Positions 1 to 46,055 of a stretch of 46,055 bases of DNA are shown one piece after another (position 1 is the first letter of the stretch; every line of letters starts with the position of its first letter). The notes below the pieces were generated by a model that worked only from the letters and a program-made list of their open reading frames with translations, was not told the DNA's origin and ran no database searches. The stretch covers positions 16,738-62,792 of the forward strand of contig JAOAGO010000014.1 of NCBI GenBank assembly GCA_026415715.1, given 5' to 3'. The translations under genes and the position numbers were made by a program. Origin of the DNA: Chitinophagaceae bacterium (GTDB lineage: Bacteria; Bacteroidota; Bacteroidia; Chitinophagales; Chitinophagaceae).

Positions 1-1333
1 ACACTTCCTGTTGTTTCATCAGTTTTTTTTCACGGGTATTTACGTTATAATCAAAAACGGAGTTGGGCGTAGTAAGGGAGGTGTAATGATAGCGAAACAC
101 ATTGGTATTGTAATCGGGGTTTGCTCCCGGATAAGCGTCGTATGCCGGTTCACCGAAATTGAGTTCATGGTCTTCGCCATCCGGTTTTCGTATGCGGATG
201 TTGAGTAATCCTTCTTTTCTTTCAACTAATATCAGAAAATTGCGGAAAGCATCTACCCCTTCCAGCAACACATCCTGACGGTGCGCCAACATTTCTTTCC
301 AGTTCTCGCGGCCGGTTTTGTTTTCCGGAGTTTCCATCAACCTGAAATTCTTTGCATCCATATTGGTATGTACCAGAAAGCGATCATTCCAATGTTCAAT
401 GTTATACAGCACATCTTTTATCCGCGGTTGAAAAATCCGAAATTCACCGGTGGGATCGGATGCTTCCAGAATCCTGACCTCGCTTGACAGGGTGGCAGAA
501 GATATAATGACAATGTATTTTTCGGAGCGGGTTTTATCCACACCGATATAATTGGAAGGATCTTTTTCATGATAAACCACTTTGTCGGCAGTAGCCGGAG
601 TGCCTACTACATGACGTTTAATTTTTTCTGACAGTAAAGTGTTAGGATTATTTTCAGTATAGAAAACGGTTTTACTGTCGGCTGCCCACACCGCACTGCC
701 GGATGTACCCTTTATTCCGTCGTCAATCGTTTCTCCCGTTTCCAAATTTTTAAAATAAATACTATACTGCCTGCGGGAAACCGTATCCACGCCAAAAGCC
801 ATCCATTTATTGTCAGGGCTTACGTTTAACCCGGCAACGGCATAATACTCGTGGCCTTCGGCCATTTTATCTACATCCAGCAATATTTCTTCCGGCGCAT
901 CAAGCGTTCCTTTTTTCCGGCAAAATTTAAAATATTGTTTTCCTTCTTCTGTTCTGGTGTAATAGTAATAACCATTGTAGTAATACGGCACGGATTCATC
1001 TTTCTCTTTAATTCGGGCTTTCATTTCCTCATACAGCTTTTCCCGGAAATTCTTCAGTCCGCTCATCATTTTCTCCAGGTATTCATTTTCGGCATTGAGA
1101 TAGTCCAATACTTTGCTGCTGTCGGGTCCTTTTTTAAAATAATCATTCATCCAATAGTATTCATCAATCCTGACATCGCCATGCGCCTTTAATTCCATGG
1201 GTTTTTTTTCCGCAACAGGGGGTGTAATGTTCTCGGGCCAACGGTAAGGTTGTTTTTCCATAGTAGTTTTGCTTTTACATGAGTACAGGGTGAGCAGAAA
1301 TAAAATTACTATCAAAAAATTTCCATACTTCAT
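1..1333 (-). CDS. ptrB: Oligopeptidase B (prolyl oligopeptidase family S9A), 3' end outside window
   Basis: Partial gene: about 444 N-terminal residues are visible and the reading frame runs off the left edge. It begins with a hydrophobic leader ending in LTLYSCKS, a plausible lipobox, so a lipoprotein anchored in the cell envelope is likely. The mature part shows features of the S9A beta-propeller: DEYYWMND, LNAENEYLEKMM, YYYYTRTEEGKQY, KTVFYTENNPNTLLS, and FDYNVNTREKKLMKQQEV at the edge, which in oligopeptidase B lies just before the catalytic alpha/beta-hydrolase domain. The family cleaves peptides after basic residues using a Ser-Asp-His triad; that triad is beyond the window, so activity cannot be judged. 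The start at 1333 is chosen because the signal sequence follows it directly. Subfamily is fairly secure, though another S9 peptidase is possible. Confidence 0.85.
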   Translation of the reverse strand, partial: MKYGNFLIVILFLLTLYSCKSKTTMEKQPYRWPENITPPVAEKKPMELKAHGDVRIDEYYWMNDYFKKGPDSSKVLDYLNAENEYLEKMMSGLKNFREKLYEEMKARIKEKDESVPYYYNGYYYYTRTEEGKQYFKFCRKKGTLDAPEEILLDVDKMAEGHEYYAVAGLNVSPDNKWMAFGVDTVSRRQYSIYFKNLETGETIDDGIKGTSGSAVWAADSKTVFYTENNPNTLLSEKIKRHVVGTPATADKVVYHEKDPSNYIGVDKTRSEKYIVIISSATLSSEVRILEASDPTGEFRIFQPRIKDVLYNIEHWNDRFLVHTNMDAKNFRLMETPENKTGRENWKEMLAHRQDVLLEGVDAFRNFLILVERKEGLLNIRIRKPDGEDHELNFGEPAYDAYPGANPDYNTNVFRYHYTSLTTPNSVFDYNVNTREKKLMKQQEV

Positions 1334-1557
1334 ATTCAAAAATTTAATTTCTTTTTTTCGAAAACGGTTTTATTTGAAAATGAATTTGTAAAATAATTAT
1401 TCATTTTTAATAACAGCTTATGCTCCTGCCACAAATAAAAAAACCATTCCCTTTATCTACATTTAATTTCGGATAATTACGGTAACGGGTTAGATTAAAT
1501 GATTAAATAATGTTAGAGAAAAATTAGTTTTCCAATTCAACATCTCCTATGCTTTTT
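1334..1557. other. Intergenic, AT-rich
   Basis: This stretch separates the stop of the small exported protein from the start of the oligopeptidase gene. It is very AT-rich. No clear TAnnTTTG promoter, terminator hairpin or RNA gene was seen, although the oligopeptidase promoter should lie here. Confidence 0.4.
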
Positions 1558-2022
1558 TTACTTTCTGCGAAATTGATATCCAAATGATAACCCCCCATAA
1601 AACGATAAAAAAAAGTCTCTTGCGAATATTGGAGATAAAAAAATACGAAACTGGAATCCTGAGCTTTCATCCACACGCCGGTAACCAAATAAGAAATGTC
1701 CGAAAGAAGTGCTAAATGGTTCTTGCGAGTCAATATCGCCGAAACCTAATAACGGAGTAAAACCAACACCTAATTCAAAAAAATTTTTTTGATCTCTGCC
1801 TAAAAGATAATTTACACCGATTGGAAAAAATAAGACACCCACATCAGAAACTTTAAACCCCCCGAAACCAAGTCTTCCGCCTATTCCTTTATTATTTTTT
1901 GTGAACCGGGTATCAAAATTTAAAGAGGCTATTCCCGGACCTCCGACTTCAAAGAAAATTGATTGTGCGTTTCCCTGGTGAAATATTCCAAGGAATAAAA
2001 ATAAAGCAATCAGCCTTTTCAT
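1558..2022 (-). CDS. Small exported outer-membrane-type protein, function unknown
   Basis: About 154 residues from the internal ATG at 2022. That start is chosen because it opens a good signal peptide (MKRLIALFLFLGIF..GNAQ); an in-frame ATG 14 codons upstream would put a charged extension before it. The mature protein is rich in Gly, Phe and alternating hydrophobic residues (GPGIASLNFDTRF, GGRLGFGGFKV, YGGLSFGYQF) and ends with aromatic residues, which suggests a small beta-barrel such as Bacteroidota outer-membrane proteins of about 150-200 residues. I do not recognise a family. It lies 45 bases downstream of murB on the same strand and may be co-transcribed, without evident functional link. 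Confidence 0.6.
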   Translation of the reverse strand: MKRLIALFLFLGIFHQGNAQSIFFEVGGPGIASLNFDTRFTKNNKGIGGRLGFGGFKVSDVGVLFFPIGVNYLLGRDQKNFFELGVGFTPLLGFGDIDSQEPFSTSFGHFLFGYRRVDESSGFQFRIFLSPIFARDFFLSFYGGLSFGYQFRRK

Positions 2023-2067
2023 ATTTTTTTTTGTAAATAAAAAAATTTTTTTCAAAAAAATCACAAC

Positions 2068-3078
2068 TTATAAAATATTTATTTCAGGCTCCAGTTTAAT
2101 ACCGAATACAGAAAAAACATTATTCTGAATTTCTATAGCCAGTTCCAGTATTTCTTTCCCCGTAGCATTTCCGTAATTAACCAAAACAAGCGCTTGTTTA
2201 TCATAACATCCGGCATCACCCTTCCGGTAACCCTTCCAGCCGCATTGTTCTATTAGCCAGCCGGCCGGAATTTTTACCCAACCGTCTTTATCGGGATATG
2301 ACGGAGCTGAGGGATAATCTTTTGCTATGCATTCAAAGTGTTTTATTTCGACTACAGGGTTTTTAAAAAAACTACCGGCATTTCCGATAATTTTCGGGTC
2401 CGGGAGCTTTGAACGACGGATTTCCATTACGGTTTCGGCAATGATTGCCGGTGACAAATCGGTAACCCCTTTATTTTCCAGCGCCATCTTTAATGCGTGA
2501 TAGCGGATATGGTAGCGAGGCGTTTTATTGAGTCGTAGTGTAACATTTAATATAACTGCCTTTCCTTTTAAAGACGTTTTGAAAATGCTGTTCCGATACC
2601 CGAATCTGCAGTCTTCATTATTCATTGTAATAATCTTTTTTTCCGGAATGAGATAAGCCTGAAGGCCATCAAAACAATCAGAAAGTTCAATGCCATAGGC
2701 TCCTATATTCTGTATGGGCGCTGCACCGACGCTACCGGGTATCAATGCAAGATTTTCTATTCCCTGCCAGCCCTGTTGCACGCAAAGCATTACCAGATGA
2801 TGCCATTCTTCGCCGGCGCCGGCCTTGATAAAAATATGTTCGGATGTTTCTTCCGTAATTTCAATTCCTCTGATTTCATTTTTGAGCACCAGACCTTCCA
2901 AATCTTTTGTAAATAAAACGTTGCTTCCGCCGCCCAGAAAAAACATTTTCCGATTATGCCCGTATTCAGTCAGTTCCTTTAGCTCATTTTCATTGGTAAA
3001 TACGGCAAATTGTTCGGCAAATACTTCTACTCCGAACGTATTAAAAGGTTTCAGGGAAATATGTTCGCTGATATTCAT
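2068..3078 (-). CDS. murB: UDP-N-acetylmuramate dehydrogenase
   Basis: Cytoplasmic FAD enzyme that reduces UDP-GlcNAc-enolpyruvate to UDP-MurNAc with NADPH, the second committed step of peptidoglycan synthesis. The 336 residues match the E. coli-type (type I) MurB length. Visible motifs: NTFGVEV at the N-terminus, GGGSNVLFTKD of the FAD-binding domain, IPGSVGAAPIQNIGAYG, the arginine in FGYRNSIFK, GNAGSFFKNP with the proton-donating serine, and KLEPE with the C-terminal catalytic glutamate. All expected catalytic residues are present. It follows priA after 55 bases that contain a Bacteroidota-type -7 element, so it probably has its own promoter. Confidence 0.97.
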   Translation of the reverse strand: MNISEHISLKPFNTFGVEVFAEQFAVFTNENELKELTEYGHNRKMFFLGGGSNVLFTKDLEGLVLKNEIRGIEITEETSEHIFIKAGAGEEWHHLVMLCVQQGWQGIENLALIPGSVGAAPIQNIGAYGIELSDCFDGLQAYLIPEKKIITMNNEDCRFGYRNSIFKTSLKGKAVILNVTLRLNKTPRYHIRYHALKMALENKGVTDLSPAIIAETVMEIRRSKLPDPKIIGNAGSFFKNPVVEIKHFECIAKDYPSAPSYPDKDGWVKIPAGWLIEQCGWKGYRKGDAGCYDKQALVLVNYGNATGKEILELAIEIQNNVFSVFGIKLEPEINIL

Positions 3079-3083
3079 GAAAG

Positions 3084-3091
3084 CAAATGTA
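3084..3091 (-). promoter_or_regulatory. Putative murB promoter (-7 element)
   Basis: The minus strand reads TACATTTG, an exact match to the Bacteroidota -7 consensus TAnnTTTG, six bases before the murB start codon. A clear TTTG -33 box is not visible at the usual distance. The very short distance to the ATG implies an almost leaderless transcript, so confidence is moderate. Confidence 0.4.
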
Positions 3092-3133
3092 CAACCTCAA
3101 TCTTGCGAAGTCACTAAAATTAATATAAATTCA

Positions 3134-5587
3134 TTACATCGGATCTATGTCGGCTATTACCGAAACACTTCTGAATTTTTTATCCTGGTGCAATACAGCG
3201 ATACAATTTCTGATTGCCTCTTTTGATTGTTTTAAAATCTGAGCATTTGGCGGCAGTTTCAGCATCAATTCCATGAGAAAAAAATTTCGAACCCGTGAGA
3301 CCAAGGGTGCGGCCGGCCCTACCAGAAATTTTCCGTATTCGGTTTTCATCATATCCGCAAAACGATAAGATGCCTGTTGGGAAACTTCTTTCGTTTTATG
3401 CCGGAATGTAAGTTTGATAATTCTGGAAAAAGGAGGGTAAAAAAATTGTTTTCTGTTTTTGATTTCAAATTCAAAAAAACCTTTGTAATCATGTTTTCTT
3501 AAAAAATCAAACAGAGGATGCTTTGGCTGTGAGGTTTGAATGATTACTTTGCCGGTTTCCTCCTTCCGGCCGGCTCGTCCGCTTACCTGCTCAATCAGCT
3601 GAAATGCCCTTTCATAAACCCTGAAATCCGTAAAATGCAGTAAACTGTCGGCATTGGGAATACCCACCAGATCTACGTGTTCAAAATCCAGCCCTTTTAC
3701 AACCATTTGCGTGCCTACAAGAATATTTATTTTCTGTTGTTCAAACATCTGAATAATTTTTTCATGCGCATGCTTTCCGCGAACGGCATCTATATCCATA
3801 CGGGCCGTATGCGCATCGGGAAACAATTCCGTAAGCTGTTCTTCCAGTTTTTCGGTTCCGAAATTTCGTTGTAACAATTTATCGCTACCGCAGGCAGCAC
3901 AGCGGATAATTAGGGGATATTGAGTTCCGCAATAATGACAAACCCATTTATTATATCCTTTGTGATACGTAAGCGAAACATCACAATACCGGCATTGTGG
4001 AATCCAGCCGCAGGTCTGGCATTGCTGATAAGGCGCATAACCTCTTCGGTTTTGAAACAAGATGACCTGGCGTCCGCGGGCCATGGTATCCCGAATAGCT
4101 TGTATTAAACCTTCAGAAAAAATGACTTTGGATTTTTGCTTTTGCTTTAGTTGAGTCATGTCAATAAACGTCAGCGGCGGCAACTTTAATTCACCATATC
4201 TTTCGGTAAGCTCTACCCGTCCGTATTTTCCGGACTGAGCATGATAGTAACTTTCCAAAGAAGGGGTGCCGCTGCCGAGCAATACTTTAGCCTTGAATAA
4301 AGATGCTAAACAGATGGCCGTATCTCTGGCATGATAACGCGGCGCCGGGTCCTGTTGTTTAAAGGATGTATCATGTTCTTCATCGCAAATAATCAGGCCG
4401 AGACGCCGAAAGGGAAGAAACAGGGCCGAACGGGCTCCAAGGATAATCCGGATGTCTCCCTCTTTTACTTTGTTCCAGATTTCCACCCGTTCATGCTGAG
4501 AAAAACGGGAATGATATACGCCAACATAACCTCCGAAATGTTTTTCCAGCCTTCGGATTATCTGTGAGGTTAAGGCAATTTCAGGCAGCATGTAAAGTAT
4601 CTGAAATCCTTTATTCAGATAATATTCTATCAGTTTAATATAAATGTGCGTTTTTCCGCTTGATGTTACGCCATGCAATAAACAAACATCTTTTTGGTGT
4701 TGATGAATTTCCATCACTTCTTCAAAGGCTTTTTGCTGTTGGGGGGACAGGGTAAAGTCAATAGAAATTTTCCCCGGTAAAAGCCTGATTCTGTCTACAT
4801 TTCTTTTTCGAGCAATCAGAATGTTTTTATCCAGCAATACTTTTAACTGAGCATCTGAAGCACCTGATTTTTTCAACAGGGATGACTTGGTTACTTCACC
4901 TTCCGTTTTTCGCAGGTGTAGATAACTCAGTAAGAGCTCCATCTGTTTTTCGGCTCTTTGCAGCCGTTTGTCTTCGTTTAAAAGAAAAGCTAATTGTTTT
5001 TCATTGTCATATTCGGGATTCAGTTGGATATACGTTTCCTGTCTGGGCTTGTACCCTTCCTTCAGGGATTCCCACACAAAACAAATATTTTTTTTCATTA
5101 AACGGTTGATGACAGGTAAAACATGATGTATATCAAGCAACTGCCTGACTTCTGATATTGTGAGTTGTTTTTTCAGCATCAGGGCTTCGGCCACTATAAA
5201 TTCTTTATCATCCAATCCGTCAAACAAATCGCCGTAGTCATCATTCCATACCAGCAAGGTTTCGCTGTCCATACGGAAAAATGAAGGCAAGGCGGCAGCC
5301 ATAACTTCACCTTCACTGCACAGATAATACGAAGCTATCCACTCCCACAAGGCCAACTGCTCAGGTAGAATCAGCGGGGAGTCTTCCAGCACATTCAGAA
5401 TTTCTTTCGTTTCGTATGTTCCGGGTGGATTTTTATGAACTGCTTTAACAATGCCAGTATATTTTTTTCGTTTGCCAAGGTTCACTTCTACCCGAATACC
5501 CGGGCAGACTTTTTCCATCAACTGTTCAGGTATTCGCCATGTGTAGTTTTTGGGCAAAGCTGCCGGTATAATCACTTCCGCAAACAA
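3134..5587 (-). CDS. priA: Primosomal protein N' (replication restart helicase PriA)
   Basis: 3'-to-5' DNA helicase that recognises abandoned replication forks and reloads the replicative helicase. The 817 residues hold an N-terminal 3'-end-binding domain (MFAEVIIPAALPKNYTWRIP), Walker A GVTSSGKT at about 306-313, the DEEH box at about 402-405 and GSGTPSLES. A zinc region has eight cysteines in four pairs between about 523 and 566, and VVKGLDFEHVDLVGI and QVSGRAGR represent the C-terminal helicase motifs. All elements are intact. It starts 12 bases after plsC, so DUF4258-plsC-priA probably form one operon. No functional link with plsC is implied. Confidence 0.98.
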   Translation of the reverse strand: MFAEVIIPAALPKNYTWRIPEQLMEKVCPGIRVEVNLGKRKKYTGIVKAVHKNPPGTYETKEILNVLEDSPLILPEQLALWEWIASYYLCSEGEVMAAALPSFFRMDSETLLVWNDDYGDLFDGLDDKEFIVAEALMLKKQLTISEVRQLLDIHHVLPVINRLMKKNICFVWESLKEGYKPRQETYIQLNPEYDNEKQLAFLLNEDKRLQRAEKQMELLLSYLHLRKTEGEVTKSSLLKKSGASDAQLKVLLDKNILIARKRNVDRIRLLPGKISIDFTLSPQQQKAFEEVMEIHQHQKDVCLLHGVTSSGKTHIYIKLIEYYLNKGFQILYMLPEIALTSQIIRRLEKHFGGYVGVYHSRFSQHERVEIWNKVKEGDIRIILGARSALFLPFRRLGLIICDEEHDTSFKQQDPAPRYHARDTAICLASLFKAKVLLGSGTPSLESYYHAQSGKYGRVELTERYGELKLPPLTFIDMTQLKQKQKSKVIFSEGLIQAIRDTMARGRQVILFQNRRGYAPYQQCQTCGWIPQCRYCDVSLTYHKGYNKWVCHYCGTQYPLIIRCAACGSDKLLQRNFGTEKLEEQLTELFPDAHTARMDIDAVRGKHAHEKIIQMFEQQKINILVGTQMVVKGLDFEHVDLVGIPNADSLLHFTDFRVYERAFQLIEQVSGRAGRKEETGKVIIQTSQPKHPLFDFLRKHDYKGFFEFEIKNRKQFFYPPFSRIIKLTFRHKTKEVSQQASYRFADMMKTEYGKFLVGPAAPLVSRVRNFFLMELMLKLPPNAQILKQSKEAIRNCIAVLHQDKKFRSVSVIADIDPM

Positions 5588-5599
5588 TATGAATTCAGT

Positions 5600-6373
5600 T
5601 TATGATTTACACGGATCGTTTCTCCATACGTAGTGATATTCTGTCAATTTCTTTTCCATTAACCGATATGCCTGCTCTTTCAGTTTTTTTACATCTTCAA
5701 TGGTATAGCCATTGACCGGAATTTCTTCTAAAAACAAAATTCGGTTTAATCCGGGACTCATCCGAAACAGACTTTCGCCTGGCATACGCCGATAAGAATC
5801 CAGAAACAGTACCGGTTTCAGGGAAGTTTGCATTTCTATGGCCAATCGAAAAGCGCCGTCATAAAATTCTTTCAGCGGCGTATGGCCTGTGTTAAATGTA
5901 CCTTCCGGAAATACCAGAACGGAAATTCCTTTTTTAAGAAATGATTTCAGCAACAGCAGGCTTTTGGCACGGTGAGCTGCACTGCTTCTGTCCACACTTA
6001 CGGAAACCATCCGGTATATAAACCCGAATACCGGAATTTTCTGCATTTCGACCTTTGCCAACGGGCGAAGCGGTTTTCTGAAAACTTTGAAAATGTTGGC
6101 CGCATCCAAATAAGAAATATGATTACAGATAATTATGTATGATTTTGTCTCATCATGAGGGGACTCATATATGATTTGATTCCTTATACCTATCAACGGA
6201 AACCAAATATCGGCCCAAATTACGCATAACCTGTAAATGATATTTCCCCCTCGAAACCGTCCGAAAAATGAAGCGATCAGGGCAAAAGGAAAAAAAATAA
6301 ACATTAAAGTGATAAATGTTAAACCTGCATAGATGCTATATATAATTTTCAGCAAATTCAGTATCCGCTTCAT
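5600..6373 (-). CDS. plsC: 1-acyl-sn-glycerol-3-phosphate acyltransferase (PlsC family)
   Basis: Membrane acyltransferase transferring an acyl chain to lysophosphatidic acid (or a related lysolipid) to give phosphatidic acid in phospholipid synthesis. The 257-residue protein has a hydrophobic N-terminus (about residues 10-40) and acyltransferase motif I NHISYLD (the HxxxxD catalytic pair), then RPLAKVEMQKIPVFG, and motif III FPEGTFN. KPVLFLDSY corresponds to the last block. Length and motifs fit the family. Acyl donor and exact substrate cannot be read from sequence. It is 18 bases after the DUF4258 gene and 12 before priA, consistent with co-transcription. Confidence 0.9.
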   Translation of the reverse strand: MKRILNLLKIIYSIYAGLTFITLMFIFFPFALIASFFGRFRGGNIIYRLCVIWADIWFPLIGIRNQIIYESPHDETKSYIIICNHISYLDAANIFKVFRKPLRPLAKVEMQKIPVFGFIYRMVSVSVDRSSAAHRAKSLLLLKSFLKKGISVLVFPEGTFNTGHTPLKEFYDGAFRLAIEMQTSLKPVLFLDSYRRMPGESLFRMSPGLNRILFLEEIPVNGYTIEDVKKLKEQAYRLMEKKLTEYHYVWRNDPCKS

Positions 6374-6391
6374 TAAAATTCATTTTCCTTT

Positions 6392-6847
6392 TTATTCATC
6401 ACCCGGACAGCGGCAAACATAATCTCTTTCCAGATCAATAACCGTAACCACAACGGTTTCTGTTTTGCACTGCGCAAAGATAATTCTTACCTTTTGCCCT
6501 TCCGGCGTTATACCTTCAACTGCATAACGCGGGCATTGATTATTTTTTAAATTGCTTTTTCCGTAATTTATTTTTCCGTTTTGTAAAATATACTCCACTT
6601 CGTATCGGGAAATATTACGGCATTCCATGCGGCAGCGGGCATGCCGGCTGAATTCGAGTTGAGAAACCTTCCGCTTAAGGCCTCTTGGTTTTACGTCTTC
6701 TGCTGAGGGGTAAAATATCTTTTCTTTTTGTTCTTTATTGTGTTGAAAATTTTTTCTTCTTTGTATGTGACGAATAATCAAAATAGCAGCTATCATCATC
6801 AACATCAGAAGATAAGGAAATCCCTTACTATGCAGAATTAGTTTCAT
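6392..6847 (-). CDS. DUF4258 domain protein with N-terminal membrane anchor
   Basis: 151 residues. The first 25 form a single hydrophobic helix (FPYLLMLMMIAAILIIRHI) followed by a basic, lysine-rich linker, then a DUF4258-like domain: FSRHARCRMECRNIS, VEYILQNGKI, YAVEGI, VRIIFAQC and TVVVTVIDLERDYVC. DUF4258 resembles RelE/BrnT-like toxin folds, but no partner antitoxin is encoded beside it and the membrane helix argues against a simple cytoplasmic toxin. The function is unknown. It contains several cysteines (RCRMEC at mid-protein, CRC near the C-terminus), unusual for a short protein. It is likely the first gene of an operon with plsC and priA. Confidence 0.75.
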   Translation of the reverse strand: MKLILHSKGFPYLLMLMMIAAILIIRHIQRRKNFQHNKEQKEKIFYPSAEDVKPRGLKRKVSQLEFSRHARCRMECRNISRYEVEYILQNGKINYGKSNLKNNQCPRYAVEGITPEGQKVRIIFAQCKTETVVVTVIDLERDYVCRCPGDE

Positions 6848-7078
6848 TTAAAAAATAATGTTTTTCCGGAGCACAAGGCTTGAAATTCGACGGTAATGTT
6901 TTCCTGATAAAAATAAATAAACAATTAAAACAGAATCTGTAGTTTATCGGATAGAAAAACATTAAGTACTTTGGTTGTATTCTTTTTTGTTAATCAACTC
7001 AGATTGATGAATTTCTGAAAAGGAATAGAATTTTTTGATAATAAAAAACTAAAATGACTTACTCATTTTATGTTATCA

Positions 7079-7873
7079 TTAAACTGCTACTGGCGCCTTG
7101 ATGGCCGGATGATGTTGGTAATTTTCAAGGGTAAAATCTTCATACCGAAAGTCAAAAATATTTTTTATTTCGGGGTTAAGTTTCATAACCGGTAAGGGAT
7201 ATGGGGTGCGGCTGAGTTGCAGATGAACCTGTTCTATATGATTTTTGTAAATATGCGCATCTCCGAATGTATGAATAAACTCTCCCGGCTGTAAACCGCA
7301 AACCTGAGCTATCATCATCGTTAGCAGGGAATAAGAAGCGATATTAAACGGAACACCAAGAAAAACATCCGCACTACGCTGATATAACTGACAACTCAGT
7401 TTTTTCCCGGCAACATAATACTGAAACAGAACGTGACAGGGGGCCAAAGCCATTTCAGGTAAATCAGTCACATTCCATGCACTGACTATCAGCCGGCGGC
7501 TATCGGGGTTGGTTTTGATATTATGGATCAACTCGGAAATCTGGTCCACTACCCTTCCGTCTTTTCCCACCCAGCTTCGCCACTGTTTACCATAAACCGG
7601 GCCCAGATTACCCTGTTCATCAGCCCATTCATCCCAAATGGTTACACCGTTTTGTTTCAGATAATGAATGTTAGTATCTCCTTTCAGAAACCAGAGCAAT
7701 TCGTAAATTACGCTTTTCAGATGAACTTTTTTCGTGGTAACCAGAGGAAAACCTTCCTGTAAGTTAAAACGCATCTGATACCCGAAGATGCTGATTGTGC
7801 CCACTCCGGTTCGGTCGTTTTTTTCCACGCCGTGTTCAAGGATATATTTGAGTAAATCGTGATATTGTTTCAC
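7079..7873 (-). CDS. thyA: Thymidylate synthase
   Basis: Converts dUMP and methylene-tetrahydrofolate to dTMP and dihydrofolate in the cytoplasm. Its 264 residues equal the E. coli enzyme. Visible are [17 protein letters not shown] at the N-terminus, [20 protein letters not shown], the nucleophile Cys146 in [29 protein letters not shown], and [11 protein letters not shown]. The C-terminus APVAV matches the usual buried carboxy end. The gene is flanked by long intergenic stretches on both sides, so it is probably monocistronic. folC, another folate gene, lies far away at 40-41 kb. Confidence 0.98.
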
Positions 7874-8025
7874 AGGCGCAAATAAATTAAATTTTAAAAT
7901 TTAAAAACCATAAGTTATACACATATATATCATTTATTAAAATGATGACGGAATACAGATGCTTCAGTGATTTCTGTCAGATTAAATTTCCGTAAATTTA
8001 TTACTTTAGAAAATAAATTTAAAAC

Positions 8026-8418
8026 ATGAAAGACATCCATCGGTTTTACAAAGAGTTAGGAAATTTATTTTACGCCATAGCCTATGCCGACGGAAAAATT
8101 ACCGCTACGGAGCGTAATATGTTGCACGAAGAAGTTAAAAAGACATGGCTGGATTGGGAAAACAGTAAAGACCGATTCGGTACAGACAGGGCGTTTTTAA
8201 TTGAATTCGAATTTGAAACTATGGAGGATGCCGGTGTGAAACCCCGCGAAGCATATCAATCATTTGCAGACTATTTCAAAGATCATGAGCCGGAATTTGA
8301 CCTTCATTTAAAAAGAAAAATATTTGAATCGTCAAGACGGATTGCCGAAAGCGTACGCAAAATCAATGCTGATGAGTTAGATTATCTGATTCGTTTGAAA
8401 AAGTTATTTGGACTTTGA
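8026..8418 (+). CDS. TerB-like / DUF533-type small helical protein
   Basis: 130 residues, largely helical, beginning FYKELGNLFYAIAYADGKITATERNMLHEEV. That pattern (an aromatic helix, then ADGxIxxxE) is the hallmark of the tellurite-resistance TerB-like fold, where acidic residues may bind a metal ion. No signal peptide or membrane segment is present. No other ter gene is nearby, so tellurite resistance should not be inferred and the role is unknown. It is one of the few plus-strand genes, and its last 15 bases overlap the 3' end of the convergent proline dehydrogenase gene. Confidence 0.75.
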   Translation: MKDIHRFYKELGNLFYAIAYADGKITATERNMLHEEVKKTWLDWENSKDRFGTDRAFLIEFEFETMEDAGVKPREAYQSFADYFKDHEPEFDLHLKRKIFESSRRIAESVRKINADELDYLIRLKKLFGL

Positions 8419-9687
8419 TTTATTTAATCTTCTTTTCATTTCCTTTTTCAGCAGCTCCAATTCTCTGGAGGTTTGCCCCTTCACGGATGTATTTTCCTGC
8501 GCTCTTCTCAACAGGTAAGGAATAACATCTTTTATCGGGCCAAAGGGTACGTATTTACTTACGCTACAACCGGCGCGGGCAAGGTTAAATGTTATATGAT
8601 CGCTCATGCCATACAATTGGCTCCAGTGAACATGAGGGTGGTGTAACGGCAGCCCTTTTTTCTTCAATAAACGAACGGCGAGAAGGTTACTGTATTCGTT
8701 ATGGGTAGCAATAATTACGGAAATCCGATGTATATGTTCAATACAAAAAGTCAGCGCCTCATTAAAGTCCCTGTCGGTGCTTTCTTTGTCGGGCATGATG
8801 GGCGAAGGATAACCCATTTCCAGCGCCCTTTCTCTTTCCTTTTCCATGTAGGCCCCACGCACTAATTTTATCCCTAATATAAAATTTCGTTCCTCCGCAG
8901 CTTCATAACAGTCTTTCACAAATTGTAACCGGTCTGTCCGGTAATGCTGAGATGTATTAAAAACAACCGCTTGTTTTTTATTAAACATATCCATCATTAA
9001 AATGGCCAGCGCATCAATAGGGTCCTGAATCCAGGTTTCTTCAGCATCTATAAGCACCCCCACCTGATGCGTAGCCGCGGCTTCACAAATTTTCATTAAC
9101 CTCACTCTTACCCTGTGCCATTCTTCTCTTTCATCGGCTGAAAGTTGCTCAATTGTATTCAGATACCTTCGAATTAATGTACCCTCTCCTTTATGCATCA
9201 TAGCATCCATTTTCTCCAGCAAACCAAACCGGGCAAATCCGGTAACTTTTATACTCATGAAAGGAATGTGCGGTTGCGTAGCAGCATATCGGATGACGCG
9301 GATAAATTCTTCGCAGGCCTTTTCAAAGTTATCTTCACCTTGTTTACCTTCCACTCCGTAATCCAAAACCGTTTTTACATTGTATTTTCCGAGCTTATCG
9401 GCAATTCTGGCAGTCTCCTCCAATGTTTCGCCCCCTACAAATTGCTGAAATATGGTATTGCGAATTAATCCCTTTACCGGTAATCCGTTCCTGATGGCCC
9501 AGGGTAAAAAACAGGTTGCTAATTTTACAAAACGGGGTTTTGCTATCAGATTAAATAAAAACAACGAGCGACGTAACTCCTTTGTTGTTTTGTATTGAAA
9601 GGCAGGTTCAGTATCTGAAAAATCTATTTCGGGTTCTGCTACGGATAAAGTTCCCTGTTCCATTTCCGCTTTTTTTGCTGTTTGCAA
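8404..9687 (-). CDS. Proline dehydrogenase
   Basis: FAD enzyme oxidising L-proline to 1-pyrroline-5-carboxylate, the first step of proline degradation. It is a stand-alone monofunctional form (427 residues), without the PutA aldehyde dehydrogenase domain. The (beta/alpha)8 barrel is recognised by KTVLDYGVEGK, GFARFGLLEKM, GVLIDAEETWIQDP, VVFNTSQHYRTDRL, GIKLVRGAYMEKERERA, ATHNEYSN, SQLYGMSD, and KYVPFGPIKDVIPYLLRR with the substrate-binding arginine pair. P5C dehydrogenase is not in the window. The 3' end overlaps the TerB-like gene by 15 bases, tail to tail. Confidence 0.95.
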   Translation of the reverse strand: MQTAKKAEMEQGTLSVAEPEIDFSDTEPAFQYKTTKELRRSLFLFNLIAKPRFVKLATCFLPWAIRNGLPVKGLIRNTIFQQFVGGETLEETARIADKLGKYNVKTVLDYGVEGKQGEDNFEKACEEFIRVIRYAATQPHIPFMSIKVTGFARFGLLEKMDAMMHKGEGTLIRRYLNTIEQLSADEREEWHRVRVRLMKICEAAATHQVGVLIDAEETWIQDPIDALAILMMDMFNKKQAVVFNTSQHYRTDRLQFVKDCYEAAEERNFILGIKLVRGAYMEKERERALEMGYPSPIMPDKESTDRDFNEALTFCIEHIHRISVIIATHNEYSNLLAVRLLKKKGLPLHHPHVHWSQLYGMSDHITFNLARAGCSVSKYVPFGPIKDVIPYLLRRAQENTSVKGQTSRELELLKKEMKRRLNKSKSK

Positions 9688-9717
9688 ATTAAAGGAAAGG
9701 AATTCAATTTACCATGA

Positions 9718-10434
9718 TTAAATGGCCTGATGATTAAAAGGTTGCAACACCATTTCGCTAACCACACCGCTGGAAGGCTGCTGGCATAAAAACCAGATAG
9801 AACGGGCTGCTTCTTCAGGCCTTATCATTTTATCACGCTGTACCCTTAAATCAATGGTATCCCAGAACGGGGTATCTACCCCACCCAGATAAACCTGCGT
9901 AATTCGGATTTCGGTTCGTTTCAATTCTTCCCGAAGGCTTTGCAGCATTCCCCTGAGTCCGTATTTAGCGGCAGAATAAGCAACCGCTCCGGCCATCGGG
10001 ACTTTTCCTAATACACCGGGCACGTGGATGATTAATCCCTTTCCGGCTTCTCTCATCAACGGTAAAAAGGATTTCATGAGTAAAAAAGGCGCATATAGAT
10101 TAATTCGGATAGTATTCAGGAAATCTTCTTCGGTAAGCTTTTCAAAAGGTTTTATGATCCCGATGCCTGAAACGTTAATTAGTATATCTAATGAACCTGA
10201 AAATGCCAGATATTTATTTTTTAATATTTCCAGCTGAGATATATCGGTTAAATCTGCAGCATATGAGCTGTATTCATCAAGTTTCAACTCATTTACAAGG
10301 GCATTTAATTTCTCTTTATTTTTTCCTGTTAAAAAAACTTTTGCTCCCGAGGCCACCAGAAGTTTAGCCGTTTCCCGACCGATGCCGCCCGTTGCACCGG
10401 CCAGCAAAATGTTTTTATTTCTGAGGTTTTCCAT
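9718..10434 (-). CDS. Short-chain dehydrogenase/reductase (SDR)
   Basis: Rossmann-fold NAD(P)-dependent oxidoreductase of the classical SDR type, about 238 residues from the ATG at 10434. That start is preferred because ENLRNKNILLAGATGGIG follows directly; an ATG 11 codons upstream would add an odd Phe-rich stretch. Motifs: cofactor loop GATGGIG, the NVSG block (NNAG in most SDRs), and the catalytic YSAAK with the preceding serine region altered to HVPGVLGKVP, so the usual Ser is not obvious. The substrate is unknown. It is divergently arranged 50 bases from the photolyase homologue at 10484, so the two may share a control region. SDR genes are often found near photolyases, but I cannot link them functionally. 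Confidence 0.85.
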   Translation of the reverse strand: MENLRNKNILLAGATGGIGRETAKLLVASGAKVFLTGKNKEKLNALVNELKLDEYSSYAADLTDISQLEILKNKYLAFSGSLDILINVSGIGIIKPFEKLTEEDFLNTIRINLYAPFLLMKSFLPLMREAGKGLIIHVPGVLGKVPMAGAVAYSAAKYGLRGMLQSLREELKRTEIRITQVYLGGVDTPFWDTIDLRVQRDKMIRPEEAARSIWFLCQQPSSGVVSEMVLQPFNHQAI

Positions 10435-10483
10435 AACTTTTTTGTTGATAAACAAAAACAAAAACATTTTGTTTGGATAAAAT

Positions 10484-11962
10484 ATGCAGGAAGTCGTAAT
10501 AATTTTTCCACATCAACTTTTCCCGAAGCACCCCGCTGTTAAGAAGAATCGCCCGGTTATTATTGTTGAAGAATATCTGTTTTTCAGACAATATAAATTT
10601 CACAAGCAAAAGCTGATTCTGCACAGGGCTACCATGAAGATGTATGAAAACTATTTAAGAAAAAAAGAAATAAACGTAAGGTATGTTGAGGCTCTGAACG
10701 AAAGCAGCGATGTGCGGAAACTTATTCCTCAGCTCAAAAAAAATGGATGCAACAGCATTCATATAGCCGATCCGGTGGATGATTGGCTGAAAAAGAGAAT
10801 TCTGAACGCCTGTAATAAGTATTCGGTAAAGCCGGTCTTTTACCATACCCCAAACTTTCTGAGTGCAAAGGAAGATTGGGATGATTTTTTTTCCAACAAA
10901 AAAAAATATTTTCAAACCGAGTTTTATATTGAACAAAGAAAAAAAAGAAAATTATTGCTTGAAGATGGAAATAAGCCGATTGGCGGAAAATGGAGTTATG
11001 ACACGGAAAACCGAAAAAAAATTCCGGCCGGCGAATCCATTCCGACAATTTTATTCCCTGAAATAAATAATTATGTAAAAGAAGCAATCCAATATGTAAA
11101 ATGCAATTTCTCTGAGAACTATGGCGAAGCGGAGCCATTTCTTTATCCCGTAACCTATGAGCAGGCAAATCAATGGCTTGAAGATTTTTTACACCATCGC
11201 TTCCGGAAATTCGGCATTTATGAAGATGCCATGATGCAAGAGGAAAGTTTTTTGTTTCATTCCGTACTCACCCCGGTTTTAAATATTGGTTTGCTCGATC
11301 CGGAAATGGTTATTCAACGTGCCTTAACCGTTGCAACGGAAAAACAAATTCCGCTAAACTCATTGGAAGGTTTTATTCGTCAGATTATAGGTTGGAGAGA
11401 ATTTATACGCATTGTATATGAACGGGAAGGCGTTCGGCAGCGAAATGAAAATTTCTGGGGTTTTAAAAGAAAAATTCCTGATAGTTTCTATTGCGGGAAT
11501 ACGGGAATAGAACCGGTAGATATAGTAATTCGTCGTCTTTTAAAAACCGGATACTGTCATCATATAGAACGACTTATGGTATTGGGAAATTTTATAATGC
11601 TTTGCGAAATTCATCCGGATGAAGTGTATCGCTGGTTCATGGAAATGTTTGTTGACAGTTATGATTGGGTAATGGTGCCCAATGTTTACGGCATGTCTCA
11701 ATTCGCAGACGGGGGACTTATGTGTACAAAACCCTATATCAGCGGCAGCAACTATCTGTTAAAAATGGGTAATTGGCCGAAAGGATCATGGACAGAGATT
11801 TGGGATGCATTGTTCTGGAGATTTATGGATTGTTACAGGAATATATTATCCAGAAATCCCCGACTAAATATGCTGATTAACACATTTGACAGGATGCCGA
11901 ATCAAAAAAAAATAAACATAAGACGGAAGGCGGAAAAATATCTGAATTCTATAACAACCTGA
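10484..11962 (+). CDS. Photolyase/cryptochrome-related protein (FeS-BCP/DPRP-like family)
   Basis: 492 residues of the deoxyribodipyrimidine photolyase-related group, whose characterised members (PhrB, CryB) bind FAD and a ribityllumazine and repair (6-4) photoproducts or sense light. N-terminal alpha/beta domain: VVIIFPHQLF, VIIVEEYLFF, KLILHRATMKMYENYL. C-terminal FAD-binding part: GFIRQIIGWREFIR (about 296-309), YCHHIERLMVLGNF (357-370), DWVMVPNVYGMSQFADGG (394-411), TKPYISGSNYLLKM (415-428). In PhrB the [4Fe-4S] ligands are Cys350, 438, 441 and 454. Here the matching stretches read TGIEPVD, NWPKGSW and EIWDALFWRF, with no cysteine, so the cluster seems lost. It heads a plus-strand cluster with DUF2256 and a second photolyase homologue. 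Confidence 0.9.
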   Translation: MQEVVIIFPHQLFPKHPAVKKNRPVIIVEEYLFFRQYKFHKQKLILHRATMKMYENYLRKKEINVRYVEALNESSDVRKLIPQLKKNGCNSIHIADPVDDWLKKRILNACNKYSVKPVFYHTPNFLSAKEDWDDFFSNKKKYFQTEFYIEQRKKRKLLLEDGNKPIGGKWSYDTENRKKIPAGESIPTILFPEINNYVKEAIQYVKCNFSENYGEAEPFLYPVTYEQANQWLEDFLHHRFRKFGIYEDAMMQEESFLFHSVLTPVLNIGLLDPEMVIQRALTVATEKQIPLNSLEGFIRQIIGWREFIRIVYEREGVRQRNENFWGFKRKIPDSFYCGNTGIEPVDIVIRRLLKTGYCHHIERLMVLGNFIMLCEIHPDEVYRWFMEMFVDSYDWVMVPNVYGMSQFADGGLMCTKPYISGSNYLLKMGNWPKGSWTEIWDALFWRFMDCYRNILSRNPRLNMLINTFDRMPNQKKINIRRKAEKYLNSITT

Positions 11963-11973
11963 TAATACAGTCA

Positions 11974-12120
11974 ATGAAAATTTTTAAAAAGCAACATCTT
12001 CCCCAAAAAATCTGCGCACACTGTCACCGCCCTTTTACCTGGCGTAAAAAATGGGAAAAGGTGTGGGATGATGTCAGATTTTGCAGTGAAAAATGCAAAA
12101 AAAACTTTAAACGAAGATAA
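11974..12120 (+). CDS. DUF2256 zinc-ribbon-like small protein
   Basis: 48-residue gene. It is strongly basic and has two CxxC-type pairs: CAHC near residue 14 and CSEKC near residue 37, around RPFTWRKKWEKVWDDV. This is the DUF2256 (COG4338) pattern CxxCxRPFxWRKKW..WDxVxxCSxxC, probably a treble-clef or zinc-ribbon binding one metal ion. DUF2256 genes are frequently neighbours of, or fused to, photolyase/cryptochrome genes. Here the gene sits 11 bases after one photolyase homologue and 101 before another, which supports a shared role. The molecular function is unknown; a nucleic-acid-binding accessory is a plausible inference only. Confidence 0.88.
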   Translation: MKIFKKQHLPQKICAHCHRPFTWRKKWEKVWDDVRFCSEKCKKNFKRR

Positions 12121-12221
12121 CCGTTCATATTTATTTAATTTTTAAGCCTTAATTAAATCAGCAACCTGAAATTGATAAATCTGATTTTAAACTATGTGAT
12201 AATTAATTTGTTAATATTTCT

Positions 12222-13352
12222 ATGAATTATTATTTCCCTACTAAATACAATGAAATCTTAAACAGGGTTTCTGAAGTAAATCCTAAAGAATACGGTAAAA
12301 CCCGAAACTATATATATGGCGCCGTTTCTTACCTTTCGCCTTACATATCGCGGGGCGTAATTTCTCATAAAAGGGTATGGGAATATATTCAACAATCAGG
12401 TTATGGAATTGAAGAATCATACAAATTTTTACAGGAATTAAGCTGGAGAGAATATTTTCAAAGAGCATGGCAGCACCTGGAAGATGATATTTTTGAGGAC
12501 ATCAGGAATCATAAAACCGGAATTCAAAACCGAAAAATCCCAAGCGTTATTTTACATGCCTGTACCGGCATAGAAGCAATAGATTCCGGAATAAAAAAAC
12601 TATATGAAACCGGCTACATGCATAATCATGTACGCATGTATGTAGCTTCCATCATATGCAACATAGCAAGATGTAATTGGCTTATTCCTTCTCATTGGAT
12701 GTATTATCATTTACTGGATGGGGATCCGGCTTCCAATATGCTAAACTGGCAATGGGTGGCCGGAACATTTTCGGGAAAACAATATTTTGCGAATCAGGAA
12801 AATATCAATAAATATTGCGGAACAACGCAACGAAATACGTTTCTGGATGTGGATTATAACCAATTCCCGCTTGCTGAGATTCCGGATGTGTTAAAAAAAC
12901 TGGAATTACCTGAACTCATTACAGAATTACCTGATTGTAAGAAAATAACGATCGACACTCAACTACCTGTTTTGATTTACAACAGTTTTAACCTTGATCC
13001 TTTGTGGAGAAATCATATTAAGGCAAACCGGATTTTATTGCTGGAGCCTTCTCATTTCAGAAAATTTCCTGTCAGTAAAAAGGTATTACAATTCATAATA
13101 GATTTATCAAAAAATATCGAAGGCATACAGATTTTTACCGGAGAAATACATGAAATTCCGGGAATATTAAAATGCCCCCAAATTTATTCCAAAGAGCATC
13201 CTGCCTTCAAACATTATCCGGGACTGAAAGATCCGAGAGATTGGTTATTCCCTGAAGTGGAGGGATTTTATCCAAGCTTTTTCCGTTTCTGGAAAAAATG
13301 TGAAAAATACCTGTATAAGTTTAAGGAAAAGCAAATAATGATTGCCTGTTAA
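12222..13352 (+). CDS. FAD-binding photolyase/cryptochrome homologue with C-terminal alpha/beta-like domain
   Basis: 376 residues. Unlike ordinary photolyases it starts directly with the helical FAD-binding half: YLSPYISRGVISHKRVW (about 37-53, cf. SPYLRFGxLSPRQVW), FLQELSWREYFQRAW (69-83), TGIEAIDSGIKKLYETGYMH (115-134), VRMYVASII (137-145) and LLDGDPASNMLNWQWVAG (164-181). Residues about 245-365 then look like a Rossmann-type alpha/beta region (PVLIYNSFNLDPLW, ANRILLLEPSHF, VLQFIIDLSKNIEGIQIFTG) with the distinctive WLFPEVEGFYPSFFRFWKKC. That order suggests a circular permutation of the photolyase domains. Whether it repairs DNA, senses light or neither is unknown. It follows the DUF2256 gene and is probably co-transcribed. 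Confidence 0.85.
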   Translation: MNYYFPTKYNEILNRVSEVNPKEYGKTRNYIYGAVSYLSPYISRGVISHKRVWEYIQQSGYGIEESYKFLQELSWREYFQRAWQHLEDDIFEDIRNHKTGIQNRKIPSVILHACTGIEAIDSGIKKLYETGYMHNHVRMYVASIICNIARCNWLIPSHWMYYHLLDGDPASNMLNWQWVAGTFSGKQYFANQENINKYCGTTQRNTFLDVDYNQFPLAEIPDVLKKLELPELITELPDCKKITIDTQLPVLIYNSFNLDPLWRNHIKANRILLLEPSHFRKFPVSKKVLQFIIDLSKNIEGIQIFTGEIHEIPGILKCPQIYSKEHPAFKHYPGLKDPRDWLFPEVEGFYPSFFRFWKKCEKYLYKFKEKQIMIAC

Positions 13353-13373
13353 ATTTTTTGAATACCGCTCTGC

Positions 13374-13381
13374 TATATTTG
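13374..13381 (+). promoter_or_regulatory. Putative thioesterase promoter (-7 element)
   Basis: TATATTTG matches the Bacteroidota -7 consensus TAnnTTTG exactly and lies 10 bases before the thioesterase start, in the 39-base gap after the photolyase homologue. A TTTG -33 box at the right distance is not clear. Confidence 0.45.
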
Positions 13382-13391
13382 CAAAAAAATT

Positions 13392-13907
13392 ATGCAACCC
13401 CGAAAAGCGGCTGAGAGTTTAATTTACATGACCGAACTGGTTTTACCCAACGATACCAATTTCTTCGGAAATCTGATGGGTGGACGTTTGATGTACTGGA
13501 TGGATATTGCGGCAGCGCTTTCCGCACAAAAACATTGTAATGCTCCGGTTGTTACTGCCTCGGTGGATAATATTTCGTTTGAAAGTCCTATCCGCTTGGG
13601 AAATGTAGTACATATTGAAGCAAAAGTTTCCCGTGCATTCAATACTTCAATGGAAGTACATTTGAAAGTATGGGGCGAAGATGTGACACAGCGATACAAA
13701 TACAAAAGCAATGAGGCCTATTTTACCTTTGTAGCCTTAGACCCCAACGGAAAGCCAAGGCTTGTTCCCCCCGTAATACCTGAGACGGAAGAGGAAAAAA
13801 AATTATTTGACGGAGCGTTGAGAAGAAGACAGTTACGATTAATTCTGGGCGGTAAACTAAAGCCGGATGATGCTACGGAATTGAAAGCCTTGTTCATTAA
13901 AGAATGA
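13392..13907 (+). CDS. Acyl-CoA thioesterase, hotdog fold (YciA/BACH-like)
   Basis: 171 residues of the hotdog fold, hydrolysing acyl-CoA to free fatty acid and CoA in the cytoplasm. Characteristic segments are LVLPNDTNFFGNLMGGRLMYWMD (the catalytic Asn/Asp region of the YciA/BACH family), AALSAQKHC, VVTASVDNISFESPIRLGNVV and VWGEDV. The C-terminal 30 residues (EEEKKLFDGALRRRQLRL onward) form an extra charged tail common in Bacteroidota members. Chain-length preference cannot be read. It is the last plus-strand gene of this block and is followed by a hairpin terminator. Confidence 0.9.
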   Translation: MQPRKAAESLIYMTELVLPNDTNFFGNLMGGRLMYWMDIAAALSAQKHCNAPVVTASVDNISFESPIRLGNVVHIEAKVSRAFNTSMEVHLKVWGEDVTQRYKYKSNEAYFTFVALDPNGKPRLVPPVIPETEEEKKLFDGALRRRQLRLILGGKLKPDDATELKALFIKE

Positions 13908-13938
13908 TATTTTTAATTTTTTCCGCATCACAATAATC

Positions 13939-13958
13939 AAGCCCCCTTTCGGGGGCTT
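13939..13958 (+). terminator. Hairpin terminator after thioesterase
   Basis: A perfect 8-bp stem, AAGCCCCC/GGGGGCTT, with a TTTC loop begins 31 bases past the thioesterase stop codon. A strong T tract is missing on either strand, but the GC-rich stem and its placement between convergent units make a terminator likely. Confidence 0.7.
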
Positions 13959-14029
13959 GGTCAGCTTGAATCATTGAGCATAAAATCTGCACAACAAGGA
14001 TGGATAAAGCTGACAAGTGATTTTTAAGT

Positions 14030-14070
14030 TCCGGCGTGGTGATATTTCAGATAACTTCTCCCACGCCGGA
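14030..14070. repeat. Long-loop inverted repeat after T9SS pseudogene
   Basis: TCCGGCGTGG (14030-14039) and CCACGCCGGA (14061-14070) are perfect complements separated by 21 bases. The hairpin lies just past the minus-strand stop at 14079-14081, so it probably formed the 3' end of that transcript. No T tract follows. Confidence 0.6.
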
Positions 14071-14078
14071 TGGACACA

Positions 14079-15416
14079 TTACTGAAGAAGCACTTTTTCG
14101 TTAAATACTTCTCCCGTTTCTGTATTTCGGACTCTCAATATATAACTTCCGGAAGGCAAAGATTTCCTTTCCACATTCACATATTGAACAGAATTATTCA
14201 CCAATGCCCGCTGCGTCAACACTTCTTGTCCGGCCTGATTATATAGACTGATGATATAATTTCCTTGAGATTGTGAAAACTCTACATTCATATGCGTAGT
14301 TGCAGGATTGGGGAAAACCCGAACTGATTTTACATTTCCTCATTTCCGAACAAGTGCCACATTGCTATAAGAGAATTTACCGTCGTTATCAATTAATTTA
14401 ATACGGTAATAATAAACGGGTACCTGCATATTGGCATCTACTAAAGAATAGTTGACAGGAGAAATACTATTTCCAGTAGCCGGTTTAGAAGCAATGGCAG
14501 CAAATTGTATTCCGTCTGTGCTTCTTTCTACTATAAATTCTTTAGTATCCACTTCAGACAGAGTTTTCCAATTCAGGTGCACATCATTATTTTGTAAGCT
14601 TGCGGAAAGTTGCAAACCGGTTGCCGGAAGAGGCACTAACTGAGCTTGTTTCAGACTAACAGAAATATACCAGGTATCACCGGTTAAAGGATTTCTTAAA
14701 CCCTGCTCTAGCTGAGAACCAAGAACTGACCATGCAAACTGCGATCCGCTGGCTCCCCTCACATAGACTCTGAATCGAAGCTGATTTGTTGCAGGACCAT
14801 TGATTCTGATGCTTCCTGTTGCAGCACCGAAATTATTGAATGTGCCGGGCGGTGGAGTTCCCATATCAACAGACTCACCGTTGGGATTTACAGTATTGGT
14901 ATTTACAATAAAATTGCCCGATATTCCCAAAAACTGGTTACCTGACATTTTTGTCATGGTAAATGGCCCTACCAGTTCCAGTTCGGTCGTGAAATAGGTA
15001 GCAAGCCAGTTGTTTAGGTCTGCAGGATTAGAACCGGCCGGACAGTATCTGTAAGCGCCTCCAAGTCCCGCTAAATGTATTACAGGCTGACCTACATAGC
15101 GATTAAATGATAGTATTAAATCCCCGAAATAGTGGCGTGTTGTAGCATTATGCGGCAGATTATTATCGTACAAAATCTGAGTACAGGCAAATACACAAAC
15201 TCCCCCGTTAGCATCGTTTCCACCTGTAGGAAAACTACCATCAGCATCAATACCCGTACCTGATTGAGTTGGATAAGGATTGGTTAGCGGAGTAGCCGCA
15301 GCATCCGACATAAACATTCCGTTTTTGGGGCCATAACCATTACCAAAGAAACCCAACACATCATAACTGTTAAAAGGGGTAGCTTGTTGTACATCGATCC
15401 TTTCCCAAAAAGTGTG
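14079..15416 (-). pseudogene. Truncated T9SS-exported protein with in-frame stop before sorting domain
   Basis: The open frame starts abruptly after a TAA at 15417-15419 with HTFWERIDVQQATPFNSYDV and has no signal peptide, so the 5' end is missing. The body is a secreted-type sequence (GNGYGPKNGMFMSDAAA, CVFACTQILYDNNLPH) followed by a fibronectin-like domain: LSASLQNNDVHLNWKTLSEV, FIVERSTDGIQF, YYYRIKLIDNDGKFSYSNV. At 14340-14342 a TGA interrupts the frame. The same frame then continues as GNVKSVRVFPNPATT through SLPSGSYILRV to a stop at 14079, a type A T9SS sorting domain. Without it the product could not be secreted and attached by type IX secretion. Together with the lost start and the neighbouring IS remnant this indicates a decayed gene. 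The original function is unknown. Confidence 0.85.
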
Positions 15417-15419
15417 TTA

Positions 15420-15595
15420 AGAGATTTGATTTTAAAAGATTATTTTTAATCCAATAAAAAACGAAAAAACTATGAAACAACTACGCTTGAATGGGAACTT
15501 CGCTTCGTTCCCATTCAAATCAACCAACAAAAAAAATATTATGTTAATAATTAAATAACTTCACTTCATACATACTTTTAGGAATACTACCAAAC
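15420..15595. other. Short AT-rich spacer between pseudogene and IS remnant
   Basis: It contains a perfect 12-bp inverted repeat (15487-15498 TTGAATGGGAAC with 15507-15518) and a plus-strand ORF of 28 codons starting at 15472, which has no recognisable homology. No gene is called. Confidence 0.4.
15487..15518. repeat. Perfect 12-bp inverted repeat, 8-nt loop
   Basis: TTGAATGGGAAC and GTTCCCATTCAA flank the loop TTCGCTTC. The stem is strong for this AT-rich stretch and has no T tract, so its role (transcript end, protein site or repeat remnant) is open. Confidence 0.6.
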
Positions 15596-15597
15596 TT

Positions 15598-16589
15598 CAA
15601 GTCACAAGTGCAATTTTTTTAGTAGCTCTTGATTAGAGGGTAGATAATTAAATTTTCTTATCTATCTGTTGTTGATTTTATTTTCTATTTCTTTCACCAT
15701 TTCTCCTGTTACAAAATCAAGATTTGTTTTCTTAGGCAAATATCTTCTTATAATACCTATTCTATTCTCCACCGTTCCTTTTCCCTGGCGGCTATAGGGT
15801 CGGGTGAAATAAGTTTTTACCTTCATTACCTAGGCTATATATTCATGCTCTGCAAACGCCTTAATCAATTGTAAGGATTTGACATTTAAAGTTGTTTGAT
15901 TGAAGAATAGATACGATGGCCTTTGATACTTCGTGGCTTCCCCCGGTTTCCGGTTTTTTAAAATCGGGTTTTCAGGATGGCTCTATCGGTCTTAACCAGT
16001 ATAGCTCCTTTATGATCCCTACCTACCATCAAACCCACCTCAAAATCACCTATGCGTTCATGCTTTGATACAATCTTTGGCCTTTGTTCCATGGGCGTCC
16101 GGTTTGTAATAATACTCCGGCTGTCTTTTCTATTACCTCGCTTGCGTTTCCTTCTCTGCCATGGCGCAGCTATTCAAAAAGGCTACGGTGAGTTCTGGTT
16201 TTCTTTGTATTTGTATGCTTACATTTCCAAATCCATTGATATATCCCCTCATGGCTTACTTGTACTGAATCCACGCAGGAGCTAATCAGTTCCGGACTCC
16301 ATTTTTCAACCCTTAAATAATAAGCTATCGTTTGCTTGATCCTGTCGTCAAAAACAATATGTTTCCTTTTTTCTTTGTGCCGTTTTTTGGCTCTTTTATC
16401 TGCTATTCTGGCTACATACTGCCCGGCTGTCTGACCGCGCCTGGCTACGTTGGGCCTAAACTCCCGGCTGATGGTTGATGGAGGAACACCCAATTGCCTG
16501 GCAATTTGTTTTTGTTTCATTCCCGCTTGTATGAGAGCCTGTATTTGATAACTTTGCTCTAAACTGAGTTGTTAGTATTTCATTGACAT
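15598..16589 (-). pseudogene. IS30 family transposase, multiple stops and frameshifts
   Basis: Remains of a transposase of about 330 residues, read on the minus strand in at least three frames. The N-terminal frame has a stop three codons after the ATG at 16583, then LEQSYQIQALIQAGMKQK and QIARQLGVPPSTISREF (helix-turn-helix), running to a stop at 16170. A second frame continues with KRGNRKDSRSIITNRTPMEQ and HERIGDFEVGLMVGRDHKG. A third carries YFTRPYSRQGKGTVENRIG, FVTGEMVKEIENKINNR, a stop, and NQELLKKLHL running into the inverted repeat. The first catalytic Asp of the DDE triad (WEVDL in relatives) is Gly here (FEVGL), so the copy is inactive. Confidence 0.9.
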
Positions 16590-16620
16590 ACGCAATGCAA
16601 AGATTACGCTACTCGGTATA

Positions 16621-16651
16621 AAGGAAAAAAGCCATTTAAGGCTTTTTTCTT
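16621..16651 (-). terminator. Terminator-like hairpin at IS30 end
   Basis: AAAAAAGCC and GGCTTTTTTCT flank a short A/T loop, giving an A-rich stem with a T tract on both strands. A near copy occurs at 46023-46049. It lies between the IS inverted repeat and the transposase start and should also stop transcripts coming from rpsA. Confidence 0.65.
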
Positions 16652-16727
16652 TCCCTTAAAATTCCACTTATTTGTTGAACACAGTAAATAAAAAATTTTA
16701 ATCAGGAATATTTTTCTGAAAGATATA

Positions 16728-18668
16728 TTACGAAGATGAGTTTGGTTTATTTTCCTCTAACTTTTTCTTAATATCAGCCAGCACCTCCAGATCTCCGAGC
16801 TTGGGTTTTTCTACTTTATTTTGAACATTTTTCAGTGCTTTGCGGGTACTTTCGGCTTCTGCACGGGCTTCTTTTTTTGCTGCTTCTGCACCTTCCGCTT
16901 TGCTTTGCTCCCAGATCTTTGTATGTGAAACCACAATGCGTTTTTCATTGCGGTCAAATTCAATTACCATGAACTTTTCTGCCTCTTCAATGCCGACGCT
17001 CTTCCCATCTTCTTTAATCAAATGACGGTTTGGCGCAAAACCTTCAAGTCCGTACGGCAGTTGTATAATTGCGCCTTTATCTTCTTTGCGTAAAACAATT
17101 CCTTCATGAATGGTTCCTACAGCGAATGTATCCTGCAAGGCATTCCATGGGTCTTCTTCAAGCTGCTTGTGCCCTAGTTGTAATTTTCTGTTCTCTTTAT
17201 CTATACCCAGAATTATTACATCAATTGAGTTTCCTACTTTAGTATATTCCGATGGGTGATTGAATCGCTTGAGCCAACTGAGGTCGCTGATGTGAATCAT
17301 TCCGCCGATGCCCGGGGATAATTCTACAAACACGCCGTAATTTGTAATATTCTTGACTACGCCTGTGTGACGGCTTCCTTCCGAAAATTTATTTTCAATA
17401 TCGCTCCAAGGATCCGGTGAAAGTCGCTTTATGGAAAGACTCATTTTGCGATTTTCCCGGTCTAAGGTTACGATTTTTGCTTCGTGTTCATCTCCCAGTT
17501 TAAAGAATTCCTTTGCATTAATCGGAGCATGCGACCAGGTAATTTCCGAAACATGAACTAAACCTTCCACACCGGGACGAATTTCCAGAAAAGCCCCATA
17601 ATCTTCAATATTTACAACTTTCCCTTTCACTACAGCCCCTTCTTTAATGCTTTCGTCCAAAATATCCCATGGATGAGGAGTAAGTTGTTTTAATCCTAAA
17701 CTGATCCGTTTTTTCTCATCATCAAAATCCAGCACTACCACATTCAGTTTCTGATCCATCTTTAACACTTCTGAGGGGTGGGAAATACGTCCCCAGGATA
17801 TATCGGTAATGTAAAGTAATCCATCCACTCCGCCCAAGTCCATAAAGGCACCGAAATCGGTAATGTTCTTAACAGTGCCTTCCAATACCTGCCCTTTCTC
17901 CAGTTTGCTGATAATTTCTGCCCGCTGTGCTTCAATATCGCTTTCAATCAGCGCTTTATGAGAAACCACGGCATTTTTGATGGCTTCATTGATTTTTACC
18001 ACTTTAAACTCCATGGTTTTGCCTACAAACTGGTCGTAATCCGTTACGGGCTTAACATCAATTTGAGAACCCGGTAAAAATGTTTCCATTCCGAACACAT
18101 CCACAATCAGTCCGCCTTTTGTCTTGGAAGTCACCGTTCCGGTAACCACTTCACCCGACTTATATACTTCTACAATTTTTTCCCATGCCCGGGTAATACG
18201 GGCCTGCTTACGGCTTAAGTTGAGATGTCCGTTTCTGTCTTCTTTTTCCACCAGCATAACTTCAACTTCATCGCCCACGGCAAGGTTCGGCATGTCACGG
18301 AATTCATTGAGAGGCACCAACCCATCACTTTTAAAACCGATATTCAATACTACATCGGTTTTTGTGATGCCCACTACTTTTCCCATCACCAGTTCGCCCT
18401 CATTGAACTGCACAAAGGTGTCTTCATAAACCTTACTGTACTTTTCTTTTTCTTCATCCGAATACGTAATCACATTTCTTTTGTCAATTGTCCAGTCAAA
18501 ATCATCGTGTGCGGAAGAAACTACGGGTTCTTCGGCGGTTGATTCGGCTTTTGGTTCGTTGTTCTCCACAGGTTCATTTGTTTTCGCTGTAGTTGCATCA
18601 TCGGAAATACCGGAAGCAGACTCCTGTGAATCAGCGTTTAGTTGTTTAAAAATGAATTTTTCCAGCAT
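16728..18668 (-). CDS. rpsA: 30S ribosomal protein S1
   Basis: S1 binds mRNA on the small subunit and helps recruit it, which matters in Bacteroidota where Shine-Dalgarno sequences are rare. The 646 residues contain an acidic N-terminal tail and six S1 (OB-fold) repeats: VQFNEGELVMGKVVGIT, KSGEVVTGTVTSKTKGG, KGQVLEGTVKNITDFGAF, EGAVVKGKVVNIEDYGAF, EGSRHTGVVKNITNYGVF and VGTIHEGIVLRKEDKGAI. A charged helical C-terminus (AEGAEAAKKEARAEAEST) follows. It is preceded by its own promoter. Its position after map, where infA/rpmJ/rpsM normally stand, is unusual. Confidence 0.98.
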   Translation of the reverse strand: MLEKFIFKQLNADSQESASGISDDATTAKTNEPVENNEPKAESTAEEPVVSSAHDDFDWTIDKRNVITYSDEEKEKYSKVYEDTFVQFNEGELVMGKVVGITKTDVVLNIGFKSDGLVPLNEFRDMPNLAVGDEVEVMLVEKEDRNGHLNLSRKQARITRAWEKIVEVYKSGEVVTGTVTSKTKGGLIVDVFGMETFLPGSQIDVKPVTDYDQFVGKTMEFKVVKINEAIKNAVVSHKALIESDIEAQRAEIISKLEKGQVLEGTVKNITDFGAFMDLGGVDGLLYITDISWGRISHPSEVLKMDQKLNVVVLDFDDEKKRISLGLKQLTPHPWDILDESIKEGAVVKGKVVNIEDYGAFLEIRPGVEGLVHVSEITWSHAPINAKEFFKLGDEHEAKIVTLDRENRKMSLSIKRLSPDPWSDIENKFSEGSRHTGVVKNITNYGVFVELSPGIGGMIHISDLSWLKRFNHPSEYTKVGNSIDVIILGIDKENRKLQLGHKQLEEDPWNALQDTFAVGTIHEGIVLRKEDKGAIIQLPYGLEGFAPNRHLIKEDGKSVGIEEAEKFMVIEFDRNEKRIVVSHTKIWEQSKAEGAEAAKKEARAEAESTRKALKNVQNKVEKPKLGDLEVLADIKKKLEENKPNSSS

Positions 18669-18721
18669 AGTATTAAAATCCCGTTTTTTTTTAAATCCGT
18701 TTTTATTCGGGAACGGGGGTG

Positions 18722-18729
18722 CAAAGATA
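18722..18729 (-). promoter_or_regulatory. Putative rpsA promoter (-7 element)
   Basis: The minus strand reads TATCTTTG, an exact TAnnTTTG match, followed by CACC and a 53-base leader to the rpsA ATG. The -33 box is weak. The 233-base gap after map also supports independent transcription. Confidence 0.6.
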
Positions 18730-18901
18730 GAATTTACTGTGTTGTTTTTAGCGAAATTGAAAAATTATTTTTTTAATGAAATCTGAGAACTCAGTGAAAA
18801 TCAATCATCTTATTTGGCTCACTTTCCCGAATTCTATTATATGGAAAGTAAATTTAATTAAAAATATAATTTTTTACGTTTTAAGGAGTTAACCATTTAC
18901 A

Positions 18902-19717
18902 TCAGGACATGGCAACAGGCTGAATGGTGGAAAGCCATGTATTTTTTAGCTCGGCTTGTTCTATGATGGAAAAATCCGATAAAATTTCGGCTTTCTGTTT
19001 TCTTACACATATATTATGTTCAAAATGTGCCGATGGTTTTCCGTCCTGAGTGCGTACCGTCCATCCGTCCGGCTCTGTGTAAACATTTTTAGTACCCATA
19101 TTAATCATAGGTTCTATGGCCAGTACCATACCCTCTTTTAATTTCGGACCGCTGCCGCGCCTGCCGAAATTGGGCACCTGGGGATCTTCGTGCAGTTTGC
19201 GTCCTAACCCATGGCCAACCAATTCCCTCACCACACCGTAGCCATGTTGTTTTTCGGTAAATTCCTGAATGGCATAGGCTATATCACCGATCCGGTTGCC
19301 GGCCACTGCTTTTTCAATCCCTTTATATAAAGATTCCTTGGTAACTTTTAACATTTTAATGGTTTCCGGCCCTGGGTCTCCGATGGCAAAGGTATAGGCT
19401 TGGTCGCCATGCCAACCCTGAAAAAAAATTCCGATATCAATGGAAACAATATCGCCTTCTTTCAGTTCGTATTTTCCGGGTAAACCATGAACCACAACGT
19501 CATTAACGGAAATACAGGAATTAAACGGATACCCTTTATAATTTAAAAAAGAAGGCTCGGCGCCATATTCCTTGATAATATTACCAATTGTTTGGTCGAG
19601 AAATAAAGTTGTAATTCCGGGTTTTAAAAGAGAAGCTACCTCGGCCAGTGTTTTACTTACCAGCATTGCGCTTTGCCGGATGTATTCTACCTGTTCATCG
19701 GTTTTACAGATAATCAT
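18902..19717 (-). CDS. map: Methionine aminopeptidase, type I
   Basis: Removes the N-terminal methionine from nascent proteins, using a dinuclear metal site. 271 residues with all five ligands visible: two Asp in VSIDIGIFFQGWHGDQAYTF, His in GHGLGRKLHEDPQVPNFG, Glu in LAIEPMINMG and Glu in AHFEHNICV. It follows secY after 62 bases, the usual spc-operon order. In related genomes infA and rpmJ come next; here they are absent and a 233-base gap leads to rpsA. The C-terminal 20 residues form a short extension beyond the catalytic fold. Confidence 0.98.
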   Translation of the reverse strand: MIICKTDEQVEYIRQSAMLVSKTLAEVASLLKPGITTLFLDQTIGNIIKEYGAEPSFLNYKGYPFNSCISVNDVVVHGLPGKYELKEGDIVSIDIGIFFQGWHGDQAYTFAIGDPGPETIKMLKVTKESLYKGIEKAVAGNRIGDIAYAIQEFTEKQHGYGVVRELVGHGLGRKLHEDPQVPNFGRRGSGPKLKEGMVLAIEPMINMGTKNVYTEPDGWTVRTQDGKPSAHFEHNICVRKQKAEILSDFSIIEQAELKNTWLSTIQPVAMS

Positions 19718-19779
19718 TGTTATTTATTAACGTAATCAACCGGCGGGAAAACATTTTCATGTTATGGAATTAACAGCCG

Positions 19780-21117
19780 TTACATCTGTACGGCCGAGGG
19801 TGTCTGTCTTCCCTGAATCCGGCCGCTCTTCATTAAACCATCGTATTGACGCATCAGCAAATGGGTTTCAATTTGCTGAAGAGTGTCCAGTATTACACCC
19901 ACCATGATAAGTAATGAAGTGCCTCCAAAGAATGTGGAAAATCCTGTTGTAACTCCGAATTTTTGAGCAATTCCCGGAAGAATCCCGATAAAAGCCAGAA
20001 AGAGTGCGCCGGGCAAGGTAATCCTGTCCATAATAATACCTATATAATCGGCTGTAGGTTGGCCAGGTTTTACTCCGGGAATGAAACCATTGCTTTGCTT
20101 CAGGTTTTCGGCAATTTGTTTAGGATTAAAAATCAGTGCCGTGTACAGATATGTAAATCCGATAACCACAATGGAGTAAATGATCATATACCACATGCTG
20201 CCGGGATTATTCAGTGCCAACAGGAAACGATTCCCTCCTTCGGGATTAAAATTGGCGAATACGGTAGGTATAAAAATTATAGCCTGGGCAAAAATAATAG
20301 GCATTACCCCGGCGCTGTTGACTTTCAAGGGAAGAAACTGACGGGCACCGCCAAACTGCCGGTTCCCTATAATTTGTTTAGCATAATTTACCGGCACTTT
20401 ACGAACTCCCTGAATCAGTAAAATACACAATAATATAATGGCAATCAGAATGACGATCTCAATTATGAAAATTAATATCTGGCCTGTTCTTTCGGATTTA
20501 TTACTTAATTCCTGCAGGAAAGATTGCGGTAAGCGTGCAATAATCCCAATCATGATGATGAGCGAAGTACCGTTACCGAGGCCTTTGTCGGTAATGCGTT
20601 CGCCAAGCCACATAACAAATAAGGTACCCGCAGTAAGCAAAACAAGGCAGGAAATCCAGAAATACGGTTCATAACCCGGCATAATCGCGCCGGCAGAACC
20701 GCGGTAAATGCTTCTTAGATACGTAACGTATGCTGACGCCTGCAGTAAAGTAACCAACACCGTAAGGTACCGGGTATATTGATTGATTTTCTTTCGTCCG
20801 CTTTCTTCTTTTTGCATTTTCTGAAACTGGGGCACCAGCACCGACATCAGCTGCATGAAAATTGAGGCTGAAATATAGGGCATGATGCCGAGCGCAAAGA
20901 TGGAAGCATTATTAAAGGCGCCACCGGAAAAGGCGTCAATTAATCCAAGCACGCCGGTCGTATCTGTCTTTTCCTGAATTTTGGTAGGGTCAATACCGGG
21001 CAATACAATATAAGAACCCAGCCGGTAAATAATTATCATGAACAGCGTGAAAATGATTTTATCTCTGAGTTCTTCAATACTCCAGATATTTTTCAGTGTT
21101 TGGATTAATTTTTTCAC
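19780..21117 (-). CDS. secY: Protein translocase subunit SecY
   Basis: Pore subunit of the SecYEG channel in the inner membrane. 445 residues with ten predicted membrane helices. Visible marks include IIYRLGSYIVLPGIDP in the first helix, DAFSGGAFNNASIFALGIMPYISASI (plug and second helix), GNGTSLIIMIGI, and the cytoplasmic loop RQFGGARQFLPLKVNSAGVMP. IAENLKQSNGFIPGVKPG follows later, and the C-terminal loop is RQYDGLMKSGRIQGR. It lies 63 bases after rplO and before map, as in spc operons generally. Confidence 0.98.
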   Translation of the reverse strand: MKKLIQTLKNIWSIEELRDKIIFTLFMIIIYRLGSYIVLPGIDPTKIQEKTDTTGVLGLIDAFSGGAFNNASIFALGIMPYISASIFMQLMSVLVPQFQKMQKEESGRKKINQYTRYLTVLVTLLQASAYVTYLRSIYRGSAGAIMPGYEPYFWISCLVLLTAGTLFVMWLGERITDKGLGNGTSLIIMIGIIARLPQSFLQELSNKSERTGQILIFIIEIVILIAIILLCILLIQGVRKVPVNYAKQIIGNRQFGGARQFLPLKVNSAGVMPIIFAQAIIFIPTVFANFNPEGGNRFLLALNNPGSMWYMIIYSIVVIGFTYLYTALIFNPKQIAENLKQSNGFIPGVKPGQPTADYIGIIMDRITLPGALFLAFIGILPGIAQKFGVTTGFSTFFGGTSLLIMVGVILDTLQQIETHLLMRQYDGLMKSGRIQGRQTPSAVQM

Positions 21118-21180
21118 GGAACCCGAAAACGTTTTTTGTTTGTAAATAGTTTTTTGAAACCGAATTTACAAAGTTTATGA

Positions 21181-21630
21181 TTATCCGATTATCTGAACGT
21201 TGCCGCCGGCAGATTCAATGGCTGCTTTTGCCTTTTCGCTTACTGCGTTTACCTTGAATGATAAAGGTGATTTCAATTCTCCTTTGCCAAGAATTTTTAC
21301 TTTGTCATTTCGTTGAATGAGTTTGTTGGCATACAGATTTTCGAGCGAAAATTCAGTAAACTTGTATTTGGCGACCAGTTGCTCTGCCTGACTCAGATTA
21401 AATATTTTATACTCCGTACGGAAAGGATTTTTAAAACCTCTTTTCGGAACTCTTCGTTGGATGGGCATCTGCCCGCCTTCATGTCCCAGTTTCCGCGAAT
21501 ATCCGCTTCGGCTTTGCTGTCCCTTTGTTCCTCTCGTCGAAGTTCCGCCATGTCCCGAAGCATCACCCCGCCCTACTCTTTTCTTCTTGTGAACGGCTCC
21601 TTTTGCCGGAGCTAACTCATGAAGTTTCAT
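21181..21630 (-). CDS. rplO: 50S ribosomal protein L15
   Basis: Late-assembling large-subunit protein. The 149 residues start MKLHELAPAKGAVHKKKRVG with the basic glycine-rich GRGDASGHGGTSTRGTKGQQ extension that penetrates 23S rRNA, then GGQMPIQRRVPKRGF and the globular C-terminal domain (VKILGKGELKSPLSFKV, AKAAIESAGG). Length and order are canonical. It is the last ribosomal gene before secY. Confidence 0.97.
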   Translation of the reverse strand: MKLHELAPAKGAVHKKKRVGRGDASGHGGTSTRGTKGQQSRSGYSRKLGHEGGQMPIQRRVPKRGFKNPFRTEYKIFNLSQAEQLVAKYKFTEFSLENLYANKLIQRNDKVKILGKGELKSPLSFKVNAVSEKAKAAIESAGGNVQIIG

Positions 21631-21691
21631 TTTCGATTATCAGTTTATTGTTACGAATCCAATTTTTTTATTGAAATCAAACATCAGCACA

Positions 21692-21871
21692 TTACACTTC
21701 CTCTACTTTTACTAAATGGTTTACCTTTAGAATCATACCCATAATTTGCGGTGTAGGCACCACCTCTTTGGAAGTTTGTGTTTTATGCAATCCCAAGGCC
21801 TTCAGCGTTCGCTTTTGTCTTTCAGGCCTGTCTATCGGGCTTTTCACCAGTGTAATTTTAATCCTCTTCAT
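21692..21871 (-). CDS. rpmD: 50S ribosomal protein L30
   Basis: 59-residue protein found by reading between rplO and rpsE. It has the short L30 form: KRIKITLVKSPIDRPERQK, TLKALGLHKTQTSKEVVPTP, and MGMILKVNHLVKVEEV at the end. It is a small beta-alpha-beta protein on the large subunit. It starts 20 bases after rpsE and is followed by rplO, the standard spc order rpsE-rpmD-rplO. Confidence 0.96.
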   Translation of the reverse strand: MKRIKITLVKSPIDRPERQKRTLKALGLHKTQTSKEVVPTPQIMGMILKVNHLVKVEEV

Positions 21872-21891
21872 ACATTTTGTTTTTACGGTTT

Positions 21892-22410
21892 TTATCCGTT
21901 GAAAACTTTTTTCAGGCTAATATTACGTGTTCTGGCTACGGCTACCGGCTCTCTTAACATGGATAAAGCTTTAAAAGTAGCTTTCACTACATTGTGCGGA
22001 TTGGCCGAACCCAGTGATTTAGCCAGGATATCAGTGATTCCTGCCGACTCTAACACGGCCCGCATGCTTCCTCCGGCAATCACACCCGTTCCGTGTGCTG
22101 CCGGTTTGATGAGTACCTTGGCCGCACCTTCCTTTGCATATTGATCATGCGGTATTGTTCCTTTCATTATCGGCACACGGATTAAATTCTTTTTGGCATC
22201 TTCAATTCCTTTGGAAATCGCTTCCTGAACCTCTTTGGCTTTACCTAAACCATGACCCACCACACCGTTTTCGTTGCCTACCACCACAAGTGCCGAAAAA
22301 CTGAAGGAACGGCCTCCTTTTGTGGTTTTTGTTACCCGGTTAATAGCTACTACTTTTTCTTTCAGTTCCAGTTCGCCGGGTTTTACTTTGTTTGTATTGA
22401 TTTTTGACAT
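21892..22410 (-). CDS. rpsE: 30S ribosomal protein S5
   Basis: Part of the mRNA entry tunnel of the small subunit, important for decoding fidelity. The 172 residues contain the N-terminal double-stranded-RNA-like domain ([50 protein letters not shown]) and the C-terminal domain ([41 protein letters not shown]). The loop [13 protein letters not shown] is the region where spectinomycin-resistance changes occur in other species; it looks ordinary. Confidence 0.97.
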
Positions 22411-22441
22411 ATCAGAATTTTGTGAATTTGTAATTCAGAAA

Positions 22442-22804
22442 TTAAAATTTTAATCCCGCTGCCCTGGCAGCATCAGCAACTGCTTTAACTCTTCCGTGAT
22501 ACAAATAACCTCCTCTATCAAACACAACGGTTTGAATCCCCAGTTCAAGCGCTTTTTTGGCAATCGCTTCACCCACCAGACGACTTTTTTCCGTTTTATT
22601 TCCTTTATGTGCTTGAATGTTTTTGTCTCGCGAAGAGGCAGAGGCCAGTGTTACGCCGTTTTCGTCGTCAATCAGTTGCACATAAATATCCCGATTGCTT
22701 CTGAAAACAGACATTCGGGGTTTCTGCGCCGTACCTAAGCCGATTTTTTTTCTGATTCTGTATCGGATTCGTTGCCTTCTAAATACTTTTTGTTTAGGGT
22801 TCAT
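22442..22804 (-). CDS. rplR: 50S ribosomal protein L18
   Basis: Binds 5S rRNA with L5 and L25-type partners on the central protuberance. 120 residues: basic N-terminus [74 protein letters not shown]. Standard length and spacing between rplF and rpsE. Confidence 0.97.
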
Positions 22805-22829
22805 GTTGCAAAATTTTTATTTGCGCAAA

Positions 22830-23384
22830 TTATTTACCGGCTGTTTTTCCGGCTTTCTTTCTCACCACTTCTCCCATATAACGTATTCCTTTACCTTTAT
22901 ATGGCTCGGGTTTTCTGAGGCTGCGTATTTTGGCAGCCACCTGCCCTATGAGTTGTTTATCTATACCTTCCAGGGTAATAATCGGGTTTTGCCCTTTTTC
23001 CTGTTGGGTGCTGACTTTCAGTTCTTTCGGCACTTCAAAAATGATATTGTGAGAATAACCGAGCGATAAATCAAGGTAATTACCCTGATTTGATGCTTTG
23101 AAACCCACACCAATTAATTCCAGTTTCCGCTCAAATCCTTCGGTAACCCCTTTCACCATATTTGCAATCAATGCCCTGTATAATCCATGTAAGGCCCGAT
23201 GTCGAATCTGATCGGTAGGACGATGTACAAATATATTTCCGTCTTTTACTTCAATTTTAATGTCCCGGTCAACCGCCTGTTTTAATTCTCCTTTCTTTCC
23301 TTTCACAGTAACCACATTATCCTGCCCAACCGTCACGGTCACGCCTTCCGGAATTTTTACAGGTTTTTTTCCAATTCTGGACAT
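22830..23384 (-). CDS. rplF: 50S ribosomal protein L6
   Basis: Two tandem alpha/beta domains near the elongation-factor binding site. The 184 residues start MSRIGKKPVKIPEGVTVTV, contain VKGKKGELKQAVDRDIKIEV, HGLYRALIANMVKGVTEGF, LELIGVGFKASNQG, and the C-terminal IRSLRKPEPYKGKGIRYMGE with a lysine-rich tail. All normal. Confidence 0.97.
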   Translation of the reverse strand: MSRIGKKPVKIPEGVTVTVGQDNVVTVKGKKGELKQAVDRDIKIEVKDGNIFVHRPTDQIRHRALHGLYRALIANMVKGVTEGFERKLELIGVGFKASNQGNYLDLSLGYSHNIIFEVPKELKVSTQQEKGQNPIITLEGIDKQLIGQVAAKIRSLRKPEPYKGKGIRYMGEVVRKKAGKTAGK

Positions 23385-23417
23385 AATATATAATTTATGC
23401 AGAGTTTATAATTTTAA

Positions 23418-23816
23418 TTAAAAAACATAGCAAATCACTTCGCCGCCGATATTTAACGCCTTCGCTTCTTTATCGGTCATCACTCCCCGTGAAGTAGATA
23501 AGATGGCTATACCAAGTCCGTTTTTAACCCTCTTGAATTCGGAAGGTTTTGCGTACTGTCGTAAACCCGGACGGCTAACCCTTTCCAGTCGCTGAATAGC
23601 CGGCTGTTTGGTTGCCGGATCATATTTCAGCGCAATTTTAATTATGCCCTGTTTATTATCGTCTTCAAATTTATACTTCAGGATATAGCCCTGATTGTAT
23701 AAAATTTCCGTGATTTTCTTTTTCATGTTGGAAGCCGGAATTTCTACAATACGATGGCCCGCCATCTGGGCATTTCGTATTCTTGTCAGAAAATCAGCAA
23801 TAGGATCATTAACCAT
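23418..23816 (-). CDS. rpsH: 30S ribosomal protein S8
   Basis: Primary 16S rRNA-binding protein, and in E. coli the autogenous repressor of the spc operon. 132 residues: [60 protein letters not shown] and the RNA-binding [18 protein letters not shown]. Whether it represses this operon cannot be judged from sequence. Confidence 0.97.
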
Positions 23817-23849
23817 TGTATCTGAAACTTTTTGGTTTAAAAAATTGAA

Positions 23850-24119
23850 TTACCAGCTGGCTTTTTTCAAGCCCGGAATTTTACCGGTGTGTGCCATTTC
23901 CCTGAAGGCTACACGGGAAATCCCAAAGAAACGAATATATCCTCTGGGTCTGCCCGTCAACTGGCAACGGTTGCGCAATCGTACGGGCGAAGCGTTTTTA
24001 GGCAATTCATCCAGTGCTTTCCAGTCGCCGGCTTTTTTCAAAGCTTCCCGTTTGGCAGCGTATTGTGCCACCATTCTTTCCCGTTTTTTTTGTCTGGCTA
24101 TAATAGATTTTTTTGCCAT
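23850..24119 (-). CDS. rpsN: 30S ribosomal protein S14, zinc-independent form
   Basis: 89 residues, head of the small subunit. The longer form without a four-cysteine zinc motif: [40 protein letters not shown] and [20 protein letters not shown] with end PGLKKASW. Only one cysteine is left in the [10 protein letters not shown] block. It sits in the usual place between rplE and rpsH. Confidence 0.97.
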
Positions 24120-24157
24120 ATTTTTATTTTATAACTTGTTTAAATGATTTTATCAAA

Positions 24158-24727
24158 TTAATTTGAACGAATGTTTCTGAACGGCATCCCTAATTCTTTC
24201 AGCAACTCGTAGGCTTCTTCGTCAGTTTTAGCCGTTGTAACAAAAGTGATATCCAGTCCGGTTATTTTGGTCACCTTGTCTATATCAATTTCCGGGAAAA
24301 TAATTTGTTCGGTAATACCGAGAGAATAATTTCCGCGGCCGTCAAATGATTTTTCATTCACGCCTTTAAAATCCCGTACTCTCGGTAAAGCTGCGGAAAT
24401 CAATCTGTCAAGAAACTCATACATTCTGTAGCCTCTCAGCGTAACCCGGGCGCCGATGGGCATGTTTTTTCTTAACTTAAAGTTGGAAATATCTTTTTTG
24501 GATACCGTAGGTACGGCTTTCTGACCGGCAATGGCCGTTAATTCATCAACGGCTATATCCACCAGTTTTTTATCGTTGACGGCACCGTTTACGCCGCGAT
24601 TCAAACAAATTTTTTCCAGCTTCGGAGCCTGCATTACGGATTTATATCCGAATTTTTTAACCAAAGCAGGCACTACTTCCTCACGGTATTTTTTCAATAA
24701 CCTCGGAACGTATGTTTGCGTTTTCAT
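24158..24727 (-). CDS. rplE: 50S ribosomal protein L5
   Basis: 5S rRNA-binding protein contacting the P-site tRNA. The 189 residues include [39 protein letters not shown]-type [39 protein letters not shown] and [19 protein letters not shown]. Its start codon overlaps the rplX stop by four bases (ATGA), indicating translational coupling. Confidence 0.97.
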
Positions 24728-25083
24728 GACTTAGAGCCTCCTTGAATTTTTTTGGTTTTAAAAACCCTTTCCACTTTTCCGTTTTTCCTGACTCGGGATA
24801 CTCTTGCGCCGGCTTTTTGTTCCGGATCCCAAAGCATCACATTGCTGATATGAATCGGCGCTTCTTTTTTCACTATTCCGCCCTTTGTGTTCTGAGCGGA
24901 AGGTTTGGTGTGTTTGGTCACGATATTTACGCCTTCTACTATCACCTTGCCGATATCAGGCAACACTTTTTTAACCAAACGCGGTTTGGTTAAGTCTTTG
25001 CTTTCGCCGGCAATCACCACAACCATGTCTCCTTTTCTGATATTGTACTTTGGTTTAAATCGGGTTTTCATTTCAATCTGCAT
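24724..25083 (-). CDS. rplX: 50S ribosomal protein L24
   Basis: Early assembly protein with a KOW domain: [55 protein letters not shown]. 119 residues from the ATG at 25083; a start four codons later ([10 protein letters not shown]) is equally plausible and would give 115. The stop overlaps the rplE start. Confidence 0.96.
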
Positions 25084-25108
25084 TTAATAATTAAAATCAG
25101 CTTCCGTA

Positions 25109-25477
25109 TTACAATACTTCAGGCGCCAGTGAAATGATTTTCATATATCCTTTGTCGCGCAATTCTCTGGCTACGGGGCCGAATATCCGGGTACCTCTCG
25201 GCTCATCTGCCTGATTCAGAATCACAACGGCATTGTCATCAAACCGTATATATGAACCGTCTTTACGACGCAGTTTATTTGTAGTTCGTACAATAACTGC
25301 CTTCGTAACAGTTCCTTTTTTAATTCCGCCCGAAGGCAAAGCATCTTTTACGGTAACAATGATTTTATCGCCAATGCCGGCATAACGTTGCTTACTGTTG
25401 CCTAAAATGCGTATGCATAGCACCTCTTTTGCTCCACTGTTATCAGCTACATTTAAACGACTTTCCTGCTGTATCAT
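25109..25477 (-). CDS. rplN: 50S ribosomal protein L14
   Basis: Five-stranded barrel at the subunit interface. 122 residues, canonical from [20 protein letters not shown] through [36 protein letters not shown] and [10 protein letters not shown] to [17 protein letters not shown]. Order rpsQ-rplN-rplX is standard. Confidence 0.98.
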
Positions 25478-25541
25478 ATATTCTTTTTTTAATCCCCTTC
25501 GGGAGATGTATGAAAAATATTTCGATTCCGGTGTTGTACTT

Positions 25542-25811
25542 TTATTTTACTTTTTCCACAATTTCAACCAGTCGCCAACGCTTGGTTTTGCTGAGCGGCC
25601 TGGTTTCCATAATTTTTACCACATCTCCTATGTTGCACTCATTTTTTTCATCGTGCGCATGAAATTTGGTTGTTTTTTTCACAAACTTTCCGTACTTCGG
25701 GTGTTTTACCTTCCGTTCAACGGCTACCGTTATGGTTTTATTCATTTTATTACTGGTAACCACCCCTATACGGGTTTTTCTTGATTTTCTTTTTGGCATT
25801 TCGGTTGACAT
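25542..25811 (-). CDS. rpsQ: 30S ribosomal protein S17
   Basis: OB-fold early-assembly protein of the small subunit. 89 residues: [75 protein letters not shown]. The start at 25811 gives a short leader [10 protein letters not shown]; the fifth codon (ATG) is an alternative start. Confidence 0.97.
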
Positions 25812-25844
25812 AATCCTTAACTATTTTTTCAACCTGATTGGTTG

Positions 25845-26054
25845 TTATGAATGTATTTTTCGTTGTTTTAATTCAGTCATCATTCTGGCTATATCTCTCC
25901 GCAGTGTACGGATAGCCATCGGATTTTCGAGCGGCGAGACGGAATGAGCAAACTCAAGCTTTTTGAGGCGAAGTTTTTCCTCCTCTATTTTTGCTTCCAG
26001 CTCCGAATCGCTGAGAATTCTTATGTTTTTTAAAAAATCTACCCTTTTTGACAT
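25845..26054 (-). CDS. rpmC: 50S ribosomal protein L29
   Basis: 69-residue helical hairpin near the tunnel exit. Visible are ILSDSELEAKIEEEKLRLKK, LEFAHSVSPLENPMAIRTLR and RDIARMMTELKQRK. The N-terminal MSKRVDFLKNIR is slightly longer than usual. Lies between rplP and rpsQ as expected. Confidence 0.97.
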   Translation of the reverse strand: MSKRVDFLKNIRILSDSELEAKIEEEKLRLKKLEFAHSVSPLENPMAIRTLRRDIARMMTELKQRKIHS

Positions 26055-26067
26055 GGTATATAATTTA

Positions 26068-26490
26068 TTATATGGTGGCTAAATCCCTTCTTATTACGAA
26101 TTTGGTTTTGACGGGCAATTTTGCGGCTGCAAGCGCTAAGGCAGAACGGGCTACCTGTTCATTAACACCATCCACCTCAAAAAGAATTCTACCCGGCTTT
26201 ACGACGGCTGCCCAAAACTCAAGGTTTCCTTTTCCTTTTCCCATCCTTACCTCAAGGGGTTTACGGGTAATGGGTTTATCAGGAAATATGCGAATCCAAA
26301 CGCTTCCTTCTCTTTTCATTTCACGGGTTAATGCCTGACGGGCGGCTTCAATCTGACGGTCAGAAACCCAGGCGCTTTCCAATGATTTGAGACCGTATGA
26401 ACCAAAAGCGATAGTTGTACCTCTTTTGGCATTGCCTTTCATACGGCCTTTTTGCATTTTCCTGTGTTTGGTTCTTTTGGGTTGTAACAT
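26068..26490 (-). CDS. rplP: 50S ribosomal protein L16
   Basis: Assembly protein near the A-site tRNA elbow. 140 residues: [97 protein letters not shown]. Length and all blocks are canonical. Confidence 0.98.
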
Positions 26491-26532
26491 GGTTCGGTAT
26501 TTAGCGTAATTAAATTTATGCTTACGGTTGCT

Positions 26533-27249
26533 TTATCTTCTGGCTCTGCCGCCCCGGCGGTCTCTGCGTTCGGTAACGTCGCTTTTCGATCCGGTAAAAT
26601 TGAGATTCAACTCTCTTTTGCTTAACACTTCGCCCTTGCAAATCCACACTTTAATGCCGATTTTACCGTAAACGGTGAGGGCATGCACGCTGGCATAATC
26701 AATATCCATGCGAAAGGTATGCAGTGGTACACGTCCCTGTTTTATTTCCTCCGAACGTGCAATTTCCGCACCTCCCAAACGACCGCTGACTTTAATCTTG
26801 ATTCCTTCTGCTCCCATGCGTAGTGCAGAGGCAACAGCCATTTTTACGGCTCGTTTATAATTAATACGGTTTTCAATCTGTCGGGCAATGGTATCAGCGA
26901 CGATTGTGGCATCCAGCTCGGGGCGACGAATTTCAAGGATATTGATCTGAACATCTTCCTTTCCGGTCAGCTTTTTTAATTCTTCTCTGATCCGATCCAC
27001 TTCGCCGCCGCCTTTTCCGATAATAATTCCGGGTTTTGAAGTATGTATGGTGATAATGAGTTTACCCAGCGTACGTTCAATAACGATTTTTGATATGCCC
27101 CCTTTGTTGATACGGGCATTCAGGTAGGTTCTGATTTTATGATCTTCCAGCAGTTTGGAAGCAAAATCTTTCCGGTTACCGTACCAGTTTGACTCCCAAC
27201 CGCGGATGATTCCCAATCGGTTTGCTATCGGATTTACTTTTTGACCCAT
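26533..27249 (-). CDS. rpsC: 30S ribosomal protein S3
   Basis: mRNA-entry protein with a KH domain. The 238 residues start [20 protein letters not shown]. The KH loop is [20 protein letters not shown]; later blocks are [40 protein letters not shown] and [15 protein letters not shown]. The tail is short and basic ([11 protein letters not shown]). Confidence 0.98.
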
Positions 27250-27263
27250 GTTGTATTTTTAAA

Positions 27264-27674
27264 TTAATTTTCGGTTTCGGTATTATTTGTATTTTGTGTG
27301 TTTTCGGTTTCAGCAGGCAAAGAAACTTGCTCATTGGTTTCTTTGGCGTCCAGTATTATCGTTACATGGTTACTTCTTTTACGGATTCGGTACCCTCTTC
27401 CCTGAGGCGCCGGTCGCATACGTTTTAAAATTCTGGCACCGTCTACATAAATGGTTTTTATATATAGCCGGCTTTCGTCGCCGCCATCGTTTTTCTGCTT
27501 CCAGTTGTTAATGGCGTTTAACAATAGTTTACGCAGGGGTATGGCAGCGTGTTTAGGGCTGTGTTCCAGTGCGGCCAGGGCGCTTTCTACGCTTTTTCCC
27601 CTGATTAAGTCGGCCAGAAGCCTCATTTTTCTTGGCGAACTCGGATAATTTCTGAGTCGTGCAACTGCTTCCAT
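27264..27674 (-). CDS. rplV: 50S ribosomal protein L22 with polar C-terminal tail
   Basis: Lines the nascent-peptide exit tunnel. Core of about 110 residues: [40 protein letters not shown], and the tunnel hairpin [20 protein letters not shown]. The last 20 residues (about 117-136) form an unusual Asn/Thr/Glu-rich tail, with three copies of a NT/TE pattern, beyond the normal end. Bacteroidota L22 often has short tails, so this is probably a lineage feature. Confidence 0.97.
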
Positions 27675-27681
27675 GTTACGT

Positions 27682-27960
27682 TTATTGTGATTCTATTTTT
27701 TTACTGGAATGTCCTTTAAATTGACGGGTTGGGGCAAATTCCCCCAGTTTGTGGCCCACCATAAATTCGGTGACATAAACCGGAATAAATTTATTTCCGT
27801 TATGCACGGCAAAGGTGTGCCCTACGAAGTCGGGCGTTATGGTAGAACGCCGACTCCAGGTTTTAATAACCGCCTTTTTGATTTTGCCTTCATTCATAGC
27901 CAGAATCTTTTTTTCAAGATGTGTGGCCACGTAAGGCCCTTTTTTTATGGATCTTCCCAT
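27682..27960 (-). CDS. rpsS: 30S ribosomal protein S19
   Basis: Small-subunit head protein. 92 residues: [77 protein letters not shown]. Fully canonical; only seven bases separate it from rplV. Confidence 0.98.
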
Positions 27961-27974
27961 AGTTGTTTTTTATT

Positions 27975-28817
27975 TTATGATTGCGCCAGTTTTGTTCCGT
28001 TTCTTCGTTGAATGATCAGCTTATCACTGGGTTTATGTTTTTTTCTGGTTTTTAAGCCTTTTGCATATAATCCTTTTCGGCTTCTTGGATGGCCTCCGGA
28101 TGCTTTACCTTCGCCACCGCCCATAGGATGGTCAACCGGGTTCATGGCTACGCCGCGGGTACGAGGCCGGATGCCGCGCCAACGATTACGCCCTGCTTTA
28201 CCCATACTTTGAAGATTATGGTCGCTGTTGCTGACCACACCAACGGTGGCGTAACAGTTAATCAGCACTTTTCTTAACTCTCCGCTGGGCAGTTTCAACA
28301 CTGCATATTTTTCTTCTTTGTTGGTTAGCTGCGCCGAAGAGCCTGCGCTTCGTGCCATTTTGCCACCCTGTCCGGGCTGTAATTCTATATTATGCACAAT
28401 AGTACCGAGCGGCATATTTTTGAGCATTAAAGCATTGCCCAGTTCGGGGGCGACATCGTCGCCGCTGATAACCTTCATTCCCACCGTAAGACCCTGCGGA
28501 GCCAGTATATACCTTTTTTCCCCATCTGCATACTCCAGCAGGGCAATGAATGCCGTGCGGTTCGGGTCATATTCAATGGATTTTACAGTAGCTTCAATAT
28601 TTCGTTTATCTCTCTTGAAATCTATGATCCGGTATTTCCGCTTGCTTCCGCCTCCGATATAGCGCATGGTCATTTTTCCGGAAGAGTTTCGTCCTCCGGT
28701 TTTTTTCAACGGCTCCACCAATGATTTTTCCGGCACATTGGTTGTGATTTCTGCATAGGCGTTACCAATCCTCCATCGGGTGCCCGGCGTAATAGGTTTA
28801 AATTTTCTTAATGCCAT
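27975..28817 (-). CDS. rplB: 50S ribosomal protein L2
   Basis: Largest and most conserved large-subunit protein, needed for subunit association and peptidyl transfer. 280 residues: [77 protein letters not shown], and [19 protein letters not shown], which contains the functionally important histidine. Canonical throughout. Confidence 0.98.
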
Positions 28818-28859
28818 TTTTTAATTTTTTTTCTTACCGCCCGGGGCGGCCTGTTTATT

Positions 28860-29159
28860 TTAAATATTTGAATAAATATCGATACTGTCTCCTTCAGCCA
28901 ACGTTACATAAGCCTTTTTATAAGCCGGTTTTTTGCCTTCCAGTATTCCGGTTTTGGTGTAACGGGTTTTTTTCTTTCCGGGGATTATTGCGGTGTTTAC
29001 CCGGGTAACCGTTACGCCGTAGAATTTTTCAACTGCATTTTTTATTTCCAGCTTATTTGCCTTACGGGCTACCTTAAAAGCGTAACACTTCCTTTTATCC
29101 TGAAGAGTGTTGGCTTTTTCGGTTATGATAGGTTTTATCAGCACTTCTGACAGTTTCAT
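28860..29159 (-). CDS. rplW: 50S ribosomal protein L23
   Basis: Docking site for trigger factor and SRP at the tunnel exit. 99 residues: LSEVLIKPIITEKANTLQDK, YAFKVARKANKLEIKNAVEK, FYGVTVTRVNTAIIPGKKK. Standard length and order between rplD and rplB. Confidence 0.97.
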   Translation of the reverse strand: MKLSEVLIKPIITEKANTLQDKRKCYAFKVARKANKLEIKNAVEKFYGVTVTRVNTAIIPGKKKTRYTKTGILEGKKPAYKKAYVTLAEGDSIDIYSNI

Positions 29160-29184
29160 GTTGTAGTTTTTTTAATCATTACGA

Positions 29185-29817
29185 TCAGACAACCATTTTT
29201 TCTTTTTGAAATTGACCGGCAGCCGATTCAGTAAATAAAAGCACATCGGCATTCAGAATATCGTAAGTGTTTATATTGTTCAGATTTACATGTTTCACTT
29301 TCGGAAGATTGCGTACCGATAATTCCAGATTCTGATTCCGCTCTGCCTGAATGAACAATATTTTTTTATTCTCAATTTTAAGGTTCCTGAACACTCCGGA
29401 TGCAAATTTGGTTTTGGGCACTTCGGGAGAAAAATCCTCAACTACCATCACGGAATTTTCGGCGGCTTTAACGCTTAAGGCTGATTTCCGTGCCAGAATT
29501 TTTTCTTTGTGATTCATTTTTAAATCATAATCTCTTGGCTGAGGCCCGAAGATGCTTCCCCCGCCGCGATAGAGCGGGTTACGGATTCCGCCTTTCCGGC
29601 TCCCGCCTGTTCCTTTTTGCCGGTGCAGTTTTCGGGTAGAACCCTTTACCTCTGAGCGGGATTTTACTTTATGCGTACCCTGTCGCTGTGCAGCCAGATA
29701 TTGCTTTACGGACAGATATAAAATATGAGAGTGCGGCTTAATGCCGAACCAATCATCCGGTAATTCTACCTGCCTTCCTGTTGGCTTTCCTTCAATATTT
29801 AAAACGTCTAATTTCAT
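29185..29817 (-). CDS. rplD: 50S ribosomal protein L4
   Basis: Early assembly and tunnel protein; in E. coli it also represses its own operon. The 210 residues contain HILYLSVKQYLAAQRQGTHK, VKGSTRKLHRQKGTGGSRKG (tunnel loop), GGGSIFGPQPRDYDLKMNHK and NLPKVKHVNLNNINTYDILN. The tunnel loop around KGTGGSRKGGIRNPLYRGGG looks ordinary. A possible attenuator upstream of rplC could be its target, but this is speculation. Confidence 0.97.
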   Translation of the reverse strand: MKLDVLNIEGKPTGRQVELPDDWFGIKPHSHILYLSVKQYLAAQRQGTHKVKSRSEVKGSTRKLHRQKGTGGSRKGGIRNPLYRGGGSIFGPQPRDYDLKMNHKEKILARKSALSVKAAENSVMVVEDFSPEVPKTKFASGVFRNLKIENKKILFIQAERNQNLELSVRNLPKVKHVNLNNINTYDILNADVLLFTESAAGQFQKEKMVV

Positions 29818-29873
29818 TTTATTTTTTATTTAAAAAAATTACCTGAAGCCGTCTACTGACTTCAGGTCGTTTA

Positions 29874-30497
29874 TCAGGATTTATTTTGAATTAAAACAAT
29901 AGAGCCGTTATGGCCGGGCACTGCGCCGCTGACAAGGAGATAATTTTTTTCAGGAAAAACTTTTAATACTTTAAGCCCTTTAATTTTTACCCGCTCGCCA
30001 CCCATTCTTCCGGCCATACGCATTCCTTTGAAAACACGGCTGGCATCTGAAGAGTTACCCAACGATCCCGGTGCTCTTTCTCTGTCGTGCTGGCCGTGTG
30101 TTTGCGAACCGACGCCGCTGAATCCATGCCTTTTTACAACCCCTTGAAACCCTTTTCCTTTTGATGTGCCCACTACGTCAACTTTTTCTCCTTCGGAAAA
30201 GATTTCTACGGTGACGGTTTCGCCCAGATTTTTTTCAATGGAAAAATCCCTGAATTCTCTGGAAATGCGTTTCGGGCCGGTTTGTGCTTTGGCAAAATGG
30301 CCTGTTTCTCCCTTATTGGAGTGTTTTTCTTTTTTATCTCCAAACGAAAGCTGAACGGCATTGTAACCGTCGGTTTCTACTGTTTTAATCTGTGTAACAA
30401 CGCAGGGACCGGCTTCGATGATGGTGCAGGCTGTATGTTTACCTGTAGCGTCGAAGATGCTGGTCATCCCGATTTTTTTTCCGATTATCCCTTTCAT
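29874..30497 (-). CDS. rplC: 50S ribosomal protein L3
   Basis: Binds near the peptidyl transferase centre. 207 residues: [60 protein letters not shown], and [20 protein letters not shown], followed by [20 protein letters not shown]. Normal length. It is separated from rpsJ by 290 bases, where most related operons have only a few tens; the gap contains a terminator-like structure. Confidence 0.98.
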
Positions 30498-30787
30498 AAT
30501 TATAAGGTTTTACGCCTTTCAGAGCCTGCGGGATACCAGCCTGCTTATACCTGTGCAGGAGAGAGTGTTTTCCCGAATGCTACCGACCTTTTCCGTTGTG
30601 CAAAAACGGCTTATGTTTTTTTAAGCCGTACCTGCTGGAAGTACCGGCAGTAAACAAACCCTGAACGGCTTGTTCATATGTTGAGTTGCCTTTTAGGCAA
30701 ATCGAAAAATTCAGCGCTCTTTTCTTCCGCTTTCGGCGAAATTGAGAGTTGAATGTTATTTCAAGAACTTGATCCGGCCTGACATGC
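30498..30787 (-). promoter_or_regulatory. Candidate attenuator leader between rpsJ and rplC
   Basis: The gap inside the S10 operon contains two mutually exclusive hairpins on the minus strand. A 7-bp stem CGGCTTA/TAAGCCG (30607-30613 and 30622-30628) is followed by TTTTTG and looks like an intrinsic terminator. Upstream, GCCGGTAC (30641-30648) can pair with GTACGGC (30625-30631), which shares bases 30625-30628 with the terminator stem and would prevent it. Nearer rplC, CCTGC and GCAGG blocks around 30527-30560 can form further hairpins. No TAnnTTTG promoter was found. Regulation by a ribosomal protein is a hypothesis. Confidence 0.5.
30602..30628 (-). terminator. Internal terminator-like hairpin upstream of rplC
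   Basis: Minus strand: CGGCTTA, 8-base loop, TAAGCCG, then TTTTT. The 7-bp stem is perfect and the T run is immediate, which fits an intrinsic (conditional) terminator within the S10 operon. Confidence 0.6.
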
Positions 30788-31093
30788 TCAGGCTTTGATT
30801 TCCACTTCAACCCCGCTGGGTAAATCCAGTTTGCTTAATGCGTCAACGGTGCGTGAAGAGGATGTATATATATCCAGCAGACGCTTGTGCGTTGCCAGCA
30901 TGAATTGTTCCCGGCTTTTTTTGTTAACGTGCGGTGAACGCAAAACAGTAAATATTTTTTTTCGTGTGGGCAGAGGTATCGGGCCGGTAACCACAGCTCC
31001 GGTGCTTCGCACCGTTTTTACTATTTTCTCGGCCGATTTATCTACCAGATTATGGTCGTACGATAACAATTTGATTCTGATTCGCTGCGACAT
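30788..31093 (-). CDS. rpsJ: 30S ribosomal protein S10
   Basis: First gene of the S10 cluster; tRNA-binding protein of the small subunit and NusG/antitermination partner. From ATG 31093 it has 101 residues, the normal length; an in-frame ATG seven codons upstream would add MHSILKK and lies over the promoter, so it is rejected. Blocks: [60 protein letters not shown] and [13 protein letters not shown]. All canonical. Confidence 0.97.
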
Positions 31094-31111
31094 CTTTTTT
31101 AAAATGGAGTG

Positions 31112-31143
31112 CAAAGGTAAGTGTTATGCTTATTCCATCCAAA
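31112..31143 (-). promoter_or_regulatory. Promoter of the S10 ribosomal operon
   Basis: Minus strand: TTTG (31140-31143), a 20-base spacer, then TACCTTTG (31112-31119), followed by GCAC and a short leader to the rpsJ ATG. Both boxes match the Bacteroidota sigma-factor consensus TTTG/TAnnTTTG. This is the best promoter in the window and is appropriate for a highly expressed operon. Confidence 0.75.
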
Positions 31144-31388
31144 TCCATGAATAAGATTTTTTTAACAAAAAGTGTATTAATCAATTTAGACAAAGTGTTG
31201 TTTTCCAAAAAATCAGGAATTACCTGATAAATTAATTTGAATATAAAATAATATTTTATTCATCCAATAATGTTGTTTGGGTTTAAAAAATAAAAGATGA
31301 CAAACATGAAATATTCACATAATATTTTACATAAACAGATTTTAACCTTTTGCCTTAATCTTTTTTAAAAGGTAAGGAATATGGAGAG
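31144..31388. other. Intergenic, AT-rich
   Basis: Very AT-rich stretch between the S10 promoter and the structured element downstream of thrC. No ORF of note, tRNA or clear promoter was seen. Confidence 0.4.
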
Positions 31389-31513
31389 CCCCGCCGCATA
31401 CTGAGGTACTTTCCTGATTGAGCCCGAAGGAATGAAGGAATTGCTGCAACCTGAAAACCCAAAAATTCAGGAAAAATCGTCAGTACCCCGACTGTCAGGC
31501 GTATCCGGGGCGG
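31389..31513. ncRNA. Structured element, possible small RNA or long terminator, unidentified
   Basis: About 125 bases, clearly more GC-rich than the flanks, fold into one long hairpin. Outer helix CCCCG/CGGGG (31389-31393 with 31506-31510), then ATAC/GTAT (31398-31401, 31501-31504), GGTAC/GTACC (31405-31409, 31483-31487), and a perfect 8-bp TTTCCTGA/TCAGGAAA (31410-31417, 31467-31474). The apical part carries a tandem GAAGGAAT. It does not match SRP RNA, tmRNA, RNase P or a riboswitch that I can recall, and the transcribed strand is unknown. It lies between thrC and rpsJ. Confidence 0.4.
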
Positions 31514-31535
31514 AAGAATTAAAAATGCTAAGACC

Positions 31536-32834
31536 CTAAAGATGCAAGAGAAATTGTTTAAGAGATGGATAGTCGGCTGCTATAGGTACAGATTTTTTTG
31601 GAAGCGACATCAGTTGGGCTACCTGTGGCGGTAAGGGGATATTGTGTCCGGTGATTTTTTCTACCTCTTCGGGAAACTTTACGGGATGTGCTGTTTCAAG
31701 AAAAATGCCTTTTTTGCCGGGATGAGGGCGAAGAAACTGATTCAACGCAGCGAGACCTACGGCGCCATGCGGGTCGCAGAGGTAATGACATATTTCATAC
31801 GTTTCGCGAATTGTTTCACGGGTTTGTTCGTCGGTAATGGTAAATGCCGAAAGATGTTGCAGCACCCGGGAATGCTGATGGGAAAATAATTCCAGAATTC
31901 TGATAAAATTACTGGGGTTGCCTACATCCATGGCATTACTTATGGTGGGCATTGTTTTTTTGTGCAGGCGTTCGCCCGTGAGCAAATAATGGCTTACGGT
32001 ATCGTTGATATTGCAGGCAGCGATGAAGCGGCTAACCGGCAAGCCCGAAAGCATGGCTAATATACCGGCGCTTAGATTTCCCAGATTGCCGCTGGGCACC
32101 GAAATGACGGGTGGATTGTCTTTTTCCGGCCACTGTTTCCAGGCCAGTACATAGTATATCTGTTGTGATATCCAACGGGAAATATTGATTGAGTTCGCCG
32201 AAGTGAGCCATAGCTTTTGTTTCAAATCCTTATCGGCAAAGGCTGTTTTAACCAATGCCTGACAATCATCAAATGTGCCGCTAACTTCAAGGGCATGGAT
32301 GTTTTTCCCAAGGGTGGTAAGTTGTTTTTCCTGTACATTGCTCACTTTACCGGAAGGATATAGAATTACCACTTCCACACCGGGCACTTCGTAAAAACCT
32401 GAAGCAACCGCTCCGCCTGTATCGCCCGAAGTTGCTACCAATACCACTACCCGTCCGTTGATGTCTTTAATAAAATAACGCAGGCAACGGCTCATGAAAC
32501 GGGCGCCTACATCTTTAAAAGCCATGGTTGGGCCGTGAAACAATTCCAGCGTGTATGCCTGCAGGCTCACCTGTCTGAGCGGAATCGGAAAGCAAAAGGT
32601 TTCGGTAACAATGGTCCATAAATCTTCGTCCGGAATTGAGCCGGCAACATAAGGTTTAATAACGCGGAAGGCAATCTCCTCATCGCTGAGTTTTTCAGGT
32701 TCGTTTATCAGTTCAGACGGAAACGAAGGAATATATTCCGGGAAATAAAGCCCTTTATCAGGAGGCTGACCCTGAATAACCGCTTCTTTATAGGAAACGA
32801 GCGGCGCCTGATGGGATGTGCTAAAGTATTTCAA
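31536..32834 (-). CDS. thrC: Threonine synthase
   Basis: PLP enzyme converting O-phosphohomoserine to threonine, the last step of the pathway. 432 residues of the E. coli-like (longer) class: MKYFSTSHQAPLVSYKEAVI, DKGLYFPEYIP, the PLP lysine in HGPTMAFKDVGARFM, LVATSGDTGGAVASGFY, SVPSGNLGNLSAGI and NAMDVGNPSNFIRILEL. It overlaps the 3' end of thrB by 14 bases, so translation is probably coupled. Last gene of the thrABC operon. Confidence 0.97.
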   Translation of the reverse strand: MKYFSTSHQAPLVSYKEAVIQGQPPDKGLYFPEYIPSFPSELINEPEKLSDEEIAFRVIKPYVAGSIPDEDLWTIVTETFCFPIPLRQVSLQAYTLELFHGPTMAFKDVGARFMSRCLRYFIKDINGRVVVLVATSGDTGGAVASGFYEVPGVEVVILYPSGKVSNVQEKQLTTLGKNIHALEVSGTFDDCQALVKTAFADKDLKQKLWLTSANSINISRWISQQIYYVLAWKQWPEKDNPPVISVPSGNLGNLSAGILAMLSGLPVSRFIAACNINDTVSHYLLTGERLHKKTMPTISNAMDVGNPSNFIRILELFSHQHSRVLQHLSAFTITDEQTRETIRETYEICHYLCDPHGAVGLAALNQFLRPHPGKKGIFLETAHPVKFPEEVEKITGHNIPLPPQVAQLMSLPKKSVPIAADYPSLKQFLLHL

Positions 32835-33738
32835 CGCCTTTTCGATTTATGGTTGTTACATAAGAATGATAACTGATATGGATTTTGTCTAAAATTTCCT
32901 GCATGGCTTGTTTTACGGTTTCGGCGGTGCTTTTTTCTCTGCTTAGCATAAACACGGAAGGCCCTGAGCCGGCAATACCCCCGCCTAATGCGCCGGCTTC
33001 TAGCGCTTTTGATTTTAGTTTTTGAAATTCAGGAATGAGGATGCTGCGTACCGGTTCCACGATGACATCTTCAAGCGAACGGGCAATGAGAGCATAATCT
33101 TTTTCATACAGGCCGGCTACCAGTCCGGCAATGTTTCCCCACTGTTTGATGGCATCTTTGAGCAGAATTTGTTTCTTCAGTATCTCCCGGGCATCAGAGG
33201 TTTTTACTTCAATTTGCGGATGTACGATAGTAATAAACAGTTCGGGCGCCGGGAGCGGCACGATATCCAGTGGAAAGATAGAGCGGATAAGAGTAATCCC
33301 TCCCATAAGGCAAGGTGCAATATTATCTGCATGTTTTACGCCGGAGGCAAGTTTTTCTCCGTTCATGGCAAACTGAATGAGTTCATTGCGGCTGAAAGGA
33401 TTTCCGAGCAACAGATTTGCCGCATAGGCAGCGCCTGCCGCGCTGGCAGCGCTGGAACCGATTCCGCTACCGGGTTTGATTTTTTTATCAATGGTGAGGC
33501 GAAATCCTTTTACCGATTCTGTTTTTTCTAAAAGCGAAAGCAGCGTAACGCCTGCCACGTTTTGATGCGGGTTAAGGGGAAGTTCAAAGGAACCCTCCAT
33601 ACAGATGTGTACACCCGGTTCATCCGTCAGTTCCAGTTTCATGATATCGTAAGGCTCGCAGAGAGCTAAACCCAGTACGTCGAATCCGCACACAATGTTG
33701 GCAATGGTAGCCGGTGATTTGATGATTACGGAACTCAT
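32821..33738 (-). CDS. thrB: Homoserine kinase
   Basis: GHMP kinase phosphorylating homoserine to O-phosphohomoserine. 305 residues: VIIKSPATIANIVCGFDVLG at the N-terminus, ATP loop IKPGSGIGSSAASAAGAAYA, and the C-terminal GHMP motif LGGGIAGSGPSVFML. All three conserved motifs are intact. It starts four bases after the thrA stop and overlaps thrC. Confidence 0.97.
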   Translation of the reverse strand: MSSVIIKSPATIANIVCGFDVLGLALCEPYDIMKLELTDEPGVHICMEGSFELPLNPHQNVAGVTLLSLLEKTESVKGFRLTIDKKIKPGSGIGSSAASAAGAAYAANLLLGNPFSRNELIQFAMNGEKLASGVKHADNIAPCLMGGITLIRSIFPLDIVPLPAPELFITIVHPQIEVKTSDAREILKKQILLKDAIKQWGNIAGLVAGLYEKDYALIARSLEDVIVEPVRSILIPEFQKLKSKALEAGALGGGIAGSGPSVFMLSREKSTAETVKQAMQEILDKIHISYHSYVTTINRKGVEIL

Positions 33739-33742
33739 AGTT

Positions 33743-36187
33743 TTATTTTGCGGCTCTTAAAATGTCTGCAAATATGCCGCTTGCGGTAACATCGGCGCCG
33801 GCACCGGCGCCTTTGATCACCAGTGGCTGTTCCTGATATCGGTCGGTATAGAATAACACCACATTATCTTTCCCGAACAAATGATAAAAGTCGTGTTCAG
33901 GGTAAATGTGTTCAAGCCCGACGGAAGCCTTTCCCCTGTCAAGCTTAGCCACAAATTTCAGCTTACACCCCTTTTCTTTTGCTTCAGCCAGCAGGCCATG
34001 AAAATGCTTTTCTTCTTCCGCCATGGCTTTATAAAAATCATCCACACTGCCTTGCAGGCACTTTTCCGGCAAAAAAGAACGGATTTCCACATCTGAAGGT
34101 TCTAGTATAAACCCGGCCTCTCTTGCCAGAATCAGTATTTTACGCATCACGTCAGTACCGCTCAGGTCCAGCCGGGGATCGGGCTCGGTATAACCTTCCT
34201 GTTGCGCCTGCCGAACTACATCGGCAAATTTCCGGCTGCCGTCGTAGTGGTTAAAAACGTAATTCAGCGTACCGCTGAGTACGGCTTCAATTTTGTGAAT
34301 CCGGTCTCCGGTTCTTACCAGATCGTTCAGCGTGGCAATGACAGGAAGTCCGGCGCCGACATTGGTTTCAAATAAAAAATGGCAATTGTATTCAGCGGAA
34401 AGTTTTTTCAAATTCCGGTAGCGGGAATAAGAAGAAGAGGCCGCCGTTTTGTTGCAGGCTACCACGGATATGCTGTGACGCAACAGGGCTGAATAAATGC
34501 CCGCCACATCACTGCTTGCAGTAATATCAACCATGATGGCATTGCGCAGGTTACGGCTCACCAGCTCTTCGGTCCACTCTTTCAGGTTCATTGTACGGCC
34601 CTTTTGCAGCAGCGTTTTCCAGTTCTGCAGGTCAATGCCCTTTTCGTCAAAAATCATCTTCCGGCTATTGGCCAGTCCTACCACCCGAAGTTCCAGTTTC
34701 AGGTGTTCTTTCAGGTATTCTTTTTGTTGCAAAAGCTGATGCAACAACCGTGAGCCGACATTTCCCGTTCCGGTAATGTACAGATTTATTTCTTTAAGCG
34801 TGGTTTCAAAAAACTCTTCATGCAGTACGTTTAGCGCTTTTTGAACATCGCGTGAGGCAATGACGGCCGAAATATTTTTTTCGGATGAGCCCTGGGCAAT
34901 GGCACGAACATTAATTCCGTTTCTGCCTAACGCACCAAACATTCTGCCGCTGATGCCGGTATGGTTTTTCATGTTGTCACCTACCAGCGCCACAATAGAT
35001 AATCCCGTTTCAGGAATGACGGGATCTACAATTCCCAACGCAATTTCATTGGCAAATGCTTTATCGGCCGCTTCACAAGCTTTGGATAATGAAGCCGCAT
35101 CAATGCCAACGGTAATGGAATGTTCGCTGGAGGCCTGCGTGATAAGGATCACATTTATTTTTTCATTGCTGAGCGCCTCAAAAAGTCTTTTGGAAAAACC
35201 GGGAATGCCCACCATCCCGCTTCCTTCCAAAGTAATGAGCGCCAGATTACCTATACTTGAAATTCCGGTGATGATTTGCTGTCCTGCTTTTTCCGATTTG
35301 TCATGAATAAGTGTGCCGGGGTCATTCGGAGCAAAGGTATTTTTGATTAAAACGGGAATTTTTTTAACCATGGCCGGCTGAAGTGTGGGCGGGTATATGA
35401 CTTTTGCACCAAAATGAGACAGCTCCATTGCCTCTTGATACGAAATTTCGGGAATGATTCGTGCATTCGGCACCCATCGCGGGTCGGCCGTCATCATACC
35501 GCTTACATCCGTCCAGATCTCCAGCATTTCAGCATCCAGTGCCGCAGCAAAGAGTGCTGCCGTGTAATCAGAACCGCCGCGCCCCAGTGTTGTGGTATGT
35601 CCCTCTTTATCCGATGCAATAAACCCCGGAAAAAGATACACATCAGCCCTGTGGGCAGAATAGAAATCCCTGATATTCCGGTACGTGGTCTCAAAATCAA
35701 CGGCGGCAGCCGTAAAGGTTGAGTTGGTTTTAATTAACTGACGACTGTCGTGCCAGCATACTTGTAACGATTCAGTTTGAAGTTTTCCGGCAATAATTTG
35801 CGAAGAAAGCCATTCGCCGTAGGCAGCCACCCGGTCTTTTGTTTTGGGCGTAAGTTCGCGCAGTTGAAACAACCCGGAGCAAAGTTCTTCCAGTTCGTTA
35901 CAGGTTTTCTTTACCAGACTCAGTAACCGGCTCTGTATGGTTACCGGTATCAGTTGCTGTACGGCCTCCAGATGCCGTTTTTCAATTTGTTCCAGTATGG
36001 TTTTATATTCTTCGCTGCCCTGAGCCGCTTCATCAGCTGCCCGAAGTAACATATCGGTTATTCCGCCCATCGCTGAAACCACTACGGTAACCGGCCGGAT
36101 GCGGGCCGCTTGCAAAATAATTTCAGATACCTTTTTTATATTTTCAGCATGAGCTACCGACGATCCGCCAAACTTTAATACTTTCAT
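33743..36187 (-). CDS. thrA: Bifunctional aspartokinase / homoserine dehydrogenase
   Basis: 814-residue fusion catalysing the first and third steps toward threonine. Aspartokinase half: KFGGSSVAHAENIKKV, TTLGRGGSDYTAALFAAAL, ELSHFGAKVIYPPTLQPAM. The middle has two ACT domains (about 310-460), the usual feedback-inhibition site for threonine: SGMVGIPGFSKRLFEAL and KNHTGISGRMFGALGRNGIN. Homoserine dehydrogenase half: NLYITGTGNVGSRLLHQLLQ (NAD(P) loop), TNVGAGLPVIATLNDL, DPRLDLSGTDVMRKILILAR and end KGAGAGADVTASGIFADI. The upstream leader indicates attenuation control by threonine/isoleucine. Confidence 0.98.
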   Translation of the reverse strand: MKVLKFGGSSVAHAENIKKVSEIILQAARIRPVTVVVSAMGGITDMLLRAADEAAQGSEEYKTILEQIEKRHLEAVQQLIPVTIQSRLLSLVKKTCNELEELCSGLFQLRELTPKTKDRVAAYGEWLSSQIIAGKLQTESLQVCWHDSRQLIKTNSTFTAAAVDFETTYRNIRDFYSAHRADVYLFPGFIASDKEGHTTTLGRGGSDYTAALFAAALDAEMLEIWTDVSGMMTADPRWVPNARIIPEISYQEAMELSHFGAKVIYPPTLQPAMVKKIPVLIKNTFAPNDPGTLIHDKSEKAGQQIITGISSIGNLALITLEGSGMVGIPGFSKRLFEALSNEKINVILITQASSEHSITVGIDAASLSKACEAADKAFANEIALGIVDPVIPETGLSIVALVGDNMKNHTGISGRMFGALGRNGINVRAIAQGSSEKNISAVIASRDVQKALNVLHEEFFETTLKEINLYITGTGNVGSRLLHQLLQQKEYLKEHLKLELRVVGLANSRKMIFDEKGIDLQNWKTLLQKGRTMNLKEWTEELVSRNLRNAIMVDITASSDVAGIYSALLRHSISVVACNKTAASSSYSRYRNLKKLSAEYNCHFLFETNVGAGLPVIATLNDLVRTGDRIHKIEAVLSGTLNYVFNHYDGSRKFADVVRQAQQEGYTEPDPRLDLSGTDVMRKILILAREAGFILEPSDVEIRSFLPEKCLQGSVDDFYKAMAEEEKHFHGLLAEAKEKGCKLKFVAKLDRGKASVGLEHIYPEHDFYHLFGKDNVVLFYTDRYQEQPLVIKGAGAGADVTASGIFADILRAAK

Positions 36188-36265
36188 GTGACGTACATTT
36201 TACCGAAAAGAAATAGGGGTTTACGGTTATGCGGCAATATGCCCTGAAGTGGAAATGTTAATTTT

Positions 36266-36283
36266 ACTCCGCTAACGCGGAGT
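36266..36283 (-). repeat. Perfect 7-bp hairpin at end of thr leader ORF
   Basis: ACTCCGC and GCGGAGT with a four-base loop. It covers the last three sense codons and the stop codon of the leader ORF, so a ribosome stalled on the Thr codons would leave it free or mask it depending on position. Confidence 0.7.
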
Positions 36284-36325
36284 TGTGGTTATTGTGGGGT
36301 GAATATGTAGATCGAACAGAATCAT
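36272..36325 (-). CDS. Threonine operon leader peptide (candidate)
   Basis: A 17-codon ORF, MILFDLHIHPTITTTPR, starts about ten bases after the thrA promoter's -7 element and ends 84 bases before thrA. Four of its 17 residues are Thr and three are Ile, with TITTT near the end. That is the design of leader peptides whose translation senses the charged tRNA of the pathway product, as in E. coli thrL. Its stop codon lies within a perfect 7-bp hairpin (36266-36283). Length, position and composition support it; expression is not shown. Confidence 0.6.
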   Translation of the reverse strand: MILFDLHIHPTITTTPR

Positions 36326-36334
36326 TATCTGCCG

Positions 36335-36365
36335 CAAAAGTAAAAATGCAACGGGTATAAAACAA
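36335..36365 (-). promoter_or_regulatory. Putative thrABC promoter
   Basis: Minus strand TACTTTTG (36335-36342) matches TAnnTTTG. TTG (36363-36365) sits exactly 20 bases upstream, in the -33 position. The start of transcription would fall a few bases before the leader ORF, about 140 bases before thrA. Confidence 0.55.
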
Positions 36366-36407
36366 TATTTTGTCGCTTTATTTTGGAAAAAAATTCAGCG
36401 CCATCTC

Positions 36408-37562
36408 TTAATCATAAACTTTGATTACACGATAAAGTGTATCCCGTTCTACGGGAATGCGCTTTACCTGTTTGATTAAGGCTACCAACTGTTCGGTAGT
36501 TAAAGACGGGTTTTGTTCTTCGGCGCCGGCCATACTGTAAATTTTGGTTGAATCGTCAATCGTGCCATCCAAATCATCCACGCCAAATGAAAGTGCCAGC
36601 TGGGCATTATGTCTTCCCAGCATCGGCCAGTAAGCTTTGAGATGAGGAAAATTGTCGAGATAAATACGGGCTACTGCGTACATTTTCATGTCTTCAACTA
36701 TGCTGCTTTCGGGCACATGGCTCATGTCGTTGTCTTTGTTGCGAAACTTCAGCGGAATAAATGTTTGAAACCCGCCGGTTTTGTCCTGAAGTTCACGGAG
36801 CCTACGCATGTGGTCAATCCGATGTTCGTACTTTTCAATATGCCCGTATAAAATGGTAGCATTGGAATGCAATCCCAAACGGTGTGCCGTTTCGTGTATG
36901 TGCAGCCATCCCTCGGCATCCACTTTGTCGGCACAGATTTTTTCCCGGATTTCGGGATGAAAAATTTCCGCGCCACCGCCCGGAATGGAATCCAGTCCGG
37001 CATCCATCAAAAATTTCAGCCCCTCTTCAGCACTCATTTTGGCTTTCCGGAACATGTAGTCATATTCCACGGCCGTAAAAGCTTTGATGTGCAGGTCGGG
37101 CCGGTGTTGTTTGATAGCGCTGAGAAGGTCTGCAAAAAAATGAATATCCATTTTCGGATGCACGCCGCCCACAATGTGCACTTCTGTAACGGGAATACCG
37201 TCGTATTCTTTTACCTTGTTCAGCATTTGTTCCCGGGTTAATTCCCAGCCTTCTTCACGACGGGCATAGAGGCGGCTGTAGCTGCAGAAACTGCAGCTGA
37301 ATACACATACGTTGGTAGGTTCAATATGGAAATTACGGTTAAAAAATACTTTTTTGCCGTGCCTTTGTTCTTTGATAAAGTTAGCCAGTGCGCCGACAAA
37401 GCTTACGCTTCCTTTTTCAAACAAAAGCAATCCATCTTCATCGGTTATTCTTTCTCCGCACTGTACTTTTTCTGCAATTTGTTTCAGCTCGGGGTCCGGT
37501 AATTCAGAGAGCGGAGGAACAAGTAACGAGAGAGATGTATTTTGAATTGTTGCGTTTTCCAT
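36408..37562 (-). CDS. mqnE: Aminodeoxyfutalosine synthase (radical SAM, MqnE)
   Basis: Radical SAM enzyme of the futalosine route to menaquinone, joining SAM with a chorismate-derived enolpyruvylbenzoate. 384 residues. The [4Fe-4S] motif is CVFSCSFC (Cys86, Cys90, Cys93) in NVCVFSCSFCSYSRLYA. VTEVHIVGGVHPKM and LDSIPGGGAEIFHPEIR are typical of MqnE rather than MqnC, and SNATILYGHIEKYEHRIDH follows. No other mqn gene is in the window. The gene has its own promoter element and stands between thrA and the nucleoside transporter. Confidence 0.93.
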   Translation of the reverse strand: MENATIQNTSLSLLVPPLSELPDPELKQIAEKVQCGERITDEDGLLLFEKGSVSFVGALANFIKEQRHGKKVFFNRNFHIEPTNVCVFSCSFCSYSRLYARREEGWELTREQMLNKVKEYDGIPVTEVHIVGGVHPKMDIHFFADLLSAIKQHRPDLHIKAFTAVEYDYMFRKAKMSAEEGLKFLMDAGLDSIPGGGAEIFHPEIREKICADKVDAEGWLHIHETAHRLGLHSNATILYGHIEKYEHRIDHMRRLRELQDKTGGFQTFIPLKFRNKDNDMSHVPESSIVEDMKMYAVARIYLDNFPHLKAYWPMLGRHNAQLALSFGVDDLDGTIDDSTKIYSMAGAEEQNPSLTTEQLVALIKQVKRIPVERDTLYRVIKVYD

Positions 37563-37575
37563 TTGAAATTAATTA

Positions 37576-37583
37576 CAAAATTA
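37576..37583 (-). promoter_or_regulatory. Putative mqnE promoter (-7 element)
   Basis: Minus strand TAATTTTG, an exact TAnnTTTG match 13 bases before the mqnE start. The -33 region is AT-rich without a clear TTTG. Confidence 0.45.
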
Positions 37584-37716
37584 ACGCAAAAAGGTTTTGT
37601 CCGTTTTTTTCAGGGAATTGGAAAAATGCTTTAGCGCAAACCTGATGAATATTCCGACAAGGCAAAATGAATTTTTTCAAAAAACCGGGCCTCCTGAAGT
37701 TTATATACCGCATTTA

Positions 37717-39018
37717 TCAGCTCATCAGTGCGCCGGCCAGAGTGGCTGTCATTAAAGTGGCTATGGTACCGCCAATCAAAGCCTTTATGCCAAGCGAGGT
37801 AAGATTTTGACGCTGATTGGGCGCCAGTGCGCCGATGCCGCCAATTTGTATACCGATAGAGGAAAAGTTGGCAAAACCGCACAAAGCAAAACTGGCCATG
37901 ATGAGTGTTTTTTCATTAGCAATTACCGCAGCGGATTTCATCCTGCTCAGCGATTCATAAGCAATGAATTCATTCAGGATTGTTTTTTCGCCCAGCAACT
38001 GGCCAAACAATGTCATGTCATTTGATGGCACGCCGATCATCCAGGCCAGCGGTGCAAAAAGATAACCAAGTATAAACTGCAGCGACAGTTTATCGTAGCT
38101 GCCACCGGTGGCTTGCGCAATCAGGTCGTTAAGGGTAGTTATACGACCAATCATTCCGAGCAATCCGTTCAGTACGGCAATCAGGGCAATAAATGCAATC
38201 AGCATGGCGCCTACATTTACGGCCAGCCTCAGTCCGTCGCCGGTACCGTTGGCAATGGCATCAAGTACGTTGTTGCCGATTTTTTCTTTAGACACTTTTA
38301 GCTCTTTCGAAATCTGAGAAGGGTCAGGGTCGGGCACCAGCATTTTAGACACAATGATGGAAGCCGGTGCAGCCATAACAGAAGCCATGAGCAACAGTTT
38401 GGCATATTTTTCCTGTTCGGCCACCACGTTACCACCCAGCATGTTTACATAAACGCCTAACACGCTGCCGGCCGTAGTAGCCATTCCCCCCGCCATAATA
38501 CACAGGAGTTCCGTTTTACGCATGTTTTCCAGATAAGGCCGCACCAGCAGGGGCGCTTCAGTTTGCCCCATAAACACGTTGGCGGCCGCCGAAACGCTTT
38601 CCGGTCCGCTCACACCAATTTTAGAGAGCAGCCATGCAAAGGCCAGAACAATTTTTTGCAAAATCCCGAAATAATAAAGCAGCGCAGAGAGCGCCGCGAA
38701 GAAGATAATATTGGTGAGCGCCTGTATGGCAAAGATAAAGCCCCAGCTTTGCTGGTCGTCCATCAGCCTGCCGAATAAAAACCGGGCGCCGGCTTTACCT
38801 GTATTGATCACCTTCACAAAAATCTGCGCAATAAAATCAAAGAAGGCCGACACAGCAGGCACGTAAATAATGGCCAGCGCAATGACAATTTGCAACCCAA
38901 GACCGAAAAAAATCAGTTTCCATCGAATCATGCGGCGGTTGTTGCTCAGCAAATAACCAAGACTTAGTAAAAAAACAATGCCTAACAAGCCGCGACCTAA
39001 ATGTTCCGGTGAATGCAT
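37717..39018 (-). CDS. Concentrative nucleoside transporter (NupC/CNT family)
   Basis: Inner-membrane sodium- or proton-coupled nucleoside importer. 433 residues, hydrophobic throughout with about nine or more membrane helices. Diagnostic CNT segments: AANVFMGQTEAPLLVRPYL, MAGGMATTAGSVLGVYVNML, ANGTGDGLRLAVNVGAMLIA, GYLFAPLAWMIGVP, and CGFANFSSIGIQIGGIGALA. Purine or pyrimidine preference cannot be read. A 765-base intergenic region precedes it; no promoter could be assigned. Confidence 0.95.
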   Translation of the reverse strand: MHSPEHLGRGLLGIVFLLSLGYLLSNNRRMIRWKLIFFGLGLQIVIALAIIYVPAVSAFFDFIAQIFVKVINTGKAGARFLFGRLMDDQQSWGFIFAIQALTNIIFFAALSALLYYFGILQKIVLAFAWLLSKIGVSGPESVSAAANVFMGQTEAPLLVRPYLENMRKTELLCIMAGGMATTAGSVLGVYVNMLGGNVVAEQEKYAKLLLMASVMAAPASIIVSKMLVPDPDPSQISKELKVSKEKIGNNVLDAIANGTGDGLRLAVNVGAMLIAFIALIAVLNGLLGMIGRITTLNDLIAQATGGSYDKLSLQFILGYLFAPLAWMIGVPSNDMTLFGQLLGEKTILNEFIAYESLSRMKSAAVIANEKTLIMASFALCGFANFSSIGIQIGGIGALAPNQRQNLTSLGIKALIGGTIATLMTATLAGALMS

Positions 39019-39100
39019 TTTAAAACGGATTTAAACAGGCAATATAAACAGTTCGTAAATTATGATGAAGAGAAGAAAATATTTTTTGGGGCTGTCATCG

Positions 39101-39199
39101 GCCCGCCTGCGGCGGGCAGGTTCGCTGTTCAACTGCGGTTCCGGCTGCTACGGGCTTCGGTACGCCTGCGGCGTACTACCCCTTCGCATCCGGAAGCCC
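39101..39199. repeat. REP-like nested palindromes
   Basis: GCCCGCC-TGC-GGCGGGC (39101-39117) and GTACGCC-TGC-GGCGTAC (39160-39176) share the same loop. The second is enclosed by GGGCTTCGG (39152-39160) and CCGGAAGCCC (39190-39199). The composition is much more GC-rich than the surroundings. Such elements are usually interspersed repeats; only this one is in the window. Confidence 0.6.
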
Positions 39200-39230
39200 T
39201 TCAGCAATAGTAATTCTTATCGACCTCACC

Positions 39231-39261
39231 CCCTGCCCCCCTCTCCTTCAGGACAGGGGGA
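39231..39261. repeat. C/G-tract hairpin repeat
   Basis: CCCCC..TCCT and AGGA..GGGGG form an imperfect hairpin within a CTCACCCCCTGCCCCC-type sequence. Similar CCCC/GGGG repeats are common intergenic elements in environmental bacteria. Function unknown. Confidence 0.5.
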
Positions 39262-39493
39262 GAAAGGCGATGGAGTAAATTCCGAACGAATCCTGTATAA
39301 CAGTTCGGAACAAATGCCTTATCATTTCGTTTTTCAACAGGTTTAGTAAGCTTTTAAATTCCCCGCTTTTATCCCGGCTATTTTCCCCCGCCTGACGCGA
39401 CAACCCTATCCCATGTTCTGCTGTCTTTTCAATCATTTTAAAAGGAATGGCAATGGAAAAGGATAGTCATCCGTGGCGTTTTTTTCATAAGGC

Positions 39494-39509
39494 GGTGTAG
39501 TACTACACC
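39494..39509. repeat. 16-bp perfect palindrome
   Basis: GGTGTAGTACTACACC is a perfect self-complementary sequence without a loop. It could be a dimeric repressor site or a repeat remnant; no adjacent promoter was found. Confidence 0.65.
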
Positions 39510-39783
39510 ACATTTCTGCATAGACCTGACTATATGTTCCAGTGGGTAAGGGTATATGAAAATAGCCCTACGCTGTAAATTATTATAAAGGTGGTTTACT
39601 TATATATAAAACTTTTCCCCCCATTGGGATAGAGTTAGTTTTTTTGATTCTACCCCCTTATCCGCATTTCCTCAAAAGGATTCAGACGGCCAGAATGTAC
39701 AATCACTTTTTAAAGATTAGCGAAATACATGGCAATGATTCAGTTAAAAAAAAAAAAAAATAAACCTTTTTATTAAACTTACA

Positions 39784-41112
39784 TTACCATTTTTCCCTGA
39801 ATCTTTCATCATCCACTTCGCCTATTACAAAAAGGCTTCCGCAAACTACAATCAAATCATCCGTCTCAGCTTTTGCCAATGCGCTCTGTATGGCCTCGTT
39901 TACATTTTTAAAAGCTGTTCCTTTCAAATTCCGCGCATCGGCCTGGCGCTGCAGTTCCTCACATGCCAGCGCTCTCGGAATATCGGCTTGTGTAAAATAA
40001 TAATCCGCCTCGCGGGGAAGCAGCTCCAGTATTTTCTGAGTATCCTTATCTTTTACCATTCCGAATACGATATGAAGTTTGCAGTGAGGCGTAATCTCAA
40101 TCTGCCGCACCACTTCCAGAATGCCGGGTTCATTATGCGCTACGTCAAGAACCAGTTGCGGCCGTTTTCGCAAAACCTCCCAGCGGCCCCTCAGTCCCGT
40201 CAACTCCGCCACATGAAGCAATCCTGATTTTAATTGTGCATCCGGAAGCATCCACCCTTTTTTCTTCATCTGTTCGCAAGCTTCTAAAACGGTCAGAATA
40301 TTTTTTTTCTGATACATCCCTGTCAGTCCGCATAAAAATTTATCCTCGCTGTGTCCAAGAGTATCACAAATGACCAACTGCAACAAGGGTTTTCCCGTAA
40401 CGGAATCAGAAATCAGTTCAGCCTGAATAATTTTTCTTCTTTGATCGGCAAAAAAAATCGGGGCATGGTTTTGGGCCGCTATCTTTTCAAATACGGCCGA
40501 AGTTTCTTCTTGCGTTTCGCCCACCACTACAGGCACATGGGGTTTTATGATACCTGCTTTCTCATAGGCAATTTTTTCCAGTGTATCGCCCAGCATATCC
40601 ATATGATCCCGGCCTATATTGGTAATGACGCTCAGTTCGGGCGTTATGATATTTGTACTGTCCAGCCGGCCACCCAATCCCACTTCTACTACGGCAATAT
40701 CGGTTTTCGCTTCGGCAAACCACGCAAAGGCCAGCGCCACGCTGATTTCAAAGAAACTGGGTTCTGTGTCTTCAATCACCGGCTTGAGTTTTTTTGTGGT
40801 TTCGGTTATAAACTCTTCCGGCGCCATGATGCCGTTTATTTTTATTCTTTCCCTGAAATCTTTGAGGTGCGGCGAAGTGTACAGTCCGGTTTTATATCCG
40901 CACGACTGAAATATGGCGGCCAGCATGTGGCTCACAGAGCCTTTACCGTTTGTTCCCGCAACATGTATGCTTTTGAATGCGGTATGAGGTTGGTTTAAAT
41001 ACGCACACAATTTTCTGATATTCGTCAAATCCTTTTTAAAGGCCGCAGCCCCAATCCTGCTGAACATGGGAAGTCTGGAATAAAGATAGTCCAGCGTTTC
41101 TCGATAGTTCAT
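39784..41112 (-). CDS. folC: Folylpolyglutamate synthase / dihydrofolate synthase
   Basis: Mur-ligase family enzyme adding glutamate to dihydropteroate and to folates. 442 residues: ATP loop GTNGKGSVSHML at about 53-64, TSPHLKDFRERIKING (folate-binding), EVGLGGRLDSTNIITPELSV, ITNIGRDHMDMLGDTLEKIA with the conserved histidine, EKAGIIKPHVPVVVGETQ, and the C-terminal VLDVAHNEPGILEVV. The mid-chain YEKAGI lysine is the one often carbamylated. A poly-A/T tract lies downstream of its stop. Single-gene unit. Confidence 0.95.
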   Translation of the reverse strand: MNYRETLDYLYSRLPMFSRIGAAAFKKDLTNIRKLCAYLNQPHTAFKSIHVAGTNGKGSVSHMLAAIFQSCGYKTGLYTSPHLKDFRERIKINGIMAPEEFITETTKKLKPVIEDTEPSFFEISVALAFAWFAEAKTDIAVVEVGLGGRLDSTNIITPELSVITNIGRDHMDMLGDTLEKIAYEKAGIIKPHVPVVVGETQEETSAVFEKIAAQNHAPIFFADQRRKIIQAELISDSVTGKPLLQLVICDTLGHSEDKFLCGLTGMYQKKNILTVLEACEQMKKKGWMLPDAQLKSGLLHVAELTGLRGRWEVLRKRPQLVLDVAHNEPGILEVVRQIEITPHCKLHIVFGMVKDKDTQKILELLPREADYYFTQADIPRALACEELQRQADARNLKGTAFKNVNEAIQSALAKAETDDLIVVCGSLFVIGEVDDERFREKW

Positions 41113-41388
41113 GAAGCATGTTTGATTTGAAGCCGCAATATTAGCAAGGGTTTTGTATAAATCGGAAAACCGAATCGCTTTTCGTAAAATACATTTTGAA
41201 CTTTTTGCGCTTTATTAGTTGAACATTCCGGGCGGTAACGGGAATCTTCTTTTTTTATGAGGATACCCTATCTGCCCTGATTTGATTTCACATGATTTGT
41301 TAATGAAGAAATAAAAAATAATCCTGCTGAATCTTTATTTCTGATCTGAATTGTATTTACTTTTTTCAAAGATATGTGCCATGTAAAC
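41113..41388. other. Intergenic between folC and TonB receptor
   Basis: The gap holds one possible folC promoter: minus strand TATCTTTG at 41367-41374, without a good -33 box and with a long leader of about 250 bases. A weak hairpin ATTCCG/CGGGAAT lies near 41225-41245, followed on the plus strand by a T-rich stretch. No gene was seen. Confidence 0.4.
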
Positions 41389-43569
41389 TTACATTCTGAA
41401 TATTAAAGAAATGTTGAAATTTCTACCGTCAGAAGGCCAAACACCCGGCCCGGGATAAAAGACGGGTCTTTTGGTAAAATACTGCTTATCCGTAATATTA
41501 TTGAGAGCTAATTTTCCTTCCAGGAATTTAGTAACAGGCCAGCTCAGATTGATGTCCCATAAGGTGTAAGAAGGAACGAGGCCGATAGTACCGTTAAGGT
41601 TGGGTTTTTCTGTATTCAGCGGATCGGCAAAATGTTTTCCGGTATGGCTCATCAGTAAGGTTACGCTTAAGGAAGAAAGCTGAAAAGTTGCGCCGTTTCG
41701 GGTTATAATACGGGGAACTCCTTCCTGTATTTTATTTTTTATACTCACATTCTGGTGGCCGGATTTGATTTCGCCCCGAAGATATCTGGCCTCCATTAAC
41801 GCCGTGGCGGTAAAGAGGCTGAGCCGGGAAGTTCCGCCAAGGCGTTTTGTTATTTGAATAAAAATTTCCAAACCGTAGGTAGCGGCATCGCCCGTGTTTG
41901 TTCTCCATGTATAAAAATTACCGATGTTATCTGTGCGAGAAAGTGTGCCGAAACGGTTTCGGGTGAACAACCGGAATGCCGTAATATCCCACTGCCATGT
42001 CTGATTTTGCCCTCTGAAACCAATCTCCAGATTGCTTCCTTTTCCGTCTTTTATTTCTGGATCTACTTTTTCAAATACGGAGGCGGGAATAATATCTTTA
42101 AACAAAACGGGCCGGTAAGTTTCTGCAAAACTTCCGTAAAGCTCCGACCCCTTAAAGAGGTTATACACAAACCCTGCACCTTTGAGTAAATAAAACCGTT
42201 TCACCGACACGGGAATTTCATGTTCGGGATAATACACAATATTTCCTCGCAAACGACTTTCTCCGTTTTCTAAACGAACCCCTGCCTGAATGCTGAATTT
42301 TTCATTAAGGTAGAAACTGTTTTCGGCAAACCAGGAAATATTTCTGGTTTCAACCCGCAAATCTCTCCCCCAAACAGGATGTGTAAGGCTGATGTCGTAA
42401 TCAAACCCTGATGTTCCTCGGCCTTGTTGTTTTCTGTACATCCGGTTATACAAAGTTTGCATTCCGGCCGCCAATACATTTTTCTTTTCGCCGATTTGAT
42501 AATGACGCAGCCATCGTAATTCCGTGGTCAGACTACGGTATCGGTCTATATCCACTTGCCTTGGGTTATAATTCAGAATACTCAGATTAAATGTATCGGG
42601 TATCGTAGCCGGCCGGTCAAACAATACGCTGTTTCGGTAACCCGTTAAAAAGCCGGCGCTCCATTGTAAAATTTGTTTTTCACTCATTTTCCATATTAAA
42701 GAAACCGAAGGCAAATGAATATAGGGAGAATAATAATTACGGAATCTTGTAGCCTGTCGGGGATTTGCCTTAAACATAGAGTCGTTCAGCGGACCGGGAA
42801 TACGATAAACATATCCCGTTGTGGCGTAATCCAGATGAATTTCCAGACGGGATTCGGGAGTGTAACTTACCCGAATACCCCCGGCGCGATAATCAGATTC
42901 TTCATTCTGGCGATATCCTTTTCTTGTTCTTTTATTCACGAAAGCATAATATGTCCATTTGCCTGTTTTTCCTCCAACGGCATTGTATGTGCTCAACAAA
43001 CGAAATGAGCCTGCCGTATTATAACTTTCCAGACTAAAGGGTTTCGTGGTGTCGCCTTTTTTTGTAATAAAGTTGATCATACCGCCGTATTGAGGTCCGT
43101 ATTGTAATGAAGCCGTGCCGCGAATAAATTCAATTTTTTCAATCGCTTCCATGGGCAAACTGAAATGACTGGCGGGGTAGGCATACAAATCAGAATTGGT
43201 TAAAATGCCGTCCTTACGCAGGTTAAATTCCCATCCTCTGTGCGGGTCTAGTCCCCTTACGGAAATATTAAGCTGATTGCTTCCTTCCAAATCATAAACA
43301 ACTACTCCGGGGGTTTTGGCAAATATCTGTCGCGGTATTTTTTCGGCGAGCGAGGCATCCAGCGAAGGCAGATGGATCACATCATTTTTTTTCCCGGCAA
43401 TGAGAAATGCACCCGAAACAACACTCATACGGGAAATGTCTTTACGGGCTCTGGCTTCAACAACTACGGTCGAGAGCGTTTTTGCCAAACTGTCATTATC
43501 CTGAGCTGAAAGAGTTGGAATAAAATGTAAAAAAGAACAGACAAACAACACAAAGCAAATGCAGCGCAT
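41389..43569 (-). CDS. TonB-dependent receptor, FecA-like
   Basis: Outer-membrane importer, probably of ferric citrate or another ferric siderophore. 726 residues: signal peptide MRCICFVLFVCSFLHFIPTL to about 22, a TonB-box-like STVVVEARARKD, a plug domain to about 165 (PGVVVYDLEGSNQLNISVRG, IEKIEFIRGTASLQYGPQY, GGMINFITKKG), then the barrel. The end ITDKQYFTKRPVFYPGPGVW, WPSDGRNFNISLIFRM is typical of FecA relatives, with a C-terminal aromatic. It lacks an STN signalling domain and a carboxypeptidase-like N-terminal domain, and no FecI/FecR genes are nearby, so self-signalling is unlikely. The true substrate is uncertain. Confidence 0.92.
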   Translation of the reverse strand: MRCICFVLFVCSFLHFIPTLSAQDNDSLAKTLSTVVVEARARKDISRMSVVSGAFLIAGKKNDVIHLPSLDASLAEKIPRQIFAKTPGVVVYDLEGSNQLNISVRGLDPHRGWEFNLRKDGILTNSDLYAYPASHFSLPMEAIEKIEFIRGTASLQYGPQYGGMINFITKKGDTTKPFSLESYNTAGSFRLLSTYNAVGGKTGKWTYYAFVNKRTRKGYRQNEESDYRAGGIRVSYTPESRLEIHLDYATTGYVYRIPGPLNDSMFKANPRQATRFRNYYSPYIHLPSVSLIWKMSEKQILQWSAGFLTGYRNSVLFDRPATIPDTFNLSILNYNPRQVDIDRYRSLTTELRWLRHYQIGEKKNVLAAGMQTLYNRMYRKQQGRGTSGFDYDISLTHPVWGRDLRVETRNISWFAENSFYLNEKFSIQAGVRLENGESRLRGNIVYYPEHEIPVSVKRFYLLKGAGFVYNLFKGSELYGSFAETYRPVLFKDIIPASVFEKVDPEIKDGKGSNLEIGFRGQNQTWQWDITAFRLFTRNRFGTLSRTDNIGNFYTWRTNTGDAATYGLEIFIQITKRLGGTSRLSLFTATALMEARYLRGEIKSGHQNVSIKNKIQEGVPRIITRNGATFQLSSLSVTLLMSHTGKHFADPLNTEKPNLNGTIGLVPSYTLWDINLSWPVTKFLEGKLALNNITDKQYFTKRPVFYPGPGVWPSDGRNFNISLIFRM

Positions 43570-43594
43570 GCAATCCCCTTATCATTTTAGGATG

Positions 43595-43602
43595 CAAAAT
43601 TA
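43595..43602 (-). promoter_or_regulatory. Putative TonB receptor promoter (-7 element)
   Basis: Minus strand TAATTTTG, matching TAnnTTTG, 25 bases before the receptor start codon. The -33 region has no clear TTTG. No Fur-like palindrome was recognised. Confidence 0.45.
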
Positions 43603-43678
43603 TGAAATTAAGCTTTCTGAAGTGTAGAATGGATTTTAACCAAACGAAAAATGTATTATGCAAAACAACAGGAATTCA

Positions 43679-44647
43679 TCATTTGGCTAAATCATTTTCA
43701 CGAAAACGAAATCCGCGTAAAAAATCTTCTACAGACATTTTTTTTCTCCCTTCGGCCTGTATTTCTTTTACAAAAAGGTAACTATCGGCACAGGCAAAGG
43801 CTAAATAGGTTTTTCCGTCGGTGAGAAATGCACCGGGTTTTTTTAAGGGCGAAAGATTTTCCTGGTCTTGCTTTAGTTCGGTTTTATAAATTTTTATGAT
43901 TTTCCCGTTCAGCAGGGTAAAAGCGCCGGGTACAGGCGATAATCCCCGTACCAGATTATGTACTTCTTTTGCTGTTTTATTAAAATTTATCCGGCACATT
44001 TCATTGGTAATTTTAGGCGCCGTTTTCAGCACAACGTTTTCAGTAAGCAGGGCCTGAGGCATGGGAGTAATTTTTCCTTCTGCCAGTTGTTTTATGGTTT
44101 TCAGAAGCAGCGCTGCCCCTGCTCTTTTCATTCGCTCATACAATTCGCCTGCTGTTTCGTTCTTACTTATTCTGATTTTTTCCTGTAATAATATATCGCC
44201 GGTATCAATTTCATGTTTCAAACGAAACGTAGTAAGTCCCGTTTCTTCTTCTCCGTTTATGATGGCCCACTGTATCGGCGCGGCGCCACGGTATTGCGGA
44301 AGCAGCGAAGCGTGCAGATTAATGGTACCCATGGGCGGCATACTCCATACGGCTTCAGGAAGCATGCGAAATGCTACTACAACCTGAAGGTCGGCGCGCA
44401 GCGATCTGAGTTCGTCCAGAAAAAAAGGGTCTTTGAGTTTTTCGGGTTGCAGACAGGTTAAACCGTGTTCAACAGCATATTTTTTTACGGGGCTTTCGGC
44501 AGGTTTCAATCCTCGGCCGGCAGGCTTATCGGGCGCTGTAATAACCCCGGCAATAGTACAGCCTTCTTTAACCAGCGCATCCAATGAAGCCACGGCAAAA
44601 TCGGGTGTTCCCATAAATACAATCCGAAGTGTGGTATAATCCTTCAT
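43679..44647 (-). CDS. fmt: Methionyl-tRNA formyltransferase
   Basis: Formylates initiator Met-tRNA. From ATG 44647 it has 322 residues; an ATG five codons upstream is less likely because TACTTTCG, a near-promoter sequence, overlaps it. Blocks: LRIVFMGTPDFAVASLDAL, GVITAPDKPAGRGLKPAESP, the catalytic region NLHASLLPQYRGAAPIQWAI (Asn110, His112) with Asp in KHEIDTGDILLQEK, and VRGLSPVPGAFTLLNGK of the C-terminal tRNA-binding domain. Canonical. Twelve bases separate the track-length start from the upstream DUF1343 stop, so the two genes may be co-transcribed. Confidence 0.96.
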   Translation of the reverse strand: MKDYTTLRIVFMGTPDFAVASLDALVKEGCTIAGVITAPDKPAGRGLKPAESPVKKYAVEHGLTCLQPEKLKDPFFLDELRSLRADLQVVVAFRMLPEAVWSMPPMGTINLHASLLPQYRGAAPIQWAIINGEEETGLTTFRLKHEIDTGDILLQEKIRISKNETAGELYERMKRAGAALLLKTIKQLAEGKITPMPQALLTENVVLKTAPKITNEMCRINFNKTAKEVHNLVRGLSPVPGAFTLLNGKIIKIYKTELKQDQENLSPLKKPGAFLTDGKTYLAFACADSYLFVKEIQAEGRKKMSVEDFLRGFRFRENDLAK

Positions 44648-44674
44648 GAGGCGAAAGTACACCGTTCCCTGACA

Positions 44675-45946
44675 TCAAAGCGAATCGGCATCCGGATACA
44701 GTAAATATTTTTTTCTGATTTTTTTGAAAGCGCTCAATGCAGGTTCCCAGGTTTTTCTGATTTCTTCTTCTGTTTTTCCCTCAACAATCTGTTTCCATAA
44801 CAGGTTATTTCCTGCCAGTTTGTTAAAAAAAGATTCTTCCATTTTTCCCGATTTGGGAAGGATAAAAAAACTGTCTTTTTTAGGAAATAACCGGTACGCT
44901 TCCATGAGCCATCTGAGCTGGATACGCCGGTTCACCTTTTGCAGCACTTCTTCCGGAGTGCCGCTCAGATTCCATCCGTAGCAGATTTTGCCGCTATGTT
45001 TCGGATGTCGTGCCCCTTCATTGGGCATTGGAGTGAAAGCGTAGAGATGGGAGGGTAATTCCGGATGTCCGAAAAGCTGAAAGGGTTTTTCCGTTCCCCT
45101 GCCTTCGCTGAGTACGGTGCCCTCAAAAAAGCAGGTAGAGGGATATAAATACACAGATTGAATTTCCGGAAGATTTGGTGAAGGCTTTACGGGTAAGATG
45201 TATTTGCTGTTGTGCGTATAATTTTCGCAAGGGATAACTTTAATGGCAAAAGTGCTGCGGGAATATTTTTTGTTTTGTCTGGAAAATTGTTTCAGATAGG
45301 CATTGGCCCGTGGCGATAACCATTTTTCGCCAGCAAGCATCAAGGCATATTCCCCGATAGTCATTCCGTAAACAACTGGCACAGGCTGCATGCCTACGAA
45401 AGACCGGTATTTTTTTTCCAGCACCGGTCCGTCCACATAAAACCCGTTGGGATTCGGCCGGTCAAGAATAAGTAAAGGTTTTTGATAAGCAAAGGCCGCT
45501 TCCATAAACTCTTCAAGCGATGAGATATAGGTATAAAACCGTACACCTACATCTTGTATGTCAAAAAGGAGAATATCCGTGTTTTTCAAATCATCCGCCT
45601 CCGGACGCCTTTTTGTTCCGTACAATGAAATGACAGGTATTCCTGTTTTTTCATCAGTAAAGTTTCCGATTTTTTCTCCGGCGCCTGCCGTACCCCGGAA
45701 TCCGTGCTCAGGCCCGAAAATAACGGTAATGTTTACTCCTGCTTTACGAAGCGTATCTACCAGATGGGTTGCGCCAACCCTTGAAGTATGATTCGCAAAT
45801 ATTCCGACTCTCTTTCCTTTCAACAAAGGCAAATAAAGTTCCATGCGCTCCGCACCGGGTCTGATGGCGGAACCCGAAGCTGATTGCTGAGAAAACGGCT
45901 CACGGAAATTAATAAGTAGCGTAGTAAAAAAAAGTATCCATTTCAT
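44675..45946 (-). CDS. NamZ-like exo-beta-N-acetylmuramidase (DUF1343)
   Basis: Exported hydrolase of the DUF1343 family, whose characterised members (NamZ) release MurNAc from peptidoglycan fragments. About 423 residues from ATG 45946, chosen because MKWILFFTTLLINFREPFSQ is a signal peptide; an ATG six codons upstream is possible. Family segments: GKRVGIFANHTSRVGATHLV, FGPEHGFRGTAGAGEKIGNF, PVISLYGTKRRP, LLFDIQDVGVRFYTYISSLE, ILDRPNPNGFYVDGPVLE, VVYGMTIGEYALML, LYPSTCFFEGTVLSEGRGTE. The last part is charged and helical. The upstream IS end begins 38 bases before the start, so the original promoter may have been displaced. Confidence 0.93.
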   Translation of the reverse strand: MKWILFFTTLLINFREPFSQQSASGSAIRPGAERMELYLPLLKGKRVGIFANHTSRVGATHLVDTLRKAGVNITVIFGPEHGFRGTAGAGEKIGNFTDEKTGIPVISLYGTKRRPEADDLKNTDILLFDIQDVGVRFYTYISSLEEFMEAAFAYQKPLLILDRPNPNGFYVDGPVLEKKYRSFVGMQPVPVVYGMTIGEYALMLAGEKWLSPRANAYLKQFSRQNKKYSRSTFAIKVIPCENYTHNSKYILPVKPSPNLPEIQSVYLYPSTCFFEGTVLSEGRGTEKPFQLFGHPELPSHLYAFTPMPNEGARHPKHSGKICYGWNLSGTPEEVLQKVNRRIQLRWLMEAYRLFPKKDSFFILPKSGKMEESFFNKLAGNNLLWKQIVEGKTEEEIRKTWEPALSAFKKIRKKYLLYPDADSL

Positions 45947-45983
45947 ATCATCAAAATTCTGCAATCGGCAACATATGAAAAGC

Positions 45984-46055
45984 TGTGTTCAACAAATAAG
46001 TGCAATTTTTTAAAAGGGAAAGGAAAAAAGCTTTTAAGGGCTTTTTTCCTTTAGA
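45984..46055 (+). mobile_element. End of second IS30-family element (runs off right edge)
   Basis: TGTTCAACAAATAAGTGCAA (45986-46005) and the following AAGGGAAA, AAAAAAGC, GGGCTTTTTTCCTTT closely match the minus-strand reading of 16684 down to about 16615. It is therefore the same end of a related IS30 element, here on the plus strand, with its transposase expected beyond the window. The terminator-like hairpin is present too. This copy sits in inverted orientation relative to the one at 15.6-16.7 kb. Confidence 0.8.
46023..46049 (+). terminator. Terminator-like hairpin at right IS30 end
   Basis: GGAAAAAAGC and GCTTTTTTCC flank a short TTTTAAGG loop with T-rich ends, the equivalent of the hairpin at 16621-16651. 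Confidence 0.55.

Follow-up and report, generated by a model that had tools for sequence, protein, structure and literature searches.

A conserved threonine/isoleucine-rich leader upstream of thrABC in Chitinophagaceae as a probable amino-acid sensor

How does the region upstream of thrABC in a Chitinophagaceae bacterium compare with the amino-acid leaders described so far? In Escherichia coli, thrL has a hairpin by the end of its leader ORF, and in the Rfam family Bacteroid-trp (RF01692) a biosynthetic gene is preceded by a leader ORF rich in an amino acid. Bacteroidota begin translation largely without Shine-Dalgarno sequences. According to an excerpt of PMC9291695, the E. coli thrL1 pause is lengthened by NusA and is taken to be hairpin-stabilised, and a 5′ hairpin mutation left it nearly unchanged. 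The available portions of two comparative studies place leader-peptide attenuation mainly in other phyla: the Rfam amino-acid leaders perhaps originated in gamma-Proteobacteria (PMC3766115), and leader peptides had earlier been known only from Proteobacteria and Actinobacteria, Firmicutes then being added (PMC2965389). For Bacteroidota, excerpts of published work contain the suggestion of leader-peptide attenuation upstream of amino-acid operons in Flavobacterium psychrophilum (PMC9723704) and small ORFs "reminiscent of leader peptides" in Bacteroides thetaiotaomicron. The remark in the initial annotation of this DNA that such attenuation is less documented in the phylum was a fair one, but these two and RF01692 are precedents. 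The main text of PMC9723704 has 0 occurrences of "threonine" and of "thra", and overlap through its Table S7 is conceivable. The literature searched, insofar as its excerpts reach, contains no description of the present thr leader; Lopatovskaya et al. 2010 (cited in PMC4833913) may cover Bacteroidetes.

We analysed a stretch of 46,055 nucleotides, the whole of which is called the window here. In it, thrA, thrB and thrC, all exceeding their NCBIfam cut-offs, follow in this order downstream of a short leader (Table 1), which sits inside the 220-nt gap that separates thrA from the upstream gene mqnE (aminofutalosine synthase). The initial annotation had described a 17-codon ORF, rich in Thr and Ile, that lies between a Bacteroidota-type promoter box and thrA and ends inside a perfect hairpin, and our analysis bears out each of these points. 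The leader ATG comes 9 nt past the predicted box TACTTTTG, which we take to be a -7 box of the Bacteroidota type (consensus TAnnTTTG). A sigma-70 scan found no promoter; by eye, TATATTG- or TATCTTG-like boxes precede the leader in many relatives. The stop codon TAG (36274..36272) falls on the border between loop and 3′ arm of hairpin 1 (hp1), its T and A being within the GTTA loop and its G forming the first base of the arm. Also by eye, many family members have a palindromic DNA motif like AAACTAACRNNTGTTAT, a possible transcription-factor site, across the -33 region of their thrA promoter (L163, L164, L166, L175, L182, L186, L188, L189, L193-L195, L197, L199, L211 and L213).

Table 1. Positions of the leader elements and the thr genes in the window
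Feature	Position	Strand	Basis or remark
-7-like promoter box TACTTTTG	36335..36342	-	sequence reading, predicted
Leader ORF, 17 codons + TAG, MILFDLHIHPTITTTPR	36272..36325	-	Thr/Ile-rich; hairpin at stop
Hairpin 1 (hp1), 7 bp, ACTCCGC-GTTA-GCGGAGT	36266..36283	-	sequence and RNA fold
Linker-motif position, here CATTTCCA (divergent from CATAYYAYC)	36250..36257	-	alignment with relatives
Hairpin 2 (hp2), GGCA-TAT-TGCC	36233..36243	-	formed in RNA fold; covarying
Region from hp2 to thrA	36188..36232	-	weak ACCG/CGGT hairpin; no U-tract terminator found
thrA, bifunctional aspartate kinase/homoserine dehydrogenase I	33743..36187	-	NF006959, 1033 bits, cut-off 726
thrB, homoserine kinase	32821..33738	-	TIGR00191, 223 bits, cut-off 168
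thrC, threonine synthase	31536..32834	-	TIGR00260, 275 bits, cut-off 167; start codon as listed mechanically

The window holds 1,009 ORFs with lengths of 8-60 codons. Three of them have at least four Thr residues among their last nine, and in three the stop falls inside a hairpin loop whose stem has 6 bp or more, four or more of them G/C pairs; the thr leader ORF, scored in this count from an in-frame TTG at 36337 with the same stop, is the only one of the 1,009 with both. The predicted leader RNA starting at 36331 folds at -27.7 kcal/mol, compared with a mean of -19.2 for shuffled sequences (z -2.67; 1 of 200 shuffles equals it), and the fold contains both hp1 and hp2. An intrinsic terminator scan returned nothing on the minus strand of the window, its terminator-like site being hp1 as read on the plus strand. 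The competing pairing proposed in the initial annotation is present in the DNA, where GCGGCA (36335..36330) is complementary to TGCCGC (36236..36231), and it forms in the fold of a longer RNA. However, the first base of the GCGGCA arm is also the last of the -7 box, which means that little of the arm would be transcribed, and the pairing is absent from the fold starting at 36331; we therefore rejected it as the main switch.

Is this arrangement shared by relatives? Within the genus, all 13 full-length thrA genes with enough upstream DNA are preceded by a Thr-rich ORF whose end lies in the loop of a hairpin (the window plus L002, L003 and L005-L014, L004 being cut by a contig end), and L015, a partial thrA match, also fits the covariance model R1, which was built from 38 sequences. 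In 29 further family genomes (L031-L059), a Thr-rich frame was present in every case and its stop lay in a hairpin loop in 27. The loci L047 and L056 keep hp1 and have the stop codon 3′ of it, so that a ribosome would read through the hairpin. The addition of 60 family upstream regions gave 102, of which 98 were pooled, leaving out L174 (start misplaced, leader visible, R1 match), L185 (leader visible, R1 match), L205 (an AACCC/GGGTT remnant that R1 does not match) and L212 (start misplaced, neither a leader nor a match seen). In this sample, skewed to similar ThrA proteins because it was taken from the top of a ThrA-similarity ranking, a Thr-rich ORF that stops at a hairpin was found in 96 of the 98 regions, 0/98 reverse complements and 0/490 shuffles; the corresponding control counts for the Thr-rich ORF alone were 1/98 and 36/490. 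The two that did not pass are presumably L165 and L207, whose ends are Ile-rich or mixed. R1 matches 98 of 100 sources on the thrA-sense strand, training sequences included, having missed L004 and L205.

Of 294 family genomes, 208 have thrA, and from these we drew a second sample of 40 other genomes, 32 of them those with the weakest ThrA matches. R1 matched 30 of these at E ≤0.1, and a reading of the best match of each showed that 26 of the 40 carry, upstream of thrA, either a Thr/Ile leader or the hairpin and motif conserved in the class; in 22 of the 26 the thrA start was located within 210 nt. At L302, L305, L309 and L310 a Thr-rich leader is present with no start by a crude pattern, one of them lying at a contig end. 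The remaining 14 of the 40 have no convincing leader, ten being unmatched and four giving unrelated-looking matches (G071, G170, G268 and G308). The leader is absent from all five tested g37 genomes (G071, G170, G240, G290 and G329) and both tested g53 genomes (G087 and G181), an apparent loss or replacement of the element. Thus, the leader is common rather than universal in the family and is kept by most of the family genomes examined. The initial annotation had taken a lack of conservation in close relatives as grounds for its refutation; the comparison found the leader conserved there, with the covariation of hp1 given below.

Judged from its sequence, the leader in the window is a divergent member of this strongly conserved class. 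Its R1 score of 41.6 bits is the fourth-lowest of 98 and the lowest of the 13 genus members. In its own genome, where 150 of 1,175 candidates were scored, the thrA site is the sole significant R1 match (E 4.7e-8; next, 0.68). It is short and, by eye, lacks the hairpin that many relatives have before the Thr run. With these features, and with CATTTCCA in place of CATAYYAYC, it may work less well or differently. The window (L001) has mqnE upstream, unlike most of its genus relatives, which indicates that the neighbourhood has changed in the lineage with the divergent leader. By eye, the end of the upstream gene encodes a conserved peptide like GSVKKAADS in most of L002-L013.

What has been conserved is both a peptide and an RNA. 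Across 97 family leaders, read in the frame chosen by Thr/Ile content, codon positions -11 to -3 are 56% Thr and 23% Ile, and all four Thr codons occur. In 43 close leader pairs, differences are commonest at the third codon position (84, against 39 and 35), and Thr/Ile swaps account for 25 of 64 non-synonymous codon changes. In the hp1 and hp2 alignment, which leans towards structure because it was fitted to it and includes two antisense rows, 94.0% of cells are paired, a value that 0/500 shuffles reached; shifting the pairing partners along the alignment gave at most 49%. Double-sided changes occur in 7 of the 10 pairs (45 such cells), that is, in 4/7 pairs of hp1 and 3/3 pairs of hp2, in which 94.8% of cells are paired. 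Between the two hairpins lies the near-invariant unpaired motif CATAYYAYC, whose columns 45-46 (A, T) are identical in 98/98 rows; column 47 is A in 99% of rows and T in the window. The spacing from hp1 to the motif is exactly 7 nt in 74/94 leaders, whereas the commonest stop-to-motif distance is held by 38/94. The position of the motif thus follows the hairpin, not the stop codon. Upstream of the Thr run, where many relatives have a further hairpin by eye, pairing between two zones amounts to 6.97 base pairs compared with 4.09 in shuffles (96 leaders).

The leader also extends beyond the family. A search of 80 named loci with R1 yielded 25 matches (E ≤0.01), every one of them in sense orientation and no more than 175 nt upstream of thrA. 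Ten are Chitinophagaceae-like, several being duplicates of records already used; the 15 outside comprise Flavobacterium (four), Polaribacter (three), Chryseobacterium (two), Tenacibaculum, Kordia, a Flavobacteriaceae MAG, and MAGs labelled Fulvivirga, Balneolaceae and Bacteroidia. The ORF-plus-hairpin scan passes 35/80 named loci (reverse complement, 1; shuffles, 0/400) and 21/48 loci of two other families (reverse complement, 1; shuffles, 1/240). In seven relatives from other families of the same order (L016-L022), the first scan found no leader and R1 gave one weak antisense match of 13.8 bits. A class-wide search found R1 matches at E ≤0.01 in at least 17/395 genomes (19 places), a floor because 12 candidates per genome were scored; judged by the ORF read downstream, 12 places lie before thrA and seven (L073-L079, two identical) do not, compared with about four expected by chance. 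Since related thr leaders occur in Chitinophagaceae, Flavobacteriaceae and Chryseobacterium and in a Fulvivirga MAG, this kind of control would seem to be of old date and widely used among Bacteroidota. Five loci (L121, L122, L126, L127 and L128) from the family to which Chryseobacterium probably belongs have, by eye, a Thr-rich leader of another appearance, with inverted repeats and a T tract between it and thrA, so that two thr-leader designs may coexist in that family.

We conclude, from the comparative sequence evidence, that the thr leader is very probably a real amino-acid (Thr/Ile) sensor that acts through leader translation. In our main reading, to which we assign a probability of roughly 0.7, it would act in cis and tune thrABC to charged tRNA-Thr and tRNA-Ile by means of the ribosome, hp1, CATAYYAYC and hp2. 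A ribosome would translate the short Thr/Ile-rich ORF behind the advancing RNA polymerase. When Thr and Ile are ample, it would arrive at the stop codon and open hp1; in shortage, it would stall upstream on the Thr/Ile run and hp1 would remain folded. The state of hp1, together with the single-stranded CATAYYAYC about 7 nt downstream and hp2, would then decide whether transcription gets to thrA. The sequence comparison itself shows the ORF with its conserved Thr/Ile codons, the covarying hp1 and hp2, the near-fixed spacing of hp1 and motif, and thrA as the one significant site in the genome; translation of the leader, stalling as the signal and the direction of control are what we infer from it.

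Because both a U-tract terminator and a switch were sought in the family leaders and not found, the output step is a guess: most likely, hp1 would stabilise a pause of the polymerase at which the RNA 3′ end lies within or close to CATAY, and Rho or a similar factor, instead of a U-tract terminator, would end transcription early. The near-fixed spacing between hp1 and the motif fits a hairpin-stabilised pause, as E. coli thrL1 is thought to be, whereas the finding that a 5′ hairpin mutation barely altered the thrL1 pause would, by analogy, count against this proposal. In its wider form the idea is tentative, and we hold it at somewhat less than even odds: a widespread Bacteroidota thr leader may sense Thr and Ile through leader translation without an antiterminator/terminator, the single hairpin hp1, the near-fixed spacer and the unpaired CATAYYAYC being a ribosome-released pause or a factor-binding module on which the further progress of RNA polymerase depends.

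Alternatively, the leader might be a classical attenuator of the E. coli type, in which hp1 competes with a downstream antiterminator/terminator pair and an intrinsic terminator precedes thrA. The inverted repeats and T tracts at the five loci mentioned above are of this kind, and the hp1 3′ arm folds with sequence beside a T tract in L113 and in Chryseobacterium L230; such terminator-like structures in a few relatives from other families could mean that one sensor has been joined to different outputs in different lineages. T-tailed terminator hairpins are also present in trp leaders of the window's own family (by eye; the T tail is broken up in L145). These trp leaders are of the MKK..WWWHTN..RGL type and stand upstream of a TrpE-like ORF (by eye). 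Six of the seven seen (L141, L143-L145, L147 and L148) served as our control, in which complementarity was -15.6 compared with -10.1 kcal/mol in shuffles and all six were positive. Against this background, the 97 family thr leaders show no excess of complementarity to downstream sequence for either the 3′ arm of hp1 (-5.21 vs -5.24 kcal/mol in shuffles, p 0.25) or its 5′ arm (-4.92 vs -4.81, p 0.46), a test of duplex energy only, which weak or tertiary alternatives could escape. The competing hairpin claimed in the initial annotation is thus not supported in these leaders. Nor are runs of at least five T enriched between hp2 and thrA (25/97 leaders vs 292/970 shuffles), and even 39 leaders from other families with an ACCCC/GGGG hairpin show no overall excess (-5.88 vs -5.98 kcal/mol, p 0.18), so that the hp1 3′ arm as a general Flavobacteriales terminator was rejected and kept for a few sequences. 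A third hairpin, with the 3′ arm of hp2 as terminator, was likewise rejected (pairing probability 0.41 vs 0.39 in shuffles, p 0.96). On balance, we regard a classical attenuator as unlikely. The leader has what leader-peptide regulators in the broad sense have, a short ORF rich in codons for the products before the cognate operon and a conserved hairpin near the ORF end; since the two defining features of the classical type, mutually exclusive pairings and an intrinsic terminator, were tested and not found, we do not file it there, although it can still work like one.

The unpaired AU-rich motif flanked by two hairpins could also point to control of translation or mRNA stability, the position of the ribosome exposing or hiding an RNase site in CATAYYAYC or gating the thrA start. 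Consistent with this, the linker is less complementary to hp1 than shuffles are (-3.47 vs -4.46), and the RNA 3′ of hp2 folds more strongly than its shuffled counterparts (-5.4 vs -4.0 kcal/mol, p 4e-7, n=96). However, the structure adjoining thrA shows no sequence conservation among the family leaders and its distance to the start codon varies, and this explanation seems to us quite improbable. A further possibility is that some regulator binds to the motif and hairpins, with the Thr-rich ORF secondary. This would accord with the location of the most constant unpaired columns in CATAT and with the palindrome upstream of many relatives' promoters, but over the last codons it is the amino acids that are conserved and no set string of nucleotides, and for binding alone there would be no need of that; we give this very little credence. 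The unusual anatomy of the thr leader makes it a compact, testable system for the coupling of translation and RNA polymerase in Bacteroidota.

With respect to known families, the leader is without a match in Rfam 15 at the thrA site: Thr_leader (RF00506), T-box (RF00230) and Bacteroid-trp (RF01692) gave none there, either in the whole window at the gathering thresholds or in 351 bases at E up to 10. RF01692 also gave no hit in the window's own genome at E up to 1 under stricter filters, and it stayed below its cut-off in 60/60 family genomes searched. The six control trp leaders, which encode M..WWWHT..GL/GM-type peptides, score under that cut-off as well and are apparently diverged Bacteroid-trp members that Rfam's threshold would miss. 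Unlike these trp leaders, which have a T-tailed hairpin and strong complementarity to the leader end, the thr leaders have neither. Unlike E. coli thrL, the family thr leaders have no conserved antiterminator/terminator or enrichment of T runs, the leader in the window has no match to RF00506, and we know of no counterpart of the conserved CATAYYAYC and hp2 in thrL. The attenuation logic of thrL that the initial annotation had invoked is accordingly supported for a probable Thr/Ile-sensing leader with a covarying hairpin and not supported for the competing hairpin and, by implication, for the intrinsic terminator. The likenesses are as clear: as in E. coli, a probable Thr/Ile-sensing leader peptide stands directly upstream of thrABC, the leader in the window has a hairpin by the ORF end, and the thrL pause, too, is taken to be hairpin-stabilised. 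The leader shares with Bacteroid-trp and the family trp leaders an amino-acid-rich ORF before a biosynthetic gene in the same phylum, and with the structured 5′ regions of F. psychrophilum, as excerpts of that work describe them, the clues to leader peptides at amino-acid operons of Bacteroidota.
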